Below, piece after piece: positions 1-64,000 of a stretch of DNA of 64,000 nt; position 1 is the first letter of the stretch, and each line of letters begins with the position of its first letter. Below the pieces are notes generated by a model. That model ran no database searches, was not told where the DNA came from, and saw only the letters and a list, made by a program, of their open reading frames with translations. The position numbers and the translations under genes were made by a program. This DNA comes from Hydrogenovibrio marinus (GTDB lineage Bacteria; Pseudomonadota; Gammaproteobacteria; Thiomicrospirales; Thiomicrospiraceae): NCBI RefSeq assembly GCF_013340845.1, contig NZ_AP020335.1:2418001-2482000 (forward strand), read 5' to 3'.

Positions 1-1
1 A

Positions 2-766
<765 letters not shown>

Positions 767-798
767 ATTTAACTTACTCGTTTCCTACTTAGCTTTGT

Positions 799-842
799 TA
801 GGCCTTTAGCCATTGAGATTAACTCAACTCCTTTAGGCCTAC
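799..842. repeat. nested inverted repeat between kdnB and kdsB
   Basis: Outer arms TAGGCC (799-804) and GGCCTA (837-842) enclose inner arms TTGAG (813-817) and CTCAA (823-827). There is no T-run after it on either side, so it is not a standard intrinsic terminator. It may be a folded spacer between the two genes. Confidence 0.35.
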
Positions 843-902
843 CTTGCCAAGCTTCTAAACGAATGTGTTAAAAATTAAAACTTTTCAATAAAAGAACTCA
901 AT

Positions 903-1649
903 ATGAAAACCTATGTATTTATCCCAGCACGTTATGGTTCTTCCCGTTTACCAGGCAAACCACTCAAACTGATCAACGGCAATCCGATGATTCAGCATGT
1001 CTTCGAGCGCATTTCCAAGGCACAAGGCATTGAAGCGGTTTATGTCGCAACCGATGATGACCGCATCAAAGCAGCCGTAGAAGATTTCGGCGGCAAAGTC
1101 ATTATGACCCCTCCGGAAGCGGAATCAGGAACAGACCGCATTGCTCAGGCAGCAGCACAGCTACAGCTTCAACCAGATGATTTGATTGTGAATGTGCAGG
1201 GTGACCAACCACTGGTGCACTCGGAGTCGATTGAAGCGGTTATCTCACCATTCATGGACAGCAACTATGATGGCAGCTTTGAAATGTCTACCCTGTCTTT
1301 CAAAATCGTCAATGAAGCGGAAATCACTAGCCCTAAAGACGTTAAGCTCGTCACAGATGTGAACGGTTTTGCACTTTATTTCTCACGCGCAACCATTCCT
1401 CATGGTAGAGATTATTGGGATCATGATTCCTTTAAACATTTGGGGGTCTATGCCTATACCAAGCGTTTTGTAGATGCTTTTAACCAGCTGCCAATGGGGC
1501 GCTTGGAAAACATTGAGAAGCTGGAACAACTGCGCGCATTAGAGTTTGGCCACAAAATCAAAGTGGTGGAAAGCCTTTGGGATTCTCCAGAAGTGGATGT
1601 TCCTGGTGACATTGAAATCATGGAAGCCTTGCTGAACGCAGGACACTAA
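903..1649 (+). CDS. kdsB: 3-deoxy-manno-octulosonate cytidylyltransferase
   Basis: CMP-Kdo synthetase, cytoplasmic; activates Kdo (or 8-amino-Kdo) with CTP before transfer to lipid A. The 248-residue length is standard. The N-terminal nucleotide-binding motif is [15 protein letters not shown], followed by [15 protein letters not shown] and NVQGDQPL, all typical of the family. It lies 136 bases after kdnB and 25 bases before waaA, so the three likely act in one LPS inner-core pathway. In Shewanella the KdsB paired with KdnA/KdnB prefers the 8-amino sugar; whether this enzyme does cannot be read from sequence alone. Confidence 0.93.
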
Positions 1650-1674
1650 CCCTCCAAAACCCAATGGGCTGATT

Positions 1675-2916
1675 ATGCTGATTTATCAATTACTGATTCG
1701 CTTGCTAAGCCCATTGGCACTGTTCCTCATTATTTCAGACGCCATCAAGAAACATGGCGGATGGATTTTCTTTCTTCAACGCTTAGGCTTCGGCTACAAA
1801 AAACCAGAACACCGCTCATCGTCCATTTGGATTCATTGCGCCTCGGTAGGAGAAGTCAAAGCAGCGGAACCTTTAATTCGCAGCTTACAACCAGAAGCAG
1901 AGATTCTGCTAACCACAAACACACCAACGGGCTATGCACTCATTCAGACCCTGTTCAAGCAAAACGTTTCCTACGCTTATTGTCCACTAGATTACCCTTA
2001 TGCAATTCGACGTTTTCTCAGAACTTATGCGCCCGAAAAACTTTGGGTGATTGAGACAGAAATCTGGCCAAACCTTTATCGCCTTGCACATAAAAATGGT
2101 ATTGAAATCAGCATATTGAATGCCCGCTTATCCAAAAAAACTCTCAACAGTCCTGAATGGCTAAAACAGTCATACGAGAAAACCCTGTCACTGGTAACGC
2201 ATTTATTGGTGAGAAACGATCAAGAAGCCAAGCATTTTCAACAGTTGCATGCACCGGAAAAAGCCATTCGAGTCGTTGGTAACCTTAAATTTGCAGCCAT
2301 TGCCAAAACGGTAAAAACAGAGTGTCCAGTTGACCGACCTTATGTTTTATTGGCTTCCAGTCACGATAATGAAGAAGCTGAAATCACCCAACGCTGGTTA
2401 GCACTACAAAGACCCGAATTATTAGTTATCGTGCCAAGGCACCCGAAAAGAGCAATTCAAATAGTCAACTCATTGCCTCTGAACAGAAACCAAATCAGTG
2501 TCCACAGTTTGGGTGAAAATATTCATGCAACGACTTTGGTTTACATTGATGACCGCATTGGCGCGCTTACCCCTTTTTACTGCCATGCTAAATTGGTAGT
2601 GATGGGCGGCGCTTTTGTTCCCAAAGGCGGACACAATGTATTGGAGCCAGCTGCCTGCGGTGTGCCTATTTTGACCGGGCCAGACATGTCTGATTTTGAA
2701 GCAGAATCCGAACTACTCAGGAAACATAATGCGTTGCTGCAATGCCCAGACTATGACGCCCTATTTTCCGAAATTAATAGAATCATTGATGCGGATAACG
2801 AGCGTAAAAAAATGGGCGATGCTGCCAAACAAGCGCTACAAGATCAAACACATGTATTGGAAGATTATTTGCAAATTCTGGCACCAAAACTTTCTTTGCA
2901 CCCGGCAAAAGAATAA
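1675..2916 (+). CDS. waaA: 3-deoxy-D-manno-octulosonic acid transferase
   Basis: KdtA/WaaA transfers Kdo from CMP-Kdo to the lipid A precursor at the inner membrane. The protein is 413 residues, normal for the family. A single N-terminal membrane anchor (about residues 1-23) precedes the glycosyltransferase fold; family motifs include SVGEVKAAEPL, TTNTPTGY, ETEIWPNL and, near the C-terminus, GGHNVLEPAACGVP. It follows kdsB closely and is probably cotranscribed. The last ~20 residues before the stop are lysine-rich and variable, as usual. Confidence 0.93.
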   Translation: MLIYQLLIRLLSPLALFLIISDAIKKHGGWIFFLQRLGFGYKKPEHRSSSIWIHCASVGEVKAAEPLIRSLQPEAEILLTTNTPTGYALIQTLFKQNVSYAYCPLDYPYAIRRFLRTYAPEKLWVIETEIWPNLYRLAHKNGIEISILNARLSKKTLNSPEWLKQSYEKTLSLVTHLLVRNDQEAKHFQQLHAPEKAIRVVGNLKFAAIAKTVKTECPVDRPYVLLASSHDNEEAEITQRWLALQRPELLVIVPRHPKRAIQIVNSLPLNRNQISVHSLGENIHATTLVYIDDRIGALTPFYCHAKLVVMGGAFVPKGGHNVLEPAACGVPILTGPDMSDFEAESELLRKHNALLQCPDYDALFSEINRIIDADNERKKMGDAAKQALQDQTHVLEDYLQILAPKLSLHPAKE

Positions 2917-3045
2917 AATAAACCATAAAAGTCACGACTTGTGTCGTTATCACATATACAATTCTCTTCAAATTCGTTAAAATAATAGTTTACGCAAAAA
3001 TTTGCGGTTAAAGAATTCCATCAGGCACAGAATAAAGGCAACAAA

Positions 3046-3270
3046 ATGGCTCGTGTAACAGTAGAAGACTGCTTAGACCAAGTTGAAAATCGTTTTGAAT
3101 TGGTTATCTTGGGTGCAAAACGCGCTCGTCAACTTTCTAACGGTGCAGAACCGACTTTAGAGTGGGATAAAGACAAGCCTACCGTCATGGCACTTCGCGA
3201 ACTAGCGGAAAACACCATTGACAAAGATGTGGTTATGTCTGATCCAGATACCCCTCCTTACTTCGGTTAA
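3046..3270 (+). CDS. rpoZ: RNA polymerase omega subunit
   Basis: 74 residues. The start [13 protein letters not shown], then [15 protein letters not shown], is the omega signature; the ...ELAENTID segment follows. Omega helps assemble and stabilise the beta' subunit and forms part of ppGpp site 1. The gene is 24 bases before spoT, the classical rpoZ-spoT pairing, which ties RNA polymerase to the alarmone enzyme. An ATG start at 3046 is preceded by AAGGCAACAAA as a modest ribosome site. Confidence 0.97.
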
Positions 3271-3293
3271 TCGGACCTCTTCAGCTCTCTCCA

Positions 3294-5453
3294 ATGCCAA
3301 CACCAACCAGCATCGATGGTTTACTAGAAAAGGCGTCGCTTTACCTTAGCAAAAGGCAAGTAAAGCAAATTCAAGCAGCGTTTGAATTTGGAGCTGAAGC
3401 CCATCAAGGGCAAACTCGAAAGTCCGGCGGGGATTACATCTGGCATCCAGTCGCGGTTGCTGAAATTCTTGCCGAAATCCAACTTGATTGCGAAAGTCTC
3501 ATCGCAGCAATTCTTCACGATGTTGTAGAAGACACTCCCTTTACCAAAGACGATATTGAACAAAGATTCGGTCATAATGTTGCCGAAATTGTCGATGGTG
3601 TGACCAAACTCGGAAAGCTCGAATTCGACAACCCTCAGGAAGCACAAGCCGAAAACTTCCGGAAAATGATTCTTGCGATGTCGCGAGACATACGCGTCAT
3701 TCTGATCAAACTCGCTGATCGCCTGCACAACATGCGAACCCTTGGCGTCATGCGCCCGGAAAAGCAACGACGTATCGCCCGAGAAACTCTGGAAATTTTT
3801 GCGCCAATTGCTGCCAGATTGGGGATTAACGCCTTCCGTATTGAACTGGAAGACTTGGGCTTTAAGGCCATGTATCCAAACCGCTACTCGGTACTGGAAC
3901 GTGCAGTGAAGAAAGCGCGAGGCAACCGAAATGAAGTTGTTAACCAGATTAGTGAAGCTATCACCAACCGTCTTGTTGACGATAAGATTCCTGCACAGGT
4001 CGTCGGGCGTGAAAAGCATTTGTACAGCCTGTACAAAAAGATGAAATATAAAAATCTTAGCTTTGATGAAATTTTGGATATTTTCGCTTTCCGCGTAGTG
4101 GTGAACAGCGTAGACGAATGCTACCGTGTACTGGGTAGTGTCCACTCGCTTTATAAGCCTTTCCCGGGTCGTTTCAAAGACTATATCGCCATTCCAAAAT
4201 CTAATGGATATCAGTCATTGCACACGGTGCTGTTTGGGCCTTACGGCGCCTATATCGAAGTTCAGATTCGTACCAAGGAAATGCACGAAGTCTCTGAGCA
4301 TGGCATTGCCGCCCACTGGATTTACAAAAACGATCAAACTGAAGAAGGTCAAGCCACGAACCATCGCCTAAACGCCGTAGAAATCCGAGCACAGGAATGG
4401 GTGAAAAACCTGTTGGAAATCCAGCAAAGCGCGGGGAACTCTCTCGATTTCTTGGAAAACGTGAAAATCGACCTATTCCCGAATGTCATCTATGTATTTA
4501 CACCAAAAGGCGAGATCGTCACACTACCTGCTGGCTCTACTGCCGTTGACTTTGCTTACGCCGTGCATACCAGCGTCGGACACTCGACTGTCGGCTGTCG
4601 TGTCGATAAAAAACTGGTACCTTTGAGAACTCACTTAGAAAGCGGGCAAACCGTTGAAATCTTGAGAAGCCAAGAACAACAACCTAACCCTGCATGGCTG
4701 CATTTTGTCACCACGGCGAAAGCACGCTCTCAAATTCGCCACTTCCTCAAAACGCAGCAAACAGAGTCTGCCGCGAGCCTTGGAAAACGCTTACTGACAA
4801 AAGCCATACGCAGCTTCAATATGTCTTATCAAGAGCTAACAGAAGAAATTCAACAAAAAGTAGTCGAAGAGCTTAAGCTCAATAGTTGGGATCATCTGTT
4901 GGAAGAAATCGGTTTAGGGCAACGACTGGCTAATCTGGTTGCCAAACAAATCCATGACCTGTTACTGGGTACCGAAGACTCGATCTTCCACTATCAAGGG
5001 AAAATCGATCCGGCAATGCCATTGGTTATTTCCGGAACAGAAGGGATGGTCGTCAATTACGCCAACTGTTGTCACCCGATTCCAGGAGACGACATTCTTG
5101 GCTTTATCAGCGCCGAAAAAGGGCTGGTGATTCACCGCCAAGAGTGCCCTAACGTCAAAAACTTCAAAAACCATCCAGAGAAGTGGCTTGACGTTCATTG
5201 GGAAGAAAACATCACCCAAACATTCAATGTTGAATTACAGATTGAAGTACTGAACGGACGCGGCGCCTTGGCGACCGTTGCCAGCAAGATCGCTGAAATG
5301 AAAACCGATATCGACCGCGTGCGCTCCGAGGATAAAGACGAAACCTACAGCTTGATGAATATCGTCATTCGCGTCCGCACGCGTAAGCATTTGGCTGATA
5401 TCATGCGTAAATTAAAACGCCTGCCAATCGTCGAAAAGATTCATCGAATTTAA
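3294..5453 (+). CDS. spoT: bifunctional (p)ppGpp synthetase/hydrolase
   Basis: 719 residues, the full Rel/SpoT length. Domain order: HD hydrolase (about 45-195) with an intact HDVVEDT motif; synthetase (about 240-350) with GRFKDYIAIPKSNGYQSLH; TGS (about 395-455); helical and zinc-finger-like region with NCCHPIPGD; and C-terminal ACT (about 645-719). The RFKD motif is the RxKD class associated with bifunctional enzymes, and the intact HD motif supports hydrolase activity, so I call it SpoT rather than the synthetase-only RelA. It makes and degrades the alarmone that controls growth under starvation. It is likely in an operon with rpoZ. Confidence 0.95.
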   Translation: MPTPTSIDGLLEKASLYLSKRQVKQIQAAFEFGAEAHQGQTRKSGGDYIWHPVAVAEILAEIQLDCESLIAAILHDVVEDTPFTKDDIEQRFGHNVAEIVDGVTKLGKLEFDNPQEAQAENFRKMILAMSRDIRVILIKLADRLHNMRTLGVMRPEKQRRIARETLEIFAPIAARLGINAFRIELEDLGFKAMYPNRYSVLERAVKKARGNRNEVVNQISEAITNRLVDDKIPAQVVGREKHLYSLYKKMKYKNLSFDEILDIFAFRVVVNSVDECYRVLGSVHSLYKPFPGRFKDYIAIPKSNGYQSLHTVLFGPYGAYIEVQIRTKEMHEVSEHGIAAHWIYKNDQTEEGQATNHRLNAVEIRAQEWVKNLLEIQQSAGNSLDFLENVKIDLFPNVIYVFTPKGEIVTLPAGSTAVDFAYAVHTSVGHSTVGCRVDKKLVPLRTHLESGQTVEILRSQEQQPNPAWLHFVTTAKARSQIRHFLKTQQTESAASLGKRLLTKAIRSFNMSYQELTEEIQQKVVEELKLNSWDHLLEEIGLGQRLANLVAKQIHDLLLGTEDSIFHYQGKIDPAMPLVISGTEGMVVNYANCCHPIPGDDILGFISAEKGLVIHRQECPNVKNFKNHPEKWLDVHWEENITQTFNVELQIEVLNGRGALATVASKIAEMKTDIDRVRSEDKDETYSLMNIVIRVRTRKHLADIMRKLKRLPIVEKIHRI

Positions 5454-5497
5454 CTCTTCCGTATTCAAAACGTCATTTTTCATTCATTTTTATTGGC

Positions 5498-5527
5498 TTG
5501 AAGCTAAAAACTGCTGTCTTCTATAAT
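5498..5527 (+). promoter_or_regulatory. sigma70-type promoter for the SpoIIAA-like gene
   Basis: TTGAAG (5498-5503) and TATAAT (5522-5527) are separated by 18 bases and lie about 47 bases before the AAGGAG ribosome site of the gene at 5577. The -10 is a perfect consensus. Confidence 0.6.
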
Positions 5528-5576
5528 AAAACCTCCTGTTTTATCACCACCGGAACTTTGTTCAAAGGAGACCATG

Positions 5577-5963
5577 ATGACAACAGAAATTCACGGACTT
5601 TCAGTCGGCATTGCCAGAATCGACAATCAGTTTTTCATGACCTTGACTGCCAAAGGAAAACTGACTCACGAAGATTATCAACTTATCACTCCGATGCTGA
5701 ATCATGCTATTGAAGGCATAGAACAGCCGAAAATCAATCTTTTTGTTGACGCGACCGAGTTGCGAGGCTGGGAGTTGCACGCCGCTTGGGATGATTTCAA
5801 TCTGGGCATGACGCATGGCAAGTCTTTTGAAAAGATCGCCATCTATGGCAACAAGAAATGGCAGGAATGGGCGGCTAAAATCGGCTCTTGGTTTATTGGC
5901 GGAGAAGCCAAATTTTTTGAAGACAAAGATGTCGCCCTTCAGTGGCTACATGACACCGATTAA
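5577..5963 (+). CDS. SpoIIAA-like (STAS-fold) protein
   Basis: 128 residues from the ATG at 5577; AAGGAG at 5565-5570 gives a 6-base spacing, while the ATG at 5574 is only 3 bases away. The sequence matches the SpoIIAA-like family (PF11964 type): a short N-terminal strand, then FVDATELRGWELHAAWDDF and GKSFEKIAIYGNKKWQEW. Members of this family are small soluble proteins, proposed to bind lipid-like ligands; their roles are mostly unknown. It has its own promoter and stands alone, followed by repeat copy A. No anti-sigma or kinase partner is adjacent, so an anti-anti-sigma role is not supported. Confidence 0.75.
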   Translation: MTTEIHGLSVGIARIDNQFFMTLTAKGKLTHEDYQLITPMLNHAIEGIEQPKINLFVDATELRGWELHAAWDDFNLGMTHGKSFEKIAIYGNKKWQEWAAKIGSWFIGGEAKFFEDKDVALQWLHDTD

Positions 5964-5999
5964 TACAACCAGAGATTAAACCCAAAGAAGGTCGCACTA

Positions 6000-6017
6000 C
6001 CCAACCTGGCAGATTTT
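6000..6017 (+). repeat. 18-base intergenic repeat, copy A
   Basis: Perfect copy of CCCAACCTGGCAGATTTT in the gap between the SpoIIAA-like gene and ridA. A TAGAAT at 6021-6026, a possible ridA -10 element, begins 4 bases after it, so the repeat overlaps the likely ridA promoter. Confidence 0.9.
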
Positions 6018-6083
6018 CGCTAGAATGAATACCTTATAAATACCACTCAAACCAGTGGTGTGACGATTGATAAAGGACATTTC

Positions 6084-6470
6084 ATGAAAGAAGTTATTGC
6101 AACCGATCAAGCACCTCAGGCTATCGGCACCTATTCTCAAGCAGTTCGTACCGGTTCTACTGTTTATCTATCCGGGCAAATTGCACTGATTCCAGAAACC
6201 ATGGAACTCAAAGAAGGGGATATTTCAGAACGCATTCATCAGGTTTTCAAAAATCTAAGTGCTGTTTGTGAAGCCGCTGGGGGCACCTTGCAAGACATCG
6301 TCAAACTCAATATCTTCTTAACGGATTTAAGCCACTTCGCGACGGTCAATGAAATCATGGCACAGTATTTTGAGCAACCTTATCCGGCACGTGCTGCCGT
6401 TGGCGTTAAAGAGCTTCCAAAAGGTACGGATGTCGAAATGGACGGCGTCATGTACTTGAGCGCCTACTAA
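6084..6470 (+). CDS. ridA: RidA family reactive enamine/imine deaminase
   Basis: 128 residues from the ATG at 6084, with AAAGGA 7 bases upstream; the in-frame GTG at 6060 lacks a ribosome site. RidA hydrolyses reactive 2-aminoacrylate and related imines released by PLP enzymes, protecting the cell. Family marks: [12 protein letters not shown] at the N-terminus, VYLSGQIAL, and the C-terminal [20 protein letters not shown] with the key Arg of the active site. It follows spoT at a distance in many gammaproteobacteria, so this is a conserved neighbourhood. Confidence 0.95.
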
Positions 6471-6487
6471 ACGGTAGCGAGCACTTC

Positions 6488-7399
6488 GTGAGCTTCCTGC
6501 CCAGAATTAACCATCTCTTTATCAAATGGCTACTGTTGGCGTGCCTACTCGGCACCGCCAATAGTGTTTGGGCAAAAGCTTTTGTATGGAAAGTCTCAAA
6601 AGACAACCGCGTGATTTACTTAGGCGGGGCCATTCACTTACTCGCTAAATCGGATTATCCACTTCCCAAGGAATATGAGTTCGCTTACCACAGCGCAAAA
6701 GCATTGGTTTTCGAAGTCGACCTACGCCAAACTCAAACGCCAAGCTTTCAACAGCACTTATTGATGCAAATGCGCTATCCCTATGGCGAAACGCTACAGC
6801 AACATCTTTCTCCCTCGGTATACAAAAAACTGACATCGCAGCTTAAAAACTACGGCGTCGATATCAATAAAATCCGCAATTATCGAGCAAGTTTGATGTC
6901 CATGAACCTCACCCTGCTTGAAATGAAACGATTAGGGTTAGCGGGTACCGGCGTTGACAAATACTTTCTTGAAAAAGCGATTCAACACCAAAAACCGATT
7001 TTGGCGCTGGAAACGCCCAAACAACATTTGCTCTTTATGAGTTCAATGGGAGAAGGTCATGAAAATGCCATGATTCTTCATACACTCGAAGAAAATACCC
7101 ACCTTGGTCAAATCATGAGTTCAATGAAGCAGTTTTGGCGTGCTGGTGATGTTGCAGGGTTTGACCGCACCGTACTCAAACCTTTTGAAACGGGCTTTCC
7201 ATCCATCTACAACTCTATCATTGTTGAGCGTAATCAAAACTGGTTGCCCAAAATCGAATACATGATTCACACGCCTCCCACAGAATTCATCCTAGTCGGC
7301 ACACTCCACCTTGTCGGTAAACATGGCTTGCTGGAACAACTCAAGCGCAAAGGCTACCAGGTTCAGCAGCTTGATTTCAAACCACCAAAACAATCGTAA
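6488..7399 (+). CDS. TraB/GumN family exported protein
   Basis: 303 residues with a GTG start, 17 bases after ridA. An N-terminal signal peptide (about residues 1-29, ending SVWA) marks export. The motif YLGGAIHLL near the N-terminus and FILVGTLHLVGKHGLL near the C-terminus are the paired GxxH signatures of the TraB/GumN fold (COG3735), which resembles Tiki-type metalloproteases. The substrate is unknown. The ATG near 6529 is out of frame, so the GTG is the only reasonable start that keeps the signal. The stop codon overlaps repeat copy B. Confidence 0.82.
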   Translation: MSFLPRINHLFIKWLLLACLLGTANSVWAKAFVWKVSKDNRVIYLGGAIHLLAKSDYPLPKEYEFAYHSAKALVFEVDLRQTQTPSFQQHLLMQMRYPYGETLQQHLSPSVYKKLTSQLKNYGVDINKIRNYRASLMSMNLTLLEMKRLGLAGTGVDKYFLEKAIQHQKPILALETPKQHLLFMSSMGEGHENAMILHTLEENTHLGQIMSSMKQFWRAGDVAGFDRTVLKPFETGFPSIYNSIIVERNQNWLPKIEYMIHTPPTEFILVGTLHLVGKHGLLEQLKRKGYQVQQLDFKPPKQS

Positions 7400-7415
7400 A
7401 ATCTGCCAGATTGGG
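7398..7415 (-). repeat. 18-base intergenic repeat, copy B (reverse, one mismatch)
   Basis: Reverse-strand copy with a single base change (position 7410), starting within the stop codon of the TraB/GumN gene and lying before recG. It is the only intergenic copy in reverse orientation. Confidence 0.85.
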
Positions 7416-7492
7416 TTAATCACTCCTCTGCCTGCTAGGTTCTCTACGCCTAAGTTTGGTAGAATGCCAATGTCCTAATTAAAGAAAATCCT

Positions 7493-9586
7493 ATGCTTGC
7501 TGAACAAACCCTGACATCCTTAAAAGGTGTTGGTGAAAAACAACTCGAAAAACTCCATCGGCTCGGGCTTCACACAGTTCAGGACTTACTGTTTCATCTT
7601 CCGCTACGCTACCAAGATAAAACCAAACTAACACCTTTATCCAACCTCTTCGTTGGTCAAGAAGCGCTTGTAGAAGGCGAAATCATCAGCCAGCACCTTA
7701 CTCAGAGTCGCAACACCAGTTTACTGGTCAAAATTGTGGATACCGAAGGCAATCTGCTTACCTGCCGTTTCTTTCACTTTCATTACCGTCAGGCGCAACA
7801 ATTTAAACGAGGACAGATCCTTCGAGCTTATGGTGAAGTTCGTTCTGGGCCAACTGGTTTGGAAATGGTTCACCCAACTTACGAACTCTTTAGCGCAGAC
7901 AAACCGCCTGCCTTGGAAGATACGCTAACCCCCATTTACCCGACGACAGAAGGGCTAGGGCAACCCTCTTTACTAAAGTTGATGAAGCAAGCTGTTGCTC
8001 TTTTGAAACAATATCCATTAGACGAAGGCATTCCTAATGAATTGTTGGACTCGCTCCAACTCCCCGCCATCAATCAAGCACTGCTGACTTTGCACCAGCC
8101 ACAACCGGAAGATGATCTTTTTCAAATCAAACAATTTGAACATCCTTCCCAAAAGCGCCTGATTTTAGAAGAACTCATGACCTCGCAAATGAGCCTGTTG
8201 CTGATGCGTCAATCGGAAAAAAAATATGATGCGCCTGTTTTTGCGGTGGGTAAAAAAAGCCAAGCGCTGCTAGACGACCTCCCTTTTGAACTCACTCAAG
8301 CACAGCAACGTGTTCTGAATGAAATTCAACAGGATCTGGCATTGCCACACCCAATGCAGCGTCTTGTTCAAGGAGACGTTGGTTCTGGTAAAACCGTCAT
8401 CGCCGCACTTGCCGCCATTCAAGCGGCCGAAGCTGGCTATCAGGTCGCTATCATGGCACCTACTGAAATTCTGGCAGAACAACACCGCAATCATTTCATG
8501 GAATGGCTAATTCCACTCGGCATTGACATCGCTTGGTTGAATGGCAGAATGAGATCCGCAGAAAAAAGACTGATGCTTGAAAAAGTGTCTTCTGGAACGG
8601 CGCAAGCCATTATCGGAACGCATGCACTGTTTCAAGAAAGTGTTGAATTTAATCGCTTGGGCTTGGTGATTATTGATGAACAGCACCGCTTCGGTGTTCA
8701 TCAACGGCTTGCACTTCATGAAAAGGGCAAAACAGGTAATGCGTCTTCAGACAATGAAAGTCATCCTCATCAACTGATTATGACCGCTACGCCTATCCCC
8801 AGAACACTTGCCATGACCGCTTATGGCGACCTTGATTTATCCATTATTGACGAATTACCGCCGGGGAGAAAACCAATTGAAACTGCTGTGCTCAGTAATG
8901 CAAAACGCTTTGAAGTGATGGAACATTTGGTGGCTCAATGCCAACAAGGCGTGCAGGCCTATTGGGTGTGCCCTCTAATTGAAGAGTCTGAATTATTGCA
9001 TGCACAGGCTGCGGAAGTGACCGCGCAGCAATTCAAAGACAATTGGCCGGATTTAAAAGTTGGACTGATTCATGGCCGACTAAAAGGTGAAGAAAAAGCG
9101 ACAGTAATGAATGCATTCCAACAACATGAGATTGATCTATTGGTCGCCACCACAGTCATTGAAGTTGGGGTTAATGTGCCGAATGCCAGCCTGATGATTA
9201 TCGAAAATGCTGAGCGCCTTGGATTAGCGCAGCTACATCAGCTTCGAGGACGTGTGGGGCGTGGTTCCAAGCAAAGCCATTGTGTATTACTCTACCAACC
9301 ACCATTGAGCGAAACAGGCAAAGCCCGCTTAAATATTATGAGAGAGACCAATGACGGCTTTAGAATTGCAGAAGAAGATTTAAGGCTTCGTGGACCAGGA
9401 GAAATTTTGGGAACAAGACAAACGGGTGGCATACAATTCCGCATTGCAGATTTAAAACGCGACCAAGACTGGATTGCCACCGCAAAGCATTTGGCGGAAA
9501 CTTTTTTAGATGGTGCAACCAATGAACAAATCACCGTCTTACAAACCCGCTGGCATGGCGAACGGCTGGCCTACCAGAGAGCCTAG
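7493..9586 (+). CDS. recG: ATP-dependent DNA helicase RecG
   Basis: 697 residues, the usual size. The N-terminal wedge/OB domain (about 1-200) holds the family start LTSLKGVGEKQLEKL. Helicase motor: Walker A GDVGSGKTVIA, Walker B variant DEQHRFGVHQR, motif III TATPIPRTLAMT, and C-terminal QLRGRVGRG. RecG remodels stalled forks and Holliday junctions. It is followed 5 bases later by ubiC, so both are probably cotranscribed. A TAGAAT at 7460-7465 may be part of its promoter. Confidence 0.97.
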   Translation: MLAEQTLTSLKGVGEKQLEKLHRLGLHTVQDLLFHLPLRYQDKTKLTPLSNLFVGQEALVEGEIISQHLTQSRNTSLLVKIVDTEGNLLTCRFFHFHYRQAQQFKRGQILRAYGEVRSGPTGLEMVHPTYELFSADKPPALEDTLTPIYPTTEGLGQPSLLKLMKQAVALLKQYPLDEGIPNELLDSLQLPAINQALLTLHQPQPEDDLFQIKQFEHPSQKRLILEELMTSQMSLLLMRQSEKKYDAPVFAVGKKSQALLDDLPFELTQAQQRVLNEIQQDLALPHPMQRLVQGDVGSGKTVIAALAAIQAAEAGYQVAIMAPTEILAEQHRNHFMEWLIPLGIDIAWLNGRMRSAEKRLMLEKVSSGTAQAIIGTHALFQESVEFNRLGLVIIDEQHRFGVHQRLALHEKGKTGNASSDNESHPHQLIMTATPIPRTLAMTAYGDLDLSIIDELPPGRKPIETAVLSNAKRFEVMEHLVAQCQQGVQAYWVCPLIEESELLHAQAAEVTAQQFKDNWPDLKVGLIHGRLKGEEKATVMNAFQQHEIDLLVATTVIEVGVNVPNASLMIIENAERLGLAQLHQLRGRVGRGSKQSHCVLLYQPPLSETGKARLNIMRETNDGFRIAEEDLRLRGPGEILGTRQTGGIQFRIADLKRDQDWIATAKHLAETFLDGATNEQITVLQTRWHGERLAYQRA

Positions 9587-9591
9587 AGTTT

Positions 9592-10164
9592 ATGACATAC
9601 TCTTCTAAAACCCTCAGCCCTAAGTGGTTTGCAAAACCATTAAAACACAGGATGTTGCTAACCAGAAACTTGGAAGACTGGCTGTTTGATCCATCTTCTC
9701 TAACTGCAAAGTTAAGACAAAAGTGTCCTGAACTGTCGGTCACAATCTTGTCGGAAAAATTGGAATATCCACTACCAGACGAGCAACAACGTTTAAAAAT
9801 GGTAGCTGGAGAAAAGGCGTGGATCAGAATAGTGACGCTTACCTGTGGCGACTTACCGCTGGTTTATGCCAGAACAATCATTCCCAACTTTCAGCCGGGC
9901 AACCCATGGTTTTCACTAAAGACATTGGGGCATACGCCATTAGGGCATGTTTTGTTCGCAAAGGATATCAAAAACCATTATTCCCGTTCAGAATTCGAAT
10001 GCCAAAACCAACGAAAAATATGGCCTTACCTTGATACCAAGGCCGTTTTTAGTTCGAAAAAAGGGAATAGATTAGCTTCGAGACGTTGCGAATTCTCTAA
10101 AAAAGGGAATTCGCTTTTATTAACTGAGGTGTTTTTACCCAACAGCTTACCGCTATTTGATTAA
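9592..10164 (+). CDS. ubiC: chorismate--pyruvate lyase
   Basis: 190 residues. UbiC splits chorismate into 4-hydroxybenzoate and pyruvate, the first step to ubiquinone. Recognisable segments are the LTRNLEDWL-like N-terminus, VYARTIIP (with the conserved Arg) and the C-terminal LLLTEVFLP that carries the conserved Glu. ubiA, the next enzyme, lies at 15.8 kb on the other strand instead of adjacent. The end overlaps the convergent anti-sigma gene by 4 bases. The 3' end holds a terminator-like hairpin at 10088-10118. Confidence 0.88.
   Translation: MTYSSKTLSPKWFAKPLKHRMLLTRNLEDWLFDPSSLTAKLRQKCPELSVTILSEKLEYPLPDEQQRLKMVAGEKAWIRIVTLTCGDLPLVYARTIIPNFQPGNPWFSLKTLGHTPLGHVLFAKDIKNHYSRSEFECQNQRKIWPYLDTKAVFSSKKGNRLASRRCEFSKKGNSLLLTEVFLPNSLPLFD
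10088..10118 (+). terminator. terminator-like hairpin inside the 3' end of ubiC
   Basis: GCGAATTC (10088-10095) pairs perfectly with GAATTCGC (10107-10114) across an 11-base loop, followed by TTTT. It lies within coding sequence about 46 bases before the ubiC stop. Because of the convergent gene downstream, an embedded terminator is plausible, but the U-tract is short. Confidence 0.35.
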
Positions 10165-10871
10165 AACTTATGGTAGCTCCATCCGTGCTGCATTTTATCG
10201 ACGATTTCGTCAACTGCGGTACGGTCTGACTCAACATTTGAAATCAGCTTAACTGGATGCCCTGAATCAGCACGACGTTCTAAAGCGCGCTTACAGGCAA
10301 GCAACTTAAGGTTGTCATATTTTTTCAGCATCTCGATAATTTCAGCTCGATTTTTGTTTTTCTGATCGAACAAGTCGATTCCATGGTCATTTGCGACGAT
10401 TTCAACCTGGGGCTTTGAAGTCGTTGTAGCTGTTTTTTCCAATAATTCATTTGCGGTTTGTAGCAAGGCTTGTACACGAGCAGGCTTATCTGAATCAATA
10501 TGTAAAATAACTTTTTTAGGCGCAAAGTTATCCGCCACGAAATTCGACGCCGCATTCGCATCCTGAAGCTGTCCTGTCTGATGAGACACGACAAATCCCA
10601 AACCAAATGCCAAGGTCAGCGAAGCAGCAACTGCCCAGCGTGAACCCCAGCCTTTTGAAGATTGAACATCAAGTTCTGGCATAGGTGGAATTTCAACTTT
10701 TTGGTAATGCTCCAAAATCTGCTGTTTAATCTTTCTCAGTTCACAGACTTCTTCTTTTAATTCATCATCTAAACGCATCGCCTTTTCAAATGCATTTTTT
10801 TCTTTTGAAGAAAGATCTCCATCAATATAGGCATGCAGATTTTGAACAGTAAATTTATCAAGCGCGTTCAT
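10161..10871 (-). CDS. anti-sigma factor with a DsrE-like periplasmic domain
   Basis: 236 residues. The N-terminus (about 1-55; AYIDGDL and a helix pair) resembles the anti-sigma domain of ECF regulators, but it lacks the HxxxCxxC zinc motif. One membrane span is at about 75-96. The C-terminal part (about 119-236) begins KKVILHIDSD, continues VEIVANDHGIDLF and has LLACKRALE with Cys193, a pattern very like the two DsrE-like secreted proteins encoded opposite. The gene starts 2 bases after the sigma gene ends, so the two are cotranscribed. I infer that the external DsrE-like part senses a sulfur or thiol signal, or binds the secreted homologues, and releases the sigma factor. No cleavage site is evident. 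Confidence 0.7.
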   Translation of the reverse strand: MNALDKFTVQNLHAYIDGDLSSKEKNAFEKAMRLDDELKEEVCELRKIKQQILEHYQKVEIPPMPELDVQSSKGWGSRWAVAASLTLAFGLGFVVSHQTGQLQDANAASNFVADNFAPKKVILHIDSDKPARVQALLQTANELLEKTATTTSKPQVEIVANDHGIDLFDQKNKNRAEIIEMLKKYDNLKLLACKRALERRADSGHPVKLISNVESDRTAVDEIVDKMQHGWSYHKF

Positions 10872-10873
10872 GT

Positions 10874-11446
10874 CTATTTACTCTTCTTAAGACTCACCAC
10901 ATTATGATGATAATGCGGAATATATTTCTCACTTGTTACCAGTTTTTTCAGCTTGTCACGTGCTCTGGAAAGCCTACTCATAACGGTTCCCACTGGTATT
11001 TCCATGACCTCTGCCACTTCCTGATAACTGTAGCCTTGCAGGTCAACCAGAATAATAATTTCTCTTTGATCGACAGGTAGACACCCTATCGCATCATGAA
11101 TATTTTGGATGGTCTGTTTTTTGATATACAGCGCCTCAATGGATTCAGACTGTAACTCTTCCGAAAAGTCATCAACATTGACTTGCTGCCAACGTGAATT
11201 ATGGCGGCAATTATCATAAAACAGATTATGCATCACTTTGCATAACCATCGATCAATGTTCTCAAAGCTGGTAATGGTTTCTGCTTTTTGTAAAGACTTT
11301 AACATGGTGTCCTGCACCAAATCCTGAGCAAGCGAACCATCCTGACACCAAGCAAAAGCTATACGGTACAGGTTCGCATAATGCGACTCCAAAACCGCAT
11401 GCAGCTTGGTTTGATTACTTTTTTGCTTTATCCAAGTTCTTATCAT
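10874..11446 (-). CDS. ECF-type RNA polymerase sigma factor
   Basis: 190 residues. Sigma region 2 spans about 21-87 (AQDLVQDTMLKSLQK, then IDRWLCKVMHNLFYDNCR) and region 4 about 117-168 (GYSYQEVAEVMEIPVGTVMSR, shown here as a helix-turn-helix). There is no sigma region 1.1 or 3, as expected for the ECF group. It is the first gene of a sigma/anti-sigma pair. Targets are not known; the divergent DsrE-like genes and porin are the natural candidates, and an ECF-like promoter is visible before them. Confidence 0.92.
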   Translation of the reverse strand: MIRTWIKQKSNQTKLHAVLESHYANLYRIAFAWCQDGSLAQDLVQDTMLKSLQKAETITSFENIDRWLCKVMHNLFYDNCRHNSRWQQVNVDDFSEELQSESIEALYIKKQTIQNIHDAIGCLPVDQREIIILVDLQGYSYQEVAEVMEIPVGTVMSRLSRARDKLKKLVTSEKYIPHYHHNVVSLKKSK

Positions 11447-11519
11447 TTTGATATCTTTAAAAATTTCCTTTTTCCATCTTAGGCAAAAAAAAATCCGAGT
11501 ACAAGCGATATTTCAAATA

Positions 11520-11541
11520 TAAGAAAATAATGATTTTCTTA
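11520..11541. promoter_or_regulatory. perfect inverted repeat in the divergent sigma/DsrE region
   Basis: TAAGAAAAT (11520-11528) and ATTTTCTTA (11533-11541) form 9-base perfect arms around AATG. It lies between the sigma gene and the DsrE-like genes, so it could be an operator for either. It resembles AT-rich Fur-type sites only weakly. Confidence 0.45.
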
Positions 11542-11578
11542 AATAAATGACGCTGATTTATCCATAGAAAATTGCAGT

Positions 11579-11603
11579 GGAACAAAGTGGAATAAACGGC
11601 TCT
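11579..11603 (+). promoter_or_regulatory. candidate ECF-sigma promoter for the DsrE-like genes
   Basis: GGAAC (11579-11583) followed after 16 bases by CTCT (11600-11603) resembles the GGAAC...TCT pattern of ECF promoters. It is about 60 bases before the first DsrE-like gene. No equivalent GGAAC element is seen facing the sigma gene itself. Confidence 0.4.
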
Positions 11604-11665
11604 CCCCGCCCGTTATTGCCATGAGTACTCAAAGTTTTAAATTCAACTAGAAGGAAATTGTGGTG

Positions 11666-12124
11666 ATGAAATTTTTAACACGTTCGTTTATTTTGGGCTG
11701 GCTATTCAGCTTGCTACTCTCGCCGCTGGCGATGGCTGCTGAACAAGAAGCCCCGCTACCTGATACCTTTGCCGCCCACAAAGTGGTATTGCAAATCAGT
11801 GACACCGACCCTTTTAAGCAAACTTTGGTTCTCAATGTTGCTGGCAACCTAATGAAATATTACGGCCCTGAGAATGTTGATATCGAAGTAGTCGCTTTTG
11901 GTCCAGGCTTACGTTTAATGATGAAGGGCAATGTAAACACATCTCGCATCAAATCAATGATGAGTGCAGGCGTTCGTTTCAGTGCATGTCAAAACACACT
12001 GAATAACTTCGCGAAAAAGCTTGGTTATACCCCAGAAATCATTCAAGGCGTACAGATGGTTCCGGCTGGCGCGGGCAGAATCCTGCAACTGAATGCTGCT
12101 GGTTACCAAATCCTTAAACCATAA
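11666..12124 (+). CDS. secreted DsrE-like protein 1
   Basis: 152 residues from the ATG at 11666; in-frame GTG codons at 11660 and 11663 are also possible with AAGGA at 11651. A signal peptide (about 1-24, ending AMA) directs export. The mature part has the DsrE/F-like pattern KVVLQISDTD, VDIEVVAFGPGL and VRFSACQNTL with Cys108. Classic DsrE proteins are cytoplasmic sulfur carriers, so an exported form is unusual but known as a family of periplasmic or secreted DsrE-like proteins. It is followed 29 bases later by a paralogue. A function in sulfur or thiol chemistry is inference. Confidence 0.8.
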   Translation: MKFLTRSFILGWLFSLLLSPLAMAAEQEAPLPDTFAAHKVVLQISDTDPFKQTLVLNVAGNLMKYYGPENVDIEVVAFGPGLRLMMKGNVNTSRIKSMMSAGVRFSACQNTLNNFAKKLGYTPEIIQGVQMVPAGAGRILQLNAAGYQILKP

Positions 12125-12153
12125 AAAAAATAATTTAATCTTAGGAGCAAGCA

Positions 12154-12645
12154 ATGTTCAACAAAATGAAATTTTTTAAATTGATGTTTGGATTACTGAT
12201 TGCCGGCCTAGCAATGTCAGGACAAACTTCTGCAAACGACCGTTATGGTGATCAGAAAGTGGTTTATCACATTAACTATGATGACCCAAAGCACCAAGCA
12301 ACTGTTTTGCATAACATTCAAAACAACATCAATGCCGTTGGCGCGGATCACATTACTGTCAAAGTGGTTCTACACGGAAATGGATTATCTTTACTGCTAC
12401 TTCCTAAAGCCTTAAAGACACATCCAAAATTTCGTACCGCAAACGCGACATCTGAAATGCAGCAAAAAATTGACGCTTTAAAAATGCAAGGCGTGCAATT
12501 TGATGTTTGTGCCAACACGCTTAAAGGCAAGGCTGTGGACTATAAAAAAGACCTTTACGATGTGGATTCAAAAGATGTTGTCCCAAGCGGAGTTGCTGAG
12601 CTTGTTCGCTTACAACAACAAGGCTATGCCTACCTAAGACCTTAA
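12154..12645 (+). CDS. secreted DsrE-like protein 2
   Basis: 163 residues with a ribosome site TTAGGAGC before the ATG. Signal peptide about 1-27. The mature part parallels its neighbour: KVVYHINYDD, ITVKVVLHGNGLSL and VQFDVCANTL with Cys119. It carries an insertion of about 15 residues (around 84-100) relative to the first copy. The two are tandem paralogues and likely one operon. The shared Cys motif also matches Cys193 of the anti-sigma factor encoded opposite, which suggests a related ligand or interaction. Confidence 0.8.
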   Translation: MFNKMKFFKLMFGLLIAGLAMSGQTSANDRYGDQKVVYHINYDDPKHQATVLHNIQNNINAVGADHITVKVVLHGNGLSLLLLPKALKTHPKFRTANATSEMQQKIDALKMQGVQFDVCANTLKGKAVDYKKDLYDVDSKDVVPSGVAELVRLQQQGYAYLRP

Positions 12646-12671
12646 CTCATTGCAAGATATCGTCACTAATG

Positions 12672-12693
12672 TGTTGCTCTGTTTGTAGCAACA
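12672..12693 (+). repeat. hairpin between the DsrE-like genes and the porin
   Basis: TGTTGCT (12672-12678) and AGCAACA (12687-12693) are 7-base perfect arms around an 8-base loop. No T-run follows, so it may trim or pace expression of the porin rather than stop transcription. Confidence 0.4.
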
Positions 12694-12743
12694 TCAGGAG
12701 AACTTTATCTCAGAAAAAGTAAATTTAAAAAGAGATGATACTT

Positions 12744-14042
12744 ATGAAAACACAATTTATGAAAAAAGTACTTCCACTCGCTCTACTTGCAGCAACAGCT
12801 TCGACAACAGCTCATGCTTCCAATTGGTTGATGCTACAAGGAACAGAGCCAACCAACCAGGCACCTCGTGCAAAAGTTTGGGGCTTTGTCCAATTGCAAT
12901 ACCAACAAACTGATGACACCAAATTAAAAGCTGGACCTTACAAAGGGAAATCTGCTGCCTTCAACCAAATTGCACCACAACTGTCTTCATCTAGTAGTTT
13001 TAACGTTAAGCGTGCTCGTATTGGGGTGAGAGGAAACAACTTTCCACTAGATCCTAAAATCAACTATTTCCTATTAGCTGAATTCGGTAACAACGGGATT
13101 ACCACAGGTAAAAATGCTTCTCAAGGTCAGCTGACTGATGCCAGTGTCACCATCAATCATATTCCTGGTGCACGCATTCGTGTTGGTTTATTCAAAACAC
13201 CTGGCTCTGAAAAAGCCATGCAAGCGATTGGCGTCTACAATTACATCAACTTTACAAATGTGGTTGATCGACTATTACTTGAACGTTTTTTTGACACTTC
13301 AACTGCCGATACTCAGCGCAACGGCCCTGTTGGTGCCTTCCGTGATACAGGCGTTGAAGTCTTCGACAGCTTCAACCTAAAAGGCTGGGACACCAGTTAT
13401 GCCGTGATGATTGGTAACGGCAATGGCTTGGCAAGAGTTGACAACAACAAAGGCAAAGATACTTATCTATATCTTTCTACCGAAAAGGTCTTTGGCAACT
13501 CTAAAGGTCCTCGCAGACATGGCTTGAAGTTTTATGCTTGGTCACAAAATGGTAAGCGCACTATCGACAGTACGGAAAAAAATCGTACTCGTTCGGGTCT
13601 TGGTACAACTTATTTCGACGGAAAATATCGTTTAGCAGCTGAATATATTACAGCCGAAGGTATGATTTACGGCGGAACCAAGGGCGCTGGACTACCATCT
13701 GATGGTGCAACTTTTAGCGTTCAACCTGATCAGGCAGCCAATGGTTACTATGTTGACCTAGGATACCGTGTTGTGCCGAACTTTGAGTTGAACCTTCGTT
13801 ATGATTACTTGGATAGCGGAACCAAAACCAACGCTAAAACAGGTACCAACAACGATGAAGAAAGACAGTTCACGACAACTACAGTCGGTGCCCAGTACTT
13901 CCTAAACAAGAAAACGACATTAATTGCGAACTACGAGATTCGTGATATTAAAGCTCCTGGCGCACCATCAGCAGCACCTGTGCATCAAATCTTGGATTCT
14001 CTAGACAATCGTATTGGACTAGAGCTAAGAGTTGTTTTCTAA
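12744..14042 (+). CDS. OprO/OprP-type outer membrane porin
   Basis: 432 residues from the ATG at 12744, which has AGAG upstream; an ATG at 12735 is in frame. Signal peptide about 1-26 (ending AHA). The protein resembles phosphate-selective porins O and P: AKVWGFVQLQY, VKRARIGVRG, KINYFLLAEFG, then a long beta-barrel pattern ending in the terminal aromatic ...ELRVVF typical of outer membrane proteins. It lies 98 bases after the DsrE-like pair and may be controlled with them. The selectivity (phosphate, sulfate, thiosulfate or other anions) cannot be read here. Confidence 0.85.
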   Translation: MKTQFMKKVLPLALLAATASTTAHASNWLMLQGTEPTNQAPRAKVWGFVQLQYQQTDDTKLKAGPYKGKSAAFNQIAPQLSSSSSFNVKRARIGVRGNNFPLDPKINYFLLAEFGNNGITTGKNASQGQLTDASVTINHIPGARIRVGLFKTPGSEKAMQAIGVYNYINFTNVVDRLLLERFFDTSTADTQRNGPVGAFRDTGVEVFDSFNLKGWDTSYAVMIGNGNGLARVDNNKGKDTYLYLSTEKVFGNSKGPRRHGLKFYAWSQNGKRTIDSTEKNRTRSGLGTTYFDGKYRLAAEYITAEGMIYGGTKGAGLPSDGATFSVQPDQAANGYYVDLGYRVVPNFELNLRYDYLDSGTKTNAKTGTNNDEERQFTTTTVGAQYFLNKKTTLIANYEIRDIKAPGAPSAAPVHQILDSLDNRIGLELRVVF

Positions 14043-14075
14043 CTTTTATTTTTAATGCTTGTCTCTTAACCCTTT

Positions 14076-14112
14076 CCTGCTACTTCTATCTCCATTGGTA
14101 GCAGGCTTTTTT
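14076..14112 (+). terminator. intrinsic terminator after the porin gene
   Basis: CCTGCTAC (14076-14083) pairs with GTAGCAGG (14098-14105), then C and TTTTTT (14107-14112). It ends transcription of the DsrE-porin unit just before the convergent gene at 14111. Confidence 0.85.
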
Positions 14113-15250
14113 ACTTCTCAAACTTTCTATCATAAAACTGCGCTTCTAGCATAAAGGTAATATTTGGGTCAGCTTGGCGGAAATCCGTATCCTGACTAAA
14201 ATCCACCCGTGGTTGAATCTCAAAGAATAACCATTTTTTATAAATGCGTTCTCGCCAATTGAACCCAACATGGTATGACGTTAAGTGAGGTCCAACACTT
14301 TTGGTATCCCAGTCCCACCCAACATGATAGGCCACTGCTCGGTGCACATTCATCGTCTGATAGAAATAAAATGTCTGATGCAATTCATAGAATTGCTCTT
14401 TATCCCACCAAGTTCCCTGCGTTTCGGAACGAAATAAATTCTCTTGGTTAAATTGATAGTCAAAGGTTTGTTTAGACGTCAGTCCAACCCCATCATAACT
14501 TTCCCAGAACAGGTCTTGCACCATCCGGCTATAGATTTTATCGCTCAATTGCCATTTATAGGTTCCCTTGATACGTGCATAAGGGTCGGGAGAGATCCCT
14601 CTGAAGTTCCAACCAAAGCCAATAAACGATGACGTATAGTCTTTTACTTCCAACATATAACGCAATCCAACTGCTGTTGCCGTATCATTATTAGCGGTTG
14701 CCGATGCTGAGGTAGTGCCCGAAATATTCGCATCAGAACTGGAATTTGAATAATCCTGAATAGAATTCTCCGCTGACTGCACAATCATATTCCAGCGCTT
14801 GTTGGTTCTTGGCAACGCGACTTTTGCACGAAACTTCACCCTTGTATCGACTTTTCCATTGGCATGGAATGTCAGGGGCGTCATGATATCCAAACGACTA
14901 CCTTGCGTTCGGTCAAAATCTTCATCCGAACCAAAGAATGCATCAGCAGATTCTCCCAAATCCTCGACGTAACCACCCAACCAGCCCTGAATCTTGTCTA
15001 AGTAATTAAATGTCGAGTTCATCAATGGGCTAGAAGTACCCTCAAATAGGTATTGTTTATTATCCGATTGGGAGGAGGCCTTTTTGGTGACGGTATCTGA
15101 AGAAGGGGCTGCTGTATTATTTTGCTGATTTGAGGAAATGGATGCCGGTTGCTCACTGCTGTCTCGAGTATCAGTATACGCCAAACAAGAAGGCGACCAT
15201 ATCAGACAAATGCTGAAAAAGGTTATAATGCTTCTAACAAAAACAAACAC
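14111..15250 (-). CDS. outer-membrane-type protein of unknown function
   Basis: About 379 residues from a GTG at 15250; a TTG at 15265 would add 5 residues. The N-terminus holds a signal peptide (FFSICLIWSPSCLA), then a Ser/Thr/Gln-rich low-complexity stretch (about 30-65). The rest alternates polar and aromatic residues (WLGGYVEDLGES, FDYQFNQENLF, YHVGWDWDTK, WRERIYKKWLFFEIQPRVDF), ending in a barrel-like strand. This looks like a beta-barrel outer membrane protein. I do not recognise a named family. It faces the small gene at 15258, with nearly overlapping starts. Confidence 0.6.
   Translation of the reverse strand: MFVFVRSIITFFSICLIWSPSCLAYTDTRDSSEQPASISSNQQNNTAAPSSDTVTKKASSQSDNKQYLFEGTSSPLMNSTFNYLDKIQGWLGGYVEDLGESADAFFGSDEDFDRTQGSRLDIMTPLTFHANGKVDTRVKFRAKVALPRTNKRWNMIVQSAENSIQDYSNSSSDANISGTTSASATANNDTATAVGLRYMLEVKDYTSSFIGFGWNFRGISPDPYARIKGTYKWQLSDKIYSRMVQDLFWESYDGVGLTSKQTFDYQFNQENLFRSETQGTWWDKEQFYELHQTFYFYQTMNVHRAVAYHVGWDWDTKSVGPHLTSYHVGFNWRERIYKKWLFFEIQPRVDFSQDTDFRQADPNITFMLEAQFYDRKFEK
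15203..15229 (+). promoter_or_regulatory. candidate promoter for the gene at 15258
   Basis: CAGACA (15203-15208) and a perfect TATAAT (15224-15229), spacing 15. It lies inside the 5' coding region of the divergent gene, so transcription of the two would interfere. Confidence 0.4.
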
Positions 15251-15257
15251 CTTAACT

Positions 15258-15755
15258 ATGTCCAATCAAATTAAACAAATACAAGCGCATTATCTCCCGA
15301 TAGAAGACAGAATCCTGCTTAAGATTCACACTGATGATCAACAGGTATTCCATGCATGGTTGACTCGCCGTTATTTAAAATTACTGCTACCTGCGCTACA
15401 AGGTCAGCATCCACAAACAGGCGAAACCCTTTTTAGTGAAAACGCGCAAACTGAGGTAGTTCAGCCAGTACCCCTTGATGACAGCCAATTTAATCAGCCA
15501 TATGAACCACCTGAAGTTGCCGATTTTCCACTAGGCGAAACGCCAATCCTTTTAAGCAAGATTACTTTCAAAGGGTTTGATACTGATGCGCCTCAATTGG
15601 CTCTCGAACCAGAAGAAGGATCCGGCATCGCGCTCAGTTACCAACCATCTTTTGTCAAAGCGCTTCTAACGATCATTCAACAATCCGTCGCCAAAGCTGA
15701 CTGGCAATTTGACAGTTTCATTCATCAAGCGCCTGAAATTGGTACCCTACAGTAG
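15258..15755 (+). CDS. hypothetical protein
   Basis: 165 residues from the ATG at 15258. No signal peptide or membrane span; probably cytoplasmic. Recognisable pieces are EDRILLKIHTDDQQVFHAWL followed by a TRRYLKLLLP helix, a Gln/Pro/Glu-rich middle, and a C-terminal helix QPSFVKALLTIIQQSVAKADW. It resembles unnamed gammaproteobacterial proteins with the same EDR(I/L)LL...WLTRR start, but I cannot assign a function. It ends 15 bases before the convergent ubiA. Confidence 0.65.
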   Translation: MSNQIKQIQAHYLPIEDRILLKIHTDDQQVFHAWLTRRYLKLLLPALQGQHPQTGETLFSENAQTEVVQPVPLDDSQFNQPYEPPEVADFPLGETPILLSKITFKGFDTDAPQLALEPEEGSGIALSYQPSFVKALLTIIQQSVAKADWQFDSFIHQAPEIGTLQ

Positions 15756-15769
15756 CCAAAGGCTTTTGC

Positions 15770-16633
15770 TTACCACTTATCGAACACTGTGCCTAAAAGT
15801 AGCACCAGCCCAACCCAATGATTGTTTAAAAAAGCATCAAACGCCGCTTTAGGATCGTTTCGAGCCAATAAACGCTGATGGTACATGAATAACCCAAACA
15901 CTACCAACAAAGCTGCATGATAACCCCCAGCCAGATCAAATAGCTCACCAATCCAAATCAGCAAACCAAACATAATCAACTGGAAGAAGCCAATCCAGAA
16001 ACGAACATGTTCACCAAACAGGATGGCAGTAGAGCGAATGCCAATCTTTAAATCATCTTCCTTATCGCCTATCGCATAGGCAGTATCATAAATCAGTGCC
16101 CAGATCATAATGGTTAGGAAAACAATCCAACTTTGCCAAGGAACGTCATTTTGTACCGCCGCAAAAGCCATTGGAATCGCCCAGGCAAATGCTGCACCTA
16201 AAAAGGCTTGAGGCCAGTAGGTATGACGCTTCATGAAAGGATAGAGCATAGCCAGAATCAGTGCGCCAATCGACAGGATAATTGTCAATTTATTCAGTAG
16301 TAGCACTAGCCCTAAACTGAGTAAACACAGGGTAACAAAAAAACCTAACGCCTGTTTTTCAGTAATCAGTCCCGCCGCCAATGGACGGTTGCAGGTTCGC
16401 TCCACATGACCATCAAAATGGCGATCCGCATAGTCATTGATAATGCATCCGGCCGATCGCATTGCAAATGCGCCAAGAGTAAAAATAATGACAAGGCCAA
16501 TGGAAGGTAAGTGGTCTGCCGCAAGCACAAGTGCCCACAATGCTGGCCAAAGAACAAGATAAGTACCAATAGGTCGATCCAGTCTCGTCAACTGTATAAA
16601 AATCAGCCAGGTTTTCTTAGACAATAAGTGCAT
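15770..16633 (-). CDS. ubiA: 4-hydroxybenzoate octaprenyltransferase
   Basis: 287 residues from the ATG at 16633; a GTG at 16642 would overlap the upstream gene by 7 bases. UbiA attaches the polyprenyl chain to 4-hydroxybenzoate in the inner membrane, the second step of ubiquinone synthesis. The two Asp-rich motifs are present: NDYADRHFDGHVERT and YAIGDKEDDLKIGIRST. Eight or so membrane helices are evident. ubiC, which makes its substrate, is 5.6 kb away on the plus strand, so the pair is split here. Confidence 0.95.
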   Translation of the reverse strand: MHLLSKKTWLIFIQLTRLDRPIGTYLVLWPALWALVLAADHLPSIGLVIIFTLGAFAMRSAGCIINDYADRHFDGHVERTCNRPLAAGLITEKQALGFFVTLCLLSLGLVLLLNKLTIILSIGALILAMLYPFMKRHTYWPQAFLGAAFAWAIPMAFAAVQNDVPWQSWIVFLTIMIWALIYDTAYAIGDKEDDLKIGIRSTAILFGEHVRFWIGFFQLIMFGLLIWIGELFDLAGGYHAALLVVFGLFMYHQRLLARNDPKAAFDAFLNNHWVGLVLLLGTVFDKW

Positions 16634-16635
16634 TG

Positions 16636-16905
16636 TTACCACTCAGACAATAGTGCATCTATCAAAGGTTTTGCCTGTGGATTCATTTCTAAGTGCGATG
16701 CCTGAACACCTTGGTTTTCAGAGAAATGAAGCCAAACCTCTGCAGCCTTTTCTTCACCTTCAACAGTACATCGCCAATGCATGATATATGCCCAACCGAT
16801 AAACTCACTTTGACCACCATCTTGGGAAACCATTTCCCACTGATTGTCCTTCATGATGCTTTGAAACAAATCCGCTTGAGACGGAAGGATCTCTCGATAA
16901 ATCAT
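16636..16905 (-). CDS. small hypothetical protein
   Basis: 89 residues, starting MIYREILPSQADLF and rich in Trp (QWEMVSQ, IGWAYIMHWRC, VWLHF). No signal or membrane span. It sits between glmU and ubiA on the same strand, stopping 2 bases before ubiA, so it is likely translationally coupled to it. I do not recognise the family. Confidence 0.6.
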   Translation of the reverse strand: MIYREILPSQADLFQSIMKDNQWEMVSQDGGQSEFIGWAYIMHWRCTVEGEEKAAEVWLHFSENQGVQASHLEMNPQAKPLIDALLSEW

Positions 16906-16931
16906 TACTGCTCCCTTTGTCGTTCAGCTAC

Positions 16932-16949
16932 CCCAACCTGGCAGATTTT
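16932..16949 (+). repeat. 18-base intergenic repeat, copy C
   Basis: Perfect copy of CCCAACCTGGCAGATTTT in the gap between glmU and the small gene at 16636. The last two T bases are shared with the glmU stop codon. It points opposite to the direction of both flanking genes. Confidence 0.9.
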
Positions 16950-18321
16950 ATGACTTCTCTTTTTTGATTGGCTTCTGCCAACCTTTAATGGTTAATTGCT
17001 TTGATCGTGAAAGCGTTAGTTCTCCAGATGGTGCGGTTTTTGTGATGGTTGAACCTGCTCCGATAGTCGCATCACTCTCAATTTCAACAGGGGCAACCAG
17101 TTGTGTATCAGAGCCCACAAATACGTTGTCTCCAATTTTAGTCAAATGCTTGTTAACCCCATCGTAGTTGCAGGTAATGGTTCCTGCACCGATATTACAG
17201 TTCTGCCCCATCAACGTATCGCCAACATAACTCAAGTGATTGACCTTTGAACCGTAACCAATAACCGCTTTTTTGGTCTCAACAAAATTGCCAATCTTCA
17301 CTTTTTCCGCCAAGACAGTCCCTGGTCGAATACGTGCATAAGGTCCAATCACACAGTCTGCACCGATCTCAGCACTGTCTAAATGAGAAAATGCTTCAAT
17401 CTTTACGCCATCGGATACCGCACAATCCTTAATAATACAATTAGCGCCAATTTTTACGCCACTACCCAGGCTGACCTTACCTTCAAAAACGACATTAACA
17501 TCAATTTCAACATCTTGCCCAACAACCAATTCTCCGCGAACATCAATCCGTTCAGCATCAATCAGCGTCACGCCTTGTTCCATCAAATCAGCAGCCAATG
17601 CACGTTGATATTGACGCTCCAAATCCTGTAATTGTTGTTTGTTGTTAACACCTAGCACTTCCATCAAGCTAGCAGGCTGTGCTGTTTCAACATGAAAACC
17701 ATCCGACACGCACATAGCAATAATATCCGTTAAATAATATTCGCCCTGAGCATTGTCATTTGAAAGGTTTGAAAGCCATTGTTTAAGCCACTTTCCTTTT
17801 GCCGCCATGATGCCGGTGTTGATTTCTTTGATATGCTTCTGTTCGTTTGAGGCATCTTTTTCTTCAACAATCTCGGTTACCTGTTGGCGTTCATTACGAA
17901 CAATACGTCCGTATCCAGTCGCATCTTCTAGATTTGTCGTCAGCAAAGCTAAGGGGGCCTTGTCATTCAACTGTCCTAACAAACCTTCTAAAGTTTCTTT
18001 TCTTGTGAGCGGGACATCACCATATAAAACCAATACATCGTCTTCATCCTGAAAATGATCTACTGCTTGCTGTACGGCATGACCTGTTCCTAGCTGTTGT
18101 GGTTGCAAAACAAAGTTCAAGTGCACTGATTGAATGGTTTCTTTTACTTGATCTGCGCCATGACCGATCACAGCCAATATGTTGTCGGCTCTAAGCTTTT
18201 CTGAAGTGGCAACGACATGATCCAGTAACGGCTTGCTTGCTAATGGTTGAAGAACTTTGGGGAGTTTTGAGCGCATTCTTGTGCCTTTGCCAGCAGCAAG
18301 AATAATAACTTTTAACGGCAT
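16948..18321 (-). CDS. glmU: bifunctional UDP-GlcNAc pyrophosphorylase / GlcN-1-P acetyltransferase
   Basis: 457 residues, the standard size. The N-terminal uridyltransferase domain (about 1-230) starts LAAGKGTRMRSKLPKVL and holds YGDVPLTRKETL. The C-terminal left-handed beta-helix (about 250-440) has hexapeptide repeats (IGANCIIKD, IGPYARIRPG) and the conserved KKAVIGYGSKVNHLSY. GlmU makes UDP-GlcNAc for peptidoglycan and LPS. It follows the atp operon, as in many proteobacteria, separated by a strong terminator. Confidence 0.97.
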   Translation of the reverse strand: MPLKVIILAAGKGTRMRSKLPKVLQPLASKPLLDHVVATSEKLRADNILAVIGHGADQVKETIQSVHLNFVLQPQQLGTGHAVQQAVDHFQDEDDVLVLYGDVPLTRKETLEGLLGQLNDKAPLALLTTNLEDATGYGRIVRNERQQVTEIVEEKDASNEQKHIKEINTGIMAAKGKWLKQWLSNLSNDNAQGEYYLTDIIAMCVSDGFHVETAQPASLMEVLGVNNKQQLQDLERQYQRALAADLMEQGVTLIDAERIDVRGELVVGQDVEIDVNVVFEGKVSLGSGVKIGANCIIKDCAVSDGVKIEAFSHLDSAEIGADCVIGPYARIRPGTVLAEKVKIGNFVETKKAVIGYGSKVNHLSYVGDTLMGQNCNIGAGTITCNYDGVNKHLTKIGDNVFVGSDTQLVAPVEIESDATIGAGSTITKTAPSGELTLSRSKQLTIKGWQKPIKKEKS

Positions 18322-18401
18322 AGACTTTCCTGTATAGGAGAATTTCTTAATTAAATGAGCCTATTATACAGAATGCTATGAAAGAGATTTTAACAGGTAT
18401 A

Positions 18402-18427
18402 AAAAAAGCGCCAAAAGGCGCTTTTTT
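18402..18427. terminator. bidirectional-looking terminator between atpC and glmU
   Basis: GCGCC (18408-18412), loop AAAA, GGCGC (18417-18421), with A-run before and TTTTTT after (18422-18427), so it can act in both directions. It ends the atp operon; glmU must have its own promoter, and an ATTATA at 18363-18368 (TATAAT on the minus strand) is a candidate -10. Confidence 0.9.
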
Positions 18428-18442
18428 CACTTAGATTAACAA

Positions 18443-18877
18443 TTATGCCAACCCAGTTTTATGCAGACGATCACGCAATTTGCTGATAGTCTGAATTTGC
18501 GCAACCGCTTCTGCCAATTCCACTTGAGCACGAGCAATATCCGTATCGGATTTTGCTTTGTCCATCGCTTCTTCAGCTCTACGTTTTGCATCTTCAGCCG
18601 CAACTTGGTCAAGATCTTCAGCACGAATGGCCGTGTCTGCCAAAATAGTAACAACTGAAGGCTGTATTTCGATAATGCCACCGCTGATGTAAAAGAAATC
18701 TTCTTCATCACCGCTAACAACACGAACTTGTCCAGGCTTTAACGGACTTAAAAACTGGGTATGGTGAGGCATAATACCGACCTCACCATTGGCAGCCTGT
18801 GCGAAAACCATTTCCGCCTTACCGGAGAAAAGGGATCCTTCTGCACTTACAATATCGACTTGCATTGAGACTGCCAT
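18443..18877 (-). CDS. atpC: ATP synthase epsilon subunit
   Basis: 144 residues from the ATG at 18877; a TTG six bases upstream abuts the atpD stop. Typical N-terminal beta-sandwich (MQVDIVSAEGSLFSG, GEVGIMPHHTQFLSPL) and C-terminal helical hairpin. Epsilon links the central stalk to the rotor and inhibits ATP hydrolysis. Last gene of the operon. Confidence 0.95.
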   Translation of the reverse strand: MAVSMQVDIVSAEGSLFSGKAEMVFAQAANGEVGIMPHHTQFLSPLKPGQVRVVSGDEEDFFYISGGIIEIQPSVVTILADTAIRAEDLDQVAAEDAKRRAEEAMDKAKSDTDIARAQVELAEAVAQIQTISKLRDRLHKTGLA

Positions 18878-18883
18878 AATCAA

Positions 18884-21156
<2,273 letters not shown>

Positions 21157-21168
21157 GGACTACCCCTT

Positions 21169-22710
21169 TTAGTAAACGCCGTTAGCTTTGAAAGCTTCGA
21201 TACAAGCTTTTACGCCTGCAACGATGTCGTCGTTCCAATCACCTTTAGCATTGATGCTAGCGGCTAGGTCAGCATGTTCGGAGTTCATGAACGCGTGAAG
21301 CGCTGCTTCGAAATCCAATACTTTTTCGACTTCTACATCATCAAGGTAGCCTTCATTAGCTGCGTAAAGAGAAGTAGCCATTTCAGCAATAGTCAACGGA
21401 GCATATTGCTTTTGCTTCATCAACTCGGTAACGCGCTTACCGCGTTCTAGCTGAGCCTTAGTCGCTGCATCCAAATCAGATGCGAATTGAGCGAATGCCG
21501 CCAATTCACGATATTGAGCCAAGTCTAGACGGATACCACCACCCAATTTCTTGATTGCTTTAGTTTGAGCAGCACCACCAACACGGGATACAGACAAACC
21601 AGCGTTAACAGCAGGACGGATACCTTGAGAGAACAAACCTGTTTCAAGGAAAATCTGTCCATCTGTAATCGAAATTACGTTGGTAGGTACGAAAGCAGAA
21701 ACGTCACCTGCTTGAGTTTCAATAATAGGTAGAGCAGTCAAAGAACCAGTCTTACCTTTTACTTCGCCATTAGTGAATTTTTCTACGTATTCAGCGCTTA
21801 CACGAGCAGCACGCTCTAGCAAACGTGAATGTAGATAGAATACATCACCTGGGAAAGCTTCACGTCCTGGCGGACGACGTAATAGTAGAGATACTTGACG
21901 GTAAGCTTGCGCTTGTTTAGTCAAATCATCATAGATGATCAAAGCATCTTCACCACGGTCACGATAGTATTCACCCATCGCACAACCTGCATAAGCAGCC
22001 ATGTATTGAAGTGCCGCAGGATCTGAAGCGTTAGCTGCAACGATAACAGTGTTATCCATCGCGCCCATTTCTTCCAACTTACGTCTTACGTTGTTAACAG
22101 TAGAAGCTTTTTGCCCCATTGCAACGTAAACACACTTAACACCTGTGTTCTTTTGGGAAATGATTGCATCAATCGCGATCGCTGTTTTACCAGTTTGACG
22201 GTCACCGATGATCAACTCACGCTGACCACGACCAACTGGAATCATTGAATCGATAGACTTGATACCTGTCATCATTGGTTGATCAACAGATTTACGGTCG
22301 ATTACACCAGGAGCGATACGCTCGATTGGTGATGTTACTTTAGTGTCGATAGCGCCTTTACCGTCGATTGGACGACCTAGTGCATCAACAACACGACCCA
22401 TCATTTCTGGTCCAACTGGAACTTCCAGAATACGACCAGTACAAGTCACTTTTTGACCTTCAGAGATGTGTTCGAATTCACCTAATACAACAACACCAAC
22501 AGAGTCACGCTCAAGGTTAAGCGCCATACCGAAAGTGTTCTCATCGAACTGAACCATCTCACCATACATTACATCTGATACGCCGTGAATAAGTGCGATA
22601 CCGTCAGCAATGCTAACGACCGTACCTTCACTGCCAGACTCTGCTGCGCCATCAAAACCTTTAATTCGGTCTTTGATCAGGCTGCTAATTTCAGAGGCAT
22701 TCAATTGCAT
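21169..22710 (-). CDS. atpA: ATP synthase alpha subunit
   Basis: 513 residues. Non-catalytic nucleotide-binding F1 subunit; N-terminus [16 protein letters not shown], Walker [12 protein letters not shown], and the [13 protein letters not shown] segment are visible. 12 bases before atpG in operon order. Confidence 0.97.
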
Positions 22711-22725
22711 GTGTGTTCCTCTCCA

Positions 22726-23262
22726 TTATTGGGCGATTGCTGCGCCAAGTTTGTTTAACTGCGATAGTGCTGAGCCGTCAATAGCCCAGTCACCTACGAT
22801 GATTTTAATGCCGGCGATCAATGAAGAATCTTCTTCGTAAGTAATCTCAACTTCGGCATCAAACTTAGCATTTAAAGCAGCACTTAATTTCTTTTTCTGC
22901 TCTACCGTTGCTGCGCGTGCTGAAATAACCGTTGCTCTCACCTTTTTATCTTCGATAGCTTTCATGTCCTCAAACAATTCAGCTACGAAAGGCAATGATT
23001 GCAAACGTTTGTTTTCAGTCATCACAGACAGTAAGTTATCTAGCTCTTTATCTGTTTTTCCACCCAAAACCGCGGTGAATACTTCAGATACTTGAGAATC
23101 CTGAGTTTCAGGATTCGCCATAAAAGCTTGCATTGTCTCGTCAGAAACAATTGCGGCTAGATTTGCTAGGCTTTCAGACCAAGCATCTAACTTACCTTCT
23201 TCCTTCGCTACCGCAAAAACGGCTTCAGCATAGGGTCTAGCAATTGTTATTAATTCTGCCAT
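22726..23262 (-). CDS. atpH: ATP synthase delta subunit
   Basis: 178 residues, peripheral-stalk subunit. Begins ITIARPYAEAVFAVAKEEG; C-terminal domain VEITYEEDSSLIAGIKIIVG is characteristic. 15 bases separate it from atpA. Confidence 0.95.
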   Translation of the reverse strand: MAELITIARPYAEAVFAVAKEEGKLDAWSESLANLAAIVSDETMQAFMANPETQDSQVSEVFTAVLGGKTDKELDNLLSVMTENKRLQSLPFVAELFEDMKAIEDKKVRATVISARAATVEQKKKLSAALNAKFDAEVEITYEEDSSLIAGIKIIVGDWAIDGSALSQLNKLGAAIAQ

Positions 23263-23271
23263 AGAGTTTCC

Positions 23272-23742
23272 TTAGATTGATTTTACTAAGGCTTCAAGCA
23301 TGTCGTTGTGTGCTGCAGCGTTAACTTCTTTCTTAAGAATTTTCTCTGCACCTTCAACCACTAGTCCAGAAACTTCTTTACGAAGCTCTTCTCTAGCACG
23401 ACTTACTTCTTGCTCTAATTCTGCTTGGGCGGCAGCTTTGATACGGTCAGCTTCTTCAGCAGCTTTTACTTTCGCATCTTCTACGATTTCAGAACCACGT
23501 TTTTCAGCTTGACTTAGTACGTTCTGAGCTTGAGATTTAGCATCCTTCAAAATTTCTTTTGCTTTCTGTTCAGCTAATTCAAGCTCATGCTTACCTTTCT
23601 CTGCAGCAGAAAGACCATCAGCGATACGCTTTTGACGATCTTCCATTAACTTTGAAAGCGGCCCCCACAGCACTCTGTTCACAAACCAAATCAATAGCGC
23701 AAAAGCGATAATTTGGATGAGAAGCGTTGCGTTAATACTCAC
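23272..23742 (-). CDS. atpF: ATP synthase b subunit
   Basis: 156 residues. One N-terminal membrane helix (about 5-25; [20 protein letters not shown]) then a long charged coiled-coil (about 35-130). It forms the peripheral stalk with delta. Standard size for the gammaproteobacterial b subunit. Confidence 0.96.
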
Positions 23743-23796
23743 GGTGGTTACCTCGCCATTCGTTATTAAAAATTATGGGTATAAAAAGTCTTTGGA

Positions 23797-24081
<285 letters not shown>

Positions 24082-24213
24082 TTAGTTTACTCCTTAAAGT
24101 TAAAGTTAATAGTTAAATAAAAAGCGGTTTACCTATTGGTTTGACAGGTAGGTTGCTTAAAACCTTTAGAGACTTTAATGTGCAGCCTCTATATTCCTTT
24201 CTTGCCTAACTTG

Positions 24214-25395
<1,182 letters not shown>

Positions 25396-25406
<11 letters not shown>

Positions 25407-25707
25407 CTTTGCTTTGTTCTTCCACTTTTGAATCACCTGTCTCTTTTAGCTTTTCAGGCAATTCCATTAAATCCATTTTTCCAAGCAGCTTATGAATTTT
25501 CATAATGCCGCCGATAAAGCCCAATACACCACAAGCTAGCAAAAACAATGGCGTCGTATTGAACAATTGGTCAAATACATATCCAACCAAGAAACCAGCA
25601 ACAATCATGCTGGTAAACACTGACCCGGCACCCATCAGCAAAAAATTTAACGCAGGTTTTTGCTTCGAGGAAGAGGTTTCTTCAACTCTTTTTTCTTCTG
25701 TTTTCAC
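25396..25707 (-). CDS. atpZ: AtpZ/AtpI-type assembly protein
   Basis: 103 residues, two membrane helices (about 20-47 and 53-72) and charged ends. It fits the ATPase gene1 family (PF09527), which precedes atpI in many operons. It is the first gene of this operon; the gap upstream (25708-25921) holds the operon promoter and two inverted repeats. Confidence 0.75.
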
Positions 25708-25786
25708 GTTAAATTTCTAACTCTGTTTGACACATTATTTCAGTGCCAATATCCAAATCAAAACGGCTTGAAATGATAGCTTTTTC

Positions 25787-25845
25787 TATAACTAAAATCT
25801 AGTAGTATTCAAACTATTTTTATGAAGCCACTAGATATAGTTATA
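25787..25845. repeat. long imperfect inverted repeat upstream of the atp operon
   Basis: TATAACTAAAATCTAGTAG (25787-25805) is nearly the reverse complement of CCACTAGATATAGTTATA (25828-25845), with a 22-base loop. It lies between parB and the first atp gene and could be a terminator, a leader hairpin or a protein site. Confidence 0.5.
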
Positions 25846-25855
25846 ACAATGACTC

Positions 25856-25892
25856 ATGACACTAAATATGCTCAAACACACCTTAGTGTCAT
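25856..25892. repeat. perfect 10-base inverted repeat downstream of parB
   Basis: ATGACACTAA (25856-25865) and TTAGTGTCAT (25883-25892), 17-base loop. It lies just past the parB stop on the minus strand and has no T-run; possibly a processing or protective hairpin. Confidence 0.55.
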
Positions 25893-25921
25893 TAATATCA
25901 TTTATCTTTTCGCACCTTTGC

Positions 25922-26785
25922 TTAGCTCAAGTGTTCAAGCAAACGCTGCAACTCTTCCTCGGAAGAGAAGGGTAGCTCGATTTTTCCTTTGCCATTCGCG
26001 CCATGATTAATCTTAACCTTGGTCGCCATCTTCTCAGAAATCTGCTCCTGCTTTTCAAGGTAGTGTGCAGCAAGCTGAGGCTTCTTCGCTTTTTTCAAGT
26101 TTTTAGGCACCAGAATAGCTTGAACCGCCTGCTCCATATCTCGCACTGTCCAATTCTTGGCGATAGACTTTTGCGCTAACTCCAGCTGCAAATTTTCCGG
26201 CAGGGTAATAATAGCTCTAGCATGCCCCATGGTTAAATCGCCATTATGCAACCACTCTTGTACCTTTTCTGGAAGCTTTAACAATCTCAATAGATTGGTC
26301 ACAGCTGTTCTCGAACGCCCTACAGCATCTGCAACAGCTTGCTGTGTTAGGTCAAATTCTTTCATCAATCGCTTCAGACCAAGTGCGGTTTCAATAGGGT
26401 TTAGATCTTCACGCTGGATATTTTCAATCAACGCCATTGCCAGCGTTGCTTGATTGTCAGCTTGACGGATAACAACAGGAACAGACGTTAACCCTGCAAT
26501 TTTGGCAGCACGCCAGCGGCGCTCACCCGCAATAATTTCGTAGGTATTGTCTTCATCGGACACTTTGACAACAATTGGCTGAACGATACCTTGTAAACGA
26601 ATTGAATCCGCCAACTCGGATAAAGATTCTTGATCAAATTTATAACGTGGCTGATAAACCCCCGGCTTTAAATGATCAATGGAAACTTTTTCGATGCGTA
26701 GGTCCGAAACATTTGATTCCGCTTTTTGCTTAGCGCCGTACAATGCACGAACACCACCTAGTCCCATTCCTCTTTTCTTTGCCAT
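25922..26785 (-). CDS. parB: ParB family chromosome partitioning protein
   Basis: 287 residues. N-terminal CTP-binding domain with GERRWRAAKIAGL, followed by the helix-turn-helix (FDLTQQAVADAVGRSRTAV) and the C-terminal dimer region. ParB spreads from parS sites near the origin and guides the origin with ParA. Located right after parA, as usual. No perfect parS is seen in the window; a near match sits at 57863. Confidence 0.96.
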   Translation of the reverse strand: MAKKRGMGLGGVRALYGAKQKAESNVSDLRIEKVSIDHLKPGVYQPRYKFDQESLSELADSIRLQGIVQPIVVKVSDEDNTYEIIAGERRWRAAKIAGLTSVPVVIRQADNQATLAMALIENIQREDLNPIETALGLKRLMKEFDLTQQAVADAVGRSRTAVTNLLRLLKLPEKVQEWLHNGDLTMGHARAIITLPENLQLELAQKSIAKNWTVRDMEQAVQAILVPKNLKKAKKPQLAAHYLEKQEQISEKMATKVKINHGANGKGKIELPFSSEEELQRLLEHLS

Positions 26786-26817
26786 CTTTTTCGTCCGCTT
26801 TTCCGTTAATGAAACTT

Positions 26818-27585
26818 TTAAATCTTAGTTTTTCGGATCAACTCATTCGCCAGTGCCAAATAAGCAATTGCACCATTTGATCCAATATCGTAGTCCAGAA
26901 TTGATTCACCATGACTTGGTGCCTCAGCCAACCGAACATTTCTCGGGATAATCGTTTGTAGCACTTTCATACCAAAGTGCGCCACCAACTCATTAGATAC
27001 ATCATTCGCCAAGTTATTACGACGGTCATGCATAGTGCGCAACAAACCGTCGATATGTAAATCCGAGTTCAAGTCCTGTTGCACCGCTTCAATGGTATCC
27101 ATTAGCGCCGATAGGCCTTCCAGCGCAAAGAACTCACACTGAACAGGCACAACAATACCGTCAGCCGCGGTCAAGGCATTCAATGTCAGCATATTTAAGG
27201 TTGGAGGACAGTCAATAATGATAGCGTCGTAATGATCAACGGCTTTTTTGAGAGCTTTACGTAGACGTTTTGGACCTTTGCTTTCTTCAATCAGCTCAAC
27301 TTCGGCAGCGGTTAATTCGCTGTTAGAACCGATGAGATCCAGTCCTTCGATTTCGGTTGGCAGAATAACATCTTTGGTTTTCAGTTCACCAAGCAAGAGA
27401 TCGTAAGCTGAGACTTCTATCTCATCCTTATCAACGCCAATAGCAACTGTGGCGTTACCTTGCGGATCCATATCGATTAGCAGAACCTTCTTTTTCATTC
27501 TCGCCAATGCAGCTGCCAAATTAACACTGGTAGTCGTTTTTCCGACGCCGCCTTTCTGATTAGCGATTGCAATGATCCGACTCAT
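26818..27585 (-). CDS. parA: ParA family chromosome partitioning ATPase
   Basis: 255 residues. Deviant Walker A QKGGVGKTTTSVNLA, Walker A' LIDMDPQGN, and Walker B IIIDCPPTL are intact. Drives origin segregation with ParB. Lies between rsmG and parB in the classical origin-proximal order. Confidence 0.97.
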   Translation of the reverse strand: MSRIIAIANQKGGVGKTTTSVNLAAALARMKKKVLLIDMDPQGNATVAIGVDKDEIEVSAYDLLLGELKTKDVILPTEIEGLDLIGSNSELTAAEVELIEESKGPKRLRKALKKAVDHYDAIIIDCPPTLNMLTLNALTAADGIVVPVQCEFFALEGLSALMDTIEAVQQDLNSDLHIDGLLRTMHDRRNNLANDVSNELVAHFGMKVLQTIIPRNVRLAEAPSHGESILDYDIGSNGAIAYLALANELIRKTKI

Positions 27586-27599
27586 ATCACCTAGACACT

Positions 27600-28229
27600 C
27601 TAAATTTTCTGCACTTGAATTAGGGTTCTTTCTGCTTGCAAATGAGGCACTTGCAATTCGAAAACTTGCGTTATTCTAGCAAAATTAGGTAATTGCGCTA
27701 GCTCATCTTGTGTTTTCTGTGATTTCATTGCCCACCAGTAGCCATTTTCTTTCAGTAAATGCCCGGTCCAGTGCAGCATATCATCTAAAGACGCAAACGC
27801 TCTAGAGACGACTCCGTCATATAAAGTTTCCGGCTGATAATCTTCTACTCGCATATGGAATACCTGAGTATTTTGAAGATCTAACTCAGCCTTCGCCTGA
27901 ATCAGAAAACGGGTTTTCTTACTGTTACTGTCCAGCAAATCAATTTGCCTTTCTGGAAACAATATCGCCAACGGAATACCTGGCAGACCACCCCCGGTAC
28001 CGACATCTATCAACCTTTCACTATCAATAAAAGGCGCAACTGCCAAACTATCCAACAAATGCTTAACGAACATTTCTTGCTCGTCACGAATCGCCGTCAA
28101 GTTATAAACCTTGTTCCACTTGCGTAGCAATGCCAAATAGTCGACCAATTTCTGCCAGGTTGGGGGAGATGGTTCCAACCCCCATGCTTCATAAGCTTCA
28201 GCCAGCTGATCAAAATAGGATTGAGACAT
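27600..28229 (-). CDS. rsmG: 16S rRNA (guanine527-N7)-methyltransferase
   Basis: 209 residues. SAM motif IDVGTGGGLPGIPLAIL is clear, with LDSNSKKTRFL and VSRAFASLDDML. Modifies G527 of 16S rRNA. Placed between mnmG and parA as in most gammaproteobacteria. The coding region holds a near copy of the 18-base repeat (28147-28164). Confidence 0.96.
   Translation of the reverse strand: MSQSYFDQLAEAYEAWGLEPSPPTWQKLVDYLALLRKWNKVYNLTAIRDEQEMFVKHLLDSLAVAPFIDSERLIDVGTGGGLPGIPLAILFPERQIDLLDSNSKKTRFLIQAKAELDLQNTQVFHMRVEDYQPETLYDGVVSRAFASLDDMLHWTGHLLKENGYWWAMKSQKTQDELAQLPNFARITQVFELQVPHLQAERTLIQVQKI
28147..28164 (-). repeat. near copy of the 18-base repeat inside rsmG
   Basis: AATTTCTGCCAGGTTGGG on the plus strand, the reverse complement of the repeat with two changes at the A/T end. 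It lies in the N-terminal SPPTWQKLV coding region. It could be chance, although an identical 18-mer occurs at 54765. Confidence 0.5.
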
Positions 28230-28244
28230 GAATTCTTTTTCTAC

Positions 28245-30182
28245 CTATGCAACCGTTTTTGCCGCTTGGCGGTGCTTTTTAATATAAATCAGCAAAATAG
28301 AAATCGCCGCCGGCGTAATTCCTGAAATACGCGATGCCATGCCAATCGTATCCGGTTTATGATCGCGAATCTTTTGCTTCACTTCGTTAGACAACCCGGA
28401 AATTTTGTCCAAATCCAAGTCTTCTGGAATTTTCACTTCTTCTGAACGACGGAGCTTTTCGATATCCAGCTTTTGGCGCTCAATATAGCCCGAATATTTC
28501 GCTTCGATTTCAATCTGCTCAACCACCTGAGGATCATCAACCGTCTCACCGAACATTTCTAGCGTCGCCAAAGCGTCGTAACGCACATTAGGACGTTTCA
28601 GCAACTCAAACAATGTTTGCTCTTTGCTCAAAGGCAAGTCCATCAAAGCTTCTGCTTTTTTCGCCTCTGCGTGATGAGGGTAAATCCACGTTTGTTTCAA
28701 ACGCTCGATTTCCTTATCCATGGATTCCATCTTCTGCTCAAACGCCGCCCAGCGTGCGTCATCCACCAAGCCAAATTCACGACCGATTTCCGTCAAACGC
28801 TGATCAGCATTGTCTTCACGCAACATCAAACGGTACTCGGCACGAGAGGTGAACATTCGGTAAGGTTCATTAGTTCCCAAAGTAATCAAATCATCAACCA
28901 GCACACCCATGTAGGCTTCATCTCGGCGCGGTGTCCACTGATCTTTTTCCTGTGCGGCTCTGGCGGCATTCATTCCCGCCAACAACCCTTGTGCGGCAGC
29001 TTCTTCGTAACCTGTCGTTCCGTTGATTTGTCCAGCAAAAAACAAACCGTTAATCGCACGGGTTTCCAAGGTTGGCTTCAAGCCCCTTGGATCAAAATAA
29101 TCATATTCAATCGCATAACCAGGGCGTAGGATTCTCGCCTGCTCCATCCCTTTCATTGAACGCACGATTTGCATCTGGGTATCAAAAGGCAAGCTAGTGG
29201 AAATACCGTTTGGATAAAGCTCGATGGATGTCAAACCTTCCGGTTCAATAAATACTTGATGACGGTCTTTATCGGCAAAACGCATCACCTTATCTTCAAT
29301 GGAAGGGCAGTAACGCGGACCAACACTGTCAATTTCTCCGGCATCAGAGTACATAGGAGATTGGTCCAATGAATTTCGAATCACATCATGTGTTTTTTCA
29401 TTGGTGTAAGTAATATAGCAAGGCATTTGCTGCGGATGCATCTCGCGCGTTCCCATAAAAGAAAACACAGGCATCGGATCGTCGCCTGGTTGAATCTGCA
29501 TCGCGTCAAAATCAACAGTACGCGCATCAATTCTCGGCGGCGTACCCGTCTTTAGGCGTCCTACTGGCAAATCCAATTCACGCAGTTTTGCCGCAAGGCG
29601 ATTCGCCGGTTCGTCACCCGCACGACCACCCTCATAATTCTGTAGTCCAATATGAATTTTTCCTGCCAAGAAAGTCCCGACAGTCAACACCACTTGCGGC
29701 GCATAAAACCACAATCCCATTTTAGTGCCGACACCAACAACCTTGTCGCCCTCAATCAGCATATCTTCAACCGGCTGCTGAAAAATATATAAGTTAGGCT
29801 GGTTTTCCAATAGGGAACGAATGGCCTGGCGATAAAGTACACGATCCGCTTGCGCACGAGTCGCGCGTACCGCAGGCCCCTTGGAAGCATTCAGGGTTCT
29901 GAATTGTATGCCTGCTTGATCGATCGCAAGAGCCATCGCACCACCCAGAGCATCCACCTCTTTAACCAAATGCCCTTTACCGATTCCACCAATCGCCGGG
30001 TTGCAAGACATCTGACCCAAAGTGTCGATATTGTGGGTCAACAATAGGGTTTTCACCCCCATTCTTGCAGAAGCCAAAGCCGCTTCCGTACCGGCATGAC
30101 CACCCCCTACGACAATCACGTCGTAGTGGGTCATATCCTTATCGATAGAACGATTTGATGTGCTTCCTTTTTGGCCACTCAT
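28245..30182 (-). CDS. mnmG: tRNA uridine-5-carboxymethylaminomethyl modification enzyme MnmG
   Basis: 645 residues from the ATG at 30182, which has GGAAG upstream; an open frame continues 21 codons further but without a ribosome site. FAD-binding [17 protein letters not shown], then [11 protein letters not shown] and the C-terminal LSNEVKQKI helical region. With MnmE it modifies wobble U34 in tRNAs. Start of the mnmG-rsmG-parAB block. Confidence 0.97.
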
Positions 30183-30260
30183 AGCAAACTTCCAAACTAT
30201 CTTAACGCTCTTACTCGAGGCATCGGCGTTAAAATCATAAATCATTAATAAAAACAGTTA

Positions 30261-30269
30261 ATTATAGCA
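30261..30269 (-). promoter_or_regulatory. extended -10 promoter for mnmG
   Basis: On the minus strand TGCTATAAT, an extended -10 with a perfect TATAAT (plus 30261-30266). No good -35 is seen. It lies about 80 bases before the mnmG start. Confidence 0.5.
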
Positions 30270-30365
30270 CATTCGTTATTAGTCTTTTTTCACAAAAAAA
30301 CCACTCCGCGCCAAAAAAGTCGGAGATAATAAACACTTAAATTGCTCGTGTCGAGGAGTTTTGCC

Positions 30366-30986
30366 ATGATAGTATCAAAATCCACACCATTTAAGCTTGT
30401 TTCACTGGCAGCTATTTTAGGCTTAGGCCTAACCGCTTGTTCTCTTACACCGCCCAAATCGGTTATGGATGTTCAAGCGGAAGATAGCTTTCAACTCAAC
30501 CAAACCCTTACTGTGCCAGCCAATGCGACGCGTGTGTTCATTCAGTTTGGAAAAGTCACAACAAGAAGCAGTTTCAGCCGATTGGATCAGCATTGTGAAC
30601 TTGAAGTCAATCAAGTGGAAGATCACGAACAAAGGATCTTCCCCGATCAATTTATTGTGTCCAAAGTAAGAATCGGCAGTGAAATGGTTGCGCAAAACCA
30701 AAAAACCGTCGGCAAAGTGTTCTTTGCAGAAGCTAATAACGGCGTTCTGTCCGATGTACAGCTCAACCCGATGCAACTGACTATTGCCAGTGACGATAAT
30801 AATAGAGTGGAAACCATGGATACGGTGATGATTTACTTGAAGCCGACCGACAAAAACCCTGGCATCCTTCGCCTGACTTGTGCCGGCTCGTTGAGCAACG
30901 GAAGCTTACAGGACGCCCCTAGAAGCTACCGCCCGGAAAAAGCACAAATCAACGCTATTTTGGGTACGATTGGTCACCTGAACTGA
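30366..30986 (+). CDS. lipoprotein of unknown function
   Basis: 206 residues from the ATG at 30366, which has GAGGAG upstream. A signal peptide ends in the lipobox LTAC (LGLGLTAC), so it is lipidated. The mature part has beta-strand-like segments (TVPANATRVFIQFGKV, MDTVMIYLKPTD) and two further Cys residues (QHCELEV, LTCAGS). I do not recognise a family. It diverges from mnmG with separate start regions. Confidence 0.7.
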   Translation: MIVSKSTPFKLVSLAAILGLGLTACSLTPPKSVMDVQAEDSFQLNQTLTVPANATRVFIQFGKVTTRSSFSRLDQHCELEVNQVEDHEQRIFPDQFIVSKVRIGSEMVAQNQKTVGKVFFAEANNGVLSDVQLNPMQLTIASDDNNRVETMDTVMIYLKPTDKNPGILRLTCAGSLSNGSLQDAPRSYRPEKAQINAILGTIGHLN

Positions 30987-31013
30987 TCACAATTCTAAAC
31001 CGATGTTTGACCA

Positions 31014-32171
31014 CTAAAGTAAAATGCCCGTCTCTTTTGGCGGGCTTGGTCTAGTCAAGATCGGCCAGTAAAGCACACTCAACCACAAAAACCCTAACGC
31101 CCAGCCTAACTGGCTAATATGAACCCAAAGCACTGCTTGCTCTGGGAGAACAACAGGGAATATCACCCTGAAAACCGCGCTCACACCCAAACTGATAAAA
31201 ACCCACACCAAACCCTTCGGCGGGTTGAAGACATTTCGATTGGTATGCCCCAAAGAAATCCTTGCCATAATCGCCGAGCAAAGCAAGCCGATTCCACCAG
31301 CCGCCAATGCATGAATGGCTAACGACAAACTAATCCATCCGATAGGCACGGCGGCAAACATCAACATTCCTAGGGTCATAAAGCCATAAGACACAAATAA
31401 CGGCCACAGCAAAACCACTTTCCATATTCCAGGACGGTACCAACGCCAAAGGCGAATGAAATGGGCAATAAACAATGACAACCCGACGATGGTGACACTC
31501 CAGTGCCCCGGCCAAAAAATTACGACTACCATCAATGCAAAAAAACCAACCAGTGCGAATAAATCCAACCACTTGTACTGTTGTTGCTCAGGCAAGCCTA
31601 AGGCTTTCTCGGTGAAGAACGGCAGCAGGCGTCGCATCATGGTCAAATTGATTGCCAACACCAAAAACAACCCAAGCAATATTGCACTTAACTGACTGAA
31701 TACTGTCCAGCCTAAAACATTGGCGTAAAACAAACCGTTGGCTACAATCAGTAGCAAGAACTTTGCGCTCAACCCGCTTTGCGCCCACAACTTTTTTTGC
31801 ACCACAGGTACGGCAAAGTGCAGTAGCAACCCAACATTGAACGCCATATCAAAAAGAGCTACCCAAATGATTGGCGCATCAAATAAATACCCGAGCCTTG
31901 CAGCCAACCAGAAACCAAAAATCAGCGCCAAGCGATGGTCGGAAGCTGACTCAGCTCTTGTCCAATTCATCACCGCCGTCAATAAAAAACCCGTCACCGT
32001 CGCCAAAGCATAACCAAATACCATTTCATGAGCGTGCCACATCATAGGCATAAGCGTGGAAAATTGCTTTGATGCAATTGGATATTGCTCAAACCAGATA
32101 AGCATCGCCACTACAGAAAAAAGGCTGCCACCAATAAAAAACGAACGAAAAGCTCTATCGAAAAAAAACAT
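31014..32171 (-). CDS. nnrS: NnrS family membrane protein
   Basis: 385 residues, about 12 membrane helices. The signature WHAHEMVFGYA is at residues 45-55. NnrS is a heme- and copper-containing inner membrane protein linked to nitric oxide stress tolerance. It stands alone here, divergent from the HD-GYP gene. Usually it accompanies NO-response regulators; none is adjacent. Confidence 0.88.
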   Translation of the reverse strand: MFFFDRAFRSFFIGGSLFSVVAMLIWFEQYPIASKQFSTLMPMMWHAHEMVFGYALATVTGFLLTAVMNWTRAESASDHRLALIFGFWLAARLGYLFDAPIIWVALFDMAFNVGLLLHFAVPVVQKKLWAQSGLSAKFLLLIVANGLFYANVLGWTVFSQLSAILLGLFLVLAINLTMMRRLLPFFTEKALGLPEQQQYKWLDLFALVGFFALMVVVIFWPGHWSVTIVGLSLFIAHFIRLWRWYRPGIWKVVLLWPLFVSYGFMTLGMLMFAAVPIGWISLSLAIHALAAGGIGLLCSAIMARISLGHTNRNVFNPPKGLVWVFISLGVSAVFRVIFPVVLPEQAVLWVHISQLGWALGFLWLSVLYWPILTRPSPPKETGILL

Positions 32172-32350
32172 CTACACACCTTGCATAATAGCTACCCAAC
32201 AACTTTGTCATGAGTACCGTACCTTAAAGATGCATCCATTATACATCAAATAGTGCGCCTGTCATTAGCAACCAAATATATGAATCCTTTGTAAAAAAGA
32301 GTCGAAATACTTGAATTTTTTATAGATTTAATTGATTATTGCCCATAGCA

Positions 32351-32391
32351 ATACGAAAGATTTCGCATTCACGCTGTGAATAATTTCGTAT
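32351..32391. repeat. nested inverted repeat before the HD-GYP gene
   Basis: Outer arms ATACGAAA (32351-32358) and TTTCGTAT (32384-32391), inner arms ATTCAC (32367-32372) and GTGAAT (32376-32381) with loop GCT. It lies 46 bases before the ATG of the response regulator, so it may be an operator or a folded leader. Confidence 0.6.
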
Positions 32392-32436
32392 CCGAGACAC
32401 AGATTTTAGGAAACATTCTGCTTAGGAAGAGCAAAG

Positions 32437-33492
32437 ATGAGCCTCATGAAAGATCGATACCACATCCTTATCGTCGACGATGTCTCTGAAAATATTCAGG
32501 TTGCCATGAATATTTTAAAAGAAGGCAATTATCAATTTTCTTTCGCTCTAAATGGTGAAAAAGCCCTCGCTTTAGTGGAAGAAAATGATTTCGAGTTGAT
32601 TCTGCTCGATATTATGATGCCCGGCCTCAACGGCTTTGAAGTTTGCTCTCACCTGAAAAGAAACCCTATGGCTTCCGACATTCCGGTGATTTTTTTAACC
32701 GCAAAAGTCGATATCGATTCCATTAGTCAAGGCTTCAAACTGGGTGCTGTCGATTACATACTCAAACCTTTTCACGCCGAAGAACTTATCGCCCGTGTCA
32801 AAAACCACCTTGAACTCTTCACTGCGAAAAAGCTACTGAAACAGCACAACATCGCGCTTCAAAACAGCCTGATTAGCAAAGAAAAACGTTTCATGACCGA
32901 GCTGGAAGAAAATCAGAAAGAAATGATTTATGTGCTTACTGAGCTCATGGAAGCTACTTCGGATGAAACCGGACGCCATATTCGCCGAGTGGCACAATAC
33001 TCAAGATTGCTGGCAGAATACTATCCAGGCTTGTCGTCGGACGATGTCGAAATCATATTCCACTCCGCTCCAATGCATGACATCGGTAAAATCACCATTC
33101 CACATCATATTCTTTGCAAGCCTGACAAACTCACAACAGAAGAATTTGAAATCATGAAAACGCACACGACTCGTGCCGCAGAAGTAATGCGTATTTCTAA
33201 ACGTAAATTCATGAAGGCGGCTGAAATCATCGCGCTCCAACACCATGAAAAATGGGATGGAACGGGCTATCCTCAAGGATTGAGTGGTGATGAAATCCAC
33301 ATTTACGCACGTATTGTTGCAGTGGCAGACGTGTTTGATGCCCTCAGCCACAAACGCGTTTACAAAGAGGCCTGGAGCTTAGAAGACGCTACCCAATACA
33401 TCATAGATCACAGTGGCACGCACTTTGACCCTAAACTAACTGAAGTCTTTGCCGAGAATCTGGATGAGTTTAAGGCAATTGCACAATCTTAA
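32437..33492 (+). CDS. response regulator with HD-GYP phosphodiesterase domain
   Basis: 351 residues. N-terminal receiver (about 5-125) with phospho-acceptor Asp58 (LILLDIMMPG), then HD-GYP (about 160-345) with the HDIGK motif at 214 and HHEKWDGTGYPQGL at 269. HD-GYP proteins degrade cyclic di-GMP (RpfG group). It overlaps the next gene, a hybrid sensor kinase, by 29 bases, so they are translationally coupled and the kinase probably phosphorylates it. It acts in the cytoplasm. Confidence 0.93.
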   Translation: MSLMKDRYHILIVDDVSENIQVAMNILKEGNYQFSFALNGEKALALVEENDFELILLDIMMPGLNGFEVCSHLKRNPMASDIPVIFLTAKVDIDSISQGFKLGAVDYILKPFHAEELIARVKNHLELFTAKKLLKQHNIALQNSLISKEKRFMTELEENQKEMIYVLTELMEATSDETGRHIRRVAQYSRLLAEYYPGLSSDDVEIIFHSAPMHDIGKITIPHHILCKPDKLTTEEFEIMKTHTTRAAEVMRISKRKFMKAAEIIALQHHEKWDGTGYPQGLSGDEIHIYARIVAVADVFDALSHKRVYKEAWSLEDATQYIIDHSGTHFDPKLTEVFAENLDEFKAIAQS

Positions 33493-36400
33493 AGTCGGTT
33501 TTTTTACCTGGCTTTTTCTCCTCTCTTTTCATGCGCAAGCAGCATTACAACTTAGCACAGAAGAAAAAAACTGGATAAAAGAGCATCCTGTCGTCAACTT
33601 GGGCGGAGATTTCAATTGGCCGCCATTTGAATTTGCTGATGAGAAAAAAGAGCATGCAGGCATCGCGGCTGACATGCTAAAAGTGATTGCTGAAAAAACT
33701 GGATTAACCATCCACGTTAAAACTGGAATATGGTCGGATATTCTGGCGCAAGCAAAAGCAGGACAACTGGATGGACTTTCCTGCGCTGTCAAGACCCCAC
33801 AACGAGAAGCCTATTTCAGCTTCACCACACCCTATACAACTATGCCATTAGCCTTAGTGGTCTCTACCAGTAGCTCAATTAAAAGCTTAGCCCAGTTAAA
33901 AGATAAAACCCTCGCACTGAATGGCGCATCTTATCTGGAAGAGTGGATAAGAAGCCACTACCCGGAAATTCATGTGGTTCCAATGCACTCCAATAAAGAG
34001 GCACTAGAAGCGGTCAGTACGCAACAAGTGGATGCCTATGCTGGAAATATCGCCGTTGCCACTTATTTAATAAAGAAAAACTTCCTGACCAACCTATTCA
34101 TCGTCTCGCAAATCAGTAATTACCAAACCAATACCTCCATTGCCATCAGCAAAAAACTGCCTATATTGGCTTCAATCATGCAAAAGGCATTGGATGACAT
34201 TCCTCAGATTGACAAGAACGTTATTCTCAATAAATGGTTTCTGGCTTCCAGTGAATACCAGTTCACCACTGAAGAGCAAAAATGGATGGCAAAACACCCT
34301 GTCATTAAAGTTGCGGGGGAAGCTGATTGGGCGCCTTTCGACTTCACTGGTTCGCAAGGCAATTATCAGGGTATCGCCAATGATTATTTAAACCTCATCC
34401 GTAAGAAAACCGGATTGAAGTTCGATATACAAACAGGGGCATGGCAACACAACCTCTCTTTGTTGAAGGATAAAAAAGTCGATCTACTTCCGGCCGCGAA
34501 TAAAACCGAAGACAGAAAACAGTTTGCCCTGTTTTCTCTCCCCTACTTTAAAACGCTTAACTATTTCTTTATTCGCAATGACCTAAAAGCAAAAACGCTG
34601 AGTGACTTGAACGGTAAGACGTTGGCCATTCCAAAAGATTACGCCACCATACAACTGCTCAAAAAGAAATTTCCCCGCATCCAACTATTGGAAACAGACA
34701 ATCTAAACCAAGCGGTAGATGCGGTCATTCAGAACAAAGCACAAATTCTCTACGACACCTATTCCGTTCTGTCTTACAAATTGGCGCAAGAAGGTATTTC
34801 CACCATTCATCCATTCGCATCCACACGGGATGAACCTCAAACTTTGCACTTCATGGTTCGTAAAGATGCACCAGAGTTGGTCTCCATCATCAACAAAGTA
34901 CTGAACGACATGTCACCCATTGAGAAAAAATACATTTTCGATCAGTGGCTCAGCAAACCCGAAGATCAAACTGTTTTCAACTTGAAAGCACTAAAATTAT
35001 CCGATGCGGAAACGGCTTGGTTATCCAGACATCCTTCCGTCACTTTTGCTGGCGATCCTAATTGGTTGCCTTATGATGCCTTCGACCAAAACGGCAAATA
35101 TATCGGTATCGTCGCCGACAACCTTAAAGCCATTGAACGTAAAGTACCCTTGAAGATTCAACCAAAGCACGTAGCCTCTTGGCAGCAGACACTCAAGCTT
35201 TCTGAACAAAAATCAGTCGATATTATTTCGGGCGATATAGATGATGCCATCCTCAGCAAAAATTACTATCCAATTACCCCATACCTAAGCAGCCCTATTG
35301 TCATTGTTATGGATGGCAAAACGCAATTCATCAACAGCCTGTCAGAGTTGAAAGGCCAAAAGGTCGCCTTGGTCAAAGGCTATGGTTATACCCATGCGAT
35401 TTATAAAGACTTTCCCGACCAAAACTTCATTGAAGTCAATACACCAGACGAGGCACTAGAAGGTGTCACCATTGGTAAATTCGACGCTGCAGTCATGTCA
35501 CTCCCCAAAGCGAGTTACTTGATTAAGCAAAAAGGGCTGAATACCCTCAAAATTGTTGGCAAAACCCCCGTGGTGATGAAGCTCACCCTGTTCATCAAGA
35601 AAGACGAGCCGGAACTGTTCAGCTTACTCAATAAGGTAATGAAACAAGTCACGGAAGAGTCCGGCTCTAAGATTTTAAATAACTGGACAAAAATCGAATT
35701 CGCCTCCAAAGTCGACTACTGGATGGTTATCCGAATCATCATTATCTTCTTGGCAATTCTTGGCTTCATCATTTACTGGAACCTGAAACTATCAAAAGAA
35801 ATCGCTCAGCGGAAACTGGCTGAAGACCATCTTCAAATCGAAAAGGAAAACTTCCAGAACCTCTTTGAAACCTCTGCCGATGCACATCTCATTATCCAAA
35901 ATCGACAATTCGTCTCCTGTAACCATGCCGCTTTGGAATTGCTCGGACTTGAAACCAAACAACAATTGCTTGGCACAACGCCGATGGATTGGTCGCCAGA
36001 GTACCAACCTGATACCATTCTTTCCGAAGATAAAATCAATTACTCTCTCAGAGAATGCTTCAACCGAGGCACAATCCGTATAGATTGGATGATGTGCAAA
36101 CTAAACGGAGAAGAATTCTGGGTAGATGTCGTCCTGACCGTTATTCAATATCAAGGACATCCCGCCATTTATGTTTCCTGGCGTGACCAGACAGAACAAA
36201 AAACGCTTGAGGCATCGATTAAACGCAACCAAGAGCAGGTTCAGGCAATCATTGACAGTGTTCCACTGATCATCAAGGTCAATGACTACAAGTGGAATCT
36301 GCTCTCGGCAAACCGAAAAGCAAAAAAAGACTATCTAATTGATGTCGACGATCCGAACACTAAAAGGGTGAGCGACTACTACAGCAGACCTGAAGAACAA

Positions 36401-38092
36401 AAAGAAATCGAAGAACTGCTCAACACCTATGGCAAAATCGAACAGCGTATCGTGCCCATAAAAGACATTAATGGTAACGACGTACAAATGATGGTGTCCA
36501 TTTTGCCGATTCATTATGCAAATCAATTAGCATTGCTCTCCATCTATGTTGATCTGAGCGATCGTATTCATATGGAACAGCAGCTTAATGACGCCAAAGA
36601 GTTGGCGGAATCTGCCAACCAAGCGAAGACGGAATTCCTCGCCAACATGAGTCATGAGATTCGTACGCCAATGAATGCCATCATCGGTTTTACCGAGCTG
36701 CTCAACGACCAAATCAAAGAGCCCCGCCTCAAATCGTTTATCCGCACCATTCAGTCGGCGGGCAACACCTTGCTGATGCTTATCAACGACATTCTGGATC
36801 TGTCGAAAATCGAAGCCGGCAAAATGACCCTGGACAAACAGGCGACCAACCCGACAGACCTATTCCAAGAAATCGCCGATATTTTCTCAATGAACGTACA
36901 ACAAAAAGGTTTGGATCTGTTCATGGATGTCGCGCCGGATTTACCAGAAGCGATTCTGTTAGACTCCGTTCGTCTGCGTCAGGTGCTGTTTAACCTACTG
37001 GGCAACGCCGTCAAATTCACCGAGTCCGGCTATATCAAACTCTCGGTACGCGCCATCAACCTCGACCAACCTCGTAGCAAACTTGACCTGTTGATTGAAG
37101 TGGAAGACACGGGTATCGGTATTCCCGCAGAAGAACAATCTCGTATATTCAACGTCTTCGAGCAGCAGTCCGGGCAAGACAACCGTAAATTCGGCGGTAC
37201 CGGATTAGGACTATCCATCACTAAACGTTTGGTAGAAATGATGGAAGGTGAAATTCAGGTTGAAAGTGAAGCCGGCAAAGGTTCCAAATTCAAAATCTTG
37301 CTACATCAAATGGACATCGCTTCCACTCACAGCCCGCAATACATGGCAAATCGCCTCAATTTGAATCGTATCCATTTCCGATTCAGCAGAATACTGGTTG
37401 TCGATGACATCGCCGATAACCGCGAACTGATTGCACAGAACTTCATTGATACCCAAGTGCAGATTACTCAGGCACAAAATGGCCAAGAGGCCCTCGACAA
37501 AGCCATGGCAGAAGATTTCGATTTGATTTTGATGGATATTCGCATGCCCGTGATGGACGGCTATGAAGCCGCACAACGTATCAAAGCCGAAAAACCAGCA
37601 ATTCCAATCATCGCACTCACCGCATCCGTCATGCAGGACGAATTCGAAAAAGCCAAACGCGCACATTTCGACGGCTATTTACGTAAACCTGTTTTAAAAC
37701 ATGACCTATTTAACATGCTCTGCCAGTATTTGGCGTATGACGAAATTGAAGTGAATAATGACGAAGTCAAAAAACCGCTAACACTTTCGGACACCGCTCG
37801 CAGTCGCCTGCAAGACTTAAACGAAGCATTGGAAGATCAACTGGAGCCTAAACATCAACGTGCGGTGAAAACCAACAATTTTGAAGATTTTGAAGCATTT
37901 GCGGAAAATGCAAACGAAGTCGGTGAACTGTTTGACGTGCCTGAGCTCATCCAATTCTCTTCGCAATTGAAAGAGAAGGTCGACAGCTTCGATATCGGTG
38001 GCATGCAACAGATGCTAAAACAATTCGGTTTGTTGTCTACCGAGTTAACCACACTGATTCAACAAACCACCGCCAACCGCTCCCGACGTTAG
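33464..38092 (+). CDS. hybrid sensor histidine kinase with three periplasmic solute-binding domains
   Basis: 1542 residues from the ATG at 33464. Order: signal/anchor (1-26), three tandem type-3 solute-binding domains in the periplasm (about 27-265, 266-512, 513-745), one membrane span (about 752-776), two PAS domains (about 798-910 and 925-1040), HisKA with His1064 (ANMSHEIRTPMNA), HATPase (GTGLGLSI), and a receiver with Asp1358 (LILMDIRMPVMDG). Each sensor domain begins with the repeated WxxxHP(V/S) motif. This is an EvgS/BvgS-like build with one extra sensor domain. The C-terminus after the receiver (about 120 residues) has no Hpt histidine. It signals to the overlapping HD-GYP regulator. 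Confidence 0.93.
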   Translation: MSLRQLHNLKVGFFTWLFLLSFHAQAALQLSTEEKNWIKEHPVVNLGGDFNWPPFEFADEKKEHAGIAADMLKVIAEKTGLTIHVKTGIWSDILAQAKAGQLDGLSCAVKTPQREAYFSFTTPYTTMPLALVVSTSSSIKSLAQLKDKTLALNGASYLEEWIRSHYPEIHVVPMHSNKEALEAVSTQQVDAYAGNIAVATYLIKKNFLTNLFIVSQISNYQTNTSIAISKKLPILASIMQKALDDIPQIDKNVILNKWFLASSEYQFTTEEQKWMAKHPVIKVAGEADWAPFDFTGSQGNYQGIANDYLNLIRKKTGLKFDIQTGAWQHNLSLLKDKKVDLLPAANKTEDRKQFALFSLPYFKTLNYFFIRNDLKAKTLSDLNGKTLAIPKDYATIQLLKKKFPRIQLLETDNLNQAVDAVIQNKAQILYDTYSVLSYKLAQEGISTIHPFASTRDEPQTLHFMVRKDAPELVSIINKVLNDMSPIEKKYIFDQWLSKPEDQTVFNLKALKLSDAETAWLSRHPSVTFAGDPNWLPYDAFDQNGKYIGIVADNLKAIERKVPLKIQPKHVASWQQTLKLSEQKSVDIISGDIDDAILSKNYYPITPYLSSPIVIVMDGKTQFINSLSELKGQKVALVKGYGYTHAIYKDFPDQNFIEVNTPDEALEGVTIGKFDAAVMSLPKASYLIKQKGLNTLKIVGKTPVVMKLTLFIKKDEPELFSLLNKVMKQVTEESGSKILNNWTKIEFASKVDYWMVIRIIIIFLAILGFIIYWNLKLSKEIAQRKLAEDHLQIEKENFQNLFETSADAHLIIQNRQFVSCNHAALELLGLETKQQLLGTTPMDWSPEYQPDTILSEDKINYSLRECFNRGTIRIDWMMCKLNGEEFWVDVVLTVIQYQGHPAIYVSWRDQTEQKTLEASIKRNQEQVQAIIDSVPLIIKVNDYKWNLLSANRKAKKDYLIDVDDPNTKRVSDYYSRPEEQKEIEELLNTYGKIEQRIVPIKDINGNDVQMMVSILPIHYANQLALLSIYVDLSDRIHMEQQLNDAKELAESANQAKTEFLANMSHEIRTPMNAIIGFTELLNDQIKEPRLKSFIRTIQSAGNTLLMLINDILDLSKIEAGKMTLDKQATNPTDLFQEIADIFSMNVQQKGLDLFMDVAPDLPEAILLDSVRLRQVLFNLLGNAVKFTESGYIKLSVRAINLDQPRSKLDLLIEVEDTGIGIPAEEQSRIFNVFEQQSGQDNRKFGGTGLGLSITKRLVEMMEGEIQVESEAGKGSKFKILLHQMDIASTHSPQYMANRLNLNRIHFRFSRILVVDDIADNRELIAQNFIDTQVQITQAQNGQEALDKAMAEDFDLILMDIRMPVMDGYEAAQRIKAEKPAIPIIALTASVMQDEFEKAKRAHFDGYLRKPVLKHDLFNMLCQYLAYDEIEVNNDEVKKPLTLSDTARSRLQDLNEALEDQLEPKHQRAVKTNNFEDFEAFAENANEVGELFDVPELIQFSSQLKEKVDSFDIGGMQQMLKQFGLLSTELTTLIQQTTANRSRR

Positions 38093-38098
38093 GCCTAC

Positions 38099-38116
38099 CC
38101 CAACCTGGCAGATTTT
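38099..38116 (+). repeat. 18-base intergenic repeat, copy D
   Basis: Perfect copy of CCCAACCTGGCAGATTTT in the 26-base gap between the convergent kinase and queF genes, so it sits between two 3' ends. Confidence 0.9.
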
Positions 38117-38118
38117 GA

Positions 38119-38961
38119 TTACTGGCGGCTTAATCGTGTCAAATCAAACTCATCTTCGAAATTTGAACGATAAGGGTTGATGTCCAACCCGCCGCGACGC
38201 AAGTAGCGTGCATAGACCGTCAAATGTTCAGGCTGGCAACGCTTTTGGATATCGGTGAAGATACGCTCGACGCATTGCTCATGGAACTCGTTGTGGTTTC
38301 GGAACGAAATCAGGTATTTGAGCAAACCTTCCCACTCAATTTTCTTGCCCTCATAACGTATCACCACAGAGCCCCAATCCGGCTGTCCTGTCACCAGACA
38401 GTTCGACTTCAACAAATGACTATGTAGTGTTTCACTGACGATTTCTTCTGATTCACATACCAACAAATCGGGGGATACTTGATATGCATCGACTTCGATA
38501 TCCAAATCATCCAGACACTCACCCGGTAGCTTACCCAAATACTCTTCAGCGTCCACCGAACGCATGTCTACAGACACTTCACCACCGCTCGCAGCAGACA
38601 GGTCTTTTTCCCACAAGGCAATGACCTCTTCTGCCGAGTCGAAACGCGTGCCATTGAAGGAGTTCAGATACAATTTGAAGGATTTTGATTCAATCAAATT
38701 CGGCGCATCGGCAGAAAAAGCGAACTCAACGATGGCGACCTGAGGCTTTCCTTTGGCATTGAGCCAAGAAACTTCATAGGCTGTCCAGATGTCTAAACCG
38801 ACAAACGGCAAACTTTGTAAATCAAAGCCAAGTTCGTCACGATTTTCTTGACGCGGAATCGGAAACAAAAGCGTTGGGTCATAGCTATGACAATAAGGCG
38901 TGCTTTGCCCTAAAAGGCTCTGTTGTGCAGTTGAGATGTTTTTTTCATTGTGGTCGGACAT
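38119..38961 (-). CDS. queF: NADPH-dependent 7-cyano-7-deazaguanine reductase
   Basis: 280 residues, the long type-II QueF form. The catalytic Cys lies in LLKSNCLVTGQPDWGS, and the C-terminal ...FHEQCVERIFTDI plus YARYLRRGGLDINPYRS are family signatures. It reduces preQ0 to preQ1 in queuosine synthesis. Stands alone between the kinase and CHAD genes. Confidence 0.96.
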   Translation of the reverse strand: MSDHNEKNISTAQQSLLGQSTPYCHSYDPTLLFPIPRQENRDELGFDLQSLPFVGLDIWTAYEVSWLNAKGKPQVAIVEFAFSADAPNLIESKSFKLYLNSFNGTRFDSAEEVIALWEKDLSAASGGEVSVDMRSVDAEEYLGKLPGECLDDLDIEVDAYQVSPDLLVCESEEIVSETLHSHLLKSNCLVTGQPDWGSVVIRYEGKKIEWEGLLKYLISFRNHNEFHEQCVERIFTDIQKRCQPEHLTVYARYLRRGGLDINPYRSNFEDEFDLTRLSRQ

Positions 38962-39035
38962 GGGGTTATTTTGCTCTGAATAGACAGGGGATGCGCAATA
39001 TTATACCCGAGTCACCAGCTACTCGCCTGCCCACA

Positions 39036-39956
39036 CTACCAGGACTTGAGCAGTTCGCTGTGAAGATGATTGACTTGTTTTTTCAGGTGAGCCAAACGTT
39101 TTTGGGTGAATTTATGCAAGACTTTGTGCGCATCCAGCCCTTTTTCATCCCCTTTCAGGTCTTTTTTTAGGGTTCTCAAATGCAGATACAAAATCTCAAA
39201 ATCATGTTCTTTGCCAAGCAGATTGCCTAACTGGTCAAGTTTTCGTACGACCTTTTGTCCCTTGTCCGTTCCAAGCGACTTCAGGAGCTTCAACTGGTAG
39301 TAACCATGCTTGACCCACTTGCGCCATTCATGACGCTCTTCAGCCGTTGCCCCCACAGCGATGCCCGCCAGCGCATGACGATGGCAAGCCGATAAGGTCA
39401 TCTCAAACCCTTTCTTCAAGGTCTGCATGAAATCCTGCTCAATCGAAAGTGCCTGCCAAGCCGCTAACTCTTCTTCCAAGGCTTGTTCGACCACATTCCA
39501 ATCTATCTCCGGCAAGACTTCAACTTGCTTGGCGATTTGCGACTCAAAGTCTGATTTCAATCTGTCTAAGTAGGCTTGTGTTTTAGCGGAAACACCACCT
39601 TCCAGCATCAAGGACTCAATTTGCAGAAGTGACTCCAACATCACCTGCAAATCACGATGTTGCGCTAACCGTTTCGCCGTCTGGCGAATACGCTCGTTTG
39701 CCGCTTTAAATGTTTCTTTGGGAATAGCAGGGGAGATGAGTCGCCAGTAGGCGCGTAGGCGTTTGAAAGTTACGCGGATGGCATGAATGGATTTTGGCGC
39801 TTCACGATTGTCGACATCTTTTGCCAATGCCAACACGTCAGACACTTCCTGACAGACAGCCGCCATAAAGGCGACTGCCATTTCATCGGAAGCTTTAGAT
39901 TTTAAGCCAAAGTTCTTAAAAACCCGACGGGTGAAATCTTTTGAAATGGTTTCCAT
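39036..39956 (-). CDS. CHAD domain protein
   Basis: 306 residues. Conserved His/Arg helices: SIHAIRVTFKRLRAYWRL near residue 53, HRDLQVMLESLL, and HEWRKWVKHGYYQLKLL. CHAD domains bind inorganic polyphosphate. No CYTH partner or polyphosphate kinase gene is adjacent, so the role is open. Cytoplasmic, no signal. Confidence 0.88.
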   Translation of the reverse strand: METISKDFTRRVFKNFGLKSKASDEMAVAFMAAVCQEVSDVLALAKDVDNREAPKSIHAIRVTFKRLRAYWRLISPAIPKETFKAANERIRQTAKRLAQHRDLQVMLESLLQIESLMLEGGVSAKTQAYLDRLKSDFESQIAKQVEVLPEIDWNVVEQALEEELAAWQALSIEQDFMQTLKKGFEMTLSACHRHALAGIAVGATAEERHEWRKWVKHGYYQLKLLKSLGTDKGQKVVRKLDQLGNLLGKEHDFEILYLHLRTLKKDLKGDEKGLDAHKVLHKFTQKRLAHLKKQVNHLHSELLKSW

Positions 39957-40066
39957 AAAGCCCGGCTATTGCTTGTTATTAGAGTTGCATATTATGCCTA
40001 GCCTATTTGACAAGCAAATGAAATTTTCTATCGCAGCTGATGTTTTTTCTCTATGGATGAATGCCT

Positions 40067-41599
40067 TTACGCCGGACTCAACACTCCATTAGGAGTGTGC
40101 ATTGCTCGTTCATGCTCCACTTCTGCTAGTGTCGGCGTTTCCGGTTCAATATCAGGGCGACTGCCCGGCGCACCATAAGTACGTTGTAAGTAGATACCGG
40201 CAATCGCTAGGAATACCCCCGTGACCGAACAGATAAACGCCAGAGAAGTGAACCAAACTAATGCAACCAACCCTACCAAATGTTTCGGCACATCACGTGC
40301 CGACTCGTTGCCGTTGATATAGGCCGCAACACGATAAATTTGGTTTTGGGTAATCAGCGTGTTGATCTTATGATCAATTTCCAACTTCTGTTGCTGCAGA
40401 CCAAAAATCTCCCCGTCGATCTCTTTGACTTTTTGTTGAATCTCTTCATAGGTTTCAAGCTGGTTTTTCTTCTCTTTCAACGCACGTTGGATAATGCTGT
40501 CTTTGGTATGTGTCGCTTCATCTGTGAAAGATTGATATTGCTGACGATATTTCGCTCGCAATGCCTCATCTTCTTCCGAACGTTGTTTCAAACGGTTCGA
40601 CAAAAAGTCGATGCGGTGATGAATGGTGTCGATACGTTTCTGATAAGTCATGCCCATCGTCTTCAACTGCCCTTGCAGCATTTCTTCGGTACCGGTTTGC
40701 TCTTTCAGTGCATCTTTCCCGCTGGAGAAATCGCTGACTTGGTACAGACGCTTCTCTTTTTTATCGATTAAGGCGCGGTACTTGTCTTCTACCGACTGAC
40801 GTGTCAGAAAAGTCGCTTCCGCCATCTTTTGCTTCATCTCGGCTTTGAGGTCCGCCACTTCTTTTTCAAGTTGCGCTTTCTCTTCCGACGAACCCGCCAA
40901 ATTTTGGTTCAACATTTTACGGATGCGTTGTTGCAAGGCATCACGCTCTTTATCCCAGTCTTCATAAACCTGAGCTTCTTTATTCTGCAAATCTGCAATT
41001 TCCTGATCGATTTTATCTTTATAACCCGAATCAATTTCTGCCAGACGTTGTTCCAACGTTTTACGTTGTGACGCCAGGTTTTCCGTGAAATAACGGTTGG
41101 CGTTGGACACACCTCGACGATAATTGGCGTCGATGGTATCGATATGAACGGTGTTGATATTGTCTTTTTGCTGGTTCAAGCTGTTGATTTTTTCATCCAA
41201 CCGCAGGGACGCATTCTTTTGGTCATCTATCGCCAAGGTCAGGTTTGAGAAGTTTCGCTCAAACCCATTCAACATGGTTTCAAAGGTAATGGTGGCCAGC
41301 ATAATGACGCCGATGAAAAAGCCTAGACGCCAAGCAAAATGGCGGGCATACATCATCGCCGTGGCAATAGGAATCTTGCTCGCTTCAACCACAGCGACCA
41401 ACACAAATGGTAGCCCGGCCACCAGAATCGTCGAGATGTTGCCAGCAGACATTTCACGCTCATGCGCATTGAGCTGCATATAGACGGAATAAGACACAAC
41501 AATGGAAATTAAAAGACCTATCGAAACGGCGAGTATCTCTACTGCCCAGGCAAATTTAATCAATTTGCCACCTACATCATAAAGTCTTCTGTTTTCCAT
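40067..41599 (-). CDS. membrane protein with long coiled-coil region
   Basis: 510 residues. Three N-terminal membrane helices (about 12-40, 55-75 and 88-112), then a coiled-coil/alpha-helical stretch of about 280 residues (DEKINSLNQQKDNIN to EIQQKVKEIDGE), then a helical pair at about 440-475 and a Pro/Glu-rich tail. It resembles membrane-anchored coiled-coil proteins but I cannot name a family. It stands alone after a short AT-rich leader. Confidence 0.6.
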   Translation of the reverse strand: MENRRLYDVGGKLIKFAWAVEILAVSIGLLISIVVSYSVYMQLNAHEREMSAGNISTILVAGLPFVLVAVVEASKIPIATAMMYARHFAWRLGFFIGVIMLATITFETMLNGFERNFSNLTLAIDDQKNASLRLDEKINSLNQQKDNINTVHIDTIDANYRRGVSNANRYFTENLASQRKTLEQRLAEIDSGYKDKIDQEIADLQNKEAQVYEDWDKERDALQQRIRKMLNQNLAGSSEEKAQLEKEVADLKAEMKQKMAEATFLTRQSVEDKYRALIDKKEKRLYQVSDFSSGKDALKEQTGTEEMLQGQLKTMGMTYQKRIDTIHHRIDFLSNRLKQRSEEDEALRAKYRQQYQSFTDEATHTKDSIIQRALKEKKNQLETYEEIQQKVKEIDGEIFGLQQQKLEIDHKINTLITQNQIYRVAAYINGNESARDVPKHLVGLVALVWFTSLAFICSVTGVFLAIAGIYLQRTYGAPGSRPDIEPETPTLAEVEHERAMHTPNGVLSPA

Positions 41600-41775
41600 A
41601 TCTTCTGTGCGCCTTAGTAGAAAATTATATTTTTATGATTCGTAAATATACGAATTTAGAAAAAAACACATTCTAATGAAAAGTTTGGGAAGATGCTATT
41701 CAATCCTTGAGGTCATCACAAAAACATCATAAAAATGTCAGATTTTCACCATTAAGAAGATTCAGCAATAATCGA

Positions 41776-41793
41776 CCCAACCTGGCAGATTTT
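41776..41793 (+). repeat. 18-base intergenic repeat, copy E
   Basis: Perfect copy of CCCAACCTGGCAGATTTT in the 272-base gap between the coiled-coil protein and the polyferredoxin, both on the minus strand. The rest of this gap is AT-rich and I see no other gene in it. Confidence 0.9.
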
Positions 41794-41871
41794 AAGTGTC
41801 GGATTCAGACAAATGATGACAGAGAAAAGAAGGGGAAATCGCGCCGCCACAACGGCGCGAAAAAAGAAAGG

Positions 41872-43230
41872 CTAGCGCAGTGTCATTGCCCACTGAGTCA
41901 AGATAACCAAGCCCAGATAAGCCCAGATAATCAAACCGGAAGTCAAAGTCGCCACCACCAGCTTGCCGGTTGTCAGTTGAAGCTGCTTGAGCTTTTTCAC
42001 CAACACATAAGCCGCTACAAAAACCGCCAGATAATGAAACAACCCAAACAAATGCACCCAGGCATCTCTACGCGACGCCAATGGATGCATGGTCGAATCC
42101 GAGCCAAGCAACCAATAGAAGGCATTCCCCAAATCAGACGCATAGTGCAAAAAGAAAAAACTTCCGATATGGCTCAGTGCACCAATCAACATCAACGGCG
42201 CAAGCGCCAAGCCAGCATGTTCGAAAACACGACCATAGCTAACCTTAGTGAATTTACTGGTGACAAAAAAGCTGCCCAGAACAATACCAAATGTCATGAC
42301 CACCGCCATCACCAGTGCAGCGAAACCGACCCAATCAACCATCGGAATTGCGGGCATGAAAGTCTCCAACCATTGACCTGCTTGAACCCAAGGCAACTCG
42401 CTCTTGATTGGGCTGTGCCCCAGCGCATGGTGAAAGCGCATGGTAAAGGTAATCACCGCCAACAGAGAAATGAACACCCAAATCGTCATTCTATCGAGCT
42501 GTTTTACCGGCTCGCTGACTTGTTTGGCAAACGCTCCCAAATTCCATTGCACCGAGTCACAGGCATGGTGGCAGTCCATACACAAGGTACAATCCTGCAT
42601 ATTGTTTTTGTTCTCAAACAAATAAGGTCTCAGGTTCCATTCACAAGACTTCACACAGTCAAAACTACGGCAGGTCTTACAGTTGCTCTGATCGGTTTTC
42701 AGGCTGGAAAATCCCACTTTTCCGTAGGATTTAATCACCGAACCAATCGGACAAACATAACGGCAATAGTCCATGTTCCGATATAGGTAGAATCCTGCAA
42801 ACGCGATAATCGTCAGCACCAGAAAGTACATAGCACTGACAAAAGGAGACTTCAGGAAGCCCGGGAAAACATATACCGGCACCCAGTAACTCAGCAACAG
42901 CAAGCCAAAACCCCACCAGCGGTTTCTCATCCAATTCGGCATCAGTTTTTTCGGACCGATTCGGTTTAGATATTTACCGATGAAACTGTGCGGACAAACC
43001 GAACAGAAAACCGGCCCCAAGGTCACCATCGACAAGATCAAGAAAAACGGCCAAAACAAAGACCAGAACACCGCTGCGGTATAAGGGTTTTGCGACTCGT
43101 CAGGATAGGTCAATCCGAAATACACCGCACTGACAAAAAGCAGTAATACCAACACTCTCATCAAGTTCAGCAATTTAGGAGATTGATAAATCGTGCCTAA
43201 CAATGGCCAGTTCAACATATTCGCCAACAT
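41872..43230 (-). CDS. NapH/RdxA-like polyferredoxin membrane protein
   Basis: 452 residues, about 10 membrane helices with four Cys clusters: CSVCPHS, CRYVCPIGS, CKTCRSFDCVKSC and CTLCMDCHHAC, the last two being 4Fe-4S type ferredoxin motifs. It resembles NapH/NosR/RdxA-type electron-transfer proteins. It ends 9 bases before the TonB receptor gene on the same strand, so the two are cotranscribed and may act together, for example by reducing an imported metal. That link is inference. Confidence 0.78.
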   Translation of the reverse strand: MLANMLNWPLLGTIYQSPKLLNLMRVLVLLLFVSAVYFGLTYPDESQNPYTAAVFWSLFWPFFLILSMVTLGPVFCSVCPHSFIGKYLNRIGPKKLMPNWMRNRWWGFGLLLLSYWVPVYVFPGFLKSPFVSAMYFLVLTIIAFAGFYLYRNMDYCRYVCPIGSVIKSYGKVGFSSLKTDQSNCKTCRSFDCVKSCEWNLRPYLFENKNNMQDCTLCMDCHHACDSVQWNLGAFAKQVSEPVKQLDRMTIWVFISLLAVITFTMRFHHALGHSPIKSELPWVQAGQWLETFMPAIPMVDWVGFAALVMAVVMTFGIVLGSFFVTSKFTKVSYGRVFEHAGLALAPLMLIGALSHIGSFFFLHYASDLGNAFYWLLGSDSTMHPLASRRDAWVHLFGLFHYLAVFVAAYVLVKKLKQLQLTTGKLVVATLTSGLIIWAYLGLVILTQWAMTLR

Positions 43231-43239
43231 AATCGTCTC

Positions 43240-45336
43240 CTAGAGCTGATAACGGTAGTTGAACTGGATATTGCGCGGCGCTCCCGGCGTATAGCTGTAG
43301 CTGCCACGACTATCCTTAGACACTTCTTCCGCATAACGCATATCAAACAGATTGTTGACGTTTAGCTGGAACAAATGCGCCTTCTGGCGGTAAGCGACCA
43401 TCATATTCGTCACCATGTTATAACCACTGTATTTCTCAGTGTTGGCATCATCGATGTAATAACTACCGAACGCCATGCCCTCTACGCGAGCTTGATACCC
43501 TTTATGCTGATAATTGGCAAAAATCGAATACTGCTGCTCAGGAATGAATCGCACATGGTTGCCTGAATAATCGGCACCCGAGTCCTGATATTTCAGATAG
43601 CGATAATCCTGAACCGCGGCCGTCCCACCAATGCCGACTGAGGGTAAAACTTGGTAACCGACATTCAACTCGGCACCTTTTTTCTGGGTCTTACCGGCGT
43701 TCACATAGTAAGTGGTAGTGCCATCTTTGACGCCAACGATTTCATCTGTCAGGTCAATTTGGTAAAGCGCAAAAGTTGTCTGCAACTTCTGAGCATTGTG
43801 CTTATAACCCACCTCATATTGCACTGCGGTTGAAGCTTTAAGATTGGTCGCATGACCATAAGATCGGTTGTTGCTGATCTCGCTTTCCGTTGGTGCTTGT
43901 TGTGCGCCACTCACCGTTGCATACAAACGCGACAGTTTCGCAAGCTCATAGTTCACCGATGCTTTTGGCGCAAACAAGTCATAGTTTGCACGCGTCGTAT
44001 AATGACCTTGCCCCGCAACATACTTAGCGCCGGCATAATCGTACTTCCAGTACTCATCACCGGAAATGTCCATATTCAAGTGGTCATAACGCACACCCAA
44101 GTCCATTTGCCAGCGTTCCGCAGGAGAGAAGGTTTGTTGGAAGTAAGCACCACTCAACAGGTTGGAAGAGTCTTCAACACTGGCCAATGTCCCTTTCGCA
44201 TCAGAAGTGACATCAACAATTCTGCCAAACTTGATGACCGTGTCACGATACTGATACTTCTTACCTTGGTTACGGATATCCCCTCTCACCGTCACCCCAA
44301 ACACCTGGCTCGCGTCGTGACCGAACAGTTGATGCTTACGGTCAAACATCAAATCCGTACCCACCACATAATTGTCTTTCGCATCGTTGATGATGCCCGT
44401 TACTGGGTGAAAATGCTGCCATTTGTTGACATAAAACTGTGGTTTGAATTCCAGCGTTTTACTTAATTTCGTTTTATATCGCGTATTGAAAAACAAGGTT
44501 TTGCTGTCACGAGCGCTTTTGGAAAACGCCGATCCGGTATTGGCTTTGTCATTTAACGTTTGACCACTTTGCAGATATTTTGCATAACCCGCCGCGTTCA
44601 ATGACCCCGGTAGCTGAAGGTTGGATTCCTGATAGCTCAATTCCGTTTCAAGCGTCGACTCACCCTTGAAGAAATGTCCTTCCTTTATGGAGAACTGCGT
44701 GGTATCGAACTGGTTCCACTGACGCCAATTATTATCCGCTTGGCGGCGCGACAACTGGATGGAGATATTATCATTTTGCCCGGCTTCCCAAGTTTTGTGC
44801 AACGCAGCATTACGGCTGGTCTCGCTACCCGCGCCCAACTTCACATAGTCTTTGGTGCCATCAAATACGGAAATGGAGTTGATTGCCAACACGCCGCCAC
44901 TGGCATTAGACGCCTCAATAGAGCCGGGGCCTTTGAACACTTCTACCGAACTGATGTCATCAATATCGACAAAATCAAAGCGGGTAAAACTGTCCGGATC
45001 AGTCATCGGCACACCATCGCGCAACACCATGATTTCACGCACACCATAAGGCGCTTTCAATCCGGCACCACGGATAATTAAACGCGAGTCATAACCACCG
45101 TTTTTGCTGACAGCAATTACACCCGGCATGGTTTTGATGATGTCGTTAATGTTTCGTGCGTTCTTCTTCTGAATGGTTTCACTTTTCACCACGTCAACAC
45201 TTTGAGAAACATCCAACGCTTTTCTTTCTTGCTTAGTCGCCGTGACGGTAACCGCATCCAATGAAGTCTCCGCTTTAGCCGACATGGATAGAATGGCTAG
45301 GCAGATTCCAAGGGGAAGTTTTTTTAATTTAGGCAT
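43240..45336 (-). CDS. TonB-dependent outer membrane receptor
   Basis: 698 residues from the ATG at 45336, preceded by a strong GGGAGG; an ATG at 45360 lacks one. Signal peptide about 1-22. TonB-box/plug: DAVTVTATKQERKALDVS, plug domain with IIRGAG, then a barrel ending ...FNYRYQL with the C-terminal aromatic. It imports a large ligand (iron complex or other metal chelate) with TonB. The ligand is not readable. It pairs with the polyferredoxin, which is unusual for siderophore receptors. Confidence 0.85.
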   Translation of the reverse strand: MPKLKKLPLGICLAILSMSAKAETSLDAVTVTATKQERKALDVSQSVDVVKSETIQKKNARNINDIIKTMPGVIAVSKNGGYDSRLIIRGAGLKAPYGVREIMVLRDGVPMTDPDSFTRFDFVDIDDISSVEVFKGPGSIEASNASGGVLAINSISVFDGTKDYVKLGAGSETSRNAALHKTWEAGQNDNISIQLSRRQADNNWRQWNQFDTTQFSIKEGHFFKGESTLETELSYQESNLQLPGSLNAAGYAKYLQSGQTLNDKANTGSAFSKSARDSKTLFFNTRYKTKLSKTLEFKPQFYVNKWQHFHPVTGIINDAKDNYVVGTDLMFDRKHQLFGHDASQVFGVTVRGDIRNQGKKYQYRDTVIKFGRIVDVTSDAKGTLASVEDSSNLLSGAYFQQTFSPAERWQMDLGVRYDHLNMDISGDEYWKYDYAGAKYVAGQGHYTTRANYDLFAPKASVNYELAKLSRLYATVSGAQQAPTESEISNNRSYGHATNLKASTAVQYEVGYKHNAQKLQTTFALYQIDLTDEIVGVKDGTTTYYVNAGKTQKKGAELNVGYQVLPSVGIGGTAAVQDYRYLKYQDSGADYSGNHVRFIPEQQYSIFANYQHKGYQARVEGMAFGSYYIDDANTEKYSGYNMVTNMMVAYRQKAHLFQLNVNNLFDMRYAEEVSKDSRGSYSYTPGAPRNIQFNYRYQL

Positions 45337-45464
45337 ATTTTGTCCTCCCAAGATTTTCATGCATTCCCTCTGTTCACTTCCAAACCTTCGATTTAGAAAA
45401 TGGGGAATAACTCCTTAAAAAAATTGTGGAGAATCTTACGGGAGGCTTAGAACCAAGACAATGT

Positions 45465-45475
45465 GACAAATTGTC
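45465..45475. promoter_or_regulatory. short palindrome upstream of the TonB receptor
   Basis: GACAAATTGTC (5-base perfect arms). It lies between repeat copy F and the receptor gene and could be an operator. It resembles known TGACA-type boxes only loosely. Confidence 0.3.
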
Positions 45476-45479
45476 GCAC

Positions 45480-45497
45480 CCCAACCTGGCAGATTTT
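45480..45497 (+). repeat. 18-base intergenic repeat, copy F
   Basis: Perfect copy of CCCAACCTGGCAGATTTT between the TonB receptor and the yigZ gene, both on the minus strand. Confidence 0.9.
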
Positions 45498-45529
45498 AGA
45501 CTTGGCGCGCTAGGAAAAATGTAAATGCG

Positions 45530-46129
45530 TTACGAGGGTAAACGATAGGTGCAGCGATTTTGTTCCAATCGCTGGCAGAATGCTGCTTGATGCTCCAAAG
45601 GGAGCTGTAATTGAAGTGTGACTTGATTAGCGTAATCGACAGAAACCAACTTGCCCTCGGCTTCTTCCAAAAAGTGGCGTACCTGCTTTTCCAAAGCGAA
45701 ATCGCAGGTCACTTCTATCGACACCATTTCCACTTGCTGAATGATAGGCAGAATTTCCATCACCGCTTGTGCCGCCTGTCCGTAGGCACGGGTCAGCCCG
45801 CCGGCACCGAGTTTGATACCGCCGAAATAACGCACAACGATGACCATGACATCGCCCACGCCTTTGTGTTGCAACACGTTCAAGATAGGTTTGCCAGCAG
45901 TGCCGGAAGGCTCGCCATCATCGCCCATCCCTGCATTCGAAGCGCAGGCAGGATTGCCTATTAAATAAGCCCAGCAGTGGTGTCGTGCATCAGGATATTG
46001 TGTTTTGATTTCGTCTAGCCATTGCATGCCTTGTTCACGGGTTTCGATGGTTTGCGCATAGGCGATGAAACGGCTTTTTTTGATTTCGATTTCCGCGTGC
46101 GTCAGCTCGGCGGGCACCGGGTAGGACAT
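45530..46129 (-). CDS. yigZ: YigZ/IMPACT family protein
   Basis: 199 residues. N-terminal UPF0029 domain with the KSRFIAYAQTIET and ARHHCWAY motifs; then GDDGEPSGTAGKPIL and VVRYFGGIKLGAGGL, all hallmarks of the family. The function in bacteria is not settled. Starts 1 base into the stop region of the upstream CDF gene (overlap), so they are coupled. Confidence 0.92.
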   Translation of the reverse strand: MSYPVPAELTHAEIEIKKSRFIAYAQTIETREQGMQWLDEIKTQYPDARHHCWAYLIGNPACASNAGMGDDGEPSGTAGKPILNVLQHKGVGDVMVIVVRYFGGIKLGAGGLTRAYGQAAQAVMEILPIIQQVEMVSIEVTCDFALEKQVRHFLEEAEGKLVSVDYANQVTLQLQLPLEHQAAFCQRLEQNRCTYRLPS

Positions 46130-47061
46130 TACTCAGGGTCTCCAACGCTACGCTTCGCCCACACAGGGTCGGCAGTGAAAATAACATCCACCGCGAGGTA
46201 TTCATAACGTTGTTTCAACTTATGGTAAAGATGGGTACGGAACAAATCCGCTTCTTGTAAATTGAAGTCACTGTCCGCTTTCATTTGAATATAAAGCTGA
46301 ACATAAATGGAACGACCTAATTGAAGATAGCGTTTCTCGAAGCCGATAAAACGATCTTCTTTCAATTCATGGCGCACCAACTCTTCAATATCATTGGAAA
46401 TCTCGGAGTTCTCGAAGCGACCAATCAACTGCAAGCCGTTTTCTTTCACGACTTTAATCGGCAATGGCAGCATCACCACAACTAACATGAGGATAACGAT
46501 CGGGTCAGTATATGGCACCCAATCTTTATATTCGGTACCAGCCAGCCACATAGAGAACCCAAAGGAAATCCCAACCGCTAAACTCAACACGCCGCCGATT
46601 AGCCAACCTTGCAAATCGACCTCAATCAAATCGGATTTAACGCTCTTGTTCATACGGTAGAGGAAATAAGACAGCACAAACCCGAGCAAAGACGCCACAA
46701 CGGCATAGAAAACAGCGATATCCGCCACAACATGACGTCCACCGTTTAACAGGGCGTGCACCGATGCATAGATCGCGAAAATGACCACCACCAGAATCAT
46801 GATCCCTTTGATGAAGTTGAGCAAAGGTTCATAAATGGCATAGCCGAATGGCTGGTTTTGATTGGCTTGCTTGGAAATCAGGGTGGCAACGCGCAAGGTC
46901 AATAACCCCGCAGTCATGTCAATGAACGGATAGATAGCATCCATCAAGATTGCCTGAGAATGTGTCAGATAATAAAAACTCAAACCCAGCACCGCCATCA
47001 CGACGTCACCAATCATTACAAGTTTGATGGCTTTCTTTTCAACTTCTAAGGTTCTGTCCAT
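46129..47061 (-). CDS. cation diffusion facilitator family protein with an altered metal site
   Basis: 310 residues, six membrane helices then a C-terminal cytoplasmic domain, the CDF layout. TM2 has LMDAIYPFIDM: Asp48 fits one metal ligand but Tyr44 replaces the other Asp. TM5 has EVDLQGWLIGG: Asp149 fits, Trp153 replaces the second Asp. So two of the four usual zinc-site residues seem lost. This could be an iron, manganese or other transporter, or a non-transporting relative. The alignment is by eye. Confidence 0.78.
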   Translation of the reverse strand: MDRTLEVEKKAIKLVMIGDVVMAVLGLSFYYLTHSQAILMDAIYPFIDMTAGLLTLRVATLISKQANQNQPFGYAIYEPLLNFIKGIMILVVVIFAIYASVHALLNGGRHVVADIAVFYAVVASLLGFVLSYFLYRMNKSVKSDLIEVDLQGWLIGGVLSLAVGISFGFSMWLAGTEYKDWVPYTDPIVILMLVVVMLPLPIKVVKENGLQLIGRFENSEISNDIEELVRHELKEDRFIGFEKRYLQLGRSIYVQLYIQMKADSDFNLQEADLFRTHLYHKLKQRYEYLAVDVIFTADPVWAKRSVGDPE

Positions 47062-47126
47062 GGCTACAGGGAAAAATCATTCATTACGTTAAATTATCAA
47101 GATCGCCTATTTTAACGTAAAAAGCC

Positions 47127-47158
47127 GCCCGGCACCTCGGTTTTCCGGGCAGTTTTTT
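47127..47158. terminator. terminator after the Cus operon
   Basis: GCCCGG (47127-47132) and CCGGGC (47145-47150) with a 12-base loop; TTTTTT follows at 47153-47158 on the plus strand and a shorter T-run on the minus, so it works mainly as a bidirectional terminator between tolC-like and CDF genes. Confidence 0.7.
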
Positions 47159-47211
47159 GTTTTTTTAAGACAGTAGACTACTCCTGCTTAAGCGGAATTA
47201 CGCGTTCAAAC

Positions 47212-48537
47212 TTATTTCAACAAGCCCAAAGCGCCATAAAACTCAAACCAGCTTTGCCAAATCTTCGCTTTGGTCAAAGGCACATCTCGTTGAGCTTTGT
47301 GCAAGCTACGTTGCGCATTGAGCAAGTCGAGAATATTCCGCGTGCCGGTGCGCAAACCGTTTTCTGTGGCTTTTACCGCTTCTTGGTTGGATGACAGTGC
47401 TGCTTTCAAAGCAGCAAGGCGTTCAACACCGGCTTGATAACTGAGCAAACTGTTTCTGATGGTTGCCTCCAGTTGTAACACCAATTGACGTTTCTGCGCT
47501 TGTGCCGCAGACACTTGAGCGCGAGACTTGGAAACCGCAGCATCGGTTCGGCCGCCGAGGTACAAAGGATACTTCAACTCCAAGCCGCCTTTGACACCTT
47601 GCATATCATCGTAGTAATTGCCATCACTATCGTTATACACATAAGCACCGAAGGCATCTAGCTGAACACCATTCTTGTTTTTTTCATAATCCACTTGTCG
47701 GTTAGCTGCCATGATCTGTTGCTCCAAAGCTTTCACCTGTGGATTCTGCAACAACCAATCCGGTTGAATTTTGGCATCTACTTTCTGGCTGGACGACACT
47801 CTATTAAGCAAAGTATCACTCGGCAAATCCTCCGGCATCTTCATTCGATGCAAATCGACCGATTCTCCAACTAGAGCAGATAAATCCGACTCGGTAATCG
47901 CCAACGCCTGCTTAGCCGCCAGCAAATCAGCACGGTTGTTATCCAGCCTTGCGCGAATCTCGGCGATATCGTTCAAATCTTGATAACCAACCTGAAAGCG
48001 CTTACGCACTTGCGTCATGATTGAAGAAATGGACGTTTGCTCTTTGACCAAAAAGTCCACTTGCGCCTGCTGCGACCAATAGCGGTAATAAAGCTCGGAC
48101 AGTTGCAACATCAGCTTTTGTCTTTGGGATTCAAGCTGCCATTGCGCCGCATCATGTTGAAAAGTCGCCACTTGCGTCAAATCGGTTTTATCCGGTTGAT
48201 ACAAAGGATAGCTTGCCTTCAACTGGTTGGCGGTACGCCCGAAGTCCTTTTTCTTCATCCAGGCATAACTCAACTCTGATTGCAGCTGAACCTGAAGTTT
48301 TTCATAGGATGCCGCTTGTTTCTGTTGGCTCAACGCCCCCTGCGCCTGTGCCGAAAAAACTGCTAGGTTGGGGTTATTGCTTAAAGCGGTTTGGTATAAC
48401 TGCATCAACTGCGCATCTTTTTGCAGCACTTTTTCCGGCGCTGTCACCGCCATTTGCGGCTCGGCAAAGGCCGAGCTTGCAACCAACATCAAAGCGACTG
48501 CCACCGTATGTACGGCTTGTTTCAATAAACTTTTCAT
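47212..48537 (-). CDS. TolC/CusC-type outer membrane efflux protein
   Basis: 441 residues with a signal peptide (about 1-26; VALMLVASSAFA). Two long helical repeats with LLNAQRSLHKAQRDVPLTKA near the C-terminus, typical of the TolC family. It completes the tripartite efflux pump with the RND and membrane-fusion genes upstream. Its start overlaps the cusA-like stop by 1 base (TAATG). Confidence 0.88.
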   Translation of the reverse strand: MKSLLKQAVHTVAVALMLVASSAFAEPQMAVTAPEKVLQKDAQLMQLYQTALSNNPNLAVFSAQAQGALSQQKQAASYEKLQVQLQSELSYAWMKKKDFGRTANQLKASYPLYQPDKTDLTQVATFQHDAAQWQLESQRQKLMLQLSELYYRYWSQQAQVDFLVKEQTSISSIMTQVRKRFQVGYQDLNDIAEIRARLDNNRADLLAAKQALAITESDLSALVGESVDLHRMKMPEDLPSDTLLNRVSSSQKVDAKIQPDWLLQNPQVKALEQQIMAANRQVDYEKNKNGVQLDAFGAYVYNDSDGNYYDDMQGVKGGLELKYPLYLGGRTDAAVSKSRAQVSAAQAQKRQLVLQLEATIRNSLLSYQAGVERLAALKAALSSNQEAVKATENGLRTGTRNILDLLNAQRSLHKAQRDVPLTKAKIWQSWFEFYGALGLLK

Positions 48538-51500
48538 TAACGTGTCTCCTCTTTTTGTGGAGCAATATTGTTGGCATGTTTGCCAAACAGTCGTCTGCGA
48601 TAAAGCAAATAGGTGAGTATCGGAATCAAAATCATCGACACGATTGGCGCAGAAATCATGCCGCCAATCATCGGTGCGGCGATACGTTTCATCACATCCG
48701 CACCCGTGCCTTCACCAAACAGGATTGGCAACAGCCCTATGACAATCACAGCTACGGTCATGGCTTTAGGTCGTACACGTTGCACCGCACCCTGCATAAT
48801 CGCAGCACGTAGGTCTTGAATCGAGTTCAATTGATTGGCTTCTTTCGCATGATTGATCGCTTGCTTGAGATACAACAACATCACCACCCCAAACTCGGCG
48901 GACACCCCGGCAAGGGCAATCATCCCGACCGCAACCGCGACAGAATAAGCGAAGCCCAATCCCCACAGGAACCAAAGCGACCCTAAGAGGGCAAACGGAA
49001 TCACCAGCAGAATCATCGCCGCCTCAACCACATCTTTGAAAATGAAGTAAAGCAACAGGAAGATGATCAACAGCGTCAGAGGAACAATTTGCTCAAGTGA
49101 TTTCTGCGCTTTGAGCAGATATTCATATTGCCCTGTCCAACTGATGCTGTAACCGGCAGGCAGTTTGACCTTTTGCTCGACGATTTTCTGCGCACGCGCA
49201 ACGTAATCGCCTAAGTCCACCCCTTTGTTCAAGTCGACAAACGTCCAACCGTTCAAACGGGCGTTTTCGGATTTGATCATCGGAGGCCCAAGCTTAACGA
49301 CCACATCAGCCACCTGACCCAACTCCAATTGCTGACCTTTCGGTGTGACAATCGGTAAAGTCTGTAGTTTTTGCAAAGAGTCTCGCCAGACTTGAGGGTA
49401 ACGCAGGTTCATGGTGTAGCGTTCACGCCCTTCCAAGGTGGTGTTCAACACTTTACCACCCACTGCAGTGGACAGAATATCCGCCAGTTCTGCCATACTC
49501 AAACCATAGCGCGCCATGGCTTTTCGGTTTGGCAGAATATCCATGTAGCGACCGCCTTCCGCCCTGTCGGAATAGGCCGACAAAGTCCCTGGCACCTGCT
49601 TCAATACCGCTTCCAACTGACGACCGATTTTGTCGATTTGGTGTAAGTCGTCACCGGCGACCTTGATACCAATCGGTGTTTTTATCCCGGTGGAAAGCAT
49701 GTCTATCCGGGTTTTAATCGGTTGTACCCAAGCATTCGTCACCCCAGGGAATTTCACCTTGTCGTTCAACTGAGTAATCAGTTTTTCCAAGGTCATACCC
49801 TGCGGCCACTCTGACTTAGGCTTGAGCTGAATGGTGGTTTCGATCATCGTCAAAGGCGCGGGATCAGTTGCGGTATCCGCACGACCGATTTTACCGAACA
49901 CGCTTTTCACCTCCGGAAAGCTTTTAATCAAAGCATCCGTTTCCTGTAAAAGCGTTTGTGCTTCGCCAATCGACAACCCGGGTAGAGTAGTCGGCATATA
50001 CAACAAGTCGCCTTCTTCCAGTTCCGGCATGAACTCTGAGCCCAAGTTTTGCCAAGGGTAGAATGCCGTGACGAAAAGTACCAAAGACACCGCCAACACG
50101 CTTTTCGGCCAGTGCAATAGCTTATCCAACAATGGACGATAACCTGCAATCAACACACGGTTAATCGGGTTGTTCGTTTCATGTGGAACCTTGCCACGCA
50201 CGAAGTAGCCTATCAGCACCGGCACCAGAGAAATCGCCAACCCGGCTGCCACCGCCATCGCCAGCGTTTTGGTCAGAGCCAATGGCGTGAACAAACGTCC
50301 TGCTTGCTCTTGCAGAGAGAAGATCGGAATAAAACTCAAGGCGATAATCAGCAATGACAAGAACAATGGCAAACCAACTTCTTTCGACGCATCCAAAATC
50401 AACTGCCAGTGCACTTCACCTTTTGCAACCTCACCGTTTTCACGATGATAGGCCTCAAGATGCTTATGCGCGTTTTCAATCATCACGATAGAGGCATCGA
50501 CCATGGTTCCGATGGCAATGGCAATCCCCCCCAAACTCATGATATTGGCGGAAACCCCCAGTTTTTCAAGAATGATAAACGCACCGAGAATTCCCAAAGG
50601 CAAGGAAACTACTGCCACCAGCGCCGAACGCAAATGCATCAGGAACACCAGTGAAATAAGCGCAACCACCAGAATCTCTTCGATCAGCTTGTCTTTCAGG
50701 GTGTCTACCGAGCGGTTAATCAAACCGGAGCGGTCATAAACTTCCTTGATTTCCACGCCTTTTGGCAGCCCCGGCTTCAACTCGGCAAGCTTACGTTTAA
50801 CCGCTTGAATCACTTTCAAGGCATTTTCACCGGAACGCATCACAATGATGCCGCCAACCACTTCGCCTTCCCCATTCAGTTCAGCAATACCACGACGCGG
50901 TTGTGGCCCCAGTTTAATCTGCGCGATGTCCTTCAACATCACTGGCGTTTTATCTTTGGAGAAAATTCCAACCTGCACGTCACCCAACTGGCTCACTTTA
51001 GTGACATAGCCTTTGAGCGCGACCATATATTCGGCTTCGCCTTGCTCAATGACCGACGCCCCCATTTCAACACTTGAGTTGCGAATGGCTTTTTCCACCT
51101 GTTGCAAACTCAGGTTATAGGCGCGAAGTTTATTAGGGTCAATGGTGACTTGGTATTGCTTGATCATCCCGCCGACAGAAGCGACTTCCGACACGCCAGG
51201 CACCGATTGCAACTCATACTTCAAGAACCAGTCCTGCAAGGTTCTGAGTTGCGACAAATCATGGTGGTGTGTCTTATCGACCAAAGCATATTCGTACACC
51301 CAGCCCACACCAGAAGCATCCGGCCCAAGGGTCGGCTGAACATCGGCTGGCAAGGCCCCCTTAACCTGGCTCAAATACTCCAGAACACGAGAACGCGCCC
51401 AATAAGGGTCGGTACCATCCTGAAACAACACATAAACATACGAGTCGCCGAAAAACGAATAGCCACGAACCGCTTTGGTTTTAGGAACGGACATCATCAA

Positions 51501-51713
51501 CTTGGAAATCGGATAGGTGACCTGATCTTCCACCACCTGAGGCGTTTGCCCCGCATAAGGTGTTTTGACGATGACTTGAACATCCGACAAATCAGGAATC
51601 GCATCCAACGGTGTTTTTTGAAATGACACCCAGCCGGTTATGGCGACTGCGACACTCAACAACAGTATCAGCACCCGATTTTGAATCGAGTAGGCAATTA
51701 TTTTATTAATCAT
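48537..51713 (-). CDS. cusA: CusA-type heavy-metal RND efflux pump
   Basis: 1058 residues, 12 membrane helices. Near-identical landmarks to CusA: RIDMLSTGIKTPIGIKVAG (with the Met in the copper path), AVGGKV, LRYPQVWRDSLQKL, and GLGFAYSVAVAVGMIALAGV. The sequence favours Cu(I)/Ag(I) over CzcA-type zinc efflux. It moves metal from the periplasm/cytoplasm out through the TolC-like channel with CusB. Confidence 0.85.
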   Translation of the reverse strand: MINKIIAYSIQNRVLILLLSVAVAITGWVSFQKTPLDAIPDLSDVQVIVKTPYAGQTPQVVEDQVTYPISKLMMSVPKTKAVRGYSFFGDSYVYVLFQDGTDPYWARSRVLEYLSQVKGALPADVQPTLGPDASGVGWVYEYALVDKTHHHDLSQLRTLQDWFLKYELQSVPGVSEVASVGGMIKQYQVTIDPNKLRAYNLSLQQVEKAIRNSSVEMGASVIEQGEAEYMVALKGYVTKVSQLGDVQVGIFSKDKTPVMLKDIAQIKLGPQPRRGIAELNGEGEVVGGIIVMRSGENALKVIQAVKRKLAELKPGLPKGVEIKEVYDRSGLINRSVDTLKDKLIEEILVVALISLVFLMHLRSALVAVVSLPLGILGAFIILEKLGVSANIMSLGGIAIAIGTMVDASIVMIENAHKHLEAYHRENGEVAKGEVHWQLILDASKEVGLPLFLSLLIIALSFIPIFSLQEQAGRLFTPLALTKTLAMAVAAGLAISLVPVLIGYFVRGKVPHETNNPINRVLIAGYRPLLDKLLHWPKSVLAVSLVLFVTAFYPWQNLGSEFMPELEEGDLLYMPTTLPGLSIGEAQTLLQETDALIKSFPEVKSVFGKIGRADTATDPAPLTMIETTIQLKPKSEWPQGMTLEKLITQLNDKVKFPGVTNAWVQPIKTRIDMLSTGIKTPIGIKVAGDDLHQIDKIGRQLEAVLKQVPGTLSAYSDRAEGGRYMDILPNRKAMARYGLSMAELADILSTAVGGKVLNTTLEGRERYTMNLRYPQVWRDSLQKLQTLPIVTPKGQQLELGQVADVVVKLGPPMIKSENARLNGWTFVDLNKGVDLGDYVARAQKIVEQKVKLPAGYSISWTGQYEYLLKAQKSLEQIVPLTLLIIFLLLYFIFKDVVEAAMILLVIPFALLGSLWFLWGLGFAYSVAVAVGMIALAGVSAEFGVVMLLYLKQAINHAKEANQLNSIQDLRAAIMQGAVQRVRPKAMTVAVIVIGLLPILFGEGTGADVMKRIAAPMIGGMISAPIVSMILIPILTYLLYRRRLFGKHANNIAPQKEETR

Positions 51714-51725
51714 AAAACCTCCCGA

Positions 51726-53015
51726 TTAATGTTGATGGTCAGTGTGAGCCGGCTTCTCGGACGCACTGCTAGTCGACATCAATTTTCTGAGGTTACTTTG
51801 AATCTGACTTTCAGAATCCAACAGGAACTGACCGGAAACCACAATACGGTCGCCTTCATCCAAGCCGGAGTAGATTTCGACAATGCCTTGCGTTTCCATA
51901 CCCGTGACGACTTTCACCACTTGGAACTCGCCATTATCCAGCTCTTTCACCACGCGTTTTTCATGACCATCGTCAATCACAGCGCTAAGCGGAATGGCTA
52001 AGGTATTGTGTTTCGGTCCACCATAGATCGCCACATTGACAAACATGTTCGGCTTAAGCGCTAAATCCTTGTTTTCCACTGGAAGACGCACTTTCAAAGC
52101 TTGCGAAGCGACATCCGTCACCGGGTAGATATAATCAATCACACCTTCCCACTTGCGGCTCGGATAAGCTTCTGTAGAAATGTCCGCGGTCAAACCATCT
52201 TTAATCCAGCTTTGTTGCAAAGGCATGACTTCGGCTTCTATCCAAACACTCGACAAGTCAGCGACACTCATCAACTCGGTTTGCGGTTGTACATACATGC
52301 CGTCCTGCACAATAAGACTCGATACCACACCATCCTGCGGCGCATAAATCGGTACCTGATTGATAGTTTTTCCGGTTTTTTCGATTTTACGGATGACGGA
52401 ATTATCCAGCCCTAAGAGCGATAAGCGGATTTCAGCGGACTGCACCAATGAATCAGCGGATCGACCGATGCGTTTACGGTTCTGTACAGCCAGCAACAAA
52501 TCCTGCTCGGCGGATACGATTTCCGGGGAATAGATACGATAAAGCAACTGACCTTTTTTGATGCTTTCACCATTGCTTCGCACCGCCAAATCGCTAATCC
52601 AGCCTGATGCTCTTGGGTGAATATGCACCGCTTTGCTTTCATCTGCCACGACTTTTCCGAATGTCGGAATATATTTCCAAAGCGTGGTTTTCTGTACTTT
52701 GGTGGTTCGGATGGCAAACCCTTGTTTCGTACCGGAAGCCCCGCCTTGCCCAGCGAAAATCTTAGGAGCTTCTTCAGATGCCTTGAAAGCCTGTTTCACC
52801 AACGTCATACCACAAATAGGGCAAGTACCGGGGTGGTCGCGCACAATCTGCGGATGCATCGGACAAACATATTTATAAAGAATCTTGTCATCGCCTTTGC
52901 CTGGCGATAGGGTCATGAGTTTTTTGCCGTCGGCAGTATCCGCCAACGCCAATGCAGGTACGCCGCTCAGTACCGCTGAAATCATGCCGGAAAGAAATTG
53001 TCTACGAGTTTTCAT
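51726..53015 (-). CDS. cusB: CusB-type membrane fusion protein with heavy-metal-binding domain and Tat-like signal
   Basis: 429 residues from the ATG at 53015, preceded by AAAAAGG; a GTG at 53024 is an alternative start. The N-terminus [15 protein letters not shown] has a twin-arginine pattern (TRRQFLSG), then a cleavage-type ALALA. Residues about 47-75 form a heavy-metal-binding domain with YKYVCPMHP and TCPICGMTL. The remainder is the HlyD/CusB core (biotinyl-lipoyl, barrel). It hands metal to the RND pump. A Tat signal is unusual for this family. Confidence 0.82.
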
Positions 53016-53028
53016 AGAATTCACCTTT

Positions 53029-53047
53029 TTTCGAGAGTCTCTCGAAA
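53029..53047. repeat. perfect inverted repeat in the cusB leader
   Basis: TTTCGAGA (53029-53036), GTC, TCTCGAAA (53040-53047). It sits 13 bases before the cusB start on the minus strand, overlapping the ribosome-binding region. It might be an operator or a translation-control hairpin. Confidence 0.5.
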
Positions 53048-53117
53048 GTATAAAAATTGACTAAACGATTGTGTGCTGAACGCTTAAACAGGGTTCAAAA
53101 GGCACAGTGAAGCGAAT

Positions 53118-53534
53118 TCAGGCGAATTTTGGAGGACGGATGTGTTTGCTGGTAGGCGCAACCGGTAAGGTTGTTTGCAAAGCGAAAACCGGCATCTCAG
53201 ATGGCACGGCAAAATGGAATTCCTGCATCACCAGGTCAGCGACAGGATAGATAACATGACACGTATCCATATCGTAATCACAGGGACCGTGGCAATAAGG
53301 ACAATAATGTGCATAGGACATTTTTGGCAAATCTTGAGTCATCGCAACGATATGCATAGAGCCCGACATCGTCATATCACCCATCATCATGCCTTGATGA
53401 TTCATATTATGATGCATTGAGATTTCGACATTCTGACCGCTTTCAGGCAAAGGGATAGCCGCCGCCCAATGAGAATACAGGGCAGAGAACAGAACCATAT
53501 AGGCCATGAAATAATGTCTTAGTCGCTTTTTCAT
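53118..53534 (-). CDS. Met/His-rich exported protein
   Basis: 138 residues. Signal peptide about 1-27. The mature N-terminus is Met/His-rich (SMHHNMNHQGMMMGDMTM), followed by a Cys cluster YCPYCHGPC and a second CHV. This composition suggests binding of Cu(I) or other soft metals in the periplasm. It is encoded upstream of the Cus operon on the same strand, so it probably belongs to the same copper response. I do not recognise a family name. Confidence 0.7.
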   Translation of the reverse strand: MKKRLRHYFMAYMVLFSALYSHWAAAIPLPESGQNVEISMHHNMNHQGMMMGDMTMSGSMHIVAMTQDLPKMSYAHYCPYCHGPCDYDMDTCHVIYPVADLVMQEFHFAVPSEMPVFALQTTLPVAPTSKHIRPPKFA

Positions 53535-53607
53535 AAGTTCAATTTTAAGAGAATGCTTATATTTTGCAATTAAAAATAAACCACCAACCCATTGAATTTT
53601 TTAATAA

Positions 53608-53622
53608 CAAAAATGATTCTCA
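53608..53622 (-). promoter_or_regulatory. candidate Fur-like box upstream of the permease
   Basis: On the minus strand TGAGAATCATTTTTG, two mismatches to TGAnAATnATTnTCA. It is just before the -35 of the permease promoter. Low support by sequence only. Confidence 0.3.
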
Positions 53623-53623
53623 C

Positions 53624-53652
53624 TTGTTGTTTTGTTGTTAGCGGCGTAGAAT
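53624..53652 (+). promoter_or_regulatory. sigma70-type promoter for the permease-TSUP operon
   Basis: TTGTTG (53624-53629) and TAGAAT (53647-53652), spacing 17, about 38 bases before the permease start. A Fur-like box overlaps its upstream side. Confidence 0.5.
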
Positions 53653-53689
53653 AAGACCTGATTTTCAAACAATTTCTTACAGGTTCTCT

Positions 53690-54853
53690 ATGTTAATTTC
53701 TTTTTGGGAAAATCTTTGGCAGACCCTTTCCATTGCTGCGCCTTGGCTAATTTTTGGCTTATTGATTGCAGGTGTCATCAAAGCGAAAGTATCAAACAAA
53801 TGGGTAGCAAAACACTTGTCTGGAGAAGGCGCGACACCTGTCGTCAAAGGCGCCTTGATCGGTGCGCCCTTGCCATTGTGTTCTTGCTCAGTCATTCCGG
53901 TGGCTACCCAATTACACCGATCCGGAGCCTCTAAAGGCGCGACTGCTGCTTTTCTGGTATCCACACCGGAAACAGGTGTGGACTCCATTTCTTTAAGTTA
54001 TGCCTTACTCGGTCCGTTTATGGCAATCATTCGTCCGATTTCCGCCATTATATCCGCGCTGGTCACCGGACTGAGCATCAGTTGGTTCGCCAAGCACGAA
54101 TCCACCACCCAAGACGTCGGAACAGATACCAAAACCCCTCAGCCATCTGGAACAAGTTGTTGTTCACATGAAGCACACAAACCTGCATCAAACGCCACAA
54201 CCAGCTGCTGCTCAAGCAGTGCCCAAGAATCGGTCAAAAAAGACACCAGTTGCTGCTCGCAAGAGCAAGAAACCAGCAGTTGTTGTGGCACATCAAAACC
54301 TGATGACGCAGCAAAGATGACCATTCTGCAAGGGGTGCATTATGCCTTTACGCAAATGCTGGACGACATGAAAAAATGGCTGTTGATCGGTCTGATTTTG
54401 TCTGCATTGGTGATGACCTTTATTCCTAATGATTTCTTATTGCAGTACCAAAACACTTGGTGGATTTATTTGCTGGTATTCGTTGCCAGTTTCCCGGTGT
54501 ATATCTGTGCTTCAGCATCAACGCCGGTGGCTGCGGGCTTAATGTTGGCAGGGTTATCCCCGGGCGCGGCATTGATTTTTATGTTGGCAGGCCCGTCCAC
54601 CAATATCGCGACATTGGGTATCCTGAAACAGGAATTGGGAAGCCAAGCCATGAAACTTTACGTGGCGACGCTTGCAATCAGCAGTATTGCACTGGGGGTT
54701 ATTGTGGACTGGATTGCCCGTGACTGGCACTTGGATTTCCATCAACAATTGATGCACAGCCATGAATTTCTGCCAGGTTGGGTCAGTGCGGTAAGTGTGG
54801 TGATTTTGTTCGCCTTCGGTATTCAGGCGATTCGTAACAAAATCCTGCGCTAA
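53690..54853 (+). CDS. SO_0444/ArsP-like copper/zinc efflux permease with Cys-rich loop
   Basis: 387 residues, about 8-10 membrane helices. N-terminal half has GAPLPLCSCSVIPVAT (permease signature with CxC), and the C-terminal half CASASTPVAAGLMLAG. Between the halves (about 150-205) is a hydrophilic loop with four Cys-Cys pairs (TSCCSH, TSCCSS, TSCCSQ, SSCCGT). This fits the SO_0444 Cu/Zn efflux family. A start codon overlap (TAATG) couples it to the TSUP gene. Confidence 0.82.
   Translation: MLISFWENLWQTLSIAAPWLIFGLLIAGVIKAKVSNKWVAKHLSGEGATPVVKGALIGAPLPLCSCSVIPVATQLHRSGASKGATAAFLVSTPETGVDSISLSYALLGPFMAIIRPISAIISALVTGLSISWFAKHESTTQDVGTDTKTPQPSGTSCCSHEAHKPASNATTSCCSSSAQESVKKDTSCCSQEQETSSCCGTSKPDDAAKMTILQGVHYAFTQMLDDMKKWLLIGLILSALVMTFIPNDFLLQYQNTWWIYLLVFVASFPVYICASASTPVAAGLMLAGLSPGAALIFMLAGPSTNIATLGILKQELGSQAMKLYVATLAISSIALGVIVDWIARDWHLDFHQQLMHSHEFLPGWVSAVSVVILFAFGIQAIRNKILR
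54765..54782 (-). repeat. near copy of the 18-base repeat inside the permease gene
   Basis: AATTTCTGCCAGGTTGGG, identical to the rsmG internal copy and two bases from the repeat. It lies in the last 30 codons of the permease gene. Confidence 0.45.
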
Positions 54854-55605
54854 TGCCCGAACTCTCACTGGAGCTGGTCTCCTTTTTATTCGCTATCGCT
54901 TTACTGGCAGGGATGATCGATACCCTTGCTGGCGGCGGTGGCTTGCTAACGCTACCAGCATTGATTGTCAGCGGATTACCACCCTTAAGTGCTCTCGCCA
55001 CCAACAAACTCCAAGCCTCAATGGGCACTGCCACTGCAACTTACATGATGCTCAAACACCAGCACGTGACATGGCAGCAAATAAGACCCTTGATGCTGAC
55101 GGCGTTTATCGGTTCTGCTATTGGCACCCTCATCATCCAGTTTCTTGATACACAATTCCTGTCTTGGTTGATACCAGTGGTACTGTTTGTCATCGCCGTT
55201 TATTTCGTGCTCGCCAAGGCTCCACATGAACCGGATAGACCCCATAAAGTGTCGGACAACACCTACCGACGATTCGTACTCCCTTTGATTGGCGCTTATG
55301 ACGGAATGTTTGGCCCGGGCACCGGCTCTTTTTTCAGTTTGGCTGGCGTGTCATTAAAAGGACAAGGGTTACTTAAGACAACCGCCACGGCAAAAACACT
55401 GAATTTCGCTACCAATATCGCTTCGCTAATTGTGTTTATCTTCGCCGGACATATCGCTTGGCTGCTGGGCGCGGTGATGATGTTGGGGCAGGTTATCGGC
55501 GCATGGCTAGGCTCGCATTTTTTGTTCCGCGTCAATCCGACACATTTGCGTTATCTGGTGGCATTGATGTGTTTGGCAATGCTGGCAAAAACCCTTCTTA
55601 GCTAA
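54853..55605 (+). CDS. TSUP/TauE family membrane transporter
   Basis: 250 residues, about 8 membrane helices. N-terminal AGMIDTLAGGGGLLTLPALI is the TauE/SafE signature, repeated in a weaker form near the middle (AYDGMFGPGTGSFF). These transporters move sulfur anions such as sulfite or sulfonates, or other small anions. It starts on the last base of the permease gene and precedes cynS by 95 bases. Confidence 0.85.
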   Translation: MPELSLELVSFLFAIALLAGMIDTLAGGGGLLTLPALIVSGLPPLSALATNKLQASMGTATATYMMLKHQHVTWQQIRPLMLTAFIGSAIGTLIIQFLDTQFLSWLIPVVLFVIAVYFVLAKAPHEPDRPHKVSDNTYRRFVLPLIGAYDGMFGPGTGSFFSLAGVSLKGQGLLKTTATAKTLNFATNIASLIVFIFAGHIAWLLGAVMMLGQVIGAWLGSHFLFRVNPTHLRYLVALMCLAMLAKTLLS

Positions 55606-55700
55606 GCTGATGACCCCGTCAATTTTTAGCCATTGGCATAGATGTCATACTTGGTATGGCGGTTGCTGTTTTTTCTCTGAGATCAACAGAGGAGGAACCC

Positions 55701-56141
55701 ATGAATAAAGTTGAAATGACCGAAACGATTATTCTGGCAAAAAATGAATTGGGCGTCAGTTGGGCGCAAATCGCCGATGCAGCGGGGTTGAGCGAAGTTT
55801 TCACCACTTCCGCTTGCTTGGGCATGAATAGTTTGCAGCCAGAACCGGCAGAAAAACTCGGTGCATTTTTGAAACTGCCTGTGGAAGCTATTGGTGCATT
55901 ACAGACTTTTCCGCACAAAAGTTGGGAGAAAACGGTACCGACTGATCCTTTGATTTATCGCCTCTATGAAATCGTCGGCGTCTATGGACCGACTATGAAA
56001 GAGTTGATTCACGAAAAATTCGGTGACGGCATTATGAGCGCCATTGATTTCAGCATGCATATTGATAAAGAAGAAAACCCAGCGGGTGACCGTGTGGTCG
56101 TAACAATGAACGGTAAGTTCCTACCTTATAAGTCTTGGTAA
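55701..56141 (+). CDS. cynS: cyanate hydratase (cyanase)
   Basis: 146 residues from the ATG at 55701, preceded by AGGAGG. The catalytic residues Arg87, Glu90 and Ser113 are all present (LIYRLYEIVG, GIMSAIDFS), with the conserved EKFGDGIMSA. Converts cyanate and bicarbonate to ammonia and carbon dioxide. The neighbouring TSUP transporter could supply cyanate; the usual cynT carbonic anhydrase and cynX are not nearby. Confidence 0.96.
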   Translation: MNKVEMTETIILAKNELGVSWAQIADAAGLSEVFTTSACLGMNSLQPEPAEKLGAFLKLPVEAIGALQTFPHKSWEKTVPTDPLIYRLYEIVGVYGPTMKELIHEKFGDGIMSAIDFSMHIDKEENPAGDRVVVTMNGKFLPYKSW

Positions 56142-56172
56142 GACTTTAAACTACTAGTTGTCATAAGCTCTG

Positions 56173-56194
56173 CCCCGCTTTCGCGGGGTTTTTT
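56173..56194 (+). terminator. intrinsic terminator after cynS
   Basis: CCCCGC (56173-56178), loop TTTC, GCGGGG (56183-56188), TTTTTT (56189-56194). Confidence 0.93.
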
Positions 56195-56206
56195 GTTCCT
56201 CGAACT

Positions 56207-56224
56207 CCCAACCTGGCAGATTTT
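56207..56224 (+). repeat. 18-base intergenic repeat, copy G
   Basis: Perfect copy of CCCAACCTGGCAGATTTT after the cynS terminator and before the TIR-like gene. Confidence 0.9.
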
Positions 56225-56298
56225 CCTCACATTAATATTTTTACCGACTAAAATTAACTGCCACTTCTTCAATTAAGCATTAAAGGCGAGAATGAACT

Positions 56299-57123
56299 AT
56301 GTATTACCATGTTATTGTCGAAACAAATGGAAAAGACAAAAAAGGCAACAACAAACATTACTATGAGTTTGACAATCCTGATCTTGAAGAGATTAAGGAG
56401 CTCATTGTTATCCCCTATAAAGAAAATAACGAAATTTACATAGATGGTGCATACATAAAAAGAAAGGACATCATAAGTTTAAAAATTAAAAGCTCAGAAA
56501 GACCTACTGTAGAGTTGAAAGCGATTGCACAAAGCAATGTTCCTCATAACGTATTGGCAGTCTATACAACAACAAACGTTGTTCATAATGGTAGATATGT
56601 GACAGATATTACAAAAGAAACCCTGAAATCTTCAGGAGGCATTCTAAATCCTAGCTCACCAGCACAAACTTCATCCGTGGATAAAAATGAAGTTTTTATA
56701 GTTCACGGTAGAGATGAGCATGCCAAAATAGATGCCGCTCGTTTTATCGAAAGCTTGGGATTAAAAGCTATTATTCTTCACGAGCAAACAAATTCCGGTA
56801 AAACCATTATTGAGAAAATTGAATCATACACAAATGTCGGATTTGCTATTGTCTTATACACTCCCTGTGATATTGGGGGGCTCGAAAATGGAGAACAACG
56901 ACCTCGAGCGAGGCAGAATGTCGTTTTTGAACACGGATTTCTAATCGGAAAATTAGGGAGAAGCAATGTCTGTGCTTTAGTGAAAGGTCAAGTCGAAAAA
57001 CCTAACGATATTAGCGGCATCGCATATATTCCCCTTGATGACCATGGAGCATGGAAAATGAAAGTGGCTCAAGAAATGCGAAGTGCTGGTTATAATATTG
57101 ATTTGAATAACATAACATTTTAA
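56299..57123 (+). CDS. stand-alone TIR-like nucleotide-binding protein
   Basis: 274 residues, AT-rich compared with its neighbours. Residues about 131-260 form a TIR-like domain of the PF10137 group: VFIVHGRDEHAK, LHEQTNSGKTIIEKI, and NVVFEHGFLIGKLGR with the presumed catalytic Glu211. The N-terminal ~125 residues (YYHVIVETNGK, IYIDGAYIKRKDI) are not recognised. Such TIR proteins act as NAD-degrading effectors in some antiphage systems (for example CBASS), but no sensor partner is adjacent. It ends 18 bases before the convergent rlmD. Likely acquired by transfer. Confidence 0.8.
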   Translation: MYYHVIVETNGKDKKGNNKHYYEFDNPDLEEIKELIVIPYKENNEIYIDGAYIKRKDIISLKIKSSERPTVELKAIAQSNVPHNVLAVYTTTNVVHNGRYVTDITKETLKSSGGILNPSSPAQTSSVDKNEVFIVHGRDEHAKIDAARFIESLGLKAIILHEQTNSGKTIIEKIESYTNVGFAIVLYTPCDIGGLENGEQRPRARQNVVFEHGFLIGKLGRSNVCALVKGQVEKPNDISGIAYIPLDDHGAWKMKVAQEMRSAGYNIDLNNITF

Positions 57124-57141
57124 ACCTCGAGCTCTTTACTA

Positions 57142-58374
57142 CTAAATTCTAAAAACACCTGGCAATTTTTTCTTAGCAGTTTTTTTGGTTTTCACCAACT
57201 GCACCATGACTTCTGCATGCGATGTGTGCGGGAACATATCCATAAATCCGGCTTTGCGCAATTGGTAGCCTTGCTTTTCCAATAGCTGCACATCTCGAAT
57301 CAAAGTCGAAGCATTACAGGAAACATAGACGATAATTTGTGCATTGAGCTTACCCATTTGCTGACAAATAGACATGGCGCCCTGACGGCCTGGATCCAAC
57401 AAGACTCGGTCATACTTCTGATGGTGGAACCAATGAAAATCTTTGGCTGACTCGAACAAATCGGCTTTGTAGAAAGTCGCTTGCGACAAGCCGTTTTTCT
57501 CAGCGTTCTTTTGTGCAAAATCTACCAGGTTGGGGTCGCCTTCCACACCGATGACTTTGGATACTTTTTGCGCAATCGGCAACGTGAAGTTACCCACACC
57601 GCAGAACAAATCCAGTACGGCATTACTTGCTTCCAACTCGAGCCAATCCATTGCCTGTGCCACCATCTTCTGGTTGATTTCGGCATTGACCTGAATGAAA
57701 CCATCTTTTGGAAAATCAAACACCAGGTCGTTCAATGCATAGTGCGCTGCTGAAACGGAATCATCATCCGACCAAATCATTTGCGGTGGTTCACCGGGCA
57801 ATACTGATTCGACCAAGGTGACTTCTTTCAATGCGCGGCTGGCTAGCGGTAAACATTGCTCACGTTTCACGTGTAACGCTTGGTTCATTTCCGCAGTGAG
57901 CAGCGGGCAGGATTCAATATCCACCATCTCACTGGAGGCTTTGGCACGAAAACCGAATTTAGCGATCTTATCTGCTTTGTGCTTGCCGAAAACAAAACGT
58001 GCGCGACGACGATAGGCTTGATCGTCACCCACCAAAGGCTCGACGATTTTGCATTTTTTGGCATCAACCGCTTTGGTGAGCGCCGTCAGAAAATGCTTGG
58101 CTTTCCATTCGCGCTGGGCATTGATATCAGCATGCTGCAACTGACAACCGCCGCACTCGCCATAGACCGAACAAAAAGGTTCAATACGATGTTCGGACGG
58201 AGACAGTACTTCCACCAACACGGCTTCGTCATAGGTTTTTTGTAACTGAGTGATTCTCGCCGTCACTTTATCACCGGGAATCGCGCCCTCGATAAAAACG
58301 GTTTTACCTTCAACACGACCGATACCACGTCCATCATGGGATAAATCAATTACTTCTATCTGCTCTAAAATCAT
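57142..58374 (-). CDS. rlmD: 23S rRNA (uracil1939-C5)-methyltransferase
   Basis: 410 residues. N-terminal TRAM-like region, then a 4Fe-4S Cys cluster (FCSVYGECGGCQ), SAM motif LDLFCGVGNFTLP, VLLDPGRQGA and the catalytic Cys in YVSCNASTLIRD. It methylates U1939 of 23S rRNA. It holds the variant 18-base repeat (57517-57534) and a parS-like site (57863-57878), both inside coding sequence. Confidence 0.94.
   Translation of the reverse strand: MILEQIEVIDLSHDGRGIGRVEGKTVFIEGAIPGDKVTARITQLQKTYDEAVLVEVLSPSEHRIEPFCSVYGECGGCQLQHADINAQREWKAKHFLTALTKAVDAKKCKIVEPLVGDDQAYRRRARFVFGKHKADKIAKFGFRAKASSEMVDIESCPLLTAEMNQALHVKREQCLPLASRALKEVTLVESVLPGEPPQMIWSDDDSVSAAHYALNDLVFDFPKDGFIQVNAEINQKMVAQAMDWLELEASNAVLDLFCGVGNFTLPIAQKVSKVIGVEGDPNLVDFAQKNAEKNGLSQATFYKADLFESAKDFHWFHHQKYDRVLLDPGRQGAMSICQQMGKLNAQIIVYVSCNASTLIRDVQLLEKQGYQLRKAGFMDMFPHTSHAEVMVQLVKTKKTAKKKLPGVFRI
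57517..57534 (-). repeat. exact variant copy of the 18-base repeat inside rlmD
   Basis: AAAATCTACCAGGTTGGG on the plus strand, the exact reverse complement of the copy H variant CCCAACCTGGTAGATTTT. It encodes NLVDF in the middle of the SAM domain region. Confidence 0.65.
57863..57878. promoter_or_regulatory. parS-like site inside rlmD
   Basis: CGTTTCACGTGTAACG, 13 of 16 bases match the parS consensus TGTTTCACGTGAAACA, including one intact GTTTCAC half. ParB is encoded 31 kb away in this origin-proximal window. Confidence 0.35.
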
Positions 58375-58467
58375 GATTCTTGTCTTTATTTTTGATTGAG
58401 GGCATTATAACTTAACTACATTCAAACCCTTTTGGATAAAACCAACCCGAAAGATACGAGATATACC

Positions 58468-59052
58468 ATGAAAGCCTATTTACTCTCTACCGACATCATT
58501 GATTGGGAACACCCGGACGTTTTGGCGAAAGCGAAACAACTGGCAAGCCATTTGAAAGATGACACCGCAGTTGCCAAAGCCTGTTTTGAATTCGTACGGG
58601 ATGAAATCGCGCATAGTGTGGACTTCAAGCGCAACCCAGTCACCTGCAAGGCTTCGGATGTATTGAAATATGGCACCGGTTATTGCTATGCCAAGAGTCA
58701 TTTGCTGGCGGCACTGCTCAGAGCCAATGGCATTCCGGCAGGACTTTGCTATCAAAGACTCCCCATCAATGACGAAACGCCACCGTTTTGCCTGCATGGC
58801 TTGAATGCGGTTTTTCTGGAAGATTTCGGCTGGTATCGTATAGATGCGCGGGGCAATAAACCGGGGGTGAATGCACAGTTTTGCCCGCCGGATGAACAAC
58901 TGGCGTTTCCAATCAAGATAGCAGGCGAAATGGATTTACCGGAAATCTATGCAGATCCTCTGCCTCAGGTGGTTGAAGCTCTGACAACCTACCAAACTTA
59001 TTTGGAAGTCGCGGCGCATTTACCGGATATAGACCCGGAAAAGCTGGACTAA
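58468..59052 (+). CDS. transglutaminase-like protein
   Basis: 194 residues from the ATG at 58468. The Cys-His-Asp triad is present: GTGYCYAKSHL (Cys73), FCLHGLNAVF (His110) and YRIDARG (Asp126). Members of this family act as peptidases or amide-bond enzymes. Cytoplasmic, no signal. Convergent with the HxlR gene. Confidence 0.85.
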   Translation: MKAYLLSTDIIDWEHPDVLAKAKQLASHLKDDTAVAKACFEFVRDEIAHSVDFKRNPVTCKASDVLKYGTGYCYAKSHLLAALLRANGIPAGLCYQRLPINDETPPFCLHGLNAVFLEDFGWYRIDARGNKPGVNAQFCPPDEQLAFPIKIAGEMDLPEIYADPLPQVVEALTTYQTYLEVAAHLPDIDPEKLD

Positions 59053-59056
59053 CACC

Positions 59057-59074
59057 CCCAACCTGGTAGATTTT
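59057..59074 (+). repeat. 18-base intergenic repeat, copy H (one mismatch)
   Basis: CCCAACCTGGTAGATTTT (C to T at 59067) between the convergent transglutaminase-like and HxlR genes. Confidence 0.85.
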
Positions 59075-59093
59075 TATAGTGTCTTTCAGTGGT

Positions 59094-59468
59094 TTAAGCG
59101 GTTTGCGCTTTGTCTTCTGCTTGCCTTTCGACAATATAGTCTTCACCCCATTCATAGAGTGACTTGAGGATTGGAATGAGTTTTTCACCTTGCTCGGTCA
59201 AGCTATATTCCACCTTAGGCGGCACCACCGGGTAAACGGTTCGATAAACAATGCCTTCATCCTCCAACTCGCGGAGTTTTTGCGTCAACATCTTCTGGGT
59301 AATGCTGGGAATCAAACGGCGCAACTCACTATTGCGCTTGGTACCAAACTGCAAATACCACAAGATAAGACCTTTCCATTTACCATCCAACACATCTATC
59401 GCCACTTGGAAGGCGCAGTTATAAACCTGATTGTTGACGCGAATACCGCAAGACTCACATACCGACAT
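59094..59468 (-). CDS. HxlR family transcriptional regulator
   Basis: 124 residues, winged helix: WKGLILWYLQFGTKRNSELRR and LEDEGIVYRTVYPVVPPKVEYSLTEQG are typical (shown in parts). Three Cys residues near the N-terminus (Cys4, Cys7, Cys18) match redox- or quinone-sensing members such as YodB and HypR. It is divergent from the nitroreductase at 59611 and probably regulates it. Confidence 0.9.
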   Translation of the reverse strand: MSVCESCGIRVNNQVYNCAFQVAIDVLDGKWKGLILWYLQFGTKRNSELRRLIPSITQKMLTQKLRELEDEGIVYRTVYPVVPPKVEYSLTEQGEKLIPILKSLYEWGEDYIVERQAEDKAQTA

Positions 59469-59502
59469 AATGACCGACCCGTTTTAGGATTTATTTTATA
59501 GT

Positions 59503-59518
59503 TACTTTTTGGTAAGTA
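59503..59518. promoter_or_regulatory. candidate operator between HxlR and nitroreductase genes
   Basis: TACTT (59503-59507), 6-base spacer, AAGTA (59514-59518). The form resembles the TACTAT/TTAGTA-type boxes bound by YodB-like regulators. Confidence 0.45.
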
Positions 59519-59610
59519 TAGTACAAAAAAGTGCATTCTTATTCTTTTGTTTCATTAATGTTAGTATGACACCAGTTTTAGGATTTTCAACAAATTGAAA
59601 GGATACAACT

Positions 59611-60243
59611 ATGTCAATGACGCCAGAACAAACGGCATTCATGCAAGCCATCCATGAACGTTATGCGGTCAAATCTTTTGACCCGACCAAAAAGATTGAT
59701 GAAGACACCCTGTCTAAAATTCTTGAAGCCGGACAATACTCTCCTACTTCTTTCGGCCTTGAGTTTACCCGTTTTATCGTCGTTCGCGACCAAGCCTTAA
59801 AAGAAGCACTTAAACCAGCTTGTGCCGACCAAGCGCAAATAGACAGTTGTAGTGATTTGGTTATTTTCATCAGCCGCAATGACATGCTGCCGGATTCGGA
59901 ATATGTATTGCGCCAGTTCAAACGCTGGGGACTACCGGACGAAAACTTTGCAGGATTGATGCAATTCTACAGCTATTACCTTGAGCGTCTAAATGACCAA
60001 ACCATGCCATTCTGGGCAGGGAAACAGGCGTATATCGCCTTGGGTAACATGATGACCGCAGCGCAAATGTTTGGCATCGGTTCCTGTCCGATTGAAGGGT
60101 TCGACATTGGCGGTGTTATGAAAGTACTTGGACTGGATCCAGAAAAAGAAACCCTTCACGTCATCATGGCGCTAGGCACACCAAATGACGTCAAACGTCC
60201 AAAATATCGTTTACCACTAAGCGAGTTGGTGACTTACCGCTAA
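59611..60243 (+). CDS. nitroreductase family protein
   Basis: 210 residues. Begins with the family pattern QAIHERYAVKSFDPTKKID and ILEAGQYSPTSFGLEF; FMN-binding residues in the C-terminal GSCPIEGFD. These NAD(P)H-dependent flavoenzymes reduce nitro groups or quinones. The divergent HxlR gene suggests control by electrophiles or quinones. Confidence 0.92.
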   Translation: MSMTPEQTAFMQAIHERYAVKSFDPTKKIDEDTLSKILEAGQYSPTSFGLEFTRFIVVRDQALKEALKPACADQAQIDSCSDLVIFISRNDMLPDSEYVLRQFKRWGLPDENFAGLMQFYSYYLERLNDQTMPFWAGKQAYIALGNMMTAAQMFGIGSCPIEGFDIGGVMKVLGLDPEKETLHVIMALGTPNDVKRPKYRLPLSELVTYR

Positions 60244-60276
60244 ACTTCTTCTCTGCCGGGTGGGCTTATAAACCAA

Positions 60277-60294
60277 CCCAACCTGGCAGATTTT
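60277..60294 (+). repeat. 18-base intergenic repeat, copy I
   Basis: Perfect copy of CCCAACCTGGCAGATTTT between the nitroreductase gene and the alanine/sodium symporter gene. Confidence 0.9.
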
Positions 60295-60358
60295 CATCTC
60301 ATTTTCCCTTCTAAAGCGCGTTTTGCGCATGGTTGCTAGACAAACCCTCAGTGACAAG

Positions 60359-60373
60359 GTATTTTGTAAATAC
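60359..60373. repeat. inverted repeat before the symporter gene
   Basis: GTATTT (60359-60364), TGT, AAATAC (60368-60373). It lies about 40 bases before the symporter start. Confidence 0.35.
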
Positions 60374-60412
60374 TTTTATAGACCTTGAACACACCTGTCA
60401 GCCGGAGCAACT

Positions 60413-61753
60413 ATGGACGCCATCAATCACCTGTTATCCACATTAAGCAGCTGGGTATGGGGACCCGTCATGCTAGTTTTATTGCTAGGAACGGGGATTT
60501 ACCTCACCATTCGTTTGAAATTCCTGCCGATGCGCAATCTTTTCTACGCCTTCAAACTGGTATGGCAGGGGCGAAAGTCCACTGAAGATGGTGATGTTCC
60601 GCCTTCAAGCGCTTTGATGATGGCTTTGTCTTCCACCGTTGGAACAGGAAATATCGCCGGTGTAGCCGCCGCACTGTTCATCGGCGGACCGGGCGCGATT
60701 TTCTGGATGTGGATGACTGCGTTGGTGGGTATGGCGACCAAATACAGTGAAGCCGTGTTGGCGGTGAATTATCGAGAAATAGACGAAGATGGTCGCCATG
60801 TCGGTGGGCCGATGTACTACATCAAAAACGGCATGGGCGAAAAATGGAAATCGCTGGCATTCGCCTTCGCTGCCTTTGGAACCATCGCCGCTTTCGGTAT
60901 CGGCAACATGGTACAAGCCAATGCCGTGGCCGGTGCCATGGAAAGTGCTTTCAACCTCAATAACCAAATTACCGGTTTGATTTTAATGGGCTTGGTTGGC
61001 CTAGTGCTTTTTGGTGGCATTCAACGTATCGCTCATACCGCAACCGCTTTGGTGCCATTGATGGCGGTGCTTTACATAGGCTTTGCATTGTTTATTTTGT
61101 TTGTTCATGCAGATCAATTACCTAACGCCTTCTCAACCATTGTCAGCAATGCCTTTACCGGCAGCGCAGCGGCCGGTGGTTTTTCCGGGGCAAGCATTAT
61201 CCTTGCGATTCAATTTGGTGTGGCTCGTGGGGTTTTCTCCAACGAAGCCGGGTTGGGAACCGCGCCTATCGCCCACGCAGCATCACAAACCAAAAGTCCA
61301 GTACGCCAAGGACACATCGCAATGTTGGGAACCTTTATCGACACCATCGTTATCTGTACCATGACCGCATTGGTGATTATGGTGACGCACACTTGGCAGA
61401 GCGGTGAAACCGGCTCGGCATTAACCTCACTTGCCTTCACCAAAGGATTGGGCTCGGATTTTGGTGCAATCGTCGTGGCTGTCAGTTTGGCGTTGTTCGC
61501 TTTCACCACGCTGATTGGCTGGAGTTACTATGGCGAGCGTTGTGCCGAGTATATCCTTGGCGTCAATCCACTGAAATACTATCGAGTGCTTTGGGTGTTG
61601 GCAGTATTTGCTGGCGCAGCGCTTTCCGATTACTTCAATACAGTCTTAATTTTGGCAGATGTGTTAAATGCTTTAATGGCGGTTCCGAATCTGATCGCGC
61701 TCTTGGTATTGTCACCAGTCATCATTCAACTGACGCGCACCTATCAGAAGTAA
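60413..61753 (+). CDS. alanine/glycine:sodium symporter
   Basis: 446 residues, about 11 membrane helices. AGCS family signatures: GTGIYLTIRLKFLPMRN at the N-terminus, SSTVGTGNIAGVAAALFIG, and KYSEAVLAVNYRE. Imports alanine or glycine with sodium. A GGAG lies before the start. Confidence 0.93.
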   Translation: MDAINHLLSTLSSWVWGPVMLVLLLGTGIYLTIRLKFLPMRNLFYAFKLVWQGRKSTEDGDVPPSSALMMALSSTVGTGNIAGVAAALFIGGPGAIFWMWMTALVGMATKYSEAVLAVNYREIDEDGRHVGGPMYYIKNGMGEKWKSLAFAFAAFGTIAAFGIGNMVQANAVAGAMESAFNLNNQITGLILMGLVGLVLFGGIQRIAHTATALVPLMAVLYIGFALFILFVHADQLPNAFSTIVSNAFTGSAAAGGFSGASIILAIQFGVARGVFSNEAGLGTAPIAHAASQTKSPVRQGHIAMLGTFIDTIVICTMTALVIMVTHTWQSGETGSALTSLAFTKGLGSDFGAIVVAVSLALFAFTTLIGWSYYGERCAEYILGVNPLKYYRVLWVLAVFAGAALSDYFNTVLILADVLNALMAVPNLIALLVLSPVIIQLTRTYQK

Positions 61754-61782
61754 TTTCACCTCCGCCTTTAAGGGAGCTGACC

Positions 61783-62373
61783 ATGATTACTGAACTTGAT
61801 AAACACAGCGCTCTGGTGCTGATTGATTTACAACAGGGCATCTTACAAATGGCGTCCAAGACGCCCCCTCAACCGGGCATGAGCAGTGTCGCCGAGGCGC
61901 TGGAAAAGGCTAGCGCATTGATTAGCGCTTTTCGCAAAAACGAACTGCCAATAGTCATTGTTAACGTCAACAGCTATGGACAGTCCTGGACAAAAACTCG
62001 CAAAGACAGCCCGCTAAGTGGTACCCAACCACCCAATGAAGACTATCTGAAAATCGTCGATGACATCGAAACTTTGGAAAACGATATTTTCATCACCAAA
62101 CATTCTTGGAGTGCATTTTTCAACACAGAGTTACATGAAGTGTTGCAACAACGGAAAGTGACCAATATTGTTCTTGGCGGCGTTGCTACTAGCATTGGCG
62201 TGGAAGGCACTGCCCGCGACGCCAGTGTACTTGGCTATAACCTGAGTTTTGCGATAGATGCCATGTCTGACTTCACACTGGAAGCACACCAACATACGGT
62301 AACACGCATCTTTCCTCGTATTGGCGAAGTCGGTATGACTCAAGAGATAATTGGCAAATTGCCAGCTCAATAA
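61783..62373 (+). CDS. isochorismatase-like hydrolase
   Basis: 196 residues from the ATG at 61783, with AGGGAG upstream. Catalytic-type Asp15 (VLIDLQQG) and Lys106 (FITKHSW) are present, but the usual nucleophilic Cys in the ATxxC motif is Gly139 (GVATSIGVEGTARDA). True isochorismatases such as EntB and PhzD also have Gly here, so the enzyme may act without the Cys. Substrate unknown. Confidence 0.82.
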   Translation: MITELDKHSALVLIDLQQGILQMASKTPPQPGMSSVAEALEKASALISAFRKNELPIVIVNVNSYGQSWTKTRKDSPLSGTQPPNEDYLKIVDDIETLENDIFITKHSWSAFFNTELHEVLQQRKVTNIVLGGVATSIGVEGTARDASVLGYNLSFAIDAMSDFTLEAHQHTVTRIFPRIGEVGMTQEIIGKLPAQ

Positions 62374-62387
62374 CTGGGTGTTATTAC

Positions 62388-63605
62388 ATGGAAATCGCCA
62401 CTTTTCGCGCCTTCAAAAGTCGAAACTATCGTTTGTTTTTTGGTGGACAATCCATTTCTTTGATGGGAACCTGGATTCAGAGAACGGCAGTTTACTGGCT
62501 TGTGTACATCGAAACACATTCCGCATTTATGGTGGGTTTTGCCGTTTTCGTCACTCAGTTCCCATCTTTTTTGTTTGGGCTGTTTGGGGGAGCAGTCGCT
62601 GATAAATACAACCGTTATCAGGTGTTGCTGGTCACCCAAATAGCTTCCATGCTACAAGCTTCCGTAATGACTTTTGTTGTACTTTTCACCGACTACACCA
62701 TCTCAGAAATTCTGCTGTTGGGATTAGTGTTAGGTGTCATCAATGCTTTTGACATACCCGCTCGCCAATCACTGGTACAGTTCATGGTAGACAATCCGGA
62801 TGATTTGGGGAACGCGATTGCACTGAACTCTTCGATGGTTAATTTGGCTAGGCTGGCTGGCCCGGCAGTCGCGGGTATTTTGTTGGACAGCGTTGGTGCG
62901 GGCATCTGTTTTTTAATCAATGCGTTAAGTTTCATTGCTGTCTTGGCATCATTGATGTTAATGAAATTGCCTCCTGCCATTCCTCAATTAAAAACACAAA
63001 AAATGCTGGAGAGTCTTGGAGAAGGGTTTAGTTATGTTCGAGCAAACCCTTTGCTCGCCAACTTGATTCTATTGCTCGCCTTAATGAGTTTTTTTGTACT
63101 GCCCGCTCTGTCACTCTTGCCTGTCGTTGCAAAAGAAACTTTTGCTGGCACAGCAGCAACCTTCGGTTATTTATTGAGCTTTGTCGGCATGGGATCGTTG
63201 ATTGGTACACTTTTTTTGGCTTCTCTAAGTGCAGTAGCCAACCGCCAAGCCATTTTAGTATTGGGCATGGCAGTGATTAGTTTCGGGTTAATTGCCTTTT
63301 CTTTAACGTCTAATCTGACTATTGCCTTCATATTTGCCACAATAAGCGGTTTTGGCATTATGATTTTAACGACCCTCACCAACACATTATTACAGACGAC
63401 TTCATCCATCGAAATGCGAGGGCGGGTTATCAGTTATTTCGCCATGGCATTTTTTGGGATGCAGCCCATAGGCGCTCTTGTGGTCGGAGCGATTTCGCAA
63501 GGTATCGGCGCACAACATACCATTATGATTGAGGGCATTATCGCTGCTTTACTCATGCTGATATTCGCACCTAGACTCAAAAAACGTCCCGTCGCTGCTA
63601 CCTGA
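62388..63605 (+). CDS. MFS transporter (EntS-like)
   Basis: 405 residues, 12 membrane helices, MFS_3-type sequence (ATFRAFKSRNYRLFFGGQSIS, then GGAVADKYNRYQVLL). It could export a small molecule such as a siderophore or drug. The preceding isochorismatase-like gene, 14 bases away, is a loose hint of a siderophore-like link, but no other siderophore gene is visible. Confidence 0.85.
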   Translation: MEIATFRAFKSRNYRLFFGGQSISLMGTWIQRTAVYWLVYIETHSAFMVGFAVFVTQFPSFLFGLFGGAVADKYNRYQVLLVTQIASMLQASVMTFVVLFTDYTISEILLLGLVLGVINAFDIPARQSLVQFMVDNPDDLGNAIALNSSMVNLARLAGPAVAGILLDSVGAGICFLINALSFIAVLASLMLMKLPPAIPQLKTQKMLESLGEGFSYVRANPLLANLILLLALMSFFVLPALSLLPVVAKETFAGTAATFGYLLSFVGMGSLIGTLFLASLSAVANRQAILVLGMAVISFGLIAFSLTSNLTIAFIFATISGFGIMILTTLTNTLLQTTSSIEMRGRVISYFAMAFFGMQPIGALVVGAISQGIGAQHTIMIEGIIAALLMLIFAPRLKKRPVAAT

Positions 63606-63623
63606 AGCAGGTCATGCGAAGGG

Positions 63624-63640
63624 GTTATGATAACCATAAC
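63624..63640 (+). repeat. inverted repeat after the MFS gene
   Basis: GTTATG (63624-63629), ATAAC, CATAAC (63635-63640). No T-run; a weak terminator or spacer hairpin. Confidence 0.3.
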
Positions 63641-63709
63641 AAACCCTTATCCAACTGATTTCCAGTCAACGATATAATGTTCTCATCTTAAATTTTCGGG
63701 GTGATAACG

Positions 63710-64000
63710 ATGAGCCAACATAACGCTTACATTTTTGAAGTGTCGGAAAACAACTTCGACCAACTCATTTTAGAGAACTCACACAGACTGCCGGTTTTCG
63801 TCGAGTTTATGGATCCAAGTATCGGTACTTGTATCGCGATGGAACGGGTACTCGCTTCATTGGCAAAGACCTATAGCGGACAATTTATTTTCGCCACACT
63901 GGATGTCAGCATGTATCCGGATATGTCAAAACGCTTTGATGTGAACAATGTTCCATCACTATTGATTTTCAATGGCGGCCTACTCTCCAGAACGGAAGTG
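63710..64000 (+). CDS. cnoX: CnoX/YbbN-type chaperedoxin, N-terminal part
   Basis: 97 codons run to the window end, so the C-terminal TPR part is cut off. The thioredoxin fold is clear (VFVEFMDPSIGTC, GQFIFATLDVSMYP, VNNVPSLLIFNGG). The active-site CxxC is SxxC-like (SIGTC), with only the second Cys left, as in E. coli CnoX. It protects proteins under chlorine stress and works with GroEL in E. coli. A perfect TATAAT lies at 63673-63678. Confidence 0.85.
   Translation, partial: MSQHNAYIFEVSENNFDQLILENSHRLPVFVEFMDPSIGTCIAMERVLASLAKTYSGQFIFATLDVSMYPDMSKRFDVNNVPSLLIFNGGLLSRTEV

Follow-up and report, generated by a model that had tools for sequence, protein, structure and literature searches.

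A predicted DsrE-like periplasmic domain fused to an anti-sigma factor points to a putative trans-envelope sulfur switch in Gammaproteobacteria

In the window, the 64,000-nucleotide stretch of the Hydrogenovibrio marinus genome analysed here, an ECF sigma factor is encoded next to an anti-sigma factor that carries a predicted DsrE-like domain beyond its membrane span. We propose that the pair is a trans-envelope sulfur switch, in which the DsrE-like domain would detect periplasmic sulfur species and free the ECF sigma factor to transcribe secreted DsrE-like genes, a porin gene and sometimes sox genes. We assign this reading a probability of roughly 0.6. The features of the locus are as follows.

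10161..10871, minus strand: anti-sigma factor, 236 aa, with a cytoplasmic anti-sigma domain, one membrane span and a predicted periplasmic DsrE-like domain
10692..10871, minus strand: residues 1-60 of the anti-sigma factor, a helical domain without the Hx3Cx2C zinc motif
10584..10634, minus strand: membrane span of the anti-sigma factor, residues 80-96, from hydropathy
10164..10520, minus strand: predicted DsrE-like domain of the anti-sigma factor, residues 118-236, from the AlphaFold2 model and from structure and profile comparison
10293..10295, minus strand: codon of Cys193 of the anti-sigma factor, invariant in 74 of 74 copies
10874..11446, minus strand: ECF sigma factor, 190 aa (Pfam Sigma70_r4_2, E 3.1e-19; Sigma70_r2, E 1e-11)
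11589..11614, plus strand: ECF-type promoter motif GGAATAAA-N14-CGTT, directed towards the DsrE/porin genes
11660..12124, plus strand: secreted DsrE-like protein of type D1 with conserved Cys110 (Pfam DsrE, 22.9 bits against a cut-off of 22.7)
12154..12645, plus strand: secreted DsrE-like protein of type D2 with conserved Cys119 (Pfam DsrE, E 3.3e-10)
12735..14042, plus strand: outer-membrane porin with an OprP-like barrel, from Foldseek and the Pfam matches of its family

The ECF gene lies upstream of the anti-sigma gene, co-directional and 2 nt apart. A preliminary description of this DNA had paired the ECF sigma factor with a single-span anti-sigma factor, and both genes and a single hydrophobic span (residues 80-96) were indeed found at the positions listed. 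The signal peptides of D1 and D2 were judged by eye, and an alternative ATG at 11666 is possible for the D1 gene. A PADLOC scan returned zero matches.

The AlphaFold2 model of the anti-sigma factor, built from 30 homologues (mean pLDDT 79.6, pTM 0.50), has a helical domain at the N-terminus, a low-confidence linker that includes the membrane span, and a C-terminal domain with block pLDDT of 83 to 96. The N-terminal helices (residues 3-6, 9-16, 22-34 and 36-58) have high pLDDT, and this part bears a modest resemblance to RsiW (5wuq_C, Z 6.4) and RslA (3hug_D, Z 5.9) in VIA-align comparisons. The NCBIfam anti-sigma model matches 24 of 30 family members at E<0.001 and zf-HC2 matches 25 of 30 at E<0.01; the window protein is under the cut-off in both cases (E 1.2e-7 for NCBIfam). 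Pfam gave the window protein a zinc-finger-type match under the threshold in its N-terminal part and otherwise chance-level matches. The Hx3Cx2C zinc motif occurs in none of the 74 full-length copies, and it is described as optional among class I anti-sigma factors in the relevant passages of PMC7406223. The membrane span has a mean hydropathy of 1.98 in the window protein, and 73 of 74 homologues pass the threshold of 1.4. With a roughly four-helix N-terminal domain and a gene adjoining an ECF sigma gene, the protein shows two features of class I (ASDI) factors. It shares with RsiW, RskA and RseA the helical N-terminal domain, the one span, a C-terminal domain beyond it and the adjoining ECF gene, but differs from them in that this C-terminal domain is DsrE-like.

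Residues 118-236 superpose on MTH1491 (1l1s) with Z 18.4 and an rmsd of 1.7 A over 110 residues, followed by ST0148 (2pd2; Z 17.2), YchN (14.1), DsrE (12.7) and TusBCD (12.1), all by VIA-align. The best ten rows include five with DsrE, DsrE/F-like or Tus in their titles, YchN, which its E. coli annotation describes as DsrE/F-like, and BT1422, whose title gives no known function; the next row falls to Z 7.1. Foldseek is in agreement, and a phmmer search of the PDB found MTH1491 with E 1.9e-4 from the single sequence and 8.4e-12 from the family profile. The DsrE fold of residues 118-236 is confidently predicted from these models, which bears out the domain assignment of the preliminary description. 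MTH1491, ST0148, YchN, DsrEFH and TusBCD share the predicted fold (Z from 18.4 to about 12), whereas the domain here is membrane-tethered, predicted to be periplasmic and fused to an anti-sigma domain. The likeness to TusD was seen in fold only; its single sequence left the domain unaligned with the sensor profile, and just 11 residues of YchN aligned with that profile, insignificantly, so these alignments lend no support to a catalytic equivalence of Cys193.

Pfam DsrE (PF02635) does not match the window anti-sigma factor even at E 1, so Pfam-based annotation would overlook the domain. Because the PF02635 cut-off, a detection threshold and not a trait, is not reached, we name the domain DsrE-like and do not count it as a Pfam DsrE member. 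In the collection of 10,930 class I anti-sigma factors scanned with Pfam 31.0 that PMC7406223 describes, the term DsrE is absent from the main text; the Pfam model matches just 4 of 30 members of the present family at E<0.01 (best 9.1e-4), so a scan of that kind would mostly miss the domain.

The same domain is related to the proteins encoded opposite. When the anti-sigma family (A1, 30 rows) and the D1 family (A3, 42 rows) were compared as profiles, the probability was 98.6% (E 1e-15) over the whole C-terminal domain; the D2 family (A4, 28 rows) gave a weaker 93.2% (E 3e-7). Judged by these profiles, the sensor domain is homologous to both secreted DsrE-like proteins. A chance or artefactual resemblance was ruled out by the profile and fold comparisons together. 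The proposed likeness to the two neighbours therefore stood, and the literal ACxxAL motif said to be shared with them did not (ACKRAL in the anti-sigma factor, ACQNTL and VCANTL in the neighbours). Cys193 aligns with the Cys of MTH1491 and of D1, and the residue is conserved in the secreted relatives (A3 and A4) as well; its conservation hence does not point to sensing in particular. In a tree of domain sequences (85 of 163 sequences, every other one, and few columns) the sensor domains form one clan with an SH-aLRT of 99, apart from the secreted proteins, so a single fusion event suffices.

The fusion was detected in 37 of the 62 genomes of the window's family, including one (G034) in which the gene appears in two frames as two pieces. 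Full-length matches to the family profile were found in 66 of 369 Gammaproteobacteria genomes, a count that excludes partial matches (e.g. G318, G323 and G150) and includes G282, where the gene is split in one open frame. A sample of 398 genomes of the phylum yielded a full-length match in three, all Gammaproteobacteria, and none of the matches listed from other classes spans both halves. An oddity confined to one genus was ruled out by this spread over family and class. Cys193 and Trp231 are unvarying in all 74 full-length copies, His124 is kept in 71 and Asp126 in 41.

Gene order is conserved around the fusion. Among 81 stretches carrying it, the ECF gene directly adjoins on the same strand in 80, and the sole remaining one (L120) starts 119 bases before the gene. 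A secreted-type DsrE gene lies within 3.5 kb in 65 stretches, a porin gene within 4.5 kb in 58 and both in 55, with several stretches cut by contig ends. When only the 64 stretches that have 3.5 kb or more of sequence on their ECF side are counted, the ECF gene is present in 64, DsrE in 55, the porin in 49 and both in 47. The simple gene caller missed the full fusion in nine of the 81 stretches, most of which were recovered by tblastn, and one further stretch (L215) was omitted from the counts, as it overlaps L114. The commonest order is anti-sigma < ECF / DsrE > (DsrE >) porin. The fusion is thus widespread and accompanied by secreted DsrE-like genes, the association on which the preliminary description had staked its proposal. 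Within the 62 genomes of the family the porin was found in 33 and coincides with the fusion in 32; the contig of the lone porin-only genome (G048) ends inside its ECF gene. The family genomes with the fusion only are G034, whose contig has 3,126 bases, and four of genus g6, where the fusion occurs in four of nine genomes and the porin in none of nine, which counts against the proposed switch.

Variants of this order were also observed. The g6 stretches (L077, L083, L094 and L095) lack the porin and have a DsrE gene of the D2 type on the anti-sigma strand, downstream of the anti-sigma gene. Two stretches (L117 and L134) have two tandem ECF/anti-sigma pairs before a single DsrE-porin operon, which suggests duplication and divergence of the switch. 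In another (L135:4494-6626), a 5'-nucleotidase distantly like SoxB (180 bits against a cut-off of 550) faces the switch in place of DsrE and porin; L122 has a gene matching it (the two products have 710-724 residues), the SoxB score being from the L135 gene only.

The best Foldseek match of the window porin model is OprP (2o4v, E 3.7e-13), and other porins score nearly as well. In the porin family 16 of 36 members match Pfam Porin_O_P at E<0.01, the window member not among them. The family (A2, 36 rows) has a highly conserved ANWLMLQGTEP start just past the signal peptide and invariant Arg93, Arg95, Arg99, Arg203 and Arg355 in the 36 rows; it is perhaps an anion-selective pore.

The recurrence of secreted DsrE-like genes beside the fusion bears on an alternative that we consider unlikely, namely that the domain is a docking module with which the secreted DsrE proteins would hetero-oligomerise in a feedback loop, sensing then residing in the soluble proteins or in a readout of their level. 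RseB gives such feedback to RseA. Under this alternative the homology of the sensor to proteins under its would-be control and their co-occurrence in 65 of 81 stretches would be expected, and DsrEFH (2hy5) and TusBCD (2d1p) are, by their structure titles, complexes of such domains. Against it, nine of the 64 sufficiently long stretches have no DsrE-like gene within 3.5 kb, and at two loci (L112 and L116) the switch and porin are present but no DsrE-like gene was seen in the locus, either between them or alongside.

The intergenic regions contain a recurrent ECF-type motif. After two of 57 regions shorter than 120 nt were dropped, GGAAT[A/T]-N15-17-CGT[C/T] was found towards the divergent gene in 43 of 55 divergent spacers (30 of 31 spacers from the window's family, 13 of 24 from other lineages), the rate per region in mononucleotide shuffles being 0.3%. 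In 48 of the 55 the divergent gene encodes a DsrE-like protein or the porin. Outside the family the motif as written occurs in only seven of 16 spacers with a DsrE gene first, which counts against the proposed switch. Towards the ECF gene it was found in 16 of 55 regions, 14 of 24 outside the family and just two of 31 (L101 and L102) within it, so autoregulation is not supported in the family.

The regulon looks small from these motif scans. In 10 other genomes, chosen largely for having the motif at their locus and two of them without a match, the strict motif occurred 13 times, with 11 of these occurrences at this locus, compared with five for the reversed control. A relaxed motif was not enriched in the window genome (18 matches against 17 for the reversed control), and a wide regulon there is not supported. 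Besides the window site, the best promoter-like match in that genome is GGAATAA-N15-CGTT, some 20 nt ahead of a further secreted DsrE-like gene (L164:7206-7775; G000:C1:751205-751774, minus strand) that is followed by a ferredoxin-like gene. By an exact-pattern scan this site is present in three of 11 genomes of the genus (G000, G007 and G012), and DsrE-like matches of a span similar to the L164 gene are widespread in the family, also in fusion-free genomes. A few further motif matches in the window genome are intergenic and precede unrelated genes.

The distribution of the fusion follows that of sulfur oxidation genes. A soxB gene (E <= 1e-130) is present in 65 of 66 fusion genomes and in 84 of 303 without the fusion, and the sole fusion genome without soxB (G115) has dsrA. 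Counted by family, soxB occurs in 39 of 40 with the fusion and 38 of 142 without. The P values of this association (3e-29 for genomes, 5e-17 for families) are indicative only, as the genomes are related and not independent, and the values are therefore overstated. Strong dsrA matches were found in 51 of the 66 fusion genomes. The 84 soxB genomes without the fusion count against the proposed switch.

In just three of the 66 genomes, from two families, sox genes are closely linked to the fusion, as spotted by eye in gene listings. G326 (L214) has, on the minus strand, the order ECF, anti-sigma, soxX, soxY, soxZ, soxA, soxB, with all five Sox proteins above the NCBIfam cut-offs, a divergent D1 gene and porin, and the motif upstream of the ECF gene. 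In G216 (L213), a member of that genus, the ECF-anti-sigma-soxXYZAB order recurs, with SoxX and SoxY above the cut-offs and the motif again before the ECF gene. In G227 (L215), of the other family, the switch has soxXYZAB and an additional DsrE-like gene to one side, with about 2 kb between soxB and the anti-sigma gene, and a thioredoxin-like gene and a sulfur-transport gene (PF04143) to the other. The idea that the switch senses sulfur gains support from the near-confinement of the fusion to soxB genomes and from the ECF-anti-sigma-soxXYZAB order in one genus.

These observations also bear on two further alternatives. Improbable in our view is a sensor of thiol-reactive or oxidative envelope stress (arsenite, metals or hypochlorite) acting at Cys193, with the sox link reflecting lifestyle only. 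The invariance of Cys193 would fit such a sensor, as would, if the genes correspond to those of this locus, the response to arsenite of Thioalkalivibrio DsrE/F-like genes given in the pertinent passage of PMC6620896. A general stress sensor would not be expected to be nearly confined to soxB/dsrA genomes or to have sox genes within the same putative operon. The RseA system senses porin misfolding, and that the present switch does likewise, with the DsrE-like domain a structural relic, is very improbable: a porin often forms the far-end target (58 of 81 stretches), but Cys193 and Trp231 are constant in 74 of 74 diverse copies, the fusion is nearly confined to sulfur oxidisers, and in L135 the distantly SoxB-like 5'-nucleotidase stands where DsrE and porin would be.

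In the sulfur switch that we favour, the N-terminal domain of the anti-sigma factor would keep the ECF sigma factor at the membrane, and the DsrE-like domain, if periplasmic as predicted, would detect reduced or sulfane sulfur either directly at Cys193 or via the secreted DsrE homologues. Upon the signal the sigma factor would be freed by proteolysis or a conformational change, and would then presumably read the GGAATAAA-N14-CGT[C/T] promoter and transcribe the divergent dsrE(-dsrE)-porin operon. It may also transcribe its own operon in many lineages that do not belong to the window's family, and soxXYZAB, located downstream in that operon in one genus, would be co-transcribed there. The periplasmic DsrE-like proteins and the anion-type porin could raise the uptake and handling of sulfur anions, e.g. 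thiosulfate. A more specific version, which we offer tentatively and with the odds somewhat against it, is that a DsrE sulfur carrier was recruited once in Gammaproteobacteria as a periplasmic receptor of sulfane sulfur, with Cys193 loaded directly or by a relay of secreted DsrE proteins, the ECF factor freed in response, and sulfur-anion uptake and, in some lineages, Sox induced.

To our knowledge, little is known about how sulfur oxidisers perceive sulfur compounds beyond the inner membrane, and the switch suggests how sulfur-oxidising bacteria could do so. SqrR, BigR, FisR and SoxR are cytoplasmic regulators of sulfur-oxidation genes that respond to sulfur species, whereas the proposed switch would sense outside the inner membrane. 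ECF control of sox has a precedent in Arcobacter butzleri, where, according to the passages of PMC3445524 on sigma2 and sigma7, these ECF/anti-sigma pairs affect sox transcription and activity, the two ECFs act oppositely and some of the effects must be indirect; it comes from another phylum, and the comparison covers ECF control of sox. The preliminary description knew of no anti-sigma factor with a DsrE-like sensor, and this holds within the literature searched, which contained no description of an anti-sigma/DsrE-like fusion and whose scope did not take in supplements or the main paper on ECF classification (10.1093/nar/gkaa1229). If the proposal is correct, the locus would be a conserved, small and testable circuit, with one sensor, one sigma factor, an invariant Cys and a motif mostly at this locus in the genomes scanned.

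Secreted DsrE-like genes of genomes that lack a Dsr system also gain a context from this locus. Five dsrE homologues, which may be of the kind described here, and no other Dsr component are given for Hydrogenovibrio SP-41 and XCL-2 in the passage of PMC6501319 on these genes. The window genome has two more DsrE-like genes with signal-peptide-like starts (L165:4403-4915 and L166:4326-4883), one of which lies near dapB/dnaJ-like genes, as named by eye.
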